From Cordylochernes scorpioides (taxonomy: Eukaryota; Arthropoda; Arachnida; Pseudoscorpiones; Chernetidae), in the NCBI GenBank assembly GCA_030710605.1, contig CP092869.1, forward strand, positions 14,955,143 through 15,019,142: a DNA stretch of 64,000 nucleotides. Direction: 5' to 3'. Shown here in pieces: positions 1 to 64,000 of this stretch (position 1 is its first letter; every line of letters starts with the position of its first letter). Under the pieces are notes generated by a model. That model made no database searches, was not told the origin of the DNA, and saw only the letters and a program-made list of their open reading frames with translations. Both the position numbers and the translations under genes were made by a program.

Positions 1-105
1 TCATCCATTGATGAGCTCTACTCTTCCCCGGCAGACACCATCAACAAGCTTTATAAGCTTGATACCTTAGTGTGATTGAATGGAGATAAGAAGAAGATAA
101 ATAAT
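1..105 (+). mobile_element. LINE-A 3' end fragment
   Basis: Encodes the last residues of the LINE-A protein (SSIDELYSSPADTI-like, stop) and then the GAGATAAGAAGAAG tail. It matches the 3' end at 55400-55510 and the longer copies at 31420-31877 and 36971-37540. Truncated by the window edge. Confidence 0.75.
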
Positions 106-938
106 GTTTGCAAAAAAAAAATGGATACAATTTTGATTCGAGTCTGATATATTGAGTTAACAAATGGTGTTCTGTATTTCTAGGAATCAATATTGAGTAG
201 AGAAGCTGATGTATTTATCCATTATGCATGGTGTGGGTGTGTGCCATTATGCAACAACAACAAAAATCTTTATTAAGACACTATTATACAGATAATACTA
301 ACGCGATACTAGAATAAGTAAAATAAATCAAGGATTTGTTGATATTTATTCCGATAGATGGCGCAAACCACCAGCAATTTTAGTTTTACGATCAGAAGAT
401 ACCTTTTTCTTAAAGAATACATTGTGATTTATATACAATAGTTATCTCCATAGAGATTTTGGCACATTCTAGAACCCTTTATAATCTCAATTAAGATATA
501 TACAAGGGGATTCCCCTAAAAGGTTATATATGTACATGAGTAGGAGGAAAAGCAATTTAGAGGGGAGCAATCAGCCGTTGTCTGTGGAGTTGAGCACTTC
601 TTCTCTCATTTTATCAATCGCCTTGAAAAATTTAAAAATATTTATAAACAAATGTTTTATCCAGCAGGAGAGTAGTAAAAATTTTATATACATGTTGTTC
701 ATTATAGTGAGTTAGCCCCGAAATTTTGTGGGTGTGCCATTTTGAATAGTTCATATATTTAGAGATGAGTCTTTGAATCTCTCTCTCTACTTTGAGAATT
801 ACTCTAGTTTCAGAAACAAAATGTTTGTTCAAAAATGTTCCAATTTTCTCTTGGTCTCAGAGAGCATCATCATTGATAGCATTGATGGTTTAACATCAAA
901 AGTTTGTGTGAAAGTGAATAAATCATCGTTTTTATATA
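106..938. other. Duplicated sequence with decayed LINE and PLE-III fragments
   Basis: No gene. Positions about 335-415 match the PLE-III 5' region (TTGATATTTATTCCGATAG, also at 16590-16615, 28275 and 40450). Positions 640-725 on the minus strand retain a stretch (HYNEQ.VY.IFTTLLLDKTF) of the LINE C-terminus that is fuller in copy B at 55821-56084. The rest is AT-rich and unrecognised. Confidence 0.5.
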
Positions 939-1428
939 CAGCAGAACCTCCCTTTAGCAAACACCTCTCCACAAAGAACAGTTTTCATTTCTAAAATTAC
1001 CATTTTTACTATTTAGCAACGGGGAGTCGGTGGAAAGCTGGTTGAACCGTTTGGTTTTCGACCACTACGACCCGGGTTCGATTCCCGCATTGGACACTTT
1101 TTTCTGAAAAAAAAAAAAATGCTCCATTCGCCCCCGATTCTTACAAAAGTCCAGCCCCACCAGCGAGTGCAAGTAACCAAACAGGGCTCTGGCACATTTA
1201 TAAGTACAAAGTTTAACTGCTTTTCACATGTGTAGACATGTGGTGCGCTTACAGTAAAAGCAGTTACTAACTACCCACCATGATTATCATGGCCTGTACC
1301 ACGTGTACTTAGGGATAAGTAAAAAAAAAAACTATTTAGAAACTCTCCAGTAAGAGGACAGCTCTCTTTAAAGGACACTTTGGCTCTGTAATTAGGTGTT
1401 GTCCTTTACAGGGAGGTAGTTCTACTGT
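939..1428. mobile_element. MITE-P split by SINE-1
   Basis: Pogo-like non-autonomous DNA element: left end CAGCAGAACCTCC, right end an inverted version ending GTTCTACTG|TA. No coding capacity. SINE-1 is inserted at 1021-1330. The same nested pair is in copy B at 56510-56995, so both insertions predate the duplication. Confidence 0.8.
1021..1330 (+). mobile_element. SINE-1, full length
   Basis: tRNA-derived head with a Pol III A-box-like TGGTTGAACCG and B box GGTTCGATTCC, a conserved body containing ACATGTGTAGACATGT and CATGATTATCATGG, and an A-rich 3' end after GGGATAAGTA. TSD ACTATTTAG.AAC at 1008-1020 and 1331-1343 proves retroposition into MITE-P. I cannot assign it to a named SINE superfamily without a database. 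Confidence 0.85.
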
Positions 1429-1702
1429 AGTAATACATACTTTGCTACAAGATTACAACCCAGTATAGGTGTTATAACAAGGTTCCAAACTGTATTATAA
1501 GTGGTATGCCAAATTAAGTTTTATATGTAACACTATCAGAGAAAGATTTTGAGGAAGCATTTAATAAAATGTTTATAGGGCCCATATAATAATTTATAGG
1601 TCATTATAGATACATAAGGGGAAGCTGTTTAACTGAATAGGTATCAGTTGAGTCTAAACCTCTGGATAACTGAAGATATTTGTTTACTTCTGTCTGGATA
1701 TA
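1429..1702. other. Unassigned duplicated sequence
   Basis: AT-rich, no gene seen; matches 57000-57290 in copy B with small differences. Confidence 0.5.
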
Positions 1703-4700
1703 CAGTAGAACCTCCATGAGAGGACTCCCTGCTAGAGGACACCCCTCTACAAAGGACAGTTTTCATTTGCAAAATTACCATTTTTACTATTTAGCAACTC
1801 TCCGGTAAGAGGACACCCCTCTACAAAGGACAGTTTTCATTTGCAAAATTACCATTTTTACTATTTAGCAACTCTCCGGTAAGAGGACACCCCTCTACAA
1901 AGGACAGTTTTCATTTGCAAAATTACCATTTTTACTATTTAGCAACTCTCCGGTAAGAGGACACCCCTCTACAAAGGACAGTTTTCATTTGCAAAATTAC
2001 CATTTTTACTATTTAGCAACTCTCCGGTAAGAGGACACCCCTCTACAAAGGACAGTTTTCATTTGCAAAATTACCATTTTTACTATTTAGCAACTCTCCG
2101 GTAAGAGGACACCCCTCTACAAAGGACAGTTTTCATTTGCAAAATTACCATTTTTACTATTTAGCAACTCTCCGGTAAGAGGACACCCCTCTACAAAGGA
2201 CAGTTTTCATTTGCAAAATTACCATTTTTACTATTTAGCAACTCTCCGGTAAGAGGACACCCCTCTACAAAGGACAGTTTTCATTTGCAAAATTACCATT
2301 TTTACTATTTAGCAACTCTCCGGTAAGAGGACACCCCTCTACAAAGGACAGTTTTCATTTGCAAAATTACCATTTTTACTATTTAGCAACTCTCCGGTAA
2401 GAGGACACCCCTCTACAAAGGACAGTTTTCATTTGCAAAATTACCATTTTTACTATTTAGCAACTCTCCGGTAAGAGGACACCCCTCTACAAAGGACAGT
2501 TTTCATTTGCAAAATTACCATTTTTACTATTTAGCAACTCTCCGGTAAGAGGACACCCCTCTACAAAGGACAGTTTTCATTTGCAAAATTACCATTTTTA
2601 CTATTTAGCAACTCTCCGGTAAGAGGACACCCCTCTACAAAGGACAGTTTTCATTTGCAAAATTACCATTTTTACTATTTAGCAACTCTCCGGTAAGAGG
2701 ACACCCCTCTACAAAGGACAGTTTTCATTTGCAAAATTACCATTTTTACTATTTAGCAACTCTCCGGTAAGAGGACACCCCTCTACAAAGGACAGTTTTC
2801 ATTTGCAAAATTACCATTTTTACTATTTAGCAACTCTCCGGTAAGAGGACACCCCTCTACAAAGGACAGTTTTCATTTGCAAAATTACCATTTTTACTAT
2901 TTAGCAACTCTCCGGTAAGAGGACACCCCTCTACAAAGGACAGTTTTCATTTGCAAAATTACCATTTTTACTATTTAGCAACTCTCCGGTAAGAGGACAC
3001 CCCTCTACAAAGGACAGTTTTCATTTGCAAAATTACCATTTTTACTATTTAGCAACTCTCCGGTAAGAGGACACCCCTCTACAAAGGACAGTTTTCATTT
3101 GCAAAATTACCATTTTTACTATTTAGCAACTCTCCGGTAAGAGGACACCCCTCTACAAAGGACAGTTTTCATTTGCAAAATTACCATTTTTACTATTTAG
3201 CAATTCTCCGGTAAGAGGACACCCCTCTACAAAAGACAGTTTTCATTTGCAAAATTACCATTTTTACTATTTAGCAACTCTCCGGTAAGAGGACACCCCT
3301 CTACAAAGGACAGTTTTCATTTGCAAAATTACCATTTTTACTATTTAGCAACTCTCCGGTAAGAGGACACCCCTCTACAAAGGACAGTTTTCATTTGCAA
3401 AATTACCATTTTTACTATTTAGCAATTCTCCGGTAAGAGGACACCCCTCTACAAAGGACAGTTTTCATTTGCAAAATTACCATTTTTACTATTAAACAAC
3501 TCTCCGGTAAGAGGACACCCCTCTACAAAGGACAGTTTTCATTTGCAAAATTACCATTTTTACTATTTAGCAACTCTCCGGTAAGAGGACACCCCTCTAC
3601 AAAGGACAGTTTTCATTTGCAAAATTACCATTTTTACTATTAAACAACTCTCCGGTAAGAGGACACCCCTCTACAAAGGACAGTTTTCATTTGCAAAATT
3701 ACCATTTTTACTATTAAACAACTCTCCGGTAAGAGGACACCCCTCTACAAAGGACAGTTTTCATTTGCAAAATTACCATTTTTACTATTAAACAACTCTC
3801 CGGTAAGAGGACACCCCTCTACAAAGGACAGTTTTCATTTGCAAAATTACCATTTTTACTATTAAACAACTCTCCGGTAAGAGGACACCCCTCTACAAAG
3901 GACAGTTTTCATTTACAAAATTACCATTTTTACTATTTAGAAACTCTCCGGTAAGAGGACACCCCTCTACAAAGGACAGTTTTCATTTGCAAAATTACCA
4001 TTTTTACTATTAAACAACTCTCCGGTAAGAGGACACCCCTCTACAAAGGACAGTTTTCATTTGCAAAATTACCATTTTTACTATTAAACAACTCTCCGGT
4101 AAGAGGACACCCCTCTACAAAGGACAGTTTTCATTTGCAAAATTACCATTTTTACTATTTAGCAACTCTCCGGTAAGAGGACACCCCTCTACAAAGGACA
4201 GTTTTCATTTGCAAAATTACCATTTTTACTATTAAACAACTCTCCGGTAAGAGGACACCCCTCTACAAAGGACAGTTTTCATTTGCAAAATTACCATTTT
4301 TACTATTTAGCAACTCTCCGGTAAGAGGACACCCCTCTACAAAGGACAGTTTTCATTTGTAAAATTACCATTTTTACTATTAAACAACTCTCCGGTAAGA
4401 GGAAACCCCTCTACAAAGGACAGTTTTCATTTGCAAAATTACCATTTTTACTATTTAGCAACTCTCCGGTAAGAGGACACCTCTCTACAAAGGACAGTTT
4501 TTACTATTAAACAACTCTCCGGTAAGAGGACACCCCTCTACAAAGGACAGTTTTCATTTGCAAAATTACCATTTTTACTATTTAGCAACTCTCCGGTAAG
4601 AGGACACCCCTCTACAAAGGACAGTTTTCATTTGCAAAATTACCATTTTTACTATTAAACAACTCTCCGGTAAGAGGACACCCCTCTACAAAGGACAGTT

Positions 4701-5688
4701 TTCATTTGCAAAATTACCATTTTTACTATTTAGCAACTCTCCGGTAAGAGGACACCCCTCTACAAAGGACAGTTTTCATTTGCAAAATTACCATTTTTAC
4801 TATTTAGCAACTCTCCGGTAAGAGGACACCCCTCTACAAAGGACAGTTTTCATTTGCAAAATTACCATTTTTACTATTAAACAACTCTCCGGTAAGAGGA
4901 CACCCCTCTACAAAGGACAGTTTTCATTTGCAAAATTACCATTTTTACTATTTAGCAACTCTCCGGTAAGAGGACACCCCTCTACAAAGGACAGTTTTCA
5001 TTTGCAAAATTACCATTTTTACTATTTAGCAACTCTCCGGTAAGAGGACACCCCTCTACAAAGGACAGTTTTCATTTGCAAAATTACCATTTTTACTATT
5101 TAGCAACTCTCCGGTAAGAGGACACCCCTCTACAAAGGACAGTTTTCATTTGCAAAATTACCATTTTTACTATTTAGCAACTCTCCGGTAAGAGGACACC
5201 CCTCTACAAAGGACAGTTTTCATTTGCAAAATTACCATTTTTACTATTTAGCAACTCTCCGGTAAGAGGACACCCCTCTACAAAGGACAGTTTTCATTTG
5301 CAAAATTACCATTTTTACTATTTAGCAACTCTCCGGTAAGAGGACACCCCTCTACAAAGGACAGTTTTCATTTGCAAAATTACCATTTTTACTATTTAGC
5401 AACTCTCCGGTAAGAGGACACCCCTCTACAAAGGACAGTTTTCATTTGCAAAATTACCATTTTTACTATTTAGCAACTCTCCGGTAAGAGGACACCCCTC
5501 TACAAAGGACAGTTTTCATTTGCAAAATTACCATTTTTACTATTTAGCAACTCTCCGGTAAGAGGACACCCCTCTACAAAGGACAGTTTTCATTTGCAAA
5601 ATTACCATTTTTACTATTTAGCAACTCTCCGGTAAGAGGACACCCCTCTACAAAGGACAGTTTTCATTTGCAAATTACCATTTTTACT
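1703..5688. repeat. 74-bp satellite grown inside a MITE-P copy
   Basis: Opens as a normal MITE-P (CAGTAGAACCTCC at 1703) and then repeats an internal 74-bp segment beginning CAACTCTCCGGTAAGAGGAC roughly 53 times to 5688. The MITE's remaining half follows the PLE-I insert at 5821-5927. Most units are identical. From about 3490 to 4880 units ending TTTAGC alternate with units ending TTAAAC, which is a dimeric higher-order pattern. One unit near 4480-4510 has an internal deletion. Copy B has a different array at this site. Confidence 0.95.
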
Positions 5689-5820
5689 GATAAGGCACAA
5701 TTTGGATTATAGGTAATAAGACCAAATCCAAATAAATAGTGTGACGTTTCGGTAACAACGCTGTTACTGAAATGTCAAACACTATTTATTTATTTGGATT
5801 TGGTCTTATTACCTTTTTTT
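5689..5820. mobile_element. PLE-I fold-back insertion with 12-bp TSD
   Basis: Begins GATAAGGCACAATTTGG (reverse of the PLE-I 3' end), folds at GGTAACAACGCTGTTACTG, and ends TTATTACC plus T tract. TSD ACCATTTTTACT at 5677-5688 and 5821-5832. Copy B has the empty site at 58125-58136. The CUGANGA half of the ribozyme is missing, so this copy is ribozyme-dead. Confidence 0.88.
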
Positions 5821-5927
5821 ACCATTTTTACTATTTAGCAACTCTCCGGTAAGATGACACCTCTCTCTAAAGGACACTTTTGCATTTCAATTAGGTGTTG
5901 TCCTTTACAGGGAGGTTCTACTATATA

Positions 5928-6136
5928 TATTAATGGTATTATGTAAGTTCACACTTCTCATCCTTTCTTGGCACTCGGACCAGTAAAATTTGTTTAAAAA
6001 AAAAAAATAGTGGCAAACCAGTTTTGTTAAGTTTAAAACAAACTTTAAAAAGCATTGAAGAACTGCCATATAAGTGTATGTTTATATGTGTGAGTGATAT
6101 CAATTCCTATTTAAAAAATCTATCTTTATATACAAA
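5928..6136. other. Unassigned duplicated sequence
   Basis: No gene or repeat recognised; matches 58215-58425. Confidence 0.45.
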
Positions 6137-6829
6137 CTAGCGGATGTACCCGGCTTCGCCCTGTTTTTACCCAAGTAAAGGTTTGTCTAACAAACATTTG
6201 TTAAAACAATTCTCTATAAACTTATTTTTAAAAAATAGATATATTTTGATAATTTGAAACTCGTAAATTTGAATCTCTCGATAAAGTGAACATTTTTTCC
6301 CGGTCCCTTAAAATACTCGATAAGTTGAATAAAATCAATATTAATTGGTTCCCTTGGTAATTGGAAGTTAAAGGAATAGTATCATGCCTTGGAATTGTAT
6401 CATTATTCTTGTCTCAAATAAATTGTCGTGTCATCCCGAATTTTGTCTTTCCTTATTTTCTACATTACAAAATAATAATTTTATCTATTCTCCCAATATA
6501 TATATTGTAGATAAATGATAAAACTAACATTGACTTGTGCGTAATTAATAGGTAGAAAATCTTACTTTTGATAAATAATCTTTTAGATAATAAACTTAGT
6601 GATAATAAAACTTATAGAAAAAAAAACTTGTTATCCCCCGCTAGGGGGCGCTGCTTGCGAGTTAAATCTACAAATCTGCAAATAACTCTAAGGATATTCA
6701 AGAAATTATTTTTCGAAAACCTTCCCGGGGATATACCTAATAATATCCCAAAATATCACGGCGATTGGATGTATGGTTTTTGAATCTATAGAGTACAGAC
6801 AGACAGACATTCAATTATATATATATAGA
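6137..6829 (-). mobile_element. Non-autonomous Helitron
   Basis: On the minus strand it starts TCTATATATATATAATTGAA and ends GGGCGAAGCCGGGTACATCCG CTAG, lying between A and T. This has the Helitron hallmarks: 5' TC, a GC-rich hairpin shortly before a CTAG 3' end, A^T insertion, no TSD. A second copy is at 49976-50687 on the plus strand. No Rep/helicase ORF. It is absent from copy B (junction near 58421-58433), so it inserted after the duplication. Confidence 0.8.
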
Positions 6830-7266
6830 TTATCATACAAAATTTTATACCAAGTTTATAACCATATATATATTTTTTAAAATAAACTTTACGGAGCATT
6901 AAAGAACTGCCATATAAATGTATGTTCATGTGTTTCTGTGTGGTTTTAATTCACATATTTTAAAATCTAAGTCTTTACAAAAATTATCATACAAAATTAT
7001 ATTATTTTTGAATAAGGACAATTTTTTCAAATGCAGATTGGTAAACATCTCTGAGAACCAATTAACATTTTTCGTGGGCCGATGTCAGTCTTTCAGAGCA
7101 GCCGTTAGGACTTACTGAGGTTGATAATTGATAGTGGCTGATTCAAGATAGTGGTAGATTCAGCACAGTGGTATCCCAAAGAGGCTTTGATGAAAAATTT
7201 GGATTTAATTATAATTTTCCTAAGATTTGTATATTTTTCAAATGGACTCGTAAAAGAAATCTATGT
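6830..7266. other. Unassigned duplicated sequence
   Basis: No gene. Contains the empty target of the copy-B SINE-1 (TTTTAAAATCT, 6958-6968). Matches 58430-59177. Confidence 0.5.
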
Positions 7267-7612
7267 CTTCTTCTTTCTTATCTCCACTCACTCATATTAG
7301 GGTATTAAGCTTGTTTGACAACCATCATGACTAGGTGAAGTAGAATGCATCTGCCTTTGTCTTTATGACTGGGAGCACTACTCAGTGGCAGGCCGACTTA
7401 GCTCTAAAATAAATGGCCGCCTCTGACATGAGGAACAGACGCCATGTACAGCTGCTCCTAACATGGAGTACAAACGCTGCTCATCCTGTATCCCTGGAGT
7501 CCTTACAGGGTACTATCAGCCGGGCCAGCTGAGCCCAGGTTTTTTAGTGAGCTTGTTACTGCTCCCCCTCCTCCTTTTTCATCCGGGCTTGGGACTGGCA
7601 AAGGCGGAGTTA
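7267..7612 (-). mobile_element. SINE-2
   Basis: On the minus strand it runs from AACTCCGCCTTTGCC through GGATACAGGATGAGCAGCG and CATGTCAGAGGCGGCCAT to the tail AAGCTTGATACCCTAATATG and GAGATAAGAAAGAAGA, which is nearly identical to the LINE-A 3' end. No clear Pol III boxes, so 5' structure is uncertain. Shared with copy B (59178-59526). Confidence 0.8.
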
Positions 7613-8577
7613 TGTATGTCCATCATGAGAATCAATAAGAATTTTTTTTTTTGTATCTGGAAATTTCTATTTTTCTTTTAAGGATCATATTTGATGGAAA
7701 ACAGGTATTTCTATTTTGATAAGGTACAATTTATTTAAAGATAAGGAACATAAGGTAACTAGACCAAATTAACGAAATTCTGTACTTTTGTTTATCAGTA
7801 ATGTTGTTCGCCAAAACCTTACAAACATTTCATTAATTTGGGTTTGGCCTTGATACCTTAGTTGTGTATTGGTATAGATTGTATCGGAGAACTTACCTGT
7901 TATTCCAATAGATGTTTGATTGATATTTTGTTAGACTTTGTAAATATCTTTTTCCTTTGGGAATCAGTATTGAAATATATTTTTCCCTTTCACATCGTTT
8001 TGAATATCCTTTTAGAAAATTTTCAATTGGTGAGAATTTTGGCAAGTAGAGAATTAAGAAAAAAGAAAATGGCTTTTTTTTTTTCAATTCAAATTTCATT
8101 TGTATGTAAATGGCTTTATGTGATGAATTATAATTAGAATTGAAACAAATTGTATTGAAGTTTGGAACAAATTGTCTTGTAGCTTGATTGATAACACAGT
8201 AAGGTGTAACAGCCATTAAATCTGGTATCTTGGGATGATCTTTTGAAAGCCAAATTATAAATTTCTTGGCCACATCACAATCCATTTTGAAGTGATGGAA
8301 TAACGTTATCTAGAAAATTTCTCTTTTAATCAAATATCTAATTTTCCATTCATCTTGGCTTCTTTTTGCTAAATCAATCCTACTTTTGGATTTTTAATTG
8401 TTGCTTTTTGGGTTGTGGGCATTGATATAATGCCAAATAATTTATTTGATAAGGTACAATTTGAATTATAGATTAGAAACACAAACTAACAAGACCAAAT
8501 CCAAATTAATAAATTGTGTGTGACATTTCTTTAACAATGTTATTATTAATTACAGGCAATAATGCATCATCTATATA
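7613..8577. other. Duplicated sequence with old PLE-I pieces
   Basis: A diverged PLE-I fold-back lies at about 7719-7862 and another fragment at 8448-8547 (GATAAGGTACAATTTG start). The rest is AT-rich without a supported gene; open frames here are not conserved in copy B (59527-60360). Confidence 0.5.
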
Positions 8578-8744
8578 CAGTAGAACCTCTCTTTAGCGGA
8601 CACCTCTCTACAAAGGACAGTTTTCATTTGCAAAATTACCATTTTTACTATATTTCAACTCTCCGGTAAGAAGACAGCTCTCCCTAAAGGACACTTTGGC
8701 TCTGTAATTAGGTGTTGTCCTTTACAGGGAGGTAGTTCTACTGT
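8578..8744. mobile_element. MITE-P, complete
   Basis: CAGTAGAACCTCTC at the left and GGTAGTTCTACTG at the right, TA on both sides, about 167 bp; no ORF. Confidence 0.85.
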
Positions 8745-9165
8745 ATAATAAATGAAAGTATTTAGGCACAAATGTTTCTTTTACCAATAAAACAAACTTC
8801 TACTGTCCTTACTGCTTATTGATTCTGCTTATATATGTTACATTGAAGGGTGGAATCTTAGAAATGGTATTCAAGCAAACTATGGACCTAAGCTTTTAGG
8901 ACAGTAGAATTATAACTAAATATTTGCATTGTGCAATGCTCTTCCGCAAACAATAAGACAAAGCCAGTTAGGTATAAATTAATTACAGGCAATAAGATGC
9001 CCTCTATATATAGGAATAAAAAGCATTTAAGCACAAATGTTTCTTTTGCCTATAAAAAAACTCAAATGGGACTCAGACATTGTCTAAGTGTAAAAATTGA
9101 ACTCCTTTCTCTATTTATAAATTCAATTGCCATCTATCGATAAAATTTGTAACAAATAAATTTAC
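8745..9165. other. Unassigned
   Basis: A phrase ATTACAGGCAATAA recurs at 8556 and 8981, suggesting a local duplication. No gene seen. Confidence 0.4.
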
Positions 9166-9391
9166 TGGTAATGTTTTTTTTTTTTTTTTGCTTATCCCTT
9201 TGTACACGTGGTACAGCCCATGATAGTCATGGTGGGTAGTTAGCGACTGCTTTTACTGTAAGTGCATCACATGTCTACACATGTGAAAAGCAGTACGACT
9301 TTGCACTTACAAATGTGCCAGAGCCCCGTTTGGTTTTTCACTTGTTGGTGGGGTTGGACTTTTGCAAGACTCGGGGGTCATTGGTCAATGT
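9166..9391 (-). mobile_element. SINE-1, 5'-truncated
   Basis: Poly-T start, then the reverse complement of the SINE-1 body up to CAAGACTCGGGGGTCATTGG. The tRNA head is missing. Confidence 0.8.
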
Positions 9392-9499
9392 GTTTCTTTT
9401 CATTAATATCATCAAATATCATTACAGAACTTACTGCAATGATAGAAGTTATTGAATGAATGACATATCATTAGAGTAAGGTCTGAAGATTTGTTATTA

Positions 9500-9683
9500 C
9501 AGTAGAATTACCTCCCTGTAAAGGACAACACCTAATTGCAGAGCCAAAGTGTCCTTTAGGGAGAGGTGTTCTCTTACCGGAGTGTTACTAAATTATAAAA
9601 ATGGTGTAATTTTGGCAATGAAAACTGTCCTTTGTGGGGGGATGTTCTCTAGAGGGGTCTCCGCTAAAGTGAGGTTCTACTGT
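9500..9683. mobile_element. MITE-P, complete
   Basis: CAGTAGAATTACCTCC left end, GAGGTTCTACTG right end, TA flanks, 184 bp. Confidence 0.82.
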
Positions 9684-9980
9684 ATTATTGAAAAGAAACA
9701 CATTGCCAGTAAATTTATTTGTTACAAATTCTTTCCTATATGTTCAGACATGTAGTGTACCTACAGTAAAATGCAGTCACAAACTATCCACCTTGATTAT
9801 CATGGCCTGTCCAAAAGTAACGTGAGTTAAGTAAAAAAAAAACTTGGCTATACTAAATTTACTTGGAATGTAATAAAAGAAAATATGACCTAATTCATCA
9901 GACAAAAGAATAAATTTATGATAGATGATGACAATGTTGTTGCCAAAACGTCACACACTAATTAATTATTTGGATTAGGT

Positions 9981-10290
9981 CTTCTTCTCCTTTCTTATTT
10001 CCACACTGGGTGAAGTAGAATGCGTCTGACTTTGTCACTAAGACTGGGAGCACTACTCAGTGGTAGGCCGACTTAGCTCCAAAAGAAATGGCCGCCTCTG
10101 ACATGAGGAACAAACGCCATGTGCAGCCGCTCCTAACATGGAGTACAAACGCTGTTCATCCTGTATCCCTGGATTCGGAGCCCTTACAGGGTACTATCAG
10201 CCAGGCCAGCTGAGCCCAGGTTTTTTAGTGAGCTTGTTACTGCTTCCCCTCCTCCTTTTTCATCCTGGCTTGAGACCGGCAAAGGCGGAG
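9981..10290 (-). mobile_element. SINE-2 inserted in a PLE-I fragment
   Basis: Same structure as the 7267 copy. TSD TTGGATTAGGT at 9970-9980 and about 10291-10301 inside PLE-I sequence. Absent from copy B. Confidence 0.8.
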
Positions 10291-10301
10291 TTGGATTAGG
10301 T

Positions 10302-10864
10302 CTTATTTTCTTGTATTATATCCACCATGATTATCATGGTCTGTCCAAAAGAAACGTGAGGCAAGTAAAAAGAAAAACTTGGCCTCTACTACATTTACTT
10401 GGAACGTGTTGACAAAAAAAAGGAATTTGAGGTACACAATATGGGCAAAAAAAAAATCTTGAAATTCTCCCTTTCTTCCAAAATGATGTAACAAAATTGT
10501 GTCTGCCGCCTCCTTAAATATTCCAGACATGGAAGGACTCCCATTGATACCTAAGCCATCAACTTATTTAAAACTTTTCCTTCAATTTGTATTCAAAAAA
10601 AGGGGGAAATGATTATTTTTAGACAGAATTATGTTTGACCTTGTTGTTTCTTTCTTTATTGGATCTCCTTTACCTGTCTCCACTCACTCCCTTACTCAAC
10701 TCACGTATCTCTCACACAATTCTTTCTTATTTAATCTTTATTGAAGGAAGAAAAAAAGTATTTTTTTACTTTCTTTAGTGTACTTTCTAAATAATTTAGA
10801 ATTGTTTGTCCTGATAAAGGTGAATGTACTACCCACTGAGATATTAAAATCAACTTATGTCCAT
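10302..10864. other. Unassigned duplicated sequence
   Basis: No gene supported; matches 60870-61404. Confidence 0.45.
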
Positions 10865-11080
10865 ATAATAAGGCACACAATTTGGATTATAGATTATAAA
10901 CACAAGGTAATAAGACTAAATCCAAATAAATAATATAAATAGTATATGCATACACACTATTTATTTATTTGGATTCGGTCTTATTGCCTTGTGTTTATAA
11001 TCTATACACACTATTTATTTATTTGGGTTTGGTCTTATTACCTTGTGTTTATAATCTATAATCCAAATTGTGCCTTATCA
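10865..11080. mobile_element. PLE-I fold-back with two tail units
   Basis: Inverted arm, then tail units starting ACACACTATTT at 10952 and 11006 (54-bp period), the last reaching the terminal CCTTATCA. Copy B (61405-61678) has three units. Confidence 0.82.
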
Positions 11081-11382
11081 AAGTAGCAATGGTGTTACCA
11101 AAACGTCACACACTATTTATTTATTTTGATTTGGTCTTATTACTTTGTGTTTACAATTTTTTCTTATTTAGTCTCAATTGAAGGAAGAAAAAAAGTTACT
11201 TTTTTTTTTTTTCTTTTTTACTTTCTTGATTTTACTTTGTAAATAATATAGAATTGTCTTGATAAAGGTAAGTGTACTGCCTGTAACGCCCTTGTGTTTG
11301 TTTGACATTAAGCAGTAAGAAGTAAATATGGAAAGTTTAAAAGAATTTTTTTTTATGCAGCCAACATTTTAAACAGTGTTAT

Positions 11383-11848
11383 GATAAAGCACAATTTGTA
11401 TTATAGATTATAGACACAAAAGGTAATAAGACCTGACCTGGTTGATAGACCTCAGCAAGGGTCCCACTCCAGGGATGATATGGAGGAGCTGTGTCTGTAC
11501 TCATGTTAGAGTCGGCAAAGGTGTCTGCTTCCATGTTAGGAACGGCCTCAAATTACAGGCACAGTCAGACTTTCACCAAAGTGTGCCTGGATCATGGTGC
11601 CATGATCAACGAAAGCTGCACCGCTACATTCCATGAAATCAGGAAATACGACCTAATCCAAATAAATTAATAGTGTGTGACGTTTCAGTAACAGCGTTGT
11701 TACACCATCAGACAAAAGAATAAATGATCTAAATAAACTAATAGTGTGCGACATTTCAGTAACAACGTAACACTATTAATTTATTTGGATTTGGTCTTTT
11801 TTTTTTTATCCTGTAGTTCTAGTCTATAATCCAAATTGTACCTTATCA
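11383..11848. mobile_element. PLE-I pair flanking a SINE-2-like insert
   Basis: Starts GATAAAGCACAATTTG, ends CAAATTGTACCTTATC. Positions about 11436-11650 hold an insert flanked by GACCT that resembles a diverged SINE-2 (TCATGTTAGAGTCGGC, CCATGTTAGGAACGGCC). Also at 61977-62437. Confidence 0.6.
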
Positions 11849-12190
11849 ATAATTTAACCACTTTCTCTCCACCAAATTGCCTACATTATATTTTAACTGC
11901 CCATAATTCAACACTCCAGGAGTTTTTACTGTCATTTAATTGGGTCGTATTACATTTGTAAAGAGAGTCAGAGTGGCTGATTTACCACGAGCTTCTGTTA
12001 GAAACATTAGGCCCAAGCTTGTAGACATGTCTATCCTTCTACAGGTTCATAGGATTGAAGCTACAAGAATAGGCTTTACCTCTACAACTGCTTTAATTGG
12101 AGCATCTACACACATATTTATAGTTTTAAAATGTTTAATAAAGCGCTTGTTAGATAATTTTGTATTGCAATATTTATTTATATATATATA
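11849..12190. other. Unassigned, conserved in both duplicates
   Basis: An 86-codon open frame at 11940-12200 is nearly intact in both copies, but almost all differences I can see between them change an amino acid, so I do not call it coding. It holds AATAAAG near 12138. Confidence 0.45.
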
Positions 12191-12668
12191 TACCGTATAA
12201 CCTCCCTCGGTGGAAGGACGGTCTAAACCGTTGGTTTTCGACCGCTACGACCCGGGTTCGATTCCCACATTGGGCACTTTTTGTCTGATTAAAAAAAAAT
12301 GCTCCAATGGCCCCCGATTCTTGCAAAAGTCCAATCCCACCAGTGAGTGCAACTAACCAAACGGGGCTCTGGCACATTTGTAAGTGCAAAGTCAAACTGC
12401 TTTTCATATGTGTAGACATGTGGTACACTTACAGTAAAAGCAGTTGCCTACTTCTACCCACCATGATTATCATGGCCTGTACCACGTGTACTAAGAATAT
12501 ACAAAAAAAAAAAGAACCACTCTGTAAAGGACACCTAATTGTAAAGCTAAAGTGTCCTTTAAGGAGAGGTGTCTTCTTACCGGAGAGTTGCTAAATAGTA
12601 AAAATGGTAATTTTGCAAATGAAAACTGTCCTTTATAGAGAGGTGTCCTCTCATAGAGGTTCTACTGT
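12191..12668. mobile_element. MITE-P split by SINE-1
   Basis: Left end ...GTATAACCTCC, right end GAGGTTCTACTG. SINE-1 sits inside at 12208-12512. Confidence 0.78.
12208..12512 (+). mobile_element. SINE-1, full length
   Basis: Head with GTTCGATTCCC B box; body and A-rich end as in the 1021 copy. Shared with copy B at 62789-63092. Confidence 0.82.
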
Positions 12669-12677
12669 AACAACAGT

Positions 12678-12915
12678 CTTCTTCCTTCTTATCTCCACTC
12701 AATCATATCAGGGTATCAAGTCTGTAGAGCTTAAGATAGTGTCTGCTGGGGATGCTGAGTAGAGTTCATCAATGGATGAGTCAATACAGACAATAAAGTG
12801 GTTTGGGGTTGCAGGTTTACACTTAGTACATAGTGGGAAAACCTTGCAACCTTTCTGGAAAGTCATTGTCTGTAGATGACCAGACTTAAGTCTGGAAATC
12901 AAGGACTGCTGTTCT
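12678..12915 (-). mobile_element. LINE-A 3' end
   Basis: Minus strand encodes the C-terminal motif SRLKSGHLQTMTFQ, then LCTKCKPATPNH..CIDSSIDELY, and the LINE-A tail. 5'-truncated. Confidence 0.82.
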
Positions 12916-13000
12916 CTTAGTAGGATGAAAAATGGTTCACACTTTGTTTAAATATTTATCTTTGTGAACAATTAGAAGGAAAAGACTTTTGTATGCATAC

Positions 13001-13210
13001 TTTTTTTTTTTGCTTATCCCTAGTACACGTGGTACAGGCCATGTGGGTAGTTAGCGACTGCTTTTACTGTAAGCGCACCACATGTCTACACATGGGAAAA
13101 GCAGTTCGACTTTTGCACTTATAAATGTGCCAGAGCCCCGTTTTGGTTACTTGCACTCGCTGATGGGGTTGGACTTTTGCAAGAATCGGGGGGGGGGGCA
13201 TTGGAGCATT
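13001..13210 (-). mobile_element. SINE-1, 5'-truncated
   Basis: Body and 3' end only, ending at a G-run (CGGGGGGGGG) near 13190. Matched in copy B at 63608-63815. Confidence 0.78.
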
Positions 13211-13269
13211 TGTATGCATACTTTATTTTTTCTTATCCCAATTGAAACATAACAGTATAACTTCTTTTT

Positions 13270-13508
13270 TTTAAATACCACTCACTAGCAGGCCACTGAC
13301 TTAGCTCTAATATGAAATGGTCGCTTCTGACATGAGGAACAGACACCATGTGCAGCCGCTCCTAACATGGAGTACAAACTCATCCTGTATCCCTGGATCA
13401 GGAGCCCTTACAGGGTACGGCCAGCTGAGCCCAGGTTTGTTAGTGAGCTTGTTACTGCTCCCCCTCCACCTTTTTCATCCAGACCTGGGAGGGGCAAAGA
13501 CAGAGTTA
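13270..13508 (-). mobile_element. SINE-2, partial
   Basis: Lacks the tail; ends AAAGACAGAGTTA. Its mirror copy (30946) runs into the second N gap. Confidence 0.75.
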
Positions 13509-13539
13509 TATCATACTGATTTAAAACTCATAGAAACAT

Positions 13540-14000
13540 TGGTAGAATGACATTTGACAATTTTACCGCAAATGTTTCTTTGTAAAACAACACTTGAAGT
13601 TACACCGCATGAGTTTCTTTTCAACGAAAAATCAAAATTTATTTCAAGGTGAAATATCGACTATTTCTAACCTTTTTGGATGAGGTATGAAAGGGTGAAT
13701 TATGAAGAGTAATGATGAACGGAAAAATAAAAGTGTCCAGGGATGGGAAATGTTTCTTTAGAACGAAAAATCGTAATTTATTTTAAGGAGAAATAACAAC
13801 TATTTCTATCCTTAGAGATGAAGTATGAAAGAATGAATTGTGAAGTTTATCATTGCTCTTCACAATTCATCCTTTCATACTTCATCCCAAAGGATAGAAA
13901 TAGTCGTTTTTTCTCCTTAAAATGAATTACAATTTTTTGTTCTAAAGAAACATTTGCGGTAAAATTGTCAAACGTCATTCTACAATCATAAGCCGTATTA
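13540..14000. repeat. Fold-back element cluster
   Basis: Outer arms GACAATTTTACCGCAAATG (13555) and its inverse near 13950, with inner modules TTTTAAGGAGAAATAAC and GATGAAGTATGAAAGAAT in both orientations. AAGTGTCCAGGGATGGG occurs at the centre. Related to the cleaner fold-back at 25070-25445. No ORF. Confidence 0.7.
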
Positions 14001-14111
14001 TATTGTGTTATAGAAACATTCGTTGACAACACCTCTCGCATCAATTTAGACAGGATTGTTGATACTCTGTAGGCAGCCATTTCTACTGTCTGTAGGTAAT
14101 TTCCAAGCTTC

Positions 14112-14985
14112 AACACTCCCAACTATATTTGGTCCTGGAGGAAAAGTACAGTGGAGAAACAATAAATGAGGAAGTTATGAATGCTGTAGGAAGATAATAG
14201 GATTTAATAAGGTTTAAAAGAGTTTTTAAATATTAGTTAAGTGCAGAAATAATTGCTGTTTTTTAGTGGTTACTTTAAAATGCAATAACTTGCCTTAAAC
14301 AAGACCTAAAAAACCATTGGAATCTATACATCCTTGCCAATGGGGAAACTAACTTGTTTATTCCATTTTGATAAAATACTGAAGTTCTAGAGGCAATTAA
14401 ATCATTAATGGCTGTTTTGGCATTGTCTTGATTTCTAAAGCATTTCCCTCTCAGGAAGTTGGTGAGGTGCTTGAAATAGTGGTAGTTGGTAGGTGAGAGG
14501 TCTGGTGAATATGGTGGGTAATCAAGAGGTCTTATAGCCCAGCTCATTCAGCTTTTGTCGCATGATCATTGAGACGTGGGGCGTTGTCGTGAAGATGGAT
14601 AGGCCTTTTCTGTTGACCAATCTGGGGCAGATGAGGCAAAGTTTTTGGTGTATTTTGTCAATTTGTTGACAATATCTCGCCGCTGTGATTGTTTCACCAG
14701 GATTCAGGAAGCTGTGATGAATCAAAACCTGCTCTAGACCACCTAACAGTCAACATAATCATCTTTTGGTGTAATTTGGACTTTGGGAAGTGTTTTAGAG
14801 CTGCATCATGGCCCAATCATTACACTGAATGTCGCCGGTTGTTATAGAGGATCCAATTTTCATCGCAGGTGACAATATGGTCGAGAAAAAGCTCATTCTT
14901 GTTTCGTAGAAGTAGCGCCAAAAACACTTCAAAACAGTGATTTTAGTAATAATGAATGTTGACAATGTGTTTCTTTTTCACATAT
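14112..14985 (-). pseudogene. mariner-family transposase relic (left arm)
   Basis: Reading leftwards from about 14985 the minus strand shows HIVTCDENWILYNN, with the first catalytic Asp in TCDE. HHSFLNPGETITAARYCQQ and LCLICPRLVNRKG follow, then PHVSMIMRQKLNELG, PPYSPDLSPTNYHYFKHL with the third catalytic Asp, and LRGKCFRNQDNA. These are the conserved C-terminal blocks of mariner transposases, which cut and paste at TA sites. Frames shift before PHVS, so the HDNA block with the second Asp is destroyed, and there is no N-terminal DNA-binding region. It is a dead 5'-deleted copy; the mirror copy at 29040-30190 carries a separate insertion. Confidence 0.85.
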
Positions 14986-14989
14986 ATGT

Positions 14990-15853
14990 CATAATTTGTA
15001 TATAATTGTATGCCCCCCGACCCACTATGCATGTACAATGTATGATTTTCAAAGATTTAATAAAGAATAAGGTAACTGGAGGAAAGAAAGTAACAAAAAG
15101 GCATAGGAGGTAGATCTAGAAGAGAACATAATTATTAATAACGCCACAGTTAACCTTCTGACCCCGGAAACCCTGCGAGCTAAGTTTAAACCAATATTTC
15201 CGGACAAGACAGGACGTATCTGGTGACCAGAAGTTATAAAAGTTTGAGAGACGCCCAATTTCCGGAACAAGACCGGACGTATTTGATACCGCGGAAGTAA
15301 AATAGAGTCGAACTAACACGATACTTCCTGACCCAGGCCGGGCGTATCTTCCATCAAAGCAGCCGCCGGTCCAATTAGGAAGCAACCACTAAGTAGGTCA
15401 ACCAATAGGAAAACGGGCACATCCCATCCTTCGACCAATGGGAAGGAAGACAACTCGTGGTGTTAAATCGAAAGGCAAGAATAGTCAGTTGTGATTTGGC
15501 TTCCAACAAGGTGACATCTGCTCTAGACCTCTCTCCCTCTGCTCATCCCACAGCTAAGTACAATCACCGCCATGTGATCAAATAATTAACAATCAAAACC
15601 CGCTCCGCTCTTCTCAAGCTTTCTTTCCTCCAACCCAGTTGCCTTTTATTTTCAAACCCCATCACGTGTCCTGATTATTCCTAACTGTATGCTTCAACTT
15701 CCACTCAAACGACTGCGTTTCAACCAATCCTCACCATTCAAATCAAACAACAAGAAATTCCGCAACGATATTGTCACAGAACGGTTAAGTCGACAGGATT
15801 CTACAACAGTGTAATACATCAAATATTGCAGTGTAATAACTTTGGATCATATT
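14990..15853. mobile_element. Left-arm-specific GC-richer insertion
   Basis: Flanked by ACATATATGT at 14980-14989 and 15854-15863; the right arm has this site once near 29005. The 864-bp insert is richer in G+C than its surroundings. On the minus strand it has two CCAAT boxes (CCCATTGGTC and CCTATTGGTTG, about 15390-15440) followed by TTTTATAACTT (about 15235). It could be a solo LTR-like or promoter-bearing element, but a 10-bp TSD is long for an LTR element. No convincing ORF. Confidence 0.6.
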
Positions 15854-15863
15854 ACATATATGT

Positions 15864-16073
15864 TCAAATGTTATCTCTACAGACCTTACTGCAATGATAA
15901 AAGTTATTGAAAGTGGGAGTTTGGCTCATCAATGGTGAACCATCTCAGCTGTTATGCAAAATTGTTGAGGAAGGAATTTGCAGGGAGTTCATTGGGTGAT
16001 CAAGTTGGAGATGTAGGCTGATAACATGAGAGATAATAATGTCCTCATTGAGGCTACCTAAGGCTAGTAACTA
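15864..16073. other. Unassigned arm sequence
   Basis: Shared with 28805-29005; no gene seen. Confidence 0.45.
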
Positions 16074-16391
16074 TTCTTCTTATTTCTTATCTCCGCAATC
16101 ATGATTGGGTGAAGTAGAATGCATCTGCCTTTTCATCAAGACTGGGAACACTACTCAGTGGTAGGCCGACTTAGCTCCAAAAGAAATAGCCACCTCTGAC
16201 ATAAGGAACAGACACCATGTACAGCCGCTCCTAACATGGAGTACAAACACTGCTCATCCTGTATCCCTGGATTAGGAGCCCTTAAAGGGTGCTATCAGCC
16301 GGGCCAGCTGAGCCCAGGTTTTTTAGTGAGCTTGTTACTGCTCCCTCTCCTCCTTTTTCATCCGGGCTTGGGACCGGCAAAGACAGAGTTA
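16074..16391 (-). mobile_element. SINE-2
   Basis: Mirror of 28490-28795. Tail partly lost (CTCCGCAATCATGATTGGG). Confidence 0.78.
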
Positions 16392-16509
16392 AGGCTAGTC
16401 ATATAGAGAGGAAGCCATTTTACATGGTTTGATGGTATCCCAGTCATCAAACACAGGCTGGCAGTACTCCTCTGTGGGCAAATACTCTCGTTGTAGCAGG
16501 AATAATGAT

Positions 16510-16920
16510 TATTTATTTTGTATCTATTTATTATGAAAAAAGGCATCTCCTTATCGTGCAACTGAAAGTTGCTGATGGCTTGCGCCATCTATCGGAATAA
16601 ATATCAACTATTCTCGTTGATTTTTAATTATTCCAGAATTGGCCAAATACCCATTCTTGATTAATCAAAAAAAGCTAACCACAGACGTGTTTCGGGCTGT
16701 TGGCCCTCATCAGCGTGGTGCAAGCTGTACCTCAACGACCCAAAAACTGGTCATTCAAGGCATCCTGAAAAATCATGAAACGGGGAGTTAAGGCCAGAAT
16801 GGTGTGAGACCGCAACACAATGTGAAAAAATAGTACAAATGTGATATTGTACTGGGATAAGGTGCATAAATTATGAAAAAAAAAGGCATCTCCTTTCCAT
16901 CTCCGTATCTATTTATGTAC
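16510..16920 (-). mobile_element. PLE-III fragment
   Basis: Contains the hammerhead at 16673-16726 and, beyond it, the module TTGATATTTATTCCGATAG / GCAACTTTCAGTTGCACGA in inverted orientation. The same sequences recur at 27880-28340 and 40386-40560. No ORF recovered. Confidence 0.7.
16673..16726 (-). ncRNA. Hammerhead ribozyme, PLE-III type (intact core)
   Basis: Type I fold on the minus strand. Stem I is AGCU/AGCU, internal loop UGC/U, then ACCACG/UGUGGU. Core CUGAUGA is followed by stem II GGG-CCAACAG-CCC, core GAAA, a tiny stem III (ACACGU) and cleavage base C. All invariant core bases are present and stem I pairs over ten positions in two helices. Hammerheads self-cleave RNA and are known from Penelope-like elements; activity here is inferred from fold only. 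Confidence 0.9.
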
Positions 16921-16955
16921 ACAAGGTAATAAAACCAAATATAGGAATTCATTTT

Positions 16956-17296
16956 GATAAAGCACAATTTGGATTATAGATTATAGATAAGGGAAAATAA
17001 GACCTAATCCAAATAATTTAATAGTGTGTGACGTTTCAGCATTGTTACCATCATCAGACAAAAGAATAAATAAGATTGTAGCACATTTCTTTTGAATGAA
17101 AAATGCTTCTTTATATAAATTGTCTCTTAAAATAATTTTTCTCATAATCTAGTATCTTTGTTTCTTTTAGGTTAAAATTATTATGCCCTGTGATTTATGA
17201 TTCTGTCATTTATTCTTTTGTCTGTTGATGGTAACAATGCTGTTGCCGAAACGTCACACACTATTAAATTATTAGGTCTTATTTTCTTGTATCTAT
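16956..17296 (-). mobile_element. PLE-I copy with endonuclease tail, 13-bp TSD
   Basis: TSD AGGAATTCATTTT at 16943-16955 and 17297-17309. On the minus strand: a partial inverted 3' arm, then the end of a GIY-YIG endonuclease frame (17111-17188), then a hammerhead remnant (CTGATGATGG, stem II partly deleted, about 17028-17055), then the tail ending GTGCTTTATC. This gives the order endonuclease - hammerhead - tail in one insertion. The right-arm allele keeps the arms but has lost the endonuclease. Confidence 0.85.
17111..17188 (-). pseudogene. PLE GIY-YIG endonuclease, C-terminal fragment
   Basis: 26 codons reading GHNNFNLKETKIL then DYEKNYFKRQFI and a stop. This matches the end of Penelope-type GIY-YIG domains (TGH.....TKIL....Y..R...E). 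The segment overlaps in sequence with 33048-33090 (GQNNFNLKETKIL), so both come from one family. It has no upstream catalytic Tyr/Arg residues and is inactive. Confidence 0.8.
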
Positions 17297-17309
17297 AGGA
17301 ATTCATTTT

Positions 17310-17710
17310 CTTCAGCTCACAAGAAGAATAACTTCTTAGGTCCATAGAAAGTCTATAAAAATGCTAAGGCACAATTTGGATTGTAGATTAAAAACACAAG
17401 GTACATAATTTGGATTTGGTCTTATCACTTTATGTTTATAATCTATAATCCAAATTGTACTTTATCATTATCTAATTCCAACCCTTTGTACATATTTAAA
17501 TTGTATTGATATTTTTCTCTTTTCATCTAACTAAAACTTGCTTACTAATTCTTGTACATATTTCAAATATCTTTCATTCCTCTTTCAATGTTTAGTTTAC
17601 CTTTGTAGTGCAAGTGTCCCTAGAGGGTCATAGCGCTCTAAGTCTAAATAAAATGATAAAATTATTATCTAATTATATATGTAGAGGGATGCATTAACTA
17701 AAGCATTAAT
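17310..17710. other. Arm sequence with a PLE-I fold-back
   Basis: A small PLE-I fold-back occupies about 17368-17467. The remainder, including AATAAAATGATAAAATT near 17650, is unassigned. Confidence 0.5.
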
Positions 17711-17711
17711 G

Positions 17712-18085
17712 TGATAAATAACAATTTGGATTATAGATACAAGGTATTAAGACCTAATCCAAATGAATTAATAGTGTGTGACATTTCAGCAACAAGCGTA
17801 ACAGTTTCGGTAACAAAAGAATACAAGATTTTCATCCTGGTTCAAATTCACATAAATAGGTACCGCTCAGGAAGAGCAACCTAGTTCATGATAATTGAAC
17901 AATGAATAATATGTGAAGGTTATTCACATATTAAACAAAATATTAACGCGGGATTCAATCCCGCGTTCATGACTGTCGGGAATAGAGGGGGTTACCCACT
18001 CGTCCACCGACTTATTTGTTAAGATTTTCATCACTGTTGCTGAAATGTCACGCACTATTAATTTATTTAGATTTCTTGTATTTAA
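17712..18085. mobile_element. PLE-I copy interrupted by SINE-T
   Basis: Starts GATAAATAACAATTTGG; arms with GTGTGTGACATTTCAG at the left and CTGAAATGTCACGCAC at the right surround the SINE. Confidence 0.65.
17837..18020 (-). mobile_element. SINE-T
   Basis: tRNA-like head on the minus strand: GTCGGTGGACGAGTGGGTAA (A-box region) and GCGGGATTGAATCCCGCG (T arm with degenerate B box), body with an inverted repeat TATGTGAATAACC...TTCACATA, 3' end GTGAATTTGAACC. TSD AAGATTTTCATC at 17825-17836 and 18021-18032. Second copy at 46542-46825. Confidence 0.82.
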
Positions 18086-18088
18086 ATA

Positions 18089-18404
18089 ATTTTTTTTTTT
18101 TTGCTTATTCCTAGTACATGTGGTAGAGGCCATAATAATCATGGTGGGGTAGAAGTTGGCGACTGCTTTTACTGTAGTGCACCACATGTCTACACATGTG
18201 AAAATCAGTTCGACTTTACACTTACAAATGTACCAGAGCCCTATTTGGTTACTTGCACTTGCTGGTGGGGTTGGACTTTTGCAAGAATAGGGGCCATTGG
18301 AGCATTTTTTTTTTTAATCATAAAAAAGTGCCCAATGTGGGAATCGAACCCGGGTCCTAGCGGTCAAAAACCAACGGTTTAGATCATCCTTTCACCGACC
18401 CCCT
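18089..18404 (-). mobile_element. SINE-1, full length
   Basis: Complete from poly-T to the head (GGGTTCGATTCCCAC inverted, CCACCGACCCC end region). Left-arm specific as far as I can see. Confidence 0.82.
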
Positions 18405-18577
18405 CAAGGAATAATAATGTGAGAGATAGAGATATCATCAACGATTGCTCTATAATTTAAATGCAAATCTTGGTAAGTTGAGCCTTGAACTGGAGGTTCA
18501 AGGTTACTCCTCTCCTTGATTAAGGTAGTTCTGGAGATCTACTCCACAAACATTCTTAGTAGGACATTTCATAGATA
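18405..18577. other. Low-copy segment shared by both arms
   Basis: Matches 26260-26400 inverted (GAGATAGAGATATCATCAACG, TTGAACTGGAGGTTCAAGG). Not a recognised repeat; useful anchor for comparing the arms. Confidence 0.5.
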
Positions 18578-18804
18578 CCTCGCTTTGCGTTGGGGTTACG
18601 TTCCAAAAAAACACGACGCAAAGTGAAAATATGTGAAGGCGCAATCAAAAACAAAGGTGGTGCCATATTTTAGGGAAAAAAATTGAAGTTCGAATCCAAA
18701 ACAACGCAACTTCGAAAATCTAACGACGCACAGTGAAAATCAATAAAAATTAAGCAGCAATGCAACTTCGAAAAAAACGCAAAATGAAACGACGCAAAGC
18801 GAGG
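18578..18804. mobile_element. Pogo/Tigger-like MITE
   Basis: Inverted ends CCTCGCTTTGCGTTGGG and ACGACGCAAAGCGAGG with TA on both sides (18576-18577, 18805-18806). No ORF. Absent from the right arm. Confidence 0.8.
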
Positions 18805-18956
18805 TATTGGTGTAATTTATATCTCACTTTTAATTTTTCAAGTTTTTCTACAAGTTCTTTAAAGATTTTGAAAAGAAATGTCTCCCTGGAAGACTTATAT
18901 TTTTACTTCATATTGAGATACAAAGGGATTATGTTACCATTACATCACATCTTCTT

Positions 18957-19301
18957 TCTTATCTCCACTCAATCATATTAGGGTATCAAACTTGTAGAGC
19001 TTGAGAACCATCATTGACTGGGTGAAGTAGAATGTGCCGTACCTTTGTCATTAAGACTGGGAGCCTTACTCAGTGGCAGGCCGACTTAGCTCCAAAAGAA
19101 ATGGCCGCCTCTGACATGAGGAACAGACGCCATGTGCAGCAGCTCCTAACATGGAGTACAAACGCTGCTCATCCTGTATCCCTGGAGCCCTTACAGGGTA
19201 CTATCAGCATGGCCAGCTGAGCTCAGGTTTTTTAGGGAGCTTGTTACTGCTCCCCTTCCTCCTTTTTCATCCGGGCTTGAGACGGGCAAAGGCGGAGTTA
19301 T
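18957..19301 (-). mobile_element. SINE-2, full length
   Basis: Tail with CTCCACTCAATCATATTAGG and AAGACTGGGAGC body to GGCGGAGTTA. Mirror copy at 24106-24450. Confidence 0.82.
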
Positions 19302-19848
19302 TACATCACATAAATTATATATTTGGGTCTGTATGTATGACCTCTCTCTTGTTATATATTTGATATTGATACCCTTCGTACTAAATGTAAAAGAATCATC
19401 CAAAAGTAATACAAGAAAATAAGACCTAATAATTTATTAGTGTGTGATGTTTCGGCAACAACATTGTCACCATCATCAGACAAAAGAATAAATGAGAAAA
19501 ATATGACAGCAAGTTCTTAAATAGTACTGTTATCAAGTGTTTAAACAAGATAACAGATAAGGAAAAATAGTTTTTTAAGACAACTTTAAATATCATTTAT
19601 ATTTCCTCTTTCTTCCATTCTATTAATTGAGGCACATGTATTTTAGATGAAAAATTTGATAACAGTAACTATTTAAGAACTTGCTGTGATATTTTTTCTC
19701 ATTTATTCTTTTGTCTGATGATGGTGAAAATGCTGTTTGCCGAAAAGTCACACACTAATAAATTATTTGGATTAGTTTCTTATTCTCTTGTATTTTAATC
19801 TATAATCACAAGGTAATAAGACCAAATCCAAATAAATAAATAGTGTGT

Positions 19849-19882
19849 GACGTTTCGGTAACAGCGTTGTTACCATCTTCAG
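19849..19882 (-). ncRNA. Hammerhead ribozyme, PLE-I type (intact core)
   Basis: Minus strand: CUGAAGA (position 7 is free in hammerheads), stem II GGUAACA/UGUUACC with ACGC loop, GAAA, palindromic stem III ACGU, cleavage C, then ACACAC. Proximal stem I is only UGU/ACA. A distal helix AGUA/UAUU could form across a CUUU/CAC internal loop. Core bases complete. Confidence 0.8.
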
Positions 19883-19955
19883 ACAAAAGTACTGAATGTA
19901 CATAATCTATAATCCAAATTGTGCCTTATCATTAATCTATAATCCAAACTTTTGT

Positions 19956-19989
19956 CTGAAGATGGTAACAACGCTGTTACCGAAACGTC
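19956..19989 (+). ncRNA. Hammerhead ribozyme, PLE-I type (intact core)
   Basis: Plus-strand twin of 19849-19882: same CUGAAGA and GAAA cores and perfect seven-pair stem II. Predicted cleavage after C19989. Upstream sequence differs (TCCAAACTTTTGT), so the distal stem I helix is absent. Confidence 0.78.
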
Positions 19990-20060
19990 ACACACTATTT
20001 ATTTATTTGGATTTGGTCTTATTACCTTGTGTTTATAATCCAAATTGTGCTTTATCATAA

Positions 20061-20482
20061 TCCAAAAGTGGGTGTTTACTAAGAACACTCCCAGGGTGTT
20101 AAGTAGACTCAGTGTCCTTGCGCTAACCCTAATTTAAGATGCCCTCTATTTCAGACCAATTAAAGTGGTTGGCCAACTCTCCCTGCCTTGGTCTCTAGGT
20201 CACGCAAGTTCAATTGGAAGGAAATTATTGTTTTATAATTTTGTTATCAGCTCTGTTCTCATTCTTGGGTCCTCACATTGGCTTGGTTGTTACATGGAGG
20301 TCCTTGCTCTTGGGATGGTTTTGCTGATCAGAAAGATAGCCCTTCTTTTATGTCAGGCCATCTCTGAGACACAAGTTGGCCAACACCACATCATGGGACA
20401 CACTGATTTGCACAATTCTCTTCATGCACAATTCTCTTCATGCACAATTCTCTTCATATTTCTTCTTCTTTCTTATCTTCAC
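20061..20482. other. Unassigned segment shared by both arms
   Basis: Inverted match at 22395-22790. A 161-codon frame (20165-20650) crosses it and runs antisense through LINE-B; I do not think it is a gene. Confidence 0.45.
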
Positions 20483-20685
20483 TCAATGTTGTTGTTGTCG
20501 TGTCCAATGAAGAGCCTCAGATGTCCCCGTACATCTCTTTCACAGCAGTCGCAATGTCCTCTATCTTGGGTGTGTAAAGCTGCTGCTCTGGGTCTAAGTC
20601 AATTTTCTGCAAGACTGTGGCCATTGCTGGGCATGATAATATGTGAGTAGGTGTTAGTTCCACACCAGGACAGTTGTCTTCACTC
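20483..20685 (-). mobile_element. LINE-B 3' end (single unit)
   Basis: Minus strand encodes CPGVELTPTHI then a LINE C-terminus (CPAMATVLQKIDLDPEQQLY, TPKIEDIATAV, EMYGDI stop) and a GATAAGAAAGAAGAAG tail. In the right arm the same piece is an eight-copy array. Confidence 0.78.
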
Positions 20686-20686
20686 A

Positions 20687-20922
20687 ATCATATCAGGGTA
20701 TCAATCCTGTAAAGCTTGTTGATGGTGTCTGCTGGGGATGAGTAGAGCTCATCAATAAATAAACCAATACAGTTGATAATGTGGTTTGGAGTTGCAGGTT
20801 GACACTTAGTACATAGTGGGAAAACCTTGCAACCATTCTGGAAAGTCATTGTCTGCAGATGACCTGACTTAAGTCTGAAAATCAAAGATTGTTGTTCCCT
20901 TGGGAGGACAGAACTGGTGTCT
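20687..20922 (-). mobile_element. LINE-A 3' end, cut by gap
   Basis: SLIFRLKSGHLQTMTFQNG and the LINE-A tail on the minus strand; runs into the N gap. Confidence 0.8.
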
Positions 20923-21022
20923 NNNNNNNNNNNNNNNNNNNNNNNNNNNNNNNNNNNNNNNNNNNNNNNNNNNNNNNNNNNNNNNNNNNNNNNNNNNNNN
21001 NNNNNNNNNNNNNNNNNNNNNN
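20923..21022. other. Assembly gap (100 N)
   Basis: Lies at the axis of the inverted duplication; the palindrome cannot be taken as contiguous sequence. Confidence 1.
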
Positions 21023-21109
21023 ATTGATAAGGCACAATTTGGATTATAGATTTGAACTAAAAGATTTTGAATTGGTTTGAAAATCTAATGGTTTGGAAGT
21101 AAAATATAT

Positions 21110-21363
21110 GAAATCTATTGCTGCACATGATTGGTATAGAGCAGGAAGGACAAGCACCATTTCTATCCTCTCAAGAGAACAACAGTCTTTAATTTCCAGA
21201 CTTAAGTCATCTATGGACAATGACTTTCCAGAATGGTTACAAGGTTTTCCTACTATGTACTAAGTGTCAACCTGCAACCCCAAACCACATTATTGACTGT
21301 ATGAGCTCTACTCATCCCCAGCAGACACCATCAACAAGCTCTACAGGATTGATACCCTAATAT
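21110..21363 (+). mobile_element. LINE-A 3' end
   Basis: Plus-strand C-terminus and tail (AGGATTGATACCCTAATATG), directly joined to LINE-B at 21364 as in the left arm. Confidence 0.78.
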
Positions 21364-22395
21364 GATTGAGTGAAGACAACTGTCCTGGTGTGGAACTAAC
21401 ACCTACCCACATATTCTCATGTCCAGCAATGACCGCAGTCTTGTAGAAAATTGACATGAACCCAGCAGCTTTACACATCCAAGATAGAGGACATTGCTGT
21501 TATAGAGATGTATGGAGACATCTGAGGCTCTTCATTGGACACCACAACAACAGAAAATTGACATGGACCCAGAACAGCAGCTTTACACATCCAAGATAGT
21601 GGACATTGCGACTGCTGTGATAGAGATGTATGGAGACATCTGAGGCTCTTCATTGGACACCACAACAACAGAAAATTGACATGGACCCAGAACAGCAGCT
21701 TTACACATCCAAGATAGTGGACATTGCGACTGCTGTGATAGAGATGTATGGAGACATCTGAGGCTCTTCATTGGACACAACAACAACAGAAAATTGACAT
21801 GGACCCAGAGCATCAACTTTACACACCCAAGATAGTGGATATTACGACTGCTGTGATAGAGATGTATGGAGACATCTGAGGCTCTTCATTGGACACGACA
21901 ACAACAGAAAATTGACATGGACCCAGAGCATCAACTTTACACACCCAAGATAGTGGACATTGCGACTGCTATGATAGAGATGTATGGAGACATCTGAGGC
22001 TCTTCATTGGACACCACAACAACAGAAAATTGACATGGACCCAGAGCATCAACTTTACACACCCAAGATAGTGGACATTGCGACTGCTATGATAGAGATG
22101 TATGGAGACATCTGAGGCTCTTCATTGGACACCACAACAACAGAAAATTGACATGGATCCAGAACAGCAGCTTTACACATCCAAGATAGAGGACATTGTG
22201 ACTGCTGTGATAGAGATGTATGGAGACATCTGAGGCTCTTCATTGGACACAACAACAACAGAAAATTGACATGGACCCAGAGCATCAACTTTACACACCC
22301 AAGATAGTGGATATTACGACTGCTGTGATAGAGATGTATGGAGACATCTGAGGCTCTTCATTGGACACGACAACAACAACATTGAGTGAAGATAA
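21364..22395 (+). repeat. 118-bp array from the LINE-B C-terminus
   Basis: Units start GAAAATTGACATGGACCCAG at 21553, 21671, 21789, 21907, 22025, 22143 and 22261, with a shorter first unit at 21446. Two unit types occur (AGAACAGCAGCTTTACACATCC and AGAGCATCAACTTTACACACCC). The unit spans the end of the LINE-B frame, its stop and 3' UTR. Ends with the LINE tail at 22385-22412. Confidence 0.93.
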
Positions 22396-22412
22396 GAAAG
22401 AAGAAGAAATAT

Positions 22413-22785
22413 GAAGAGAATTGTGCATGGAGAGAATTGTGCAAATCAGTGTGTCCCATGATGTGGTGTTAGCCAACTTGTGTCTCAGAGATGACCTGAC
22501 ATAAAAGAAGAGCCATCTTACTGATCAGCAAAACCATCCCAAGAGCAAGGACCCCCATGTAACAAGTGTGAGGACCCAAGATTGAGAACAGTGCTGATAA
22601 CAAAATTATAAAACAATAATTTCCTTCCAATTGAACTTGCGTGACCTAGAGACCAAGGCAGGGAGAGTTGGCCAACCACTTTAATTGGTCTGAAATAGAG
22701 GGCATCTTAAATTAGGGTTAGCGCAAGGACACTGAGTCTAGCTAACACCCTGGGAGAGTTCTTAGTAAACACCCACTTTTGGATT
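22413..22785. other. Unassigned segment shared by both arms
   Basis: Mirror of 20061-20460; no supported gene. Confidence 0.45.
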
Positions 22786-22884
22786 ATGATAAAGCACAAT
22801 TTGGATTATAGATTAATGATAAGGCACAATTTGGATTATAAACACAAGGTAATAAGACCAAATCCAAATAAATAAATAGTGTGT

Positions 22885-22918
22885 GACGTTTCGGTAACAG
22901 CGTTGTTACCATCTTCAG
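22885..22918 (-). ncRNA. Hammerhead ribozyme, PLE-I type (intact core)
   Basis: Identical core to 19956-19989, its arm counterpart: CUGAAGA, seven-pair stem II, GAAA, ACGU, C. Confidence 0.78.
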
Positions 22919-22991
22919 ACAAAAGTTTGGATTATAGATTAATGATAAGGCACAATTTGGATTATAGATTATGTACATTCAGTACTTTTGT

Positions 22992-23025
22992 CTGAAGATG
23001 GTAACAACGCTGTTACCGAAACGTC
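22992..23025 (+). ncRNA. Hammerhead ribozyme, PLE-I type (intact core)
   Basis: Counterpart of 19849-19882; preceded by AGTACTTTTGT, so the distal AGUA/UAUU helix of stem I is possible. Confidence 0.8.
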
Positions 23026-23079
23026 ACACACTATTTATTTATTTGGATTTGGTCTTATTACCTTGTGATTATAGATTAA

Positions 23080-23550
23080 AATACAAGAGAATAAGAAACT
23101 AATCCAAATAATTTATTAGTGTGTGACTTTTCGGCAAACAGCATTGTCACCATCATCAGACAAAAGAATAAATGAGAAAAAATATCACAGCAAGTTCTTA
23201 TATAGTACTGTTATCAAATTTTTCATCTAAAAGACATGTGCCTCAATTAATAGAATGGAAGAAAGGAGAAATATAAATGATATTTACAGATATATATATA
23301 TATATATATATGCCTTTAATTATATATATTTTTTAAATCCACTTTTAATTCTAAGAAGAATATTTTGAGTTGTTTTAAAAAACCTATTTTCCTTATCTCT
23401 GTTATCTTGTTTAAACACTCGATAACAGTACTATTTAAGAACTTGCTGTGATATTTTTTCTCATTTATTCTTTTGTCTGATGATGGTAACATTACTGTTA
23501 CAGAAACGTCACACATTATTAAATTATTTGGATTAGGTCTTATTTTCTTG
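23080..23550. mobile_element. PLE-I variant pair with internal region
   Basis: Inverted arms around a non-coding middle containing a TATATATA run (23290-23312) and the CTCTGTTATCTTGTTTAAAC module. Counterpart of 19405-19800. Confidence 0.72.
23477..23510 (+). ncRNA. Hammerhead motif, PLE-I variant
   Basis: CUGAUGA, stem II GGUAACA-UUAC-UGUUACA (last pair broken), GAAA, ACGU, C. Core complete, stem II slightly weakened. Confidence 0.68.
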
Positions 23551-23551
23551 T

Positions 23552-23800
23552 CTTCTTCTTTCTTATCTCCACTCAATCATATTAAGGTATCAAGCTTGTA
23601 AAGCTTGAGACTTTTGATGGTGTCTACCGGGGAAGAGTAGAGCTCATCAACGGATGAGTCAATACAGTCAATAATGTGTTTTGAGGTTGCAGGTTGACAC
23701 TTAGTATACATAGTGGGAAAACCTTGCAACCATTCTGGAAAGTCATTGTCCGTAGATGACCAGACTTAAGTCTGGAAATCAAAGACTTGTTTTCAACCAA
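23552..23800 (-). mobile_element. LINE-A 3' end
   Basis: Tail and C-terminal codons on the minus strand; no counterpart in the left arm, so inserted after the arms separated or lost from the left. Confidence 0.78.
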
Positions 23801-24105
23801 TCATTATTTTCTTGTATGAATGTTAAATGAAGTAAAGAAGACATGTCCCATTGACATTGTGTTTATTATCTTTGGTCTCCTTTTCTAATCACCATAGATA
23901 AGGTGTGTGTCCTAAGTAAACATGTCTTCTTCTTTGATGATGGTAACAATGCTATTGCCGAAACGTCATACACTAATAAATTATTAGGTCTTATTTTCTT
24001 GTATTACTTTTGGATGACTCTTTTACGTTTAGTACGAAGGGTATCAATATCAAATATAAAACATGAGAGAAGTCACAGACCCAAATATATAATTTATGTG
24101 ATGTA
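23801..24105. other. Arm sequence with a PLE-I remnant
   Basis: TTGATGATGGTAACAATGC at 23935 is a damaged hammerhead followed by a PLE-I tail. The remainder matches 19300-19430. Confidence 0.5.
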
Positions 24106-24450
24106 ATAACTCCGCCTTTGCCGGTCCCAAGCCCGGATAAAAAAGGAGGAGAGGGAGCAGTAACAAGCTCACTAAAAAAACCTGGGCTCAGCTGACCCGG
24201 CTGATAGTACCCTGTAAGGACTCCAGGGATACAGGATGAGCAGCGTTTGTACTCCATGTTAGGAGCTGCTGCACATGGCGTCTGTTCCTCATGTCAGAGG
24301 CGGCCATTTCTTTTAGAGCTAAGTTATCCTGCCACTGAGTAGTGCTCCCAGTCTTACTGACAAAGGCAGACACATTCTACTTCACCCAGTCAATGATGGT
24401 TCTCAAACTCTACAAGCTTGATACCCTAATATGATTGAGTGGAGATAAGA
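24106..24450 (+). mobile_element. SINE-2, full length
   Basis: Best plus-strand view: AACTCCGCCTTTGCCGGTCC start, body, then TCTACAAGCTTGATACCC and GAGTGGAGATAAGAAAGAAG, the LINE-A terminal sequence. Confidence 0.85.
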
Positions 24451-24469
24451 AAGAAGATGTGATGTAATG

Positions 24470-24960
24470 GTAACATAATCCCTTGTATCAATATGAAGTA
24501 AAAACATTCCAGGGAGACATTTCTTTTCAAAATCTTTAATCTCTAGCTTTCGGGTACGAATGCCCTTTAACAGGAAAAAACACAATACAATCATTGTATC
24601 CTAGTTTCTCCTGTAGAAGTGAGTTCGTGTCCATGAAAGCTGAGGATTAAAGATTTTAAACACCAGATAATAAGACCAAATCCAAATAAATAAATAGTGT
24701 GTGACGTTTTGGTAACAACACTTGGTCTTATTACCTTGTGTTTATAATCTATAATCCAAATTGTGCCTTTTTCCCTTGTATCAATATGAAGTAAAAACAT
24801 AAGTCTTCCAGGGAGACATTTCAAAATTTTTAATCTCTAGCTTTCGGGCACGAATGCCCTTCTAAAGGATAACAGAAGGTACAATCATTGTATCCTATTT
24901 TCTCCTGTAGAAGGAGTTCGTGTCCATGAAAGCTGAGGATTATAGATTATAAACACAAGG
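24470..24960 (-). repeat. Tandem segment with degenerate hammerheads
   Basis: A block of about 170 bp (CCCTTGTATCAATATGAAGTA ... CATGAAAGCTGAGGATTA) occurs at 24478-24650 and 24772-24945, separated by a PLE-I fold-back. Each block carries minus-strand GGGCAUUCG(U)GCCC GAAAGCU with a ruined CUGANGA (CUGUUAA, CUUUAGA), probably a fifth hammerhead family. Confidence 0.62.
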
Positions 24961-25069
24961 TAATAAGACCAAATCCAAATAAATAAATAGTGTGTGATGT
25001 TTTGGTAACAACACTGTTACTGAAAAGTCACACACACATTATTTATTATTATATATAATATAATGTGGT

Positions 25070-25445
25070 TTGTGATTGTAAAACGACATTTGAAAATTAT
25101 CCCGTATGTGTTTCTTTTGAACGAAAAATAAAAAATTATTTTAAGGAGAAATAACGATTATTTCTAACTTTAGGAATGAGGTATGAAAGGATGTATTGTG
25201 AAGAGTAATAATAAACGGAAAAATAAAAGTGTCCAGGGATGGGAATGACTGTGGAACACTGTGGGTTCGATTCCCATCCCTGGACACTTTTATTTTTCCA
25301 TTTATCATTACTCTTCACTATTCATTCTTTCATACTTCATCCCTAAGGTTAGAAATAATCGTTATTTCTCCTTAAAATAAATTTTGGTTTTTCGTTCAAA
25401 AGAAACACATGCTGGATAATTTTCAAATGTCGTTTTACAACTATT
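25070..25445. mobile_element. Fold-back element with a B box at the centre
   Basis: Arms starting GTAAAACGACATTTGAAAAT and its inverse (25425-25442) pair through modules TTTTAAGGAGAAATAACGAT and AAAATAAAAGTGTCCAGGG. The centre has GGGTTCGATTCCC (Pol III B-box consensus). Arms are near-complementary for about 170 bp. Could be a MITE built on a SINE or tRNA fragment. Confidence 0.72.
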
Positions 25446-25538
25446 ACCTTGTGTTTATCACTAAAATAACTTAAAGAACTTGTAGAAATACTTGAAAATT
25501 TAAAGGTGAGATATAAATTTCAAACTTAACACTCTATA

Positions 25539-26238
25539 AACACGAGGTAATAAGACCAAATCCAAATAAATAAATAGTGTGTAACGTTTTGGTAACAGCG
25601 TTGTTACCATCTTCAGACAAAAGTACTGAATGAGAAATGAGAAAATGAGAAGATATTTATCTGAGAAACACAGGATATTATTCTTAGAATTAAAGGTGGA
25701 AAAACACTTGATAATAGTAACTATTTAAAACATGCTGTGGTAAAATTTCTCATTCAGTACTTTTGTCTGAAGATGGTAACAACGCTGTTACCAAAATGTC
25801 ACACACTATTTATTTATTTATTTGGATTTGGTCTTATTACCTTGTTTTATAATCTATAATCCAAATTGTGCCTTATCACACTATTTATTTATTTGGATTT
25901 GGTCTTATTACCTTGTTTTATAATCTATAATCCAAATTGTGCCTTATCACACTATTTATTTATTTGGATTTGGTCTTATTACCTTGTTTTATAATCTATG
26001 ATCCAAATTGTGCCTTATCACACTATTTATTTATTTGGATTTGGTCTTATTACCTTGTTTTATAATCTATAATCCAAATTGTGCCTTATCACACTATTTA
26101 TTTATTTGGATTTGGTCTTATTACCTTGTTTTATAATCTATGATCCAAATTGTGCCTTATCACACTATTTATTTATTTGGATTTGGTCTTATTACCTTGT
26201 TTTATAATCTATGATCCAAATTGTGCCTTATATCTATT
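25539..26238. mobile_element. PLE-I insertion with tail array, 11-bp TSD
   Basis: TSD AACACTCTATA at 25528-25538 and 26239-26249. Inverted arm with a damaged hammerhead (ACCAAAACGTTAC on the minus strand), internal GAAACACAGGATATTATTC region, a plus-strand hammerhead with AAAA for GAAA (25772-25805), then six tail units. No ORF. Confidence 0.85.
25801..26232 (+). repeat. 71-bp array of the PLE-I tail
   Basis: Units start CACACTATTTATTTATTTGG at 25877, 25948, 26019, 26090 and 26161 (the first at 25801 is 4 bp longer). Each ends CCAAATTGTGCCTTAT. The unit equals the sequence between the predicted hammerhead cleavage site and the element's 3' end. Confidence 0.93.
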
Positions 26239-26259
26239 AACACTCTATAATTTGTTCTA

Positions 26260-26571
26260 CTAAGAATGTGGAGTAGATCTCCAGAACCACCTTAATCAAA
26301 GAGGGGAGGTAACCTTGAACCTCCAGTTCAAGGCTCGACTTGCCAAGATTTGCATTCAAATTATACAGCAATCGTTGATGATATCTCCATCTCTCACATT
26401 ATCATTGCTTTAGATACAAATAAATAAGACAGAATCCAAATAAATTAATGGTGTATGACATTTCATTAACTGTGTTGATAAGGCACAATTTGGATTATAG
26501 ATTATAAACACAAGGTAATAAATTCAAGATTAGGATCTGACATGGTAGATGAGATATAGCCACGTTTGAAG
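26260..26571. other. Shared arm anchor and PLE fragments
   Basis: 26265-26400 matches 18405-18560. A PLE-I fragment (26472-26520) and a PLE-II 3' piece (GATATAGCCACGTTTGAAG, 26555) follow. Confidence 0.55.
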
Positions 26572-26620
26572 TGTAAAAGGGAGATCAAGAGGAACGTGGT
26601 GAGTTTCTTTATTGAGAGGT

Positions 26621-26659
26621 ACACAAGCTTTCGGACGTCACCCGTCCTTCATCAGGTGT
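26621..26659 (-). ncRNA. Hammerhead ribozyme, PLE-II type
   Basis: ACAC / CUGAUGA / A-GGAC-GGGUGAC-GUCC / GAAA / GCUU / GUGU. Stem I ACAC-GUGU, stem II four pairs, stem III reduced to a palindromic AGCU, cleavage base U. All core bases present; minimal stem III suggests it would work best as a dimer. Confidence 0.75.
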
Positions 26660-27017
26660 TGACATGAATAATAAGGAGATGCTATATTTATAAGCGACAG
26701 TTTAAAAGTATTAAAAATATTAAAAACAATCTGATGCACGCCCGCGAGAGCACATGCTAATAACAAAATATTTTCAATTTTACTTTGAGTTTGTATAAAG
26801 AGAGGTGAAGACAAAAACAAGAAAAAAAACAAGAAAAATTTTTCTTGTTTTTTTTCTTGTTTTTGTCTTCACCTCTCTTTATACAAACTCAAAGTAAAAT
26901 TGAAAATATTTTGTTATTAGCATGTGCTCTCGCGGGCGTGCATCAGATTGTTTTTAATATTTTTAATACTTTTAAACTGTCGCTTATAAATATAGCATCT
27001 CCTTATTATTCATGTCA

Positions 27018-27056
27018 ACACCTGATGAAGGACGGGTGACGTCCGAAAGCTTGTGT
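27018..27056 (+). ncRNA. Hammerhead ribozyme, PLE-II type
   Basis: Mirror image of 26621-26659 in the palindrome, same fold on the plus strand. Confidence 0.75.
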
Positions 27057-27105
27057 ACCTCTCAATAAAGAAACTCACCACGTTCCTCTTGATCTCCCTT
27101 TTACA

Positions 27106-27300
27106 AGGTAATAAGACCAAATCCAAATAAATAAATAGTGTGTGACGTTTCGGTAACAGCGTTGTCACCACCTTCAGACAAAAGTACTGAATGATTTAGT
27201 CTGAAGATGGTAACAACGCTGTTACAGAAACGTCACACACTATTTATTTGGATTTGGTCTTATTACCTTGTGTTTATAATCTATAATCCAAATTGTGCCT
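27106..27300. mobile_element. PLE-I fold-back pair
   Basis: Minus-strand hammerhead with a changed core base (CUGAAGG, about 27139-27172) and a plus-strand one at 27201-27234. Confidence 0.75.
27201..27234 (+). ncRNA. Hammerhead motif, PLE-I type
   Basis: CUGAAGA, stem II with one broken end pair (UGUUACA), GAAA, ACGU, C; flanked by GATTTAGT. Confidence 0.68.
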
Positions 27301-27544
27301 TAGCAATTTTGATAGACTTTCTATGGACCTAAGAAGTTATTCTTCTTGTGAGCTGAAGAAAATGAATTCCTATAGATACAAGACAATAAGACCTAATCCA
27401 AATAATTTAATAGTGTATGACATTTTGGTAACAGCATTGTTAGCATCATCAGACAAAAGAATAAATGATAGAATCATAAATCTCATTTATTATTTTGTCT
27501 GATAATGGTAATAATGCTGAAATGCCACACACTATTCTTCTTCT
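27301..27544. mobile_element. PLE-I allele without endonuclease
   Basis: Counterpart of 16956-17296. Both arms present; the GIY-YIG segment between them is deleted. Flank GAAAATGAATTCCTAT marks the TSD. Confidence 0.68.
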
Positions 27545-27710
27545 TATTTCTTATCTCCACTCAATCATATTAAGGTGTTAAGCTTGTAAAGCTTAAGACT
27601 TTTGATGGTGTCTGTTGACAACCATCATGACTGGGTGAAGTAGAATATGTCTACCTTTGTCATTAAGACTGGGAGTACTACTCAGTGGCAGGCCGACTTA
27701 GCTCCAAAAA
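27545..27710 (-). mobile_element. SINE-2 fragment
   Basis: Tail and the first part of the body to TTAGCTCCAAAA, inserted in PLE-I sequence. Confidence 0.7.
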
Positions 27711-27879
27711 CCACACACAATTAAATTATTTGAATTAGGTCTTTTTTTCTTGTATCTATAATCCAAATTGTGTTTTATCAAAAGAATTCCTATATTTGGT
27801 CTTATTACCTTGTGTACATAAATAGATACGGAGATAGTTAGATACGGATACGTAAGATGCCTTTTTTAATAATTTATGC

Positions 27880-28110
27880 ACCTTATCCCAGTACAATATC
27901 ACATTCGTACTATTTTTTCACTTTGTGTCGCTGTTTCACGCAATTCTGGCCTTAACTACCCTTTTCATGATTTTTCAGGATGCCTGAATGACCAGTTTTT
28001 TGGTCGTTGAGGTACAGCTTGCACCACGCTGATGTGGGCCAACAGCCCGAAACGCGTCCGTGGTTAGCTTTTCTTGATTAATCAAGAATGGGTATTTGGC
28101 CAATTCTGTA
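27880..28110 (+). mobile_element. PLE-III fragment
   Basis: Counterpart of 16640-16870, containing the hammerhead at 28016-28069. Confidence 0.7.
28016..28069 (+). ncRNA. Hammerhead ribozyme, PLE-III type (one core change)
   Basis: Stem I AGCU/AGCU and ACCACG/CGUGGU (perfect), stem II GGG/CCC, GAAA, palindromic stem III ACGCGU, C. Core reads CUGAUGU, so A9 is U; predicted inactive. Confidence 0.85.
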
Positions 28111-28250
28111 ATATGGTAGAAGAGATATAGCCACGTTTGAAGTGTAAAAGGGAGATCAAGAGGAAAGTGGTGAGTTTCTTTATTGAGCTGTACACAAGCT
28201 TTCGGACGTCACCCGTCCTTCATCAGGTGTTGACATGAATAAGAAGGAGA
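28110..28250 (-). mobile_element. PLE-II 3' end
   Basis: GATATAGCCACGTTTGAAGTG through GTGAGTTTCTTTATTGAG to the hammerhead; a third PLE-II copy besides the palindrome arms. Confidence 0.72.
28192..28230 (-). ncRNA. Hammerhead ribozyme, PLE-II type
   Basis: Same core and stems as 26621-26659 (ACAC/GUGU, GGAC/GUCC). Confidence 0.75.
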
Positions 28251-28489
28251 TGCTTCTAAAAAATCAACGAGAATAGTTGATATTTATTCCGATAGATGGC
28301 GCAAGCCATCAGCAACTTTTTGTTGCACGATAAGGAGATGCCTTTTTTAAATAAATAGATACAAAATAAATAACCCTAGAATCATTATTCCTGCTACAAC
28401 ACAAGAGTATTTGCCCACAGAGGAGTGCTGCCAGCCTGTATATGATGACTCAGATACCATCAAACCATGTAGAATGATTACCTCTCTAG
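28251..28489. other. PLE-III 5' module and arm sequence
   Basis: 28265-28340 is the TATTCCGATAGATGGCGCAAG module; the rest matches 16392-16510. Confidence 0.5.
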
Positions 28490-28795
28490 CCCAACTCCGT
28501 CTTTGCCGGTCCCAAGCCCGGATGAAAAAGGAGGAGGAGAAGCAGTAACAAGCTCACTAAAAAACCTGGGCTCAGCTGGCCCGGCTGATAGTACCCTGTA
28601 AGGGTTCTCAATCCAGGGATACAGGATGAGCAGCGTTTGTACTCCATGTTAGGAGAGGCCGCACATGGTGTCTGTTCCATATGTCAGAGGTGGCCATTTC
28701 TTTTGGAGCTAAATCGGCCTGACACTGAGTAGTGCTCCCAGTCTTAAGGCAGATGCATTCTACTTCACCCAGTGTGGAGATAAGAAAGAAGAAGA
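28490..28795 (+). mobile_element. SINE-2
   Basis: AACTCCGTCTTTGCCGGTCC to CATTCTACTTCACCCAGTG and a short GAGATAAGAAAGAAGAAG tail. Confidence 0.8.
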
Positions 28796-29590
28796 AGAGA
28801 TGACTAACCTTAGGCAGCCTCTATGAGGACATTGTTATCTCTCATGTTATCAGCCTACATTTCCAACTTGACCACCCAATGGACTCCCTGCAAATTCCTT
28901 CCTCAACAATTTTGCATAACAGCTGAGATGGTTCACCATTGATGAGCCAAACTCCCACTTTCAATAACTTATATCATTGCAGTAAGGTCTGTAGAGATAA
29001 TAATTGAACATATATGTGAAAAAGAAACACATTGCCAACATTCATTATTACTAAAATCACCATTTTAAAGTGTTTTTGTGTGCTACTTCTACGAAACAAG
29101 AATGAGCCTTTTCTCGACCGTATTGTCACCTGCAATGAAAATTGGATCCTCTATAACAACCAGTGATATTCAGTGTAATGATTGTACCATGATTCAGCTC
29201 TAAAATACTTCCTAAAGCCCAAATTACACCAAAAGAAGATTATGTTGGTCTAGAGCAGGTTTTGATTCATCACAGCTTCCTGAATCCTGGTGAAACAATC
29301 ACAGCGACGAGATATTGGCAACAAATTGACAAAATACACCAAAAACTTTACCTCATCTGCCCCAGATTGGTCAACAGAAAAGAGCCTATACTTCTCCATG
29401 ACATCCTCAGACCCCACGTCTCAATGATAATGCGACAAAAGCTGAATGAGCTGGGCCATGAGACCTCTTGATCACCCACTATACTCACCAGACCTCTCAC
29501 CTACCGACTACCACATTTTCAGGCACCTCACTATTTCCTGGGAGGGAAATGCTTTAGAAATCAAGGCAATGCTAAAACAGCCATTAATGA

Positions 29591-30037
29591 ACACAAGGTA
29601 GCAAGACCAAATCCAAATAAATAAATAGTGTGTGACGTTTCAGTAACAGCGTTGTTACCATCTTCAGACAAAAGTACTGAATGAGAAATTTTACCACAGC
29701 ATGTTTTAAATAGTTACTGTTATCAAGTGTGTAACAAGATAACAGATAAGAAGAAGATAGTTATCTGAGAAACCAGAATATTATTCTTAGAATTAAAAGT
29801 GGAAAAAACCCAATTTTTTTTTTATTCTGTGTTTCTCAGATAACTATCTTCCTCTTATCTGTTATCTTGTTTACACACTTGATAACAGTAACTATTTAAA
29901 ACATGCTGTGGTAAAATTTCTCATTCAGTATTTTTGTCTGAAGTGGTAACAACGCTGTTACCGAAACGTCACACACTATTTGGATTTGGTCTTATTACCT
30001 TGTATTTATAATCTATAATCCAAATTGTGCCTTATCA
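29591..30037. mobile_element. PLE-I insertion in mariner, 11-bp TSD
   Basis: TSD GCCATTAATGA at 29580-29590 and 30038-30048; the intact site is in the left arm near 14402-14412. Inverted-arm structure with non-coding centre; ends CAAATTGTGCCTTATCA. The left arm lacks the last 32 bp or so of the terminal sequence. The plus-strand hammerhead lacks A9 (CTGAAG-TGG). Confidence 0.93.
29634..29667 (-). ncRNA. Hammerhead ribozyme, PLE-I type
   Basis: CUGAAGA, stem II GGUAACA/UGUUACU (closing G-U), GAAA, ACGU, C. AGTACTTTTGT upstream allows the distal stem I helix. Confidence 0.76.
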
Positions 30038-30399
30038 GCCATTAATGATTTCATTGCCTCTAGAACTTCAGTATTTTATCAAAATGGAATAAACAAGTTA
30101 GTTTCCCCATTGGCAAGGATGTATAGATTCCAATGGTTTTTTAAAGTCTTGTTTGAAGCAAGTTATTGCATTTTAAAGTAACCACCAAAAAAACAACAAT
30201 TATTTCTGCACTCACCTAATATTTAAAAACTCTTTTAAACCTTATTAAATCCTATTATCTTCCTACAGCATTCATAACTTCCTCATTTGTTGTTTCTCCA
30301 CTGTACTTTTCCTCCAGGACCAAATATAGGTGGGAGTGTTGAAGCTTGGAAATTACCTACAGACAGTAGAAATGGCTGCCTACAGAGCATCAACAATCC

Positions 30400-30930
30400 T
30401 GTCTAAATCGATGCAAGAGGTGTTGTCAACAAATTTTCTATAATACAATATAATACTGCTTATGATTGTAGAATGACGGTTGACAATTTTACCTCAAATG
30501 TTTCTTTTGAACGAAAAATCATAATTTATTTTAAGGAGAAATAACGACTATTTCTATCCTTAGGGATGAAGTATGAAAGGATAAATTGTGAAGAGTAATG
30601 ATGAACTTCACAATTCATTCTTTCATACTTCATCTCTAAGGATAGAAATAGTCGTTATTTCTCCTTAAAATAAATTACGATTTTTCGTGTTCTAAAGAAA
30701 CATTTCCCATCCCTGGACACTTTTATTTTTCCGTTCATCATTACTCTTCATAATTCACCCTTTCATACCTCATCCAAAAAGGTTAGAAATAGTCGATATT
30801 TCACCTTGAAATAAATTTTGATTTTTCGTTGAAAAGAAACTCATGCGGTGTAACTTCAAGTGTTGTTTTACAAAGAAACATTTGCGGTAAAATTGTCAAA
30901 TGTCATTCTACCAATGTTTCTATGAGTTTT
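30400..30930. repeat. Fold-back element cluster (right arm)
   Basis: Counterpart of 13540-14000 with the same inverted modules. Confidence 0.68.
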
Positions 30931-30945
30931 AAATCAGTATGATAT

Positions 30946-31057
30946 AACTCTGTCTTTGCCCCTCCCAGGTCTGGATGAAAAAGGTGGAGGGGGAGCAGTA
31001 ACAATCTCTCTAAAAAACCTGAGCTCAGTTGATAGTACCCTGTAAGGGCTCCTGATC
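30946..31057 (+). mobile_element. SINE-2, cut by gap
   Basis: AACTCTGTCTTTGCCCCTCC to GGGCTCCTGATC, then N. Confidence 0.75.
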
Positions 31058-31157
31058 NNNNNNNNNNNNNNNNNNNNNNNNNNNNNNNNNNNNNNNNNNN
31101 NNNNNNNNNNNNNNNNNNNNNNNNNNNNNNNNNNNNNNNNNNNNNNNNNNNNNNNNN
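31058..31157. other. Assembly gap (100 N)
   Basis: Outer end of the right arm coincides with this gap. Confidence 1.
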
Positions 31158-31408
31158 AATGAGTCAAACCACAATGGTCAACAACATAAGTTCCTTCCTT
31201 CTGAAAATAAAAAGTGCAACCAGCTTTACTCTAGTGTTGTTGCTTATTCCTCAAGTTGTTTAAATGATCTCCATTAGGTCCCATTGTCTCAGATTGCAGC
31301 ATAAACTGAGACAGACATCATGGAGAAGGAAAGAGGAGTGCTGTTGGTCTGAAGACCTGGTAGTTCCACTCAGTGTGACTTTACTCTAGTGAAAATGTTG
31401 TTTTTATC
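31158..31408. other. Unassigned single-copy sequence
   Basis: No repeat or gene recognised. CCACAATGGTCAACAACATA (31169) recurs with changes at 31937. Confidence 0.45.
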
Positions 31409-31419
31409 AGCTAGCACCT

Positions 31420-31877
31420 TCTTCTTCTTCTTTCTTATATCCACTCAAATCACACTAAGGTATCAAGCTTTTAAAGCTTGAGACTTTTGATGGTGTCTGC
31501 CGGGGAAGAGTAAAGCTCATCAATAGATGAGTCAATACAATCAATAATATGTCTTCGGGTTGCAGGCTGAGAATTGCACTTAGTATACATAGTGGGAAAA
31601 CCCTGCAACCATTCTGTAAAGTCATTGTCCGTAGATGACCAGACTTAAGTCTGGAAATCAAAGACTGTTGTTCTCTTGGGAGGACAGAACTGGTGCTTGT
31701 CCCTCCTGCTCTGTTCCAGTCATGTGCAGCATCAGATTTCCATTCCTGAAGGCATTGGGTTTTGATGGTACGGAGGAGGTCTCTTTCATCTAGTTGGGTG
31801 GTAGATTCTCTGGCTTCAGGTAGGCAAAGAGCTCCATCCTTTGCCAGAGAGTCTGCCAGCTCAGGAATTCCAACGTG
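31420..31877 (-). mobile_element. LINE-A, 5'-truncated, 11-bp TSD
   Basis: TSD AGCTAGCACCT at 31409-31419 and 31878-31888. The minus strand encodes the end of an RNase H domain (AHVGIPELADSLAKDGA, last catalytic Asp in LADSLAK). STSSVLPREQQSLISRLKSG and the cysteine-containing C-terminus follow. The copy ends in (GAA)n. It is the best evidence for the LINE-A 3' tail and target-primed insertion; the frame shifts near the C-terminus. Confidence 0.9.
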
Positions 31878-31888
31878 AGCTAGCACCT

Positions 31889-32324
31889 GCCACTAGTTAT
31901 CCATTTCCCTCTATGAAGGCAATTAAAGAGTCGAACCACAATGGCCAAACAACATAAGTTCCTTCCTTAACTTTCCATCAGGAAAACTAGCCGTCAGAAA
32001 ATGTCATCAATCGGCCCAATAGCAGTTTTCAGTGAGAGCTCCAAGATGAGAAAGGAAGACCAACAATGGGAAGAATAGGACTTCATACTTTACATCAGAC
32101 ATTCCAAAGTTGATAAATTGATTGAGGAAATTTTCTCCAAAATATTTTAATTGATTGATTTAGTGTGTCATATGTCTTTGTGGAGTTTCTTTCCCTTTGT
32201 AACATGATTAGGTAATGATTTTTGTCATGCAAGAACCTTATAAAATCAAACAATTCCATGTAGATCAAACCTGCTCTTTCTGTCAATTGGGTGTTCTTGT
32301 TTATGTATTGTTGCCATCACATAC
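31889..32324. other. Unassigned sequence
   Basis: No gene supported. Confidence 0.4.
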
Positions 32325-32392
32325 TAATAAATTATTTGGATTAGGTCTTATTCTCTTGTTTTATAATCTATAATCCAAATTTTGCTTTATCA
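32325..32392 (+). mobile_element. PLE-I tail fragment
   Basis: CACATACTAATAAATTATTTGG ... CAAATTTTGCTTTATCA; again starts next to the cleavage position. Confidence 0.7.
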
Positions 32393-32471
32393 ATCTCTAA
32401 TAAATTTTATCTTTTTTTAAACCTTCGGTAAATTTTTCTTTTTTCACAATTATACACGACAAATAAAATAC

Positions 32472-32932
32472 AGTAGAACCTCCCTGTAAAGGATAGCACC
32501 TAAGATCCTGCAGAACCAGTGTCCTTTAGGGAGAGGTGTCTGCTTACTGGAGAGTTGCTTTTTTTTATTCCAAGTACATGTGGTACAGACCATGATAATC
32601 ATGGTGGGTAGAAGTTAGCGGCTGCTTTTACTGTAAGTATACCACATGTCTACACATGTGAAAAGCAGTTCGATTTTTGTACTTACAAATATGCCAGAGC
32701 CCCCCATTTGGTTACTTGCACTCCCTTTTGCAAGAATTGAGGGCCATTGGAACTTTTTTTTTTTTTTATCAGAGAAAAAAAGTGCCCAATGTGGGATTCA
32801 ATCCTGGGTCGTAGCGGTCAAAAACCAAGAGTTTAGATGATCCTTCCATCGACTATAGCAAAATGAAAACTGTCCTTTATAGAGAGGTGTCCTCTAGCAT
32901 GAGTGTCCTCTCATGGATTATGTTCTACTGTA
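32472..32932. mobile_element. MITE-P split by SINE-1
   Basis: CAGTAGAACCTCCCTG left end, inverted right end TATGTTCTACTG; SINE-1 (minus, about 32562-32862, with the head inverted) inserted after GAGAGTTGC. Confidence 0.78.
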
Positions 32933-33047
32933 TATACAAGCACTTTACAAAAGCATTCGTTCACACTGTGGAACCTCATTATAACAACAATGTAGTTATA
33001 ACATGATAATTTCAAAGTTCCAATTTTACCTGTGGTTATAACAACAT
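32933..33047. other. Possible further pogo-like MITE end
   Basis: CACTGTGGAACCTCATTATA and repeated GTTATAACAACA; related phrases at 1480, 44830, 48180 and 57065. Confidence 0.4.
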
Positions 33048-33214
33048 AAAACCTAGTATCTTTGTTTCTTTTAGGTTAAAATTATTCTGCCCTGTTATTT
33101 TTCTATGTTCTACAAGTGCAGAATTCTCAATTTTATCCCATTTTAGAGCATATTCATGGTGTTTCATTCTTTCTTTTAAAGTTCTGGATGTTTGTCCTAC
33201 ATAGCATTAGTCAC
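33048..33214 (-). pseudogene. Penelope-like GIY-YIG endonuclease relic
   Basis: Minus-strand reading: a stop after a Cys pair remnant, then YVGQTSRTLKERMKHHE, YALKWDKIENSALVEH, RKITGQNNFNLKETKILGF. It has the GIY-YIG hallmarks: Y-V-G at the second motif, catalytic Arg in the helix (T.R.LKER), H, and the Glu/His of SALVEH, followed by TG and a hydrophobic strand. This domain cuts DNA for target-primed reverse transcription in Penelope-like elements. It lacks the GIY strand and RT domain, and a stop precedes it. Its end matches 17111-17188. Confidence 0.85.
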
Positions 33215-33584
33215 ATTAACAGAATGGAAGAAAGAGAAACTACAAAACAACTTAAAACCTCGATACCATGTTGTTGTTATAGTAAGGTTTGATTACAAAG
33301 TGAAAACAAAAGAATCGGCAATTGAAAGAATTTAGAAGTATTTGAACCATTACAAGACCCCTCATCCAAATGAAAAAGTATACATGATTTTTCCCTAAGG
33401 AAAAATATTTATTTTTGTTCTAACAAAAGTTCTGTAATGATATTACTGAAATGTCATGCAGAATTTATTCATTTAGATGTAGTTACCTTGTTTCTATCCA
33501 AATTTTACCCAATCACATTGGAATTGTGATTGCTTGAGATTGTTTTCCTGCTCAGCTATCTCTTGTCAAGGAATATTTTTCTTT
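33215..33584. other. Unassigned sequence
   Basis: 33215-33240 (TTAACAGAATGGAAGAAAG) recurs in PLE-I centres at 19612 and 23255. No gene otherwise. Confidence 0.4.
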
Positions 33585-33770
33585 TTTTGCTTATCCCTAG
33601 TACACGTGGTACAAGCCATGATAATCATGGTGGGTAGTTAGCGACTGCTTTTTTTACTGTAAGCCCACCACATGTCTACACATGTGAAAAGCAGTTCGAC
33701 TTTTTCACTTACAAATGTGCCAGAGCCCCGGTTTGGTTACTTGCACTCGCTGGTGGGGTTGGACTTTGGA
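33585..33770 (-). mobile_element. SINE-1, 5'-truncated
   Basis: Body and 3' end only; the word ACAAGGAATATTTTTCTT flanks both sides (33569 and 33770), giving a likely TSD. Confidence 0.82.
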
Positions 33771-34033
33771 CAAGGAATATTTTTCTTAAATGAATTAAGC
33801 TCTCAATAAATGGGGAATCTCTAAGAGGACAAACATTTTATCTAATTTAACAAAAGTTTCTTTTAAGAATATAGTAGGGGATGTGTCATAAGTATTATAA
33901 TAAGAAATAGAGTAACTTTCTAGCAAGCCTTTTTCTTCGACTAAAAACCCCCTTTCTCTCTTCATCATAGCTGAAAGAAAGACTTGAACGAAATTTATTC
34001 TTAATTTATTTCTTAATGAAAAAAAAAAGTTGT

Positions 34034-34217
34034 TACAGTAGAACTTCCATGAGAGAACACTCGAGCTAGAAGACACCTCTCTATAAAGAACAGTTTTCAT
34101 CGCCAAAAATGCCATTTTTACTATTTAGCAGCTCTCCAGTAAGAGGACACCTCTCCCTAAAGAACACTTCGGCTCTGCAATTAGGTGTTGTCCTTTACAG
34201 GGAGGTAGTTCTACTGT
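34034..34217. mobile_element. MITE-P, complete
   Basis: CAGTAGAACTTCC to GGTAGTTCTACTG with TA flanks. Confidence 0.8.
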
Positions 34218-34317
34218 ATATCTCCTATTCCTTTCTTTAATTGTCAAAATCCTGCAAACTTCCTGATTAAAAAAAGTAATGAGAATTAGTGAGAATAATT
34301 TTATATTTACATTTATA

Positions 34318-34640
34318 GTAAAACATACTCCATGAGAGGACAATAGGGGACAACACTCTACAAAAGACAGTTTTCATCATTAAAATGACCATTTATACTA
34401 ATTTGCAACTTTCTAGTAAGAGGACACCTGTTTCTAAAAGGCAATTTTTGGCTTTGTAACTTGTTCTTTACAGAGAGGTTAACTCCATCCCAATATGTAG
34501 AGGAGGACACTGGCTTGTCCTTGAAGTTGGAAATGCTTCTAAAGGTTGATGAACCTGCTACCAGGTCAATGCCATATGGATATACAGTAGAATCTCCCTT
34601 CAGCAGACACCAGACTAGCGGACACCTCTCTACAAATAAA
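34318..34640. mobile_element. Degraded MITE-P pieces
   Basis: 34318-34480 and a second left end CAGTAGAATCTCC at 34586, interrupted by the PLE-I fold-back that follows. Confidence 0.6.
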
Positions 34641-34765
34641 CACAAGGTAATAAGACCAAATCCAAATAAATAAATAGGGTGTGACGAAATGTCACACACT
34701 ATTTATTTGGATTTGGTCTTATTACCTTGTGTTTATAATCTATAATCCAAATTGTGCCTTATCAG
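34636..34765. mobile_element. Short PLE-I fold-back
   Basis: ATAAACACAAGGTAATAAGACC arm, turn at GTGTGACGAAATGTCACAC, and full tail to CCTTATCA. The whole of stem II is deleted. Confidence 0.8.
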
Positions 34766-34796
34766 AGCTATAAATTGAATATACCTTAGAGGAATA

Positions 34797-34950
34797 TAAA
34801 GCACAATTTGTATTATAGATTATAGCTACAAGAAAATAAGATCTAATCCAAATAAATGAATAGTGTGTGATGTTTCTGTAACAACGCTGTTACTGAAATG
34901 TCGCACACAATTAATTTATTTGAATTTGATCTTATTTTGTTGTAGCTACC
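34797..34950. mobile_element. PLE-I variant fold-back
   Basis: AAAGCACAATTTGTATTATAG arm and TTATTTTGTTGTAGCTACC arm, turn at TGTAACAACGCTGTTAC. Confidence 0.72.
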
Positions 34951-34983
34951 TTAGAGAAGATTGATTGAGGAAGTACATCAGGA

Positions 34984-35190
34984 CTTCTTCTTCTTCTTTC
35001 TTGTCTCAAAGCCATGATAATCATGGTAGGTAGTTAGCGACAGCTTTTACTGTAAGCGCACCACATGTCTACACATGTGAAAAGCAGTTCGACTTTGCAC
35101 TTACAAATGTGCCAGAGCCCCATTTGGTTACTTGCACTCGCTGGTGGGGTTGGACTTTTGCAAGAATCGGGGGCCATTGGAGCATTTTTT
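34984..35190 (-). mobile_element. SINE-1, 5'-truncated
   Basis: AAGCCATGATAATCATGG to GGGGGCCATTGGAGCA; preceded by a CTTCTTCTTC run. CAGGACATCAGGACT flanks (near 34978 and 35193) suggest a TSD. Confidence 0.78.
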
Positions 35191-35282
35191 TCAGGACATC
35201 AGGACTAATTCACTTGAAATAAAATTTCAGTATAGCAATCATAATCTTGTAGCTTGTACCAAGTGTATACTAGGGATACGTA

Positions 35283-35457
35283 CACCATGAGACAACACTC
35301 CAGCTCGAGGACAAAGGACAGTTTTTTTATAGCCATAATTACCATGTTTTATCTATTCATAGCTCTTCAGTAAGAGGACACCTCTCTCTAAAGTACACTT
35401 TGTCTCTGCAACTAGGTGTTGTCTTTTAGAGAGAGGTAGTTCTACTTTAGTGTGTGG
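35283..35457. mobile_element. MITE-P, degraded
   Basis: Left end lost (ACACCATGAGACAACACTCC), right end GGTAGTTCTACT. Confidence 0.65.
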
Positions 35458-35850
35458 GAACTCCGCCTTTGCCAGTCTAAAGCCCAGATGAAAAACCTGA
35501 GCTCAGCTGGCCCGGCTGATAGTACCCTGTAAGGGCTTCAATCCAGGGATACAGGATGAGCAGCGTTTGTACTCCATGTTAGGAGCGTCTGCACATGGCG
35601 TCTGTTTCTCATATCACAGGTGGCCATTTCTTTTGGAGATAAGTTGGCCTGCCACTGAATAGTGCTCCCAGTCTTAATGACAAAGGCAGAAATATTCTAC
35701 TTCACCCAGTCATGATGGTTGTCAACCCCAAAACACATTATTGACTCATCTATTGATGAGCTCTACTCTTTCCCCGCAGACACCATCAAAAAGCTATACA
35801 AGCTTGATACCCTGATATGATTGAGTGGATATAAGAAAGAAGAAGTAATA
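35458..35850 (+). mobile_element. SINE-2 followed by LINE-A tail
   Basis: SINE-2 body 35458-35727, then LINE-A C-terminal/3' sequence 35729-35850 (CTATTGATGAGCTCTACTC ... GAGTGGATATAAGAAAG). The junction GTTGTCAACCCCAAAACAC passes from SINE-2 into LINE-A, a chimera or template switch within the shared tail. Confidence 0.7.
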
Positions 35851-36130
35851 TCGTTTGATGGTAACCTGTTGGTAACAACGCTGTTACCAAAACAACTCAC
35901 ACTATTAATTTATTTGTATTAGGTATTATTTTCTTGTAGCAAATCTTCTAAAATAAAAACTAAAGGTTTAGATATTTACCTTCCCACATACCTATTTTAC
36001 AAATACCAGATTAAACTGGCCCTTTGATTCCAAGAAAGCTAGGTCAAATAAGCCCACACTCTACTGGCTATGGGCACTGACCCTTAAACCGGTACAGAGT
36101 TGACCAATCTAGGTTCAAAGGAATTCTATC
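35851..36130. other. PLE-I remnant and unassigned sequence
   Basis: 35870-35945 is PLE-I (GGTAACAACGCTGTTACC); the rest is unrecognised. Confidence 0.45.
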
Positions 36131-36132
36131 CA

Positions 36133-36985
36133 GGTTGAAGCACCTTCTTTCTTATCTCCACTCAATCATATCAGGGTATCTTCTACTTTTTTATCTCCAC
36201 TCAATCATATCAGGATATCTTATTCTTTCTTATCTCCACTCAATCATATTAGGGTATCTTATTCTTTCTTATCTCCACTCAATCATATCAGGGTATCTTC
36301 TTCTTTCTTATCTCCACTCAATCATATCAGGGTATCTTCTTCTTTCTTATCTCCACTCAATCATATCAGGGTTTCTTCTTCCTTTTTATCTCCACTCAAT
36401 CATATCGGGGTATCTTCTTTCTTATCTCCACTCAATCATATCGGGATATCTTATTTTTCTTCTTTCTTATCTCCACTCAATCATATCAGGGTATCTTCCT
36501 TTTCTTCTTTCTTATCTTCACTCAATCATATCAGGGTATCTTCTTCTTTCTTATCTTCACTCAATCATATCAGGGTATCTTCTTCTTTCTTATCTCCACT
36601 CAATCATATCAAGGTATCTTCTTCTTCTTCTTTTTTTATCTTCACTCAATCATACAGAGTATCTTCTTCTTTCTTATCTCCACTCAATCATATCAGGGTA
36701 TCTTTTACTTTCTTATCTCCACTCAATCATATCAGGGTATCTTCTTCTTTCTTATCCCCACTCAATCATATCAGGGTATCTTCTTTTCTTCTTTCTTATC
36801 TCCACTCAATCATATCGGGGTATCTTCCTCTTCTTCTTTCTTATCTCCACTCAATTGTATCAGGGTATCTTCTTCTTCTTATCTCTACTCAATCATATCA
36901 GGGTATCTTCTACTTTCTTATCTCCACTCAATCATATCAAGGTATCTTCTTCTTTCTTATCTCCACTCAATCATATTAGGGTATC
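36133..36985 (-). repeat. Minisatellite of the LINE-A 3' tail
   Basis: About 23 units of roughly 33-42 bp, core CTCCACTCAATCATATCAGG plus a variable TCTTCTTCTTTCTTAT spacer. It is the last 40 bp or so of LINE-A iterated and ends at a LINE-A copy. The long open frame through it (286 codons, plus strand) is an artefact of the repeat. Confidence 0.93.
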
Positions 36986-37540
36986 AAGCTTGTAAAGCTT
37001 GAGACTTTTGATGGTGTCTGCCGGGGAAGAGTAGAGTTCATCAATGGATGAGTCAATACAGTCAATAATGTGTTTTGGGGTTGCAGGTTGACACTTAGTA
37101 CATAGTGGAAAACCTTGCAACCATTCTGTCATTGTCTGTAGATGACCAGACTTAAGTCTGGAAATCAAAGACTGTTGTTCTCTTGGGAAGACAGAACCGG
37201 TGCTTGTCCCTCCTGCTCTGTACCAGGCATGTGCAGCATCAGATTTCCATTCCTGCAGGCATTGGGTTTTGATGGTACTAGGAGATCTCTTTCATCTAGT
37301 TGGGAGGTAGATTCCCTGGCTTCAGCTAGGCCAAGAGCTCCAGCCTTTGTCAGAGAGTCTGCCAGCTCATTACCAAGAATTCCAACGTGAGCTGGAAGCC
37401 ATTGCACTGTGACTGAGCTGTTGGCTGGGAGTCGGTTTTACTGACTTAGCAATGCTCTTGAGAAGAGGTTCTTGACTGGAGAAGCAGCTTTGAAGGGTAT
37501 AAATGACTTTTCTTTAGTCCGAGTAGATGCAGGTTGAAGC
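36971..37540 (-). pseudogene. LINE-A RNase H / C-terminus relic
   Basis: Minus strand, from 37540: weak RNase H start, then QWLPAHVGILGNELADSLTK (37350-37407) with the final catalytic Asp, ESTSQLDERDLL, and after a frame shift ISRLKSGHLQTMT, LCTKCQPATPKHIIDCI (CxxC...H..C, a nucleic-acid-binding motif common at LINE C-termini) and DELYSSPADTI. LINE RNase H degrades the RNA strand after reverse transcription. 5'-truncated and frame-shifted. Confidence 0.85.
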
Positions 37541-37599
37541 ACCTAACTATCTGCTATGAATGTTAAGGAATAAATGTGTAAATAAACCAAAATATTGTT

Positions 37600-38140
37600 T
37601 AAAATGATAAGGTACAATTTGGATTATAGAATATAAACACAAGGTAATAAGACCTAATAAGAGGTAATAAGACAAAACTTTTGTCTGAAGATGGTGACAA
37701 CGCTGTTACTGAAACATCACACACTATTTATTTATTTATTTGGATTTGGTCTTATTACTTTGTGTTTATAATCTATAATCCAAATTATCACAATTGGGAA
37801 GTGTTTTTTTTCTTTATTTGGCCACACTTGATCTGGTATATTTATCTTTTTGTATTCCTTTTAATTATTTTTTTACAATATTGTTACAATATCTTGTGTG
37901 TTTCATAAAGTTTTTTTAGATGCTATTGACAATGTCTCTAGTACACAACAATTGAATAGTTGAAAACAATCATACAAGGTCCCACATGGTGACTAAATAG
38001 GTAAATTCTATATTATACCATCTTCTGGCATTAACTCCAAGGTAGTAAGACCTAATATAAATAAGTAGTGTGTGACATTTTGGTAACAACACTGTTACTG
38101 AAATTTCACACACTATTTGACATCATAAAGCCACGTTGTA
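37600..38140. other. PLE-I pieces and unassigned AT-rich sequence
   Basis: 37603-37800 is a PLE-I pair with a weakened hammerhead (CTGAAGATGGTGACAACGC at 37685, GAAACAUC). 38035-38120 is a further fold-back. The rest is AT-rich. Confidence 0.5.
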
Positions 38141-38300
38141 AGATTCAAAAGGAAAAACAGGGTAACGTGGTAAGATTCTTTAATGGAACATGACGAGCTT
38201 TCAGGCAGCAACTGCCCTTCTTCAGGTCTTATACACTATTTACTTATTTGGATTTGGTCTTATTACTTTGTCTATAATCCAAATTGTGCTTTATCAGCTA
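38125..38300 (-). mobile_element. PLE-IV 3' end joined to a PLE-I tail
   Basis: CATAAAGCCACGTTGTAAG ... CGTGGTAAGATTCTTTAATGG precedes the hammerhead, echoing the PLE-II layout. A PLE-I tail starting ATACACTATTTACTTATTTG follows at 38231. Confidence 0.68.
38192..38228 (-). ncRNA. Hammerhead motif, PLE-IV type
   Basis: GAC / CUGAAGA / A-GGGCAG-UUG-CUGCCU / GAAA / GCUC / GUC on the minus strand. Stem I three pairs, stem II six pairs (one G-U), palindromic AGCU stem III, cleavage C. Core complete. Confidence 0.65.
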
Positions 38301-38438
38301 TCAACTTCATTACCAAAACTGCACTCGTTTGTATTTGGACTTGTTACCTTAAGGTTTTTGGTCTCCAATCTTCAAAGACCTCAGTTGTCCCAGATATGTT
38401 TTGTCAAAAATATTGAATCATGTAGACAAATTATATTA

Positions 38439-38602
38439 CGGTAGAACTTCCATGTAAGGACACTCTGGCTAGAAAACACCTCTACAAAAAAAAAAAAATA
38501 GTTTTCATTACCAAAATTATCATTTTTTTTACTAATTAACAGCCCTCCGGTAAAAGGACTCTGCAACTAGCTGTTGTCTTTTAGAGATTGGTTCTACTGT
38601 AC
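38439..38602. mobile_element. MITE-P, degraded
   Basis: CGGTAGAACTTCCATG left end, GGTTCTACTG right end. Confidence 0.72.
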
Positions 38603-39095
38603 CTTTATTTATAGGTTCTAGTCTCTCAGAATTTTGAAATATAAAATTGTTCGCTGTACACTTTTAGATTGGTGCACTATGATGTTGGTTCGTTTAGATT
38701 AAAATGGTCTCAAGCAAAGTTGACAATATATATATTTAAAGAGGATCAACATTGTATACAAAAGCAAACTAAAATCGAATAAAAAACAACTGCTTTTCTT
38801 TTTCTCACAGATTACATTAGGCCTAGCGAAGAAGTACGTTTATCTCATCAAGCAAGCTGTGCGCTCTACTCTACAAGCCTCACTACTCTACTACGACAAC
38901 TGCCGGCACAGGCAACATCGCCTTTTATAAAGGCAAAAGATAAAACAATAGAAAAATGCAAAATAACTATTTACATAAAATATAAAAATACAAATTATCT
39001 ATGTTCCTAACAATAATAAAAGCTTTTTGAAGATAAAAAGAGCTTTTATATAGGAAGGTATTTAAACACTCTCACTGATGTAAAGGATGCTTAAA
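38603..39095. other. Unassigned; one GC-richer stretch
   Basis: 38818-38935 is GC-richer, preceded by a pyrimidine tract and CACAG, and open for about 38 codons, ending near TTTTATAAAGG. It might be an exon or part of an element; I recognise nothing in it. Confidence 0.3.
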
Positions 39096-39099
39096 TTGT

Positions 39100-39330
39100 T
39101 TGGATAATTTTCTTGTATGGATGTGAAGATTGGACAATGAGCAAAGAACTAGAGTGGGGAAATAAACCCTTTTGAAATCAGATGTGCAAGAATCCTAAAG
39201 TTCAAATAGACAGCTAGGAAGACAAACAAAGAAATTTGGTGAATTGAAGGGTAGAGTCACCTTCTAAATGAAGTAATCAAAAGGAGAGAAATAGAAATTA
39301 GCAGGACATACTCTGAGAATCATTTGAAGA
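39100..39330 (+). pseudogene. Decayed LINE RT C-terminal region
   Basis: In-frame stretches read LYGCEDWTMSKELE, FEIRCARILKF, NEVIKRREIEISRT, matching the region after the RT catalytic core of RTE/CR1-type LINEs (YGCE.WT..KE......F...C.RR.L). Stops and shifts throughout. Confidence 0.68.
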
Positions 39331-39420
39331 TCATCTGTTGACTGGAAGTCTCTTGAGCATACCTATTGAAGAATGAAGCAGAAAGATTGGTTGGTTAATT
39401 TAATAGAATGATCAGAAACT

Positions 39421-39990
39421 ACAGTAGAACCTCTCTGTAAACAACACTTAGTTGCAGAGAAAAAGTGTCCTTTAGGTAGAGGTGTCTTCTTACCGAAGAG
39501 TTGCTAACAAGTAAAAAATTGTAATTTTAGTGATGAAAACTGTCCTATGTAGAGGGGTATCCTCTAGAGCGAGTGTCCTTTCATGGAGGTTGTTCTACTG
39601 TGTCTTCTAGTAGGATTGTCTACTCATGGAGATTGTTCTACTGTATCCTCTATTGGGAGTGTCCTCTCATGGAAGTTTTTCTACTGTATCCTCTAGTGGA
39701 AGTGTCCCCTCATATGGATGTTGTTCTACTGTCTTCTAAATGGATTGTCTACTCATGGAGATTGTTCTACTCTATCTTCTAGCAAGATTGTCTACTCATG
39801 GAGATTGTTCTACTGTATCCTCTAGCGGTAGTGTCCTTTCATGGAGGTTGTTCTACTGTGTCTTCTAGTAGGATTGTCTACTCATGGAGATTGTTCTACT
39901 GTATCTTCTAGCAGGATTGTCTACTCATGGAGATTGTTCTACTGTATTTTCTAGCAGGATTGTCTACTCATGGAGGTTGTTCTACTGTAT
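39421..39990. repeat. MITE-P with a 43-bp array at its right end
   Basis: CAGTAGAACCTCTCTG start. The right-end segment (ATTGTCTACTCATGGAGATT, GTTCTACTGTATCTTCTAGC) then repeats about nine times with 40-43 bp spacing to 39990. Confidence 0.88.
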
Positions 39991-40385
39991 GAAGTGATGA
40001 AGAGAATTTCTCAGAACAGGGCAGGCGAATGACGTCCCATTATTGCCATATTAGAGCTGGCTGTACGCATGGTGAAAGCAGATGCACGAGGGATGACTAA
40101 GGAAACACTTTCTCAACTATGTGATAAACAAAAGGGATCCAACGCAATAGAGTAATTGGACACAGAACCTCACAGGAAAAATATGTTTTTCCTCATAACT
40201 CGAACCATCAACTATCATTTTAATAATGGACCAAAAAATCTGGCTAGAATCCAACATATCTACATAGTGTTACCTCACAATGAGGGAGGATTATTCTCAA
40301 CTACAAAAGATTGGTATCCTAACGTTTCAGATATAAAGAAATTTGCGATTTACTTTTATAAAAATATTCAAGAAACCTTTTGAAA
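39991..40385. other. Unassigned, with one 75-codon open frame
   Basis: 40156-40383 plus is open with an AT-rich, lysine/asparagine-rich product; upstream frames also look protein-like but are interrupted. Not recognised; may be element-derived. Confidence 0.3.
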
Positions 40386-40565
40386 TATTAAGAAAAAAGG
40401 CATTTTCTGATCGTGTAACTGAAAGTTGCTGATGGCTTGCGCCCTCTATCGGAATAAATATCAACTAATCGTTGATTTTTGATACATCAGCAACTTTCAG
40501 TTGCACAATCAGGAAATGCCTTTTTTCTTAATTTATCTACCTGATCCAAATTCACTTTTGGATTA
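40386..40565. mobile_element. PLE-III module, fold-back
   Basis: AACTGAAAGTTGCTGATGGC at the left and GCAACTTTCAGTTGCACAAT at the right flank TTGCGCCCTCTATCGGAATA. Confidence 0.65.
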
Positions 40566-40587
40566 TGTTTCTTTATTACATTAACAC

Positions 40588-40735
40588 CGGGGCTCTGGCA
40601 CATTTGTAAGTGCAAAAGTTGAACTGCTTTTCACATGTGTAGATATGTGGTGCACTTATAGTAAAAGTGTCGCCTACTTCTACCCGCCATGATTATCATG
40701 GCCTGTACCACGTGTACTAGGGATAAGTTAAAAAA
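40588..40735 (+). mobile_element. SINE-1, 5'-truncated
   Basis: Begins GGGGCTCTGGCACATTTG, ends GTACTAGGGATAAGTTAAA. Confidence 0.78.
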
Positions 40736-40740
40736 AAACA

Positions 40741-40770
40741 GCGAGCTTTTGAGCTCTTGCTCTTCAACAG
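40741..40770 (-). ncRNA. Degenerate hammerhead downstream of an endonuclease relic
   Basis: CUGUUGA (A6 changed), stem II GAGC-AAGA-GCUC, AAAA for GAAA, then GCUC. Not active as written; placed right after the GIY-YIG relic on the same strand. Confidence 0.55.
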
Positions 40771-41049
40771 GCAAAATTATAATCTAAGAGTAGGTGAGGG
40801 AGATGGCTATTTATACTGAGAATGAGCATATGAGGTGAGATTTGCATAGATGGATATTTATACTGAACAAGTAAGGTGAGATTTGCATAGATAGATATAT
40901 TTATACTGAGAGTGAGATTTGCATAGATAGATATATTTATACTGAGAGTGAGATTTGCATAGATGGCCAGATTTCTTATTTTGATGGCTATTGATTTGGG
41001 GTATGGCAGAATTGCTTTGGGATATCTATTCTTCTGTTAATGCTGTTTT

Positions 41050-41292
41050 TAAATTCTTGATATGAGTGACTCAAGGATCAATCTTTCAGTCATGGACGGT
41101 ATATTGTAATAGTGGCAGGTAGGGTTCTCTAAATTGAATATATGGACTGTATTCATGATATGCTGGTATATTAGTGATCTTGGGTCTTTGGTTTTGATAT
41201 TGTGTGTGTGTTATTTTATTCTTGTTTCTTATTTTTCTGCTGGTTTCACCAACATAAATGTCTTGGCAATCTGAACATGATATTAAATAGAT
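41050..41292 (-). pseudogene. Penelope-like GIY-YIG endonuclease relic, second family
   Basis: Minus strand from 41292: IYLISCSDCQDIYVGETSRK, with the GIY-like strand, the Cys pair typical of PLE endonucleases (SCSDC), the YVG motif and the catalytic Arg region. After a frame shift: HIMNTVHIFNLENPT and NIPSMTERLILESLISRI, matching the domain end with the conserved Glu (LILES). About 280 bp downstream on the same strand is the hammerhead remnant at 40741-40770. Upstream minus-strand sequence to 41440 may be the RT-EN linker. The RT is absent. Confidence 0.82.
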
Positions 41293-41853
41293 GGCATTTT
41301 TTTTTCTGTTGGGGATTCTGATTTATAGGTGGTTTTGTGATGGGAATTCTGAGGATATTTCCAATTGTTCTAGGGCTGCGGAAGATAAACCTTATGCCTG
41401 TTTTCTTAAGTTTTTTAACTCATCGTTATAGAAAGTGGGTCTGTAGTGAGGTCTGGACACATGTGAGAGATGGTAAATGTTGGCAACAAGTTCAAGGTAA
41501 ACCAGAGGAAATTGGCACATTGCTTGCTGCTACTGCCAATGTTGTCCCATCCTAATTAGGAAAGGATCCAGTGGCCAAACCAGGCTAGGAGAGGAATTCA
41601 AGAAATCTCAAGTTGAACAATCACCTCGAGAGGTATGGAGAACAAAATTGTGAGGCAAAGAAAGTTTCTTTTAGGTTTTTATATATATATATATATATAT
41701 TATATAAATAAAAAATATATATTTTCCGTTTTATTTTCGATCATGTTGAGGATTATGGTAATGCAGTCGTCGCAAAAATATTTAAAAGAGTTTTGATTAG
41801 GGATTTCTTTAATTGAGCTTAAGGACTATATAAAAAAAAACATTATTTGGTAA
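41293..41853. other. Probable PLE linker remnant, then unassigned
   Basis: 41293-41440 minus has protein-like stretches with stops (DELKNLRKQA, ALEQLEISSEFPSQN). 41450-41850 is unassigned with a TA microsatellite at 41684-41702. Confidence 0.4.
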
Positions 41854-43263
41854 AAGTACTGCCTTGGCTACACCCTGGATCCAGAAATTAACTCCAGTAA
41901 ACATATTGAAGAAGTTATTAGAAAAGGAAGAGACCGACTAAAAATCCTGAAATATATTTCAGGAAGAGAGTGGGGAGCCGATGCAACCACACTAAAATTA
42001 ACTTACACATCTCTAATTAGACCTATCCTGGAATATGGATATCAAATCTATGGTACAGCATCTGAAACAAATCTAAAATCACTGGAAAGGATACAACTAA
42101 GTGCAGCTAGAATTATTACAGGTCTTCGAAATACCTGCCCTAATGATATTGTACTTTACGAGGCAGACATTATGCCCTTAAAGGATAGAAGAAGCTACAA
42201 TCTGCCAAAATATATAAACAAAATCAAGAGTTATGGAAACAAACACAGAACTTCCAATTACATACTTAATTGGGAATCCAATCTAAGACTCAAAAAAGAA
42301 GGCCCTCTCCACCTGGCCAAAAGAAATGGATTTTTAAAATATAAAGTAGAAAAAAATTATTTATCAGAAAAAATTTCTCCATGCGAACCATTACAAAATG
42401 TTATTTTTAATGCCTCTTTAAATGAACCCACCAACAAACAATGCTAAAATCCAGAATACTTAAAACAATTATCATTAGAAATAATTAATAACATTCCTAA
42501 AAATGCAATAACTATTTATACCGATGGTAGCAGAGACGAGCTAGGACACACTGGCAGTGGCTGTCTCATCAAAACCACAAATGGCATTGAGAAAATGAAC
42601 AGAAGAAACCCAGATTTTTGCTCAGTCTTCAGATCAGAACTTATAGCCATCTATGAAGCCTTAAAATCCATCAGAAATACTAATTATCAAGATATCTGGA
42701 TTCTTACTGATAGTAGAAGTGCCATACAACACTTGAGTCACACAGGGGAACTCAGAGACAAAGTAAGCAGGAACATAATTGACTATCTCCAAAAACTCTC
42801 AAATACCTCAAAAATTCACCTTCAATGGATACCCTCACATGTTGGAATTGAAGGCAATGAAGCTGCTGATGTGCTAGCGAAAAAAGGCACAAAAGAACCC
42901 TTGCCACAGAAAAATAAACTTACTTTTAAAGAAATAGAGACAGTAGCCAAAACAAAAATAAACAAGAACTGGAGGATCCCACCTAAGCACAGTTGGTACA
43001 GTGGAGTGAACCCAGGAGGAGCTCTGAACATCAGAAATAGACAGCATCAAACAACACTAACAAGATTTAGAACAGGCCATCTCAAGCCATTGAAGATAGA
43101 AAATAATAACAAAATCTACCCCACTTGCCCAAAATGTAGCTTGGCACCTGCAGCTCCAGAACACATTTTGGCTTGCATTAGATGCACTAAACGGGACCTT
43201 TGGGAGAGGCCGCTGCTCATCATAAAACAGCTCGAGGAGCATGAACTCATGGAATTCGTGTAA
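41854..43263 (+). pseudogene. LINE-C reverse transcriptase C-terminus plus RNase H
   Basis: One frame from 41854, broken only by a TAA at 42445-42447. The first part (LGYTLDPEINSSKHIEEV, WGADATTLKLTYTSLIRPIL, GTASETNLKSLERIQLSAAR) is the RT thumb/connection of Jockey/I-group LINEs. RNase H follows with all four acidic residues: IYTDGS, FRSELIAIYEAL, ILTDSRSAIQHL, WIPSHVGIEGNEAADVLAKK. The C-terminus TRFRTGHLKPL...CPKC...PEHILACI matches the same module in LINE-A. Ends with stop and a (CAA)n tail at 43285-43300. 5'-truncated, fairly young, inactive. Confidence 0.92.
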
Positions 43264-43300
43264 TCTTTACACAAGGGGATAAGAAACAACAACAACAACA

Positions 43301-43763
43301 GAACAAGGAAAACAAAAGATTATTTACATAATGTACAAAGGTTTTGAGCCGGCCATCGGGGAAAAACAACAACAATGAGTATTTATAGGGGAAGCGTGAC
43401 CTCTGATGGTCGATTTAACAGAGTATTTGTATCTATGAAATATAATTTTAAATAAAATAATATTTTAATATAACATATATATATACACCTTTTAGCATGT
43501 ATATATGGATGGGTGGCAAAGTCTTGACAGTCACTTCCATGCAGTACCCCCTGTATAGCCAACCAATGAGAGCAGTTCCCCATCATGGAGACTTATGGAG
43601 CATGTTTATCAGGATTCCATAAGTTCTGTCCATGAGTATAGATTATTAAACCAATCCATTTCTTGGTTTACTTCTTCCCTTATTCTTAAAGCAAACTTCA
43701 ATTTCTTTTTGATATCTTCATTTAGAAGATGGCTCTACTCTCTTATAAACTTCTTTGATATGG
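43301..43763. other. Unassigned sequence
   Basis: No gene or known repeat recognised. Confidence 0.4.
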
Positions 43764-43865
43764 CACAATTTGGATTATAGATTATAAACACAAGGAAATA
43801 AGACCAAATCCAATACACACTATTTATTTATTTGGATTTGGTCTTTTTACCTTGTGTTTATAAAC
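43764..43865. mobile_element. PLE-I fold-back lacking the ribozyme
   Basis: ATGGCACAATTTGGATTATAG arm reaches AAATCCAAT and switches directly to ACACACTATTT at 43815. Confidence 0.8.
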
Positions 43866-44070
43866 CTCTTTGTTTGTCACCATCCTCTCTCTCCATTGAC
43901 CTTGAGAATTATTCCATCACACATCAGCCTTTTTTTTTCTAATTTATTAATCAACCAGGCGCGATATTGAAATATCTGCACCTATTACAGAGGAAACAAA
44001 CAAAACAACAAACAAATTAGAACTTTATATTAAATATTTACAGATTTACATGTATTATTCGACAGAGTTA
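43866..44070. other. Unassigned
   Basis: AT-rich, nothing recognised. Confidence 0.35.
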
Positions 44071-44089
44071 ATAAAATTTATATAGACAC

Positions 44090-44240
44090 ACACACACACA
44101 CACACAAAGTGGCTGAGGTAAGGGAGTTAAATCATTTAGATCAGGGAACAAACGATGTCTCACTTCTGTAAAGTTCGGACAGTCATAGATAAGGCGAAGA
44201 GCAGTTTGTTCAGTTTCTCAGCAGGAACAAGAAGCAGGAA
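44090..44240 (-). pseudogene. LINE C-terminal fragment and (CA)n
   Basis: Minus strand reads ETEQTALRLIYDCP, NFTEVRHRLFPDLN, the E..H/R.I.DCP...R module at the end of many LINE RT proteins. A (CA)n tract at 44091-44106 adjoins it. Confidence 0.62.
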
Positions 44241-44610
44241 ACCTTTGTCAATAAACATTGATTGCTAAATACAGTAGAACCTCCCAGTAAAGGACAACAC
44301 CTAATTTTAGAGCCAAAGTGTCCTTTAGGGAGAGGTGTCCTCTTACCTGAGAGTTGCTAAATACAGTAGAACCTCTCTGTAAAGGACAACGCCTAATTGT
44401 AGAGCCAAAGTGTCCTTTAGGGAGAGGTGTCCTCTTACCGGAGAGTTGCTAAATAATAAAAATGGTGATTTTACAAATGAAAACTGTCCTTTGTAGAGAG
44501 GTGTCCTCTAGCGAGGGTGTCTTCTCATGGAAGTTCTACTGTATTGGTGATGAAAACTGTCCTTTATAGAGAGGTGTCCTCTAGCGAGGGTATCCTCTCA
44601 TGGATGTTCT
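44241..44610. mobile_element. MITE-P tandem pair
   Basis: Left ends CAGTAGAACCTCCCAG (44272) and CAGTAGAACCTCTCTG (44366), right ends at 44545 and near 44612: two nested or duplicated MITE-P copies. Confidence 0.75.
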
Positions 44611-44886
44611 AGTGTATATCCAGAGAGAAGTAAGCAAATATCTCTCCAGCCATCCAGAGGTTAGACATCAACTGATACCAATTCAGTTACCAACTTCCCC
44701 TTATGTATCTATAATGACCTATAAATTATTATATGGGTCCTATAAACATTTGATTAAATGCCTTCTCAAAATGTTCCTCTGATAGTGTTACATATAAAAC
44801 TTAATTTGACACACCACTTAGAATACAATGTGGAACCTTGTTATAACACCTATACTGGGTTGTAGTCTTGTAGCAAAGTATGTATT
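44611..44886. other. Unassigned, related to 1440-1690 and 57000-57250
   Basis: CACCTATACTGGGTTGTA and CCTCTGATAGTGTTACATA match the duplicated segment in inverse orientation, a third fragment of it. Confidence 0.55.
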
Positions 44887-44888
44887 AC

Positions 44889-45077
44889 TACAGTAGAACC
44901 TCCCTGTAAAGGACAACACCTAATTACAGAGCCAAAGTGTCCTTTAAAGAGAGGTGTCCTCTTACGTGAGAGTTGAAATAGAGTAAAAATGGTAATTTTA
45001 CAAATGAAAACTGTCCTTTGTAGAGAGGTGTCATCTAGCGGGGTGTCCACTAAAGAGAGGTTCACTCTACTGTATAC
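44889..45077. mobile_element. MITE-P, complete
   Basis: CAGTAGAACCTCCCTG to GGTTCACTCTACTG. Confidence 0.8.
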
Positions 45078-45515
45078 ATTCATTATATATAAAATATTTA
45101 TTATATTATTATTTATTAATTAATATGTATTTATTATTATTATGCTGATGCTGTTACCGAAACATAACCTTAAGACTTAAGATCTTTTGGTTTTATACAG
45201 ATTCTCCTCAGTAGAAGAGGGTATATACAGAAATAGCAGTAATAGTAACAGATAATCAGCATTGTTATTTACAATGCATCAAATAAGGGGAATTATTAAA
45301 GATAATATATAATAATAAAGATTCACGCTAGCAAACACCTCTAAACAACGGACAATTTTTATTGCCTAAAAATTGCCTTCACACTAAAGATGATACATTT
45401 GCACTAGCAGACATTCACGCTAGCAAAAACCTATAAACAACGGACAGTTTTTAGCGCCAAAATTTCTCTCCTATTGAAGATGTTACATTCTCGCTAGCAG
45501 ACACCAGTTCACTGA
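45078..45515. other. Unassigned, with diverged MITE-like repeats
   Basis: 45320-45510 has repeats of CACGCTAGCAAACACCTCTA / AACAACGGACAGTTTTT, a distant MITE-P relative. Confidence 0.45.
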
Positions 45516-45519
45516 GTCA

Positions 45520-45643
45520 ATGGTGTGGCCAGATGGCGGGATGACCTCCCTACATGTGCTCCTCCTGGTGTGTCCCCTGGCCTGGGGCTACCTGGCCCCT
45601 ACCTCCACCAGCCCTGCCCCCACAGAGTCCCCGCTGGCCTTCG
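45520..45643 (+). CDS. Possible first exon of a secreted or membrane protein
   Basis: A GC-rich island in AT-rich repeats. From ATG 45541 it encodes MTSLHVLLLVCPLAWG, a textbook signal peptide (short n-region, leucine-rich core, small residue at the cleavage point). A Pro/Thr/Ser-rich stretch YLAPTSTSPAPTESPLAFG follows. GTAGGT at 45644 fits a splice donor. An in-frame ATG at 45520 is possible but the 45541 start gives the clean signal peptide. LINE-A debris starts within 75 bp downstream, and I cannot see a second exon, so this may be an orphaned exon. Not recognised. Confidence 0.45.
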
Positions 45644-45717
45644 GTAGGTCCCTCTTCTTGACCCTCCTCCTCATGGGGTGTGTACAGTCAAACTTTGCCA
45701 TAAAACATCACTAGGGA

Positions 45718-46262
45718 CCAAATAATGGAAATCTATGCTGCACATGGCTGGTACAGAGCTAGAGGAACAAGCACCAATTCTGTCCTCCCAAAATAACAAT
45801 CTTTGATTTCCAGACTTAAGTCTGGCCATTTATGGACAATGACTTTCCAGAATGGAAATCTAATGCTGCACATGATTGGTACAGAGCAGGAGGGACAAGC
45901 ACCGGTTCTGTCCTCCCAAGGAACAACACAATCTTTGATTTCCAGACTTAAGTCTTAAAGGTAAAGACTCTTCTAGTAAGGTAAATCAATTAAGGAGGAT
46001 CAGAAGATGAGTTTCTTTTATTGTATGAATGCTACGAGCTTTCGGGCAAAAGCCCTTCGACAGGCAAAAACTTAAGTCTGGTCATCTACGGACAATGACT
46101 TTCCAGAATGGTTGCAAGGTTTTCCCACTCTGTACTAAGTGTCAACCTGCAACCCCAAACCACATTACTGACTGTATTGACTCATATATTGATGAGCTCT
46201 ACTCATCCCCAGCAGACACCATCAACAAGCTCTACAAGTTTGATACCCTAATATGATTAGTT
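45718..46262 (+). mobile_element. Rearranged LINE-A fragments
   Basis: Three overlapping partial LINE-A pieces (GGAAATCTATGCTGCACATG; GAATGGAAATCTAATGCTGC; the C-terminus SGHLRTMTFQNG...DELYSSPADTI with tail). Between them a minus-strand hammerhead-like piece at 46032-46062 (CUGUCGA, GGGC-UUUU-GCCC, GAAA, GCUC) has A6 changed. Confidence 0.72.
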
Positions 46263-46321
46263 GAGATAAGAAAAAAAGAAGACTTAGGACCAAGATTTTA
46301 TGGTGTCTTATAGCCATGTTA

Positions 46322-46445
46322 TCTTCTTCTTTCTTATTTCCACTCAATCATACCAGGGTATCAAGCTTGTAAAGCTTGAGACTTTGGATGGTGTCTGCCA
46401 GGGATGAATAGAGCTCATCAATGGATGAGTCAATACAGTCAAGAA
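46322..46445 (-). mobile_element. LINE-A 3' end fragment
   Basis: Tail and last codons only. Confidence 0.72.
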
Positions 46446-46541
46446 TGATAGACATGGTATGAAAAGACACAATTGGGTGTAACAATGTTTTTTACCAGTA
46501 CTTTTCTTCACTACTTTTGTTGTATGATGGTTACAACGCTG

Positions 46542-46825
46542 GTTGGTTCAAAATCACATAAATAGGTACCGCTCAGCAAGAGCAACCTAGTTCATGATAA
46601 TTGAAACAGTGAATAATATGTGAAGGTTATTCACATATTAAACAAATTTTAACGCGGGATTCAATCTCAGTTCATGTCTGTTGGGAATCGAGCGTGTTAC
46701 CCTCTCATCCACCGACTTATAAAAAAAGGCACCGACGAGATTCGAACTCATGATCTCCTGTTTACTAGAAAGGCGCTTTAACCAACTAAGCCACCACGGC
46801 CCCACTAGCCTTCCATCAACGCACA
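46542..46825 (-). mobile_element. SINE-T with an extra tRNA-like head
   Basis: TSD TTACAACGCTG at 46531-46541 and 46826-46836, inside PLE-I sequence. On the minus strand a tRNA-Thr-like unit (46727-46803) and a T run precede the normal SINE-T head (GTCGGTGGATGAGAGGGTAA) and body, giving a dimeric tRNA 5' end. Confidence 0.8.
46727..46803 (-). tRNA. tRNA-Thr(AGT)-like pseudogene inside SINE-T
   Basis: GGCTTAGTTGGTTAAAGCGCC (D arm, A box), TTTCTAGTAAACAGG (AGT in the anticodon position, one stem mismatch), GAGTTCGAATCTC (T arm, B box) and GTCGGTGCC 3' side. Three extra bases before the D arm and mismatches mark it as derived, not functional. Confidence 0.7.
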
Positions 46826-46836
46826 TTACAACGCTG

Positions 46837-47129
46837 TTACTGAAATGTCACACACTATGTTTTTTTTAGGATTTAGTCTAAATATCTTGTGTTTATAGCC
46901 ATGTAATGTTATAAACACAGTTAAAACAATTGGGACTTTAGAGTGTTATAAGGTTCTAACAAACAGGAGATCTGCCAATTGGTAAAAATGTTAATATCGG
47001 CAATATGAAGACTGTCCTTTGTGGATAAGTGTTCTCTAAGAAGTTCTACTCTATTTACATATGATACAGGCATACATAAGCCTTTATTAAGACCCTTCGT
47101 CTTATGTAGAAATTTTTCAACTGAAGAAC
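46837..47129. other. PLE-I remnant and MITE-like scraps
   Basis: TGTTACTGAAATGTCACACAC (46833 on) is PLE-I; 47010-47050 looks like a MITE-P end. No gene. Confidence 0.45.
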
Positions 47130-48010
47130 GGGGGTGTAGCGAACGCTAGAGATATAAATTGTAAACTTGTAAATAGGTAAATTTATGATTTTCTAAAAAA
47201 TTAATTAAAATACAGTTAAACTTATCTATAGCGCCCCCTCTTAGGACTTACCAAAATAGGGTGCTATAGAGAGGGGGTGCTATAGACAGGTCACGCGGAG
47301 AAGTACATGATCTACGTATTCTTCGTAGATCACGAAATGCGTGGTGTCGCTGGAGACCCACTGGTGATTCTCCACCAAACTCTGCAGCACTGGTAGAGAC
47401 GCCATATTCACTGTACATAGTGTATATAATGTATATTATCTTTTTTTTTAATAGTGCAGACTGTGTACTTTGTATGTATTAACAAGATGTCAATAAAATG
47501 ATTTTAATTGTTTATAGACAGGTCACTTTTAATGTAAATCGCATCGTACTACGTATTTAAAATCGGGCGCTATTTAGAGGGGCTGCTATAGACAGGTCAC
47601 TTTTAATGTAAATCGCATCGTACTACGTATTTAAATTTGGGCGCTATAGAGAGGGAGGCGCTATTTAGAGGGGGCGCTCTAGACAGGTTTAACTGTACTT
47701 TGAATATTATTACAAAACTAACAAAGTATTTTAATTAATTAGAAAATCATGAATTTACCTAATTATACAATATACAGTTAAACCTGTCTATAACACTCCC
47801 TCTAAATAGCGCCTACCTCTCTATTGCGGCCGATTTTAAATACATAGTACAATGTGATTTACATTAAAAGTGACATGTCTATAGCACCCCATTTTGGTGA
47901 GTCCCAAGAGAGGGCGCTATAGACAGGTTTAACTGTATATTATACAAGTTTACAGTTTATATCTCTAGTGTCCGCTACAGGGGTGTTAGAAAGTTGAAAC
48001 AGGATTGGTA
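47130..48010. mobile_element. Inverted-repeat element hosting two pogo-like MITEs
   Basis: Outer arms GTAGCGAACGCTAGAGATATA and its inverse near 47960-47985, plus TTTATGATTTTCTAAAAAATTA / AATTAGAAAATCATGAATT, define an outer fold-back. Inside, 47213-47695 and 47775-47935 are TA-flanked elements with ends CAGTTAAACCTGTCTATAG. The first contains ATGTCAATAAAATG (47490). Confidence 0.75.
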
Positions 48011-48458
48011 TACAGAATTGACATTGATAGAGAGTAAAAGATAAAAGAAATAAAGGATGGGCAGTGAAAGGGAAAATATTTAATGATCATGTTCAGTCTT
48101 GTAGTAAAAACCAGCCTTTTATGACAGCAACTTGATTTTAACTTTCTAAAGTTCTAATTGTTTCAATCCTGGTTCTAACAACAACATGGTTTAAAAACGT
48201 AAATTCTTGGTCCACAACTGATGTAGTTATAATGAGATTCAATTCTATCCGAGCTTTTTTTGATAGTTTTTATTATTTCAGGAAGGAAATGTTAAAAACT
48301 GGTTGTCCTTGAAGAATTCCAATTTTGAAATGTGATTTTTTAAATTTTTTTGTACCAAAAAAATAAGATTTTAGTTTATAAAATTTGATTTTGTTTTACA
48401 AGTAGTGTCCTATTTTTTTTAATGAAAAGTATATATTAAATCATCTACTTTCTATAGG
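48011..48458. other. Unassigned sequence
   Basis: No gene seen; GGTTCTAACAACAACATGG relates to the 32970 MITE-like sequence. Confidence 0.4.
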
Positions 48459-48865
48459 ATCCCACCTAAGCACAGTTGGTACATCCTAGGAGTAATGGCC
48501 ACCCAGACCTCTTGGTCCATAAGCCATTCCATTTTCTCTAGCCACCGTACCAAAGGAATGATGCATTCTCCATGCACCGAGCGGCCATTAGTTGGTACAG
48601 TTGGTACAGTGGAGTGAATCCAGGAGAAGCTCTGAACATCAGAAATAGACAGCATCAAACATCACTAACAAGATTTAGAACAGGCCATCTCAAGCCATTG
48701 AAGATAGAAAATAATAACAAAATCTACCCCACTTGCCCAAAATGTAGCTTGGCACTCCAGAACACATTTTGGCTTGTATTAGATGGACTAAACAGGACCT
48801 TTGGGAGAGGCCGCTGCTTATCATAAAACAGCTCGAGGAGCATGGACTCATGGAATTCGTGTAAT
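48459..48865 (+). pseudogene. LINE-C C-terminus, second copy
   Basis: Starts CCCACCTAAGCACAGTTGGT, the same bases as 42977 on. A stretch of about 120 bp (48482-48598) then intrudes between two GTTGGTAC repeats. The frame resumes SGVNPGEALNIRNRQHQTSL and TGHLKPLKIENNNKIYP, then ends after a small deletion at the Ala-rich spot. 5'-truncated. Confidence 0.88.
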
Positions 48866-49093
48866 CTTTACACGAGGGGATAAGAAACAACAACTTTTTA
48901 TAGGACCAAACCAGAAACTTTGCAATTTCATTTCCAACATTGATGTCATCCATCATCATTAGAGATAAGACTGAAACTGGGTATTAAGTGTCAACCTGTA
49001 ACTCCAAACCAATTCTGTCCTCCCAAGGGAACAATAGTCTTTGATTTCCAGACTTAAGTCTGGTCCTCTACAGACATTGACTTTCTAGAATGG
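48866..49093. other. Unassigned plus a LINE-A scrap
   Basis: 48985-49093 has LINE-A phrases (CCAGACTTAAGTCTGG, GTGTCAACCTG). Confidence 0.5.
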
Positions 49094-49735
49094 TCTTCTT
49101 CTTTCTTATCTCCACTCAATTATATTAGGGTATCAAGCTTGTAGAGCTTGTTGATGGGGTCTGCTGGGAATGAGTCTCTTCTTCTTTCTTATCTCCATTC
49201 AATCATATCAGGGTATCAAGCTTGTAGAGCTTGTTGATGGGGTCTGCTGGGGATGAGTCTCTTCTTCTTTCTTATCTCCATTCAATCATATCAGGGTATC
49301 AAGCTTGTAGAGTTTGTTGATGGTGTCTGCTAAGGATGAGTCTCTTCTTCTTTCTTATCTCCACTCAATCATATCAGGGTATCAAGCTTGTAGAGCTTGT
49401 TGATGGTATCTGCTGGGAATGAGTCTCTTCTTCTTTCTTATCTCCACTCAATCATATTAAGGAATCAAGCTTGTAAAGCTTGAGACTTTTGATGGTGTCT
49501 GCCGGGGAAGAGTAGAGCTCATCAATGGATGAGTCAATACAGTCAATGATGTGTTTTGGGGTTGCAGGTTGACACTTAGTACATAGTGGGAAAACCCTGC
49601 AACCATACTGGAAAGTCATTGTCCGTAGATCACCAGAATTAAGTCTGGAAATCAAAGACTGTTGTTCTCTTGGGAGGACAGAACCAGTGCTTGTCCCTCC
49701 TGCTCTACACCAGTCATGTGCAGCATTAGATGACT
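49094..49735 (-). repeat. LINE-A 3' end with four extra tail units
   Basis: Units of about 81-86 bp begin CTTCTTCTTTCTTATCTCC at roughly 49096, 49179, 49260, 49343 and 49428. The last continues into a longer LINE-A (SGDLRTMTFQYG, LCTKCQPATPKHIIDCI on the minus strand). Confidence 0.88.
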
Positions 49736-49975
49736 TACATTTAAAATACTGATACTAAAAGATGGTGGAATATTTGGCCTTGTAACACAATTTTGATTCA
49801 ATCAACAATCCAGATAGGGTTATAGCTCTCTATTAATAGAAAACTTGTGAAGTTTATTTTTATCCCAAGAAGTAGACAGGTTTGGTACAAGGCCACATAA
49901 AAAAATAATAATAATACACGTGGTACAGGTCATGATAATCATTGTGGGTAGAATGATAAGGTACAATTTGGATTA
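49736..49975. other. Unassigned, SINE-1 scrap and PLE-I start
   Basis: 49913-49953 is the SINE-1 3' end; 49953-49975 starts a PLE-I copy that continues after the Helitron. Confidence 0.5.
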
Positions 49976-50687
49976 TAGATTATATATATAAAATTGAATG
50001 TCTGTCTGTGTGTACTCTATAGATTCAAAAACCATACATCCAATCGCCATGAAATTTTGGGGGTATTATTAGGTATATTCCCGGGAAGGTTTTCGAAAAA
50101 TAATTTCTTGGATATCTTGAATATCTCTCCTTAGAGTTTTTTGCGGATTTGTAGATTTAACTCGCAAGCAGCGCCCCCTAGCGGGGGATAACAAGTTTTT
50201 TTATCTATAAGTTTTATTATCACTAAGTTTATTATCTTAAAGATTATTTATCAAAAGTAAGATTTTCTACCTATTAATTGCACACAAGTCAAAGTTAGTT
50301 TTATCATTTATCTACAACATATATATTGGGAGAATAGATAAAATGATGATTTTGTAATGTAGAAAATTAGGAAAGACAAAATTCAGGATGACACGGCAAT
50401 TTATTTGAGACAAGAATAATGATACAATTCCAAGGCAAGATACTATTTCTTTAACTTCCAATTACCGAGGGAACCAATTAATATTGATTTTATTCAATTT
50501 ATTGAGTATTTTTCAAGGGACCGGGAAAAAATCTTCACTTTATCGAGAGATTCAAATTTACGAGTTTCAAATTATCAAAATATATCTTTTTTTTTTTTAT
50601 AAGTTTATAGAGAATTATTTTAACAAATGTTCGTTAGACAAACCTTTACTCAGGTAAAAACCGGGCGAAGCCGGGTACATCCGCTAG
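49976..50687 (+). mobile_element. Non-autonomous Helitron, second copy
   Basis: Starts near TATATATATAAAATTGAATG, ends ACCGGGCGAAGCCGGGTACATCCG CTAG, followed by T. Inserted into PLE-I (GGATTA | TAGATTATAAACACAAGG), no TSD. Same 700-bp element as 6137-6829. Confidence 0.8.
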
Positions 50688-50812
50688 TAGATTATAAACA
50701 CAAGGCATAAGACCAAATCTAAATAAATAGTGTGTGATGTTTCAGTAACAACGCTGTTACCGAAACATCACACCCTATTTATTTATTTGAATTTGGTCTT
50801 ATTACCTTGTAT
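50688..50812. mobile_element. PLE-I fold-back
   Basis: ATAAACACAAGGCATAAGACC arm, turn at GTAACAACGCTGTTAC, TTATTACCTTGTATTTATG arm. Confidence 0.75.
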
Positions 50813-50814
50813 TT

Positions 50815-51083
50815 ATGTTGGGTAAAAGTTGGCGACTACTTTTACTGTAAGTGCACCACATGTCTACACATGTGAAAAGCAGTTTGACTTTTGCACTTAC
50901 AAATGTACCAGAGCCCTGTTTGGTTACTTGCACTTGCTGGTGGGTTTGGACTTTTGCAAGAATCAGGGGCCATTGGAGCATTTTTTTTTTTTTACTATAA
51001 AAAAGTGCCCATTGCAGGATTTGATCCCGGGTCGTAGTGGTCGACAACCAACAGTTTAGACCATCTTTCCACTGACCCCCAAA
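50815..51083 (-). mobile_element. SINE-1, nearly full length
   Basis: 3' end slightly cut; head reads GGGGGTCAGTGGAAAGATGG on the minus strand, B box GATCAAATCC changed. Confidence 0.78.
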
Positions 51084-51141
51084 TAATAATAACAAAAAGG
51101 TGGAGTAGAAGGCTGTTATACACATTCTATAGAGGGAATTA

Positions 51142-51420
51142 TTGTCACTGTATTTCACCTATTGTATGATCAGCTCTGAGTGGCTGCTCAAATATAGAGT
51201 TGGAGATAAAAAGGAAATAAATTCTGTTTCATTATTATCTTTGAGCCGGCTTATAAAGTTCATAAAACAACGAAAATTGATGTTTGCTGGATATGTGATG
51301 ATCAGCAGGAGAGACATTGCTGACAGTGTTGGGGGGAAAGCTCCGGGGGAAGGAGATGACAGGGATACACAGACAATCTAAAACAATGGACTGGACGACA
51401 CGAGGAGATGAAGAGGATGG
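51142..51420 (+). pseudogene. LINE C-terminal relic
   Basis: LIKFIKQRKLMFAGYVM matches the I..RRL...GH motif near the end of RT proteins of R2/RTE/CR1-type LINEs, followed by RRDIADSVGGKAPG and a charged tail. Runs directly into the next array. Confidence 0.6.
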
Positions 51421-51423
51421 TGG

Positions 51424-52036
51424 AGTGAGATATGGAGAGACCATGTGGCCCACCCTCAGTAGAAGAAGGTACTGAAGGAGGAAGTATGAAGAGACCACGT
51501 GGCCTACCCTCAGTAGAGGAAGACATTTAAGGAGGGAGATATGGAGAGACCATGTGGCCCACCTTCAGTAGAGGAAGACATTGAAGGAGGGAGTATGGAG
51601 AGACCATGTGGCCCACCCTCAGTAGATGTAGGCATTGAAGGAGGAAGTATGGAGAGACCATGTGGCCCACCCTCAGTAGAGGAAGGCATTGAAGAAGGGA
51701 GATATGGAGAGACCATGTGGCCCACCCTCAATAGAAGAAGACACTGAAGGAGGGAGATATGGAGAGACCATGTGGCCCACCCTCAGTAGAGGAAGGCACT
51801 GAAGGAGGGAGATATGGAGAGACCATGTGGCCCACCCTCAGTAGAGGAAGGCATTGAAGAAGGGAGATATGGAGAGACCATGTGGCCCACCCTCAGTAGA
51901 GGAAGGCATTGAAGAAGGGAGATATGGAGAGACCATGTGGCCCACCCTCAGTAGAGGAAGACATTGAAGAAGGGAGATATGGAGAGACCATGTGGCCCAC
52001 CCTCAGTAGAAGAAGGCATTGAAGAAGGGAGATATC
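51424..52036 (+). repeat. 55-bp array at a LINE end
   Basis: About 11 units of GGAGAGACCATGTGGCCCAC plus CCTCAGTAGAGGAAGGCATT and a short spacer; regular 55-bp period from 51821 to 51986, shorter units earlier. Confidence 0.93.
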
Positions 52037-52204
52037 TTTGAGATGGCAAACTTTCAAGCTGATACTCTTCAATAAGCCATTAATCTGTTCTCAATAAGTA
52101 TGGTTTAGTTATACATACTACTAAAGTATGATTTGCATAACTATAAGGGAATCATATAATGCTCATTCACATAGTATGAGGCACAATAAGCAGGAAGGTG
52201 ATAA
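52037..52204. other. Unassigned
   Basis: GTATGAGGCACAATAAGCA recurs at 52710, bracketing the SINE-2 and PLE-I insertions: a local duplication. Confidence 0.4.
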
Positions 52205-52560
52205 GTCTTCTTCTTCTTTCTTATCTCCACTCAATCATATTAGGGTATCAAGCTTGTAGAGCTTGAGACTCATGATTGGGTGAAAGTAGAATGTGTCTGC
52301 CTTTGTCATTAAGACTGGGAGCACTACTCAGTGGCAGGCCAACTTAGCTCCAATATGCAAAGGCCGCCTCTGACATGAGGAGCAGATGCCATGTGCAGCC
52401 ATTCCTAACATAGAGTACAAACACTGCTCATCCTGTATCCCTGGAGCCCTTACAGGGTACTATCAGCCGGGCCAACTGAGCCCAGGTTTTTTAGCGAGCT
52501 TGTTACTGCTCCCTCTCCTCCTTTTTCATCCGGGCTTGGGACCAGCAAAGGCAGAGTTAT
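52205..52560 (-). mobile_element. SINE-2, full length
   Basis: Complete with LINE-A-type tail; AACTAT flanks. Confidence 0.8.
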
Positions 52561-52574
52561 AACTATGAGTAAAT

Positions 52575-52882
52575 CATGATAAGGCACAATTTGGATTATA
52601 GATTATAAACACAAGGTAATAAGACCAAATAAATAAATAGTGTGTGCTTTTCGTTGTTACCATCTTCAGACAAAAGTGCTAAATCTCAATATATGAGTGA
52701 ATCATACATAGTATGAGGCACAATAAGCATGAAGGTGATAAATGAGGAGGCATCATTTAGATTAAAGACTATAAACACAAGGTAATAAGACCAAATCCAA
52801 ATAAATACACATAACAGCATTGTTACCAAAATGTCATACACAATTTATTTGGATTTGGTCTTATTACCTTGTGTTTAAGAAG
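52575..52882. mobile_element. Two PLE-I pieces
   Basis: 52577-52680 (hammerhead stem II deleted: GTGCTTTTCGTTGTTACC) and a fold-back at 52755-52875. Confidence 0.72.
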
Positions 52883-53071
52883 GTGATAAGCTTCTTCATC
52901 AGAAAACAGTATTTATCACAAGCTGTGTAAGTTATTTATATGGAGCCCATATATAAGATTCTTTATGACCATCTTCTAGCCATTTTACAATTGGATCTCA
53001 CAGTAGCTATGGAGAATTTGTTGTACAATTTGATCATCTCAGGTTATCAAGCTCCCTGTATTTTATTGATA
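52883..53071. other. Unassigned
   Basis: Nothing recognised. Confidence 0.35.
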
Positions 53072-53910
53072 CAGTAGAACCTCCATGAGAGGCCACTCCG
53101 GCTAGAGGACACCTCTCTATAAAGGACAGTTTCCATCACCAATACAGTAGAACCTCCATGAGAGGACACTCCGGCTAGAGGACACCTCTCTACAAAGGAC
53201 AGTTTCCATCACCAATACAGTAGAACCTCCATGAGAGGACACTCCGGCTAGAGGAAACCTCTCTACAAAGGACAGTTTCCATTACCAATACAGTAGAACC
53301 TCCATGAGAGGACACTCCGGCTAGAGGACACCTCTCTACAAAGGACAATTTCCATCACCAATACAGTAGAACATTACTCCATGAGAGGACACTCTGGCTA
53401 AAGAACACCTCTCTACAAAGGTCAGTTTTCATCACCAATACAGTAGAACCTCCATGAGAGGACACTCCGGCTAAAGAACACCTCCCTACAAAGGACAATT
53501 TCCATCACCCATACAGTAGAACCTCCATGAGAGGACACTCTGGCTAAAGAACACCTCTCTACAAAGGTCAGTTTTCATCACCAATACAGTAGAACCTCCA
53601 TGAGAGGACACTCCGGCTAAAGAACACCTCCCTACAAAGGACAATTTCCATCACCCATACAGTAGAACCTCCATGTGAGGACACTCCGGCTAAAGAACAC
53701 CTCTCTACAAAGGACAGTTTCCATTACCAATACAGTAGAACCTCCATGTGAGGACACTCCGGCTAGAGGACACCTATCTATAAAGGACAAATTTCATTGT
53801 CAAAAAATTACCATTTTTACTATTTAACAACTCTCCGGGAAGAGGACACCTCTTCGTAAAGGATACTTTTTCTCTGCAACTAGGTGTCCTTTACTGAGAG
53901 GTTTTACTGT
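53072..53910. repeat. 73-bp MITE-P array
   Basis: Units start CAGTAGAACCTCCATGAGAG at 53072, 53145, 53218, 53291, 53364, 53441, 53514, 53587, 53660 and 53733; the last runs into the MITE's right half. Units at 53364/53514 and 53441/53587 share private variants, so a two-unit block was duplicated. Confidence 0.95.
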
Positions 53911-54208
53911 ATTTTTAGCTATTGAAGGGATTTATTGAAAGGCCTTTGGATCCAGAATTTGCCAGATGGGCATTTAATAGTCCTCTATTGTTATTTCTTT
54001 CCTTCCTCCAAAGTTTCCCTGATTATTGTCATTTCCCACTTAGACCTCTAGACCAACATTAACTTATTTTAAAGGTCTTTGAGGAATATTTTTATAATCA
54101 TTAAACACAGTGTTACCTCTTTAATTCAAATAACTATAATTCAGCACTTATACTCTATAATTTAATAGTTTTTTTAAAATCCCAATGAGTCTATTCAGAG
54201 CTATAAGG
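53911..54208. other. Unassigned
   Basis: No gene or repeat recognised. Confidence 0.35.
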
Positions 54209-54209
54209 T

Positions 54210-54512
54210 AAGGGGGTCGGTGGAAGGGTGGTCTAAACTGTTGGTTTTCGACCGCTACGACCTGATCTCAAATCCTACATTGGGCACTATTTTCCTAATT
54301 TAAAAAAATAAATGCTCCAATGGCCCCTGATTCTTGTAAAAGTCCAACCCCACCAGCGAGTGCAAGTAACCAAACGGTACTTGGACACATTTGTACGTGC
54401 AAAGTTTATCTGCTTTTCACATGTGTAGACATGTGGTGCACTTACAGTAAAAGTAGTCACCTACTTCTACCCACCATGATTATCATGGCCATGTGTACTA
54501 GGGATATAAATG
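54210..54512 (+). mobile_element. SINE-1, full length
   Basis: GGGGGTCGGTGGAAGGGTGG head; B box damaged (CCTGATCTCAAATCC). Confidence 0.8.
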
Positions 54513-54645
54513 TTTTTTTTTTTTGCTTATCCCTAGTACACGTGGTACAGGCCATGATAATCATGGTGGGTAGTTAGCGACTGCTTTTACTGTAAGCGCA
54601 CCACATATCTACACATGTGAAAAGCATGTGTAGATATGTGCAAAT
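54513..54645 (-). mobile_element. SINE-1 3' fragment, head to head
   Basis: Inverted relative to the previous copy and joined through GATATAAATG T-tract; ends at GCATGTGTAGATATGTG. Confidence 0.75.
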
Positions 54646-54654
54646 GGGATATAA

Positions 54655-54942
54655 ATGTAAAACTACAAGGTAATAAGACCAGTTTCAGTAACAGTCATAC
54701 ACAATTAATTTATTTGTATTTGGTCTTGTTACCTTGTAGTTCTTAACTTACCATAATTCAACACCAACTTTATTTCAACTTAAAATACTCTTGATCCCTT
54801 GATGTATTGAACTTAAGAAGAAGAGGTAGACTGTTTTTAAACTAAATAATGTATGCTTTAATAAAATAAGACCTAAAATAATTTAATACACACACTATTA
54901 AATTATTTGAATTAGGTCTTATTTTCTTGTAGCTATAATCTA
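54655..54942. mobile_element. PLE-I variant pieces
   Basis: Fold-back with ACAAGGTAATAAGACC / GGTCTTGTTACCTTGTAG (54660-54740) and a second with ACACACTATTAAATTATTTG at 54891; the latter resumes at 55257. Confidence 0.7.
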
Positions 54943-55256
54943 CTAGCCGAATGACCCGGGCAACGCCCGGGTTTTACCCGATTAAATGCTTTTATTCAAA
55001 TACTATTCGTTACAATTATAAATTGGCGCCGTGGATGTCATTCTTGTATAATATATAAATGAGTTTTAAAAATCGTAAAAAAAAAAATGCATCGGCCGGG
55101 AATCGAACCCGGGCCGCCCGCGTGGCAGGCGAGCATTCTACCACTGAACCACCGATGGTTATGAGAAATGGCCATATTTGGGTATTTATTCCATTCACAA
55201 AACAAACGGTGACAGAATTGATTAAGAAAGAATTTATTATGATGCTGATAACTGTA
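54943..55256 (-). mobile_element. Retroposed unit containing tRNA-Gly, 13-bp TSD
   Basis: TSD TAGCTATAATCTA at 54930-54942 and 55257-55269. On the minus strand: about 98 bp, then tRNA-Gly, then about 145 bp ending in a hairpin CCCGGGC-GTT-GCCCGGG and TCATTCGGCTAG. The ending resembles the Helitron end, but the TSD argues for retroposition. Confidence 0.72.
55088..55158 (-). tRNA. tRNA-Gly(GCC)
   Basis: Full cloverleaf: acceptor CATCGG/CCGATG, D arm GGTTCAGTGGTAGAATGC (A box), anticodon arm CTCGCCTGCCACGCGGG with GCC, T arm CCCGGGTTCGATTCCCGG (B box), and a T run right after (terminator). Base 1 is C instead of G, which breaks the first acceptor pair. It lies inside a retroposed unit, so it may be a recent tRNA-derived copy and not the functional gene. 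Confidence 0.85.
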
Positions 55257-55304
55257 TAGCTATAATCTATAATCCAAATTGTGCTTCATCATAAATAATG
55301 TTTC

Positions 55305-55512
55305 ACTTTCACACTTTCCAGAATGGTTGCAGGGTTTTCCCACTATGTACTAAGTTCAATTCTCAGCCTGCAACCCCAAGACATATTATTGACTGTATTG
55401 ACTCATCCATTGATGAGCTCTACTCTTCCCCGGCAGACACCATCAAAAATCTCAAGCTTTACAAGCTTGATACCTTAATAAGATTAAATGGAGATAAGAA
55501 AGAAGAAGATAA
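55305..55512 (+). mobile_element. LINE-A 3' end
   Basis: TFQNGCRVFPLCTKF frame, IDCIDSSIDELYSSPADTI, tail GGAGATAAGAAAGAAGAAG. Confidence 0.8.
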
Positions 55513-55820
55513 ATAATGTTTGCAAAAAAAAAAGGATACAATTTGGATTCAAGTCTGATTAATTGAGATAACAAATGGGGTTCTGTATTGCTAGGAATCA
55601 ATATTGAGTAGAGAAGCTGGTGTATTTATCCATTATACATGGTGAGCCATTATGCAACAACAAAAACCTTTATTAAGACACTATTGTCTTACAAGGGGAT
55701 TTCCCTAAAAGGTTATATATGTACATGAGTGAAGAGGAAAAGCAATTTAGAGGGGAGGGGGAGCAATCAGCCGTTGTCTGTGGAGTTGAGCACTTCATTT
55801 TATCAATCGCCTTGAAAATT

Positions 55821-56084
55821 TTAAAATGTTTTATCCAGCAGGAGAGTAGTAAAAATGTTATATACATCTTGTTCATTATAGTGAGTTAGCCCCAAAATTT
55901 TGCGAATTTCCAGTCTCTTTTCATGTAGGGATGGGCAATGGAATAGATAATGGAACAAATTGTTTTGGATGCCAGCATTGCAGAAGTAGAAATTTAAAGG
56001 GTCGCTGTTCCAAAATCCCGTGATATTCTCGGGGAAAAATAGCCATAGAATTCTTTGACGGGCTATAAATCGTTTAATTTTCAA
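55821..56084 (-). pseudogene. LINE C-terminal fragment
   Basis: 87 codons open: RQRILWLFFPENITGFW, SDPLNFYFCNAG, NLFHYLFHCPSLHEKRLEIR, ILGLTHYNEQDVYNIF. C...H.LF.CP....R is the usual end of non-RNase-H LINE RT proteins. Copy A retains only the last third (640-725). Confidence 0.68.
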
Positions 56085-56509
56085 AGGGAGGTTTGATAGT
56101 ATGCCAACAATAAATAGTACTCACATAAATAATATTTACATATGGAACTATATAAAGAACTGCAGTTTGTCTACCTCTGGTCAAGGCCGTTTATTCCTCT
56201 TGTGCCCCCACTGAGATAGGAGATTATTGATGGATTAATATGTTCCATAGCATGCAACCTGGTGATACGACGTGGTGAGTTAGCCCCAAAATTTTGTGGG
56301 TGTGCCATTATGAATAGTCTTTATATTTAGAGATGAGTCTTTGAATCTCTCTCACTACTTTGAGAATTACTCTAGTTTTAGAAACAAAATGTTTGTTTAA
56401 AATGTTCCAATTTTCTCTTGGTCTCAGAGAGCATCATCATTGATAGCATTGATGGTTTAACATCAAAAGTTTGTGTGAAAGTGAATAAATCATCGTTTTT
56501 ATATACAGC
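56085..56509. other. Unassigned duplicated sequence
   Basis: Partly matches 700-935; no gene. Confidence 0.4.
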
Positions 56510-56995
56510 AGAACCTCCCTTTAGCAAACACCTCTCCACAAAGAACAGTTTTCATTTGCAAAATTACCATTTTAACTATTTAGCAACGGAGGGTCGGTGG
56601 AAGGCTGGTTAAACCGTTTGGTTTTCGACCACTACGACCCGGGTTCGATTCCCACATTGGACACTTTTTTCTTATTTAAAAAAATAATAAATGCTCCATT
56701 CGCCCCTGATTCTTGCAAAAGTCCAACCCCACCAGTGAGTGCAAGTAACCAAACAGGGTTCTGGCACATTTATAAGTACAAAGTTGAACTGCTTTTCACA
56801 TGTGTAGACATGTGGTGCGTTTACAGTAAAAGCAGTTACTAACTACCCACCATGATTATCATGGCCTGTACCACGTGTACTTAGGGATAAGTAAAAAAAA
56901 AAAACTATTTAGCAATTCTCTGGTAAGAGGACACCTCTCCTTAAAGGACACTTTGGCTCTGTAATTAGGTGTTGTCCTTTACATGGAGGTTCTAC
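56510..56995. mobile_element. MITE-P split by SINE-1 (copy B)
   Basis: Equivalent of 939-1428; SINE-1 at 56588-56903 with TSD ACTATTTAGCAA(C/T) at 56575 and 56904. Confidence 0.8.
56588..56903 (+). mobile_element. SINE-1, full length
   Basis: A-box-like TGGTTAAACCG, B box GGTTCGATTCC, A-rich end; orthologous to 1021-1330 by duplication. Confidence 0.83.
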
Positions 56996-57289
56996 TGTAG
57001 TAATACATACCTTATATAATAGTAATAAATACTTTGATACAAAATTACAACCCAGTATAGGTGTTATAACAAGGTTCCACACTGTATTCTAAGTGGTGTA
57101 CCAAATTAAGTTTTATATGTAACACTATCAGAGAAACATTTTGAGGAAGCATTTAATAAAATGTTTATAGGACCCATATAATAATTTATAGGTCATTATA
57201 AACACATAAGCTGTTAACTGAATAGGTATCAGTTGACGTCTAACTTCTGGGTGGCTGGAGAGATATTTGTTTACTTCTCTCTGGATATA
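56996..57289. other. Unassigned duplicated sequence
   Basis: Partner of 1429-1702. Confidence 0.45.
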
Positions 57290-58215
57290 TAGTAGAACAA
57301 CCTCCATGAGAGGACACCTGGGCTAGAGGACACCTCTCTATAAAGGACAGTTTTCATCACCAATACAGTAGAACCTCCATGAGAGGACACCTCTATATAA
57401 AGGACAGTTTTCATCACCAATACAGTAGAACCTCCATGAGAGGACACCTCTCTATAAAGGACAGTTTTCATCACCAATACAGTAGAACCTCCATGAGAGG
57501 ACACCTCTCTATAAAGGACAGTTTTCATCACCAATACAGTAGAACCTCCATGAGAGGACACCTCTCTATAAAGGACAGTTTTCATCACCAATACAGTAGA
57601 ACCTCCATGAGAGGACACCTCTCTATAAAGGACAGTTTTCATCACCAATACAGTAGAACCTCCATGAGAGGACACCTCTCTATAAAGGACAGTTTTCATC
57701 ACCAATACAGTAGAACCTCCATGAGAGGACACCTCTCTATAAAGGACAGTTTTCATCACCAATACAGTAGAACCTCCATGAGAGGACACCTCTCTATAAA
57801 GGACAGTTTTCATCACCAATACAGTAGAACCTCCATGAGAGGACACCTCTCTATAAAGGACAGTTTTCATCACCAATACAGTAGAACCTCCATGAGAGGA
57901 CACCTCTCTATAAAGGACAGTTTTCATCACCAATACAGTAGAACCTCCATGAGAGGACACCTCTCTATAAAGGACAGTTTTCATCACCAATACAGTAGAA
58001 CCTCCATGAGAGGACACCTCTCTATAAAGGACAGTTTTCATCACCAATACAGTAGAACCTCCATGAGAGGACACCTGTGTTAGAGGACACCTCTCTATAA
58101 AGAACAGTTTTCATTTGCAAAATTACCATTTTTACTATTTAGCAACTCTCCAGTAAGATGACACCTCTCTCTAAAGGACACTTTTGCATTTCAATTAGGT
58201 GTCCTTTACAGGGAG
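57290..58215. repeat. 57-bp MITE-P array
   Basis: Units CAGTAGAACCTCCATGAGAG / GACACCTCTCTATAAAGGAC / AGTTTTCATCACCAATA repeat about 13 times from 57309 to 58070, nearly identical. Because 57 is divisible by three, long frames stay open on both strands (267 and 234 codons); these are not genes. The MITE's right half follows to 58215. Confidence 0.95.
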
Positions 58216-58561
58216 GTTCTACTATATATATTAATGGTATTATGTAAGTTCACACTTCTCATCCTTTCTTGGCACTCGGACCAGTAAAATTTGTTTTAAA
58301 AAAATAGTGGCAAACCAGTTTTGTTTAGTTTAAAACAAACTTTAAAAAACATTGAAGAACTGCCATATAAGTGTTTGTTTATGTGTGTGTGATATCAATT
58401 TCTATTTTAAAAATCTATCTTTATAAAAAATTATCATACAAAATTTTATTTCAAGTTTATAACCTTTTTTTTTAAAACAAACTTTACTATGCATTAAATA
58501 ACTGCCATATAAATGTATGTTTATGTGTTTATGTGTTGTTTTAATTCATATTTTAAAATCT
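58216..58561. other. Unassigned duplicated sequence with Helitron-empty site
   Basis: Partner of 5928-6960 minus the Helitron. Confidence 0.5.
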
Positions 58562-58870
58562 GGGGGGTCGGTGGAAGACTGGTTAAACCATTACGACCCG
58601 GGTTTGAGATTCCCGCATTGGACACTTTTTTCTGTTTAAAAAAAAAAAAAAAATTTAAATGCTCCAATGACCCCCCGATACTTGCAAAAGTCCAACCCCA
58701 CCAGCGAGTGCAAGTAACCAAACGGGGCTCTGGCACATTTGTAAGTGCAAAGTCGAACTGCTTTCCACATGTGTAGACATGTGGTGTACTTACAGTAAAA
58801 GTCGCTAACTGCCCACCATGATTATCATGGCCTGTACCACGTGTACTAGGGATAAGCAAAAATATATATT
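58562..58870 (+). mobile_element. SINE-1, copy-B specific, 11-bp TSD
   Basis: TSD TTTTAAAATCT at 58551-58561 and 58871-58881; empty site at 6958-6968. Contains a poly-A run after the head and ends GGATAAGCAAAAATATATATT. The T-arm reads GGGTTTGAGATTCCC, a two-base insertion. Confidence 0.9.
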
Positions 58871-59177
58871 TTTTAAAATCTAAGTCTTTACAAAAATTAT
58901 CATACAAAATTATATTATTTTTGAATAAGGACAATTTTTTCAAATACAGATTGGTAAACATCTCTGAGAACCAATTAACATTTTCTGTGGGCCGATGTCA
59001 GTCTTTCAGAGCAGCCGTTAGGACTTACTGAGGTTGATAATTGATAGTGGCTGGTTCAAGATAGTGGTAGATTCAGCACAGTGGTATCCCAAAAGAGGCT
59101 CTGATGAAAAATTTGGATTTAATTATAATTTTCCTAAGATTTGTATATTTTTCAAATGGACTCGTAAAAGAAATCTA
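58871..59177. other. Unassigned duplicated sequence
   Basis: Partner of 6969-7266. Confidence 0.45.
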
Positions 59178-59526
59178 TGTCTTCTTCTTTCTTATTTCCA
59201 CTCAATCATATTAGGGTATCAAGCTTGTTTGACAACCATCATGACTAGGTGAAGTAGAATGCATCTGCCTTTGTCATTAAGACTGGGAGCACTACTCAGT
59301 GGCAGGCCGACTTAGCTCTAAAATAAATGGCCGCCTCTGACATGAGGAACAGACGCCATGTGCAGCTGCTCCTAACATGGAGTACAAACGCTGCTCATCC
59401 TGTATCCCTGGAGCCCTTACAGGGTACTATCAGCCGGGCCAGCTGAGCCCAGGTTTTTTAGTGAGCTTGTTACTGCTCCCCCTCCTCCTTTTTCATCCGA
59501 GCTTGGGACTGGCAAAGGTGGAGTTA
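59178..59526 (-). mobile_element. SINE-2
   Basis: Partner of 7267-7612. Confidence 0.8.
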
Positions 59527-60357
59527 TGTATGTCCATCATGAGAATCAATAAGATTTTTTTTTTTTTTATCTGGAAATTTCTATTTTTCTTTTAAGGATC
59601 ATATTTGATGGGAAAACAGGTATTTCTATTGATAAGGTACTATTTGTTTAAAGATAGGAACATAAGGTAACAAGACCAAATTCAAATTAATGAAATTCTG
59701 TACTTTTTAGCAGTAATGTTGTTACCCAAAACCTCACAACATTTCATTAATTTGGATTTCACCTTAGTTGTGTATTGTTATAGATTTTATCAGAACTTAC
59801 CTGTTATTCCAATAGATGTTTGATTGATATTTTGTTAAACTTTATAAATATATTTTTCCTTTGGGAATTAGTATTGAAATTTTTCCCTTTCACATCGTTT
59901 TGAATATCCTTTTAGAAAATTTTCAATTGGTGAGAATTTTGGCAAGTAGAGAATTAAGAAAAAAGTAAAAGTTTTTTTTTTTCAATTCAAATTTCATTTG
60001 TCTGTAAATGGCTTTATGTGATGAATCATAATTAGAATTGAAACAAATTGTCTTGTAGTTTGGGGAACAAATTGTCTTGTAGTTTGATTGAGAACACAGT
60101 AACACAGAGCCATTACATCTGGTATCTTTGGTTGATCTTTAGAAATCCAAGTGATAAATTTCTTTGGCCACATCACAGTCCATATTGAGCTGATGAGTAA
60201 TGTCATCTAGAAATTTTTCTCTTTAAAAATCAAATATACAATTTTCCATTCATCTTGGCTTCTTTTTGATAAATCAATTATACTTTTTAATATCTAATTG
60301 TTGTTGTTGTTTTTTTTTTTGGGGTTATGGGCATTTCAAATTTTAAATAACTTTATA
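59527..60357. other. Unassigned duplicated sequence
   Basis: Partner of 7613-8440, with an old PLE-I fold-back at about 59630-59765. Open frames differ from copy A. Confidence 0.45.
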
Positions 60358-60602
60358 TATGATAAGGTACAATTTGGATTATAGATTAGAAACACAAACT
60401 AACAAGACCAAATCCAAATTAATAAATTTGTGTGATATTTCTGTAACAATGTTGTTATTAATAAGACACAATTTGGATTATAGATTATAAATACAAAGTA
60501 ATAAGACCAAATCCAAATAAATAATCCAACACACTATTTATTTATTTGGATTTGGTCTTATTACAGATTATAGTAAAAGAAAATAAGACCTAATCCAAAT
60601 AA
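60358..60602. mobile_element. PLE-I pieces
   Basis: A fragment at 60361-60460; a fold-back at 60463-60566 whose second arm starts ACACACTATTTATT at 60529; then a variant arm. Confidence 0.72.
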
Positions 60603-60762
60603 TGGACATAATTGCACAGTCAAAGTGTTCTTTAAGGAGAGGTGTCCTCTTACCGGAGAGTTGCTAAATTGTAAAAGTGGTAATTTTGACAATGAAAACT
60701 GTCCTTTGTAGAGAGGCGTCTTCTAGAGGGGTTACCTCTAAAGGTAGGTTCTACTGTATTAT
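60603..60762. mobile_element. MITE-P, left end lost
   Basis: ATTGCACAGTCAAAGTG to AGGTTCTACTG; partner of 9500-9683. Confidence 0.7.
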
Positions 60763-61404
60763 TAAAAAGAAACACATTGCAGTAAATTTATTTGTTACAA
60801 ATGCTTTCCTATATGTTCAGACATGTAGTGTATCTACAGTAAAAACAGTCACAAACTATATATATTTAACCACCATGATTATCATGGCCTGTCCAAAAGA
60901 AACGTGAGGCAAGTAAAAAAAAACTTTGCCTGTACTAAATTTACTTGGAACGTGTTGACAAAAAAAAAAGGAATTTGATGTACACAATATGGGCAAAAAA
61001 AAATCTTGAAATTCTCCCTTTTTTCCAAAATGATGTAACAAAATTGTGTCTGCCGCCTCCTTAAATATTCCAGACATGGAAGGACTCCCATTGATACCTA
61101 AGCCATCAACTTATTTAAAACTTTTCCTTCAATTTGTATTCAAAAAAAGGGGAAATGATTATTTTTAGACTGAATTATGTTTGACCTTGTTGTTTCTTTC
61201 TTTATTGGATCTCCTTTACCTGTCTCCTCTCACTACCTTACTCAACTCACGTATCTCTCACACAATTCTTTCTTATTTAATCTTTATTGAAGGAAGAAAA
61301 AGTATTTTTTTACTTTCTTTAGTGTGCTTTCTAAATAATTTAGAATTGTTTGTCCTGATAAAGGTGAATGTACTACCCACTGAGATATTAAAATCAACTT
61401 ATGT
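60763..61404. other. Unassigned duplicated sequence
   Basis: Partner of 9695-9830 and 10320-10864. Confidence 0.45.
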
Positions 61405-61678
61405 CCATATAATAAGGCACACAATTTGGATTATAGATTATAAACACGGGGTAATAAGACTAAATCCAAATAAATAATATAAATAGTATATGCATACACA
61501 CTATTTATTTATTTGGATTCGGTCTTATTGCCTTGTGTTTATAATCTATACACACTATTTATTTATTTGGGTTTGGTCTTATTACCTTGTGTTTATAATC
61601 TATACACACTATTTATTTATTTGGGTTAGGTCTTATTACCTTGTTTTTATAATCTATAATCCAAATTGTGCCTTATCA
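61405..61678. mobile_element. PLE-I fold-back with three tail units
   Basis: Tail units start ACACACTATTT at 61496, 61550 and 61604 (54-bp period); one more than copy A. Confidence 0.85.
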
Positions 61679-61971
61679 AAGTAGCAATGCTGTTACCAAA
61701 ACGTCACACACTATTTATTTATTTTGATTTGGTCTTATTACTTTGTGTTTACAATTTTTTCTTATTTAGTCTCAATTGAAGGAAGAAAAAAAAGTTACTT
61801 TTTTTACTTTCTTGATTTTACTTTGTAAATAATATAGAATTGTCTTGATAAAGGTAAGTGTAATGCCTGTAACGCCCTTGTGTTTGTTTGACATTAAGCA
61901 GTAAGAAGTAAATATGGAAAGTTTAAAAGAATTTTTTTTTTTATGCAGCCAACATTTTAAACAGTGTTATG
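61679..61971. other. PLE-I remnant and unassigned duplicated sequence
   Basis: 61690-61755 is a PLE-I tail piece; the rest is the partner of 11160-11380. Confidence 0.45.
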
Positions 61972-62437
61972 ATAAAGCACAATTTGTATTATATATTATA
62001 GACACAAGGTAATAAGACCGGACCTGGTTGATAGACCTCAGCAAGGGTCCCACTCCAGGGATATGGAGGAGCTGTGTCTGTACTCATGTTAGAGTCAGCA
62101 GCAAAGGTGTCTGCTTCCATGTTAGGAACGGCCTCAAATTACAGGAAAATTCAGACTTTCAACAAAGTGTGCCTGGATCATGGTGCCATGATCAACGAAA
62201 GCTGCACCCCTCGACCCCATTCCATGAGATCAGGAAATACGACCTAATCCAAATAAATTAATAGTGTGTGACGTTTCAGTAACAGCGTTGTTACCATTAG
62301 ACAAAGGAATAAATGATCTAAATAAATTAATAGTGTGCGACATTTCAGTAACAGCGTAACACTATTAATTTATTTGGATTTGGTCTTTTTTTTTTATCCT
62401 ATAGTTCTAGTCTATAATCCAAATTGTACCTTATCAA
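61972..62437. mobile_element. PLE-I pair flanking a SINE-2-like insert
   Basis: Partner of 11383-11848; insert at about 62020-62242. Confidence 0.6.
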
Positions 62438-62771
62438 TAATTCAACCACTTTCTCTCAACCAAATTGCCTACATTATATTTAACTGCCCATAATTCAATA
62501 CTCCAGGAGTTTTTACTGTCATTTAATTGGGTCTTATTACATTTTTAAAGAGAGTCAGAGTGGCTGATTTACCACGAGCTTCTGTTAGAAACATTAGGCC
62601 CAAGCTTGTAGACATGTTTATTCTTCTACAGTTTCATAGGATTGAAGCTGCAAGAATAGGCTTTACCTCTACAACTGCTTTAATTGAAGCACCTAGACAC
62701 ATATTTATAGTTTTAAAATGTTTAATAAAGCGCTTGTTAGATAATTTTGTATTGCAATATTTATATATATA
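62438..62771. other. Unassigned, open frame not under selection
   Basis: Partner of 11849-12190. Confidence 0.45.
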
Positions 62772-63245
62772 TACAGTATAACCTCCCTCGGTGGAAGGAC
62801 GGTCTAAACCGTTGGTTTTCGACCGCTACGACTCGGGTTCGATTCCCGCATTGGACACTTTTTTCTGATTTAAAAAAAAAATGCTCCAATGACCCCCGAT
62901 TCTTGCAAAAGTCCAATCCCACCAGTGAGTGCAACTAACCAAACGGGGCTCTGGCACATTTGTAAGTGCAAAGTTGAACTGCTTTTCACATGTGTAGATA
63001 TGTGATACACTTACAGTAAAAGCAGTCGCCTACTTCTACCCACCATGATTATCATGGCCTGTACCACGTGTACTAAGAATATACAAAAAAAAAGAACCTC
63101 TCTGTAAAGGACACCTAATTGTAAAGCTAAAGTGTCCTTTAAGGAGAGGTGTCTTCTTACCGGAGAGTTGCTAAATAGTAAAAATGGTAATTTTGCAAAT
63201 GAAAACTGTCCTTTATAGAGAGGTGTCCTCTCATAGAGGTTCTAC
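62772..63245. mobile_element. MITE-P split by SINE-1
   Basis: CAGTATAACCTCCCTC left end, GAGGTTCTACAG right end; SINE-1 at 62789-63092. Confidence 0.78.
62789..63092 (+). mobile_element. SINE-1, full length
   Basis: Head GGTGGAAGGACGGTCTAAAC, B box GGTTCGATTCC; partner of 12208-12512. Confidence 0.82.
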
Positions 63246-63257
63246 AGTAACAACAGT

Positions 63258-63515
63258 CTTCTTCTTTCTTATCTCCTCTTAATCATATTAGGGTATAAAG
63301 CCTGTAGAGCTTAAGATGGTGTCTGCTGGGGATGCTGAGTAGAGCTCATCAATGGATGAGCTAATACAGTCAATGATGTGTTTTAGGGTTCGCAAGTTGA
63401 GAATTGCACTTCGTACATAGTTGGAAAACCCTGCAACCATTCTGGAAAGTCATTGTCCGTAGATGACCAGACTTAAGTCTGGAAATCAAGGACTGCTGTT
63501 CTCTTAGTAGGACAA
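63258..63515 (-). mobile_element. LINE-A 3' end
   Basis: Partner of 12678-12915; tail and SRLKSG-type C-terminus with a GAGAATTGCACTTCGTACAT variant. Confidence 0.8.
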
Positions 63516-63607
63516 AAACAACAAAGTTTAAATGAAAAATGGTTCACACTTTGTTTAAATATTTATCTTTGTGAACTATTAGAAGGAAAAGACTTTTGTA
63601 TGCATAC

Positions 63608-63815
63608 TTTTTTTTTTTTGCTTATCCCTAGTACACGTGGTACAGGCCATGTGGGTAGTTAGCGACTGCTTTTACTGTAAGCGCACCACATGTCTACACA
63701 TGTGAAAAGCAGTTCGACTTTGCACTTACAAATGTGCCAGAGCTCTGTTTTGGTTACTTGCACTCGCTGATGGGGTTGGACTTTTGCAAGAATCGGGGGA
63801 GGGGCCATTGGAGCA
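63608..63815 (-). mobile_element. SINE-1, 5'-truncated
   Basis: Partner of 13001-13210. Confidence 0.78.
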
Positions 63816-63884
63816 TTTGTATGCATACTTTATTTTTTCTAATCCCAGTTGAAACATAACAGTATAACTTCTTTTATTTAAATA

Positions 63885-64000
63885 CTACTCAGTAGCAGGC
63901 CACTGACTTAGCTCTAATATGAAATGGCCGCCTCTGACATGAAGAACATACTCCATGTACAGCCGCTCCTAACATGGAGTACAGACATCCTGTATCCCTG
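63885..64000 (-). mobile_element. SINE-2, cut by window end
   Basis: Partner of 13270-13395. Confidence 0.72.

Follow-up and report, generated by a model that had tools for sequence, protein, structure and literature searches.

Copies of a short repeat family in the genome of the pseudoscorpion Cordylochernes scorpioides break off in excess at the cleavage site predicted for the hammerhead-like core that precedes the repeat, the peak of breaks coinciding with that site among the four positions counted (+1, +3, -2 and -5). Position 1 is defined here as the first base past the predicted cut (GTC^ACACAC), with the tail extending from there to around position 75 (CCTTATCA), and a break is a copy that matches the tail from a given position onward and differs from the consensus at the three preceding bases. 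In the genome searched (2.62 Gb, 24 contigs) 601 breaks (274 + 327) lie directly before ACACAC, compared with 265 (148 + 117) at +3, 67 (33 + 34) at -5 and 47 (26 + 21) at -2, where the pattern admitted fewer mismatching bases on account of CpG decay. After correction for composition, with flanks taken as 64% A+T and pass rates of 0.457 (+1), 0.457 (+3), 0.170 (-2) and 0.379 (-5), the respective figures are about 1314, 580, 276 and 177. The first-pass annotation of this DNA had predicted that tail units throughout the genome would tend to start at ACACAC, and this prediction held when run as pattern counts, the distribution being neither flat nor peaking elsewhere among the four positions.

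The patterns for -2 and -5 demand more matching bases than that for +1. This does not explain the difference in counts, since TCACACAC keeps 44 and AYRTCACACAC keeps 43 of the 51 local copies with an intact ACACAC tail. Chance was rejected as a cause, the reversed-pattern control giving 0 matches in seven genome searches, and so was slippage in the CA run, since lengthening the run places C at -1 and shortening it destroys ACACAC, neither of which the +1 pattern admits. Inflation of the +1 count by arrays was rejected as well, because the 100 places listed of the 601 fall into 98 clusters at 1 kb (87 at 100 kb). In a second subfamily (GATGATGG) 50 breaks (25 + 25) were counted at position 1, a figure from that position alone. 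Two properties of the counts speak against a ribozyme cut as their source: the +1 class is rare, as its 601 places compare with 162,022 for the tail core, which was searched with a different pattern, and the +3 count is high.

The 162,022 matches (81,075 + 80,947) were obtained with a 26-nt tail core at up to 2 mismatches, for which the reversed control gave 0; sampling of 200 kb (twenty 10-kb stretches at 30.0 Mb on contigs C1-C20) gave 6 matches, and exact-pattern scans of viral and of prokaryote collections gave 0 hits each. Core plus tail has 88 nhmmer matches at E up to 0.1 in the window, by which is meant the whole stretch of 64,000 nucleotides that was analysed (36% GC, 200 N). The protein encoded at 42448-43260 of the window has 97% identity to one from Cordylochernes scorpioides. 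The fetched tail copies are often inverted pairs, of which 70 are distinct, and target-site duplications are apparent from the at least 11 flanking bases common to 18 of the 70 pairs as against 24 of 4830 mismatched pairs. The 3′ ends fall into two classes, at tail positions 73-75 (67 of 189 ends) and at 38-53 (94 of 189), the latter class being broad and partly affected by copies that carry a 7-bp deletion.

Hammerhead cores consist of CUGANGA and GAAA with a cut after NUH, and the G before AAA is required. The consensus CTGANGAT-stem II-GAAACGTC is found in most of 31 copies, all of them preselected for TGTCTGANGATGG, and stem II carries the ATG of a GATGG motif, whose distance to the predicted cut is 28 nt. 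A search of Rfam at E up to 10 gave no hammerhead match to the family core. Inverted arms are often joined inside the palindromic stem II, GGTAACAACGCTGTTACC (for example L010, L011, L029 and window 34796-34948), as if two cDNAs had annealed there. Because no coding element could be linked to the tail, we can only infer that it belongs to a Penelope-like retroelement as its 3′ tail; a minimal hammerhead-like core, an ATG at stem II, two 3′ end classes, inverted arms and target-site duplications all fit such an element. A degenerate GIY-YIG-like piece is found at 41239-41322 on the minus strand (Pfam E 0.012, 16.3 bits against a cut-off of 22.6) with no adjoining tail, and a protein search with this piece for a full-length Penelope relative found nothing.

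At the level of individual insertions, the starts of 154 de-duplicated local copies were placed at +1 in 6 cases (two of them in one array), at -2 in 5 (one being the reported array described below), at -1 in 2, at 3 in 4, at 5 in 3 and at 6 in 3, with 13 spread across the twelve positions from -14 to -3 and 29 at -27 to -24, where palindromic stem II joins arms. An earlier script lacking the de-duplication clean-up (198 copies) gave similar figures. The local peak at +1 is modest and the claim therefore rests on the genome counts. The copies do illustrate what such insertions look like: in L019 two inverted tails that each start at position 1 are separated by TT and enclosed in a 13-bp target-site duplication; L058 has arms from +1 and -27 and a 13-bp duplication; L024 has a plus arm from -2, a minus arm to -83 and a 14-bp duplication; and L061 has an arm from -2 and a 13-bp duplication. 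Symmetric trimming of a hairpin tip would not readily yield unequal arms such as those of L058 and L024.

A reading in which ribozyme-cut RNA yields run-off copies of the tail, with copy number in arrays changed later as DNA, is given an even chance of being right. Under this proposal reverse transcription would initiate internally on the RNA, at around tail position 75 or 38-53, and proceed toward the RNA 5′ end. On uncut RNA copying would pass the hammerhead-like core and enter the element body, while on ribozyme-cut RNA it would run off at position 1 (ACACAC), leaving tail-only cDNA arms that would usually end up as inverted pairs with target-site duplications. Rarely, a template jump from the run-off end to another start would produce units joined head to tail, and arrays like the reported one would then have altered their unit number as DNA. 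Directly observed are the surplus of breaks at the predicted cut across the genome, both 3′ end classes, the target-site duplications and the differing unit numbers of duplicated loci; what we infer is ribozyme cleavage in vivo, run-off and template jumping.

The reported array and its surroundings comprise the following features.

25526..25539, unstranded: left member of a pair of 14-bp direct repeats, TTAACACTCTATAA, taken as a target-site duplication
25534..25624, minus strand: inverted arm, tail plus hammerhead-like core in the opposite orientation (nhmmer match)
25760..25806, plus strand: mutated hammerhead-like core, AAAATGTC for GAAACGTC (sequence)
25773-25775, plus strand: ATG of GATGG in the array's core (sequence)
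25800..25801, plus strand: cleavage site predicted for an intact core, between the two bases (from the hammerhead core)
25802..25876, plus strand: first tail unit, 75 bp with an additional ATTT, running on directly from the upstream core
25877..26231, plus strand: five core-less 71-bp tail units, starting at 25877, 25948, 26019, 26090 and 26161
26237..26250, unstranded: right copy of the 14-bp direct repeat (sequence comparison)

Tandem Repeats Finder confirmed the array (period 71, 5.9 copies, 99% matches, 25811-26231), which gives six head-to-tail units over 25802-26231 when cut at CACACTATTT; of the 71-bp units described in the first-pass annotation five are real, the first unit being 75 bp long. 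Upstream of the first unit come the hammerhead-like core and then the inverted arm, without interruption, and the last unit ends in CCTTAT at 26231, followed by ATCTA (26232-26236) and the right direct repeat. The whole insertion sits between the 14-bp direct repeats in what looks like a target-site duplication, and as a control for chance at least 14 bases were shared in 101 of at most 20,000 random draws of two 41-base segments from the window.

The same annotation had the units begin at the predicted cut. In position this is nearly so, the cut after GTC (25800/25801) falling one base 5′ of the unit start, and it is weakened on two counts, an ambiguous junction and a mutated core. The unit junction CCTTATCACACTATTT contains a TCA that also occurs in the usual element end (CCTTATCA) and in the site (GTCACAC), so that the junction can be set at any of several bases near the cut: one script placed it at +2 and a later one, which allows a shorter CA run, at -2. 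The core at this locus reads GTTACCAAAATGTC rather than GAAACGTC, with AAAATGTC occupying 25793-25800 where an intact GAAA after stem II and an intact site were looked for and not found in the reported copy. The array copy is thus not an intact ribozyme, and by its core sequence it would not be expected to cut itself, whereas a source copy would have to.

The window holds two further tail arrays and two single arms that bear on this question.

10950..11060, plus strand: sister array with a 54-bp unit and two starts (10952, 11006), each at ACACAC
61494..61658, plus strand: duplicate of the sister array, 54-bp unit, three starts (61496, 61550, 61604)
43812..43865, plus strand: single tail arm with an exact ACACAC start, in an inverted pair with a 15-bp flanking repeat (one mismatch)
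60528..60564, plus strand: single tail arm with an exact ACACAC start, in an inverted pair

The 54-bp units start exactly at ACACAC and end at ATAATCTAT, so that the 3′ end of the unit is not fixed. The two arrays lie in segmental duplicates (10868-11850 and 61414-62435), the former holding two starts and the latter three. In the reported array a private variant, ACCTTGTTTTATAATC, is present in all six units and absent from the inverted arm and from the rest of the sample (45 other looser-pattern matches). This variant and the two against three units of the duplicated loci point to a change of copy number at the DNA level after insertion, and the array that prompted the study probably grew mainly by ordinary DNA duplication. 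With its mutated core, its TCA-ambiguous junction, its private variant and sister loci that differ in unit number, the array itself is weak evidence for the use of the ribozyme.

DNA-level change is our own view of the unit number; as an account of the first joint it becomes a rival. Slippage or unequal exchange through the TCA common to the CCTTATCA end and GTCACAC would generate the array with no cut RNA at all, and the shared TCA, the variant confined to the six units and missing from the inverted arm, and the differing duplicates all favour it. On the other hand, the 54-bp arrays share the start place despite another 3′ end and no TCA, single arms that are not in tandem also start at the cut, and the genome excess is not made by arrays; an origin by DNA events only is considered unlikely, with perhaps one chance in a handful or slightly better. 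Tandem joints are in any case rare, the strict joint pattern giving 325 genome matches (172 + 153) against the 162,022 of the tail core, and they do not all begin at the predicted cut. Nine joint sequences, taken from seven loci, show a start close to position 1 at three loci (one of them base-changed, one after TCT); the other loci start at -2, at -8 and at about 7, and one is ambiguous. Joint lengths range from 37 to 62 at 40 loci among the matches listed and lie at 46-51 in 20 of the 40; joints that start at position 1 are calculated to give 47-49, shifted by 4 in either direction for each ATTT. Given this spread the joints are centred near the site yet broad. Two large tail arrays on one contig (C4:113061537-113063880 and 113129220-113130863) have mostly 72- and 74-bp spacing and lie on opposite strands about 67 kb apart.

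A somewhat less probable alternative is that a single core-less subfamily, such as an inverted tail pair, spread alone and made the genome excess, so that the peak would record one ancient event. Segmental duplicates do exist, and the 601 places, counted by the tail pattern, may share an upstream sequence. Against it, the local copies at +1 (L019, L058 and those at 10968, 43831 and 60545 in the window) differ in upstream sequence and partner arm, and the second subfamily also has its 50 breaks at +1, counted at that one position. Stalling of the reverse transcriptase at the folded core, without cleavage, is improbable: the predicted core folds with minimum energies of -11.3 and -15.2 kcal/mol in the two subfamilies, but the predicted fold puts the 3′ strand of its outer stem inside ACACAC, which would place a stall near +5 to +7 and not at +1, and the -11.3 fold is no better than many shuffles (z -1.49).

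Least probable is the explanation first offered for the array, in which the unit equals the RNA between self-cleavage and the RNA 3′ end, ligated or circularized and copied repeatedly, even though the units are near identical and animal retrozymes form circles (PMC7229834); there is no second ribozyme to set a 3′ end, the units differ in where they end (54 and 71 bp), as internal initiation predicts, and tandem joints are rare. The two end classes and the findings of PMC11167929 favour an internal start of reverse transcription as the right end of the unit, and this makes ligation or a circle unnecessary, while the template jump, offered at the same time, is retained as a proposal for the rare joints. 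An animal retrozyme was likewise rejected, as the 71-bp units have no hammerhead core.

Hammerheads in Penelope-like elements are already known, as three papers describe (PMC6155905, PMC7761336, PMC7229834). The closest comparison is PAc of Anolis carolinensis, in which reverse transcription initiates within the RNA at two adjacent sites (PMC11167929). The PAc hammerhead has the start of the ORF in its stem II, an optional tail of 30-40 bp separates its two start sites, and both target strands are cut and extended (PMC11167929); the pseudoscorpion family, with an ATG at stem II of a hammerhead-like core, resembles it in these respects. The cut lies 26 bp after the start codon in PAc (PMC11167929), and the predicted cut of the pseudoscorpion family lies 28 nt after the A of ATG. 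The internal start of reverse transcription lies about 111-118 bp into the ORF in PAc (PMC11167929), and in the pseudoscorpion the distance from the A of ATG to the tail end is about 103 nt. In contrast to PAc, no coding element could be linked to the pseudoscorpion family. Three observations on PAc count against a role for ribozyme-cut RNA: mutants of the ribozyme left insertion in vitro unchanged, the ribozyme cut only with added protein, and no RNA-seq reads started or stopped at the presumed cut (PMC11167929). The systems thus differ in that neither insertion ends nor RNA ends were found at the cut of PAc, which can dispense with cleavage in vitro (PMC11167929), whereas the pseudoscorpion has an excess of insertion ends at the predicted cut.

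Two other systems are instructive. Animal retrozymes resemble the pseudoscorpion tails in being short, non-coding tandem repeats tied to type I hammerheads or, in the pseudoscorpion, to a hammerhead-like core, but their units of about 150-450 bp each hold a hammerhead (PMC7229834), and the 71- and 54-bp units of the pseudoscorpion hold none. R2 elements with an HDV-like ribozyme share with the tails a self-cleavage site, predicted in the case of the tails, that is the boundary of insertion; the R2 ribozyme frees the element's own 5′ end (PMC3774820), whereas a cut in the pseudoscorpion family would separate the tail from the element body.

It is somewhat short of an even chance that the minimal hammerhead of Penelope-like elements acts in vivo in retrotransposition, cut templates being dead ends that are fossilised as tail-only insertions ending at the cut. 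If true, the ribozyme would be a switch that parts the start of reverse transcription from the element body and so limits full-length insertion. In a genome with 162,022 tail matches, a surplus of insertion ends where the cut is predicted would offer a cheap in vivo readout of ribozyme use, repeatable by end mapping in other animal genomes with such elements; a text search of the literature that covered few subscription papers brought to notice no paper that maps insertion ends to the hammerhead cut of Penelope-like elements.

The window also contains a second foldback family (26540-27110 and, on the minus strand, around 28187) in three copies, with a hammerhead-like core of its own (CACCTGATGAAGGACGGGTGACGTCCGAAAGCTTGTGTACC) and a cut predicted after GAAAGCTT, i.e. 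GAAAGCTT^GTGTACC. Long tandem arrays at 1734-5688, 53069-53795 and 57325-58076, with units of 74, 73 and 57 bp that resemble one another in sequence (AGAGGACACC...), are unrelated to the tail family.
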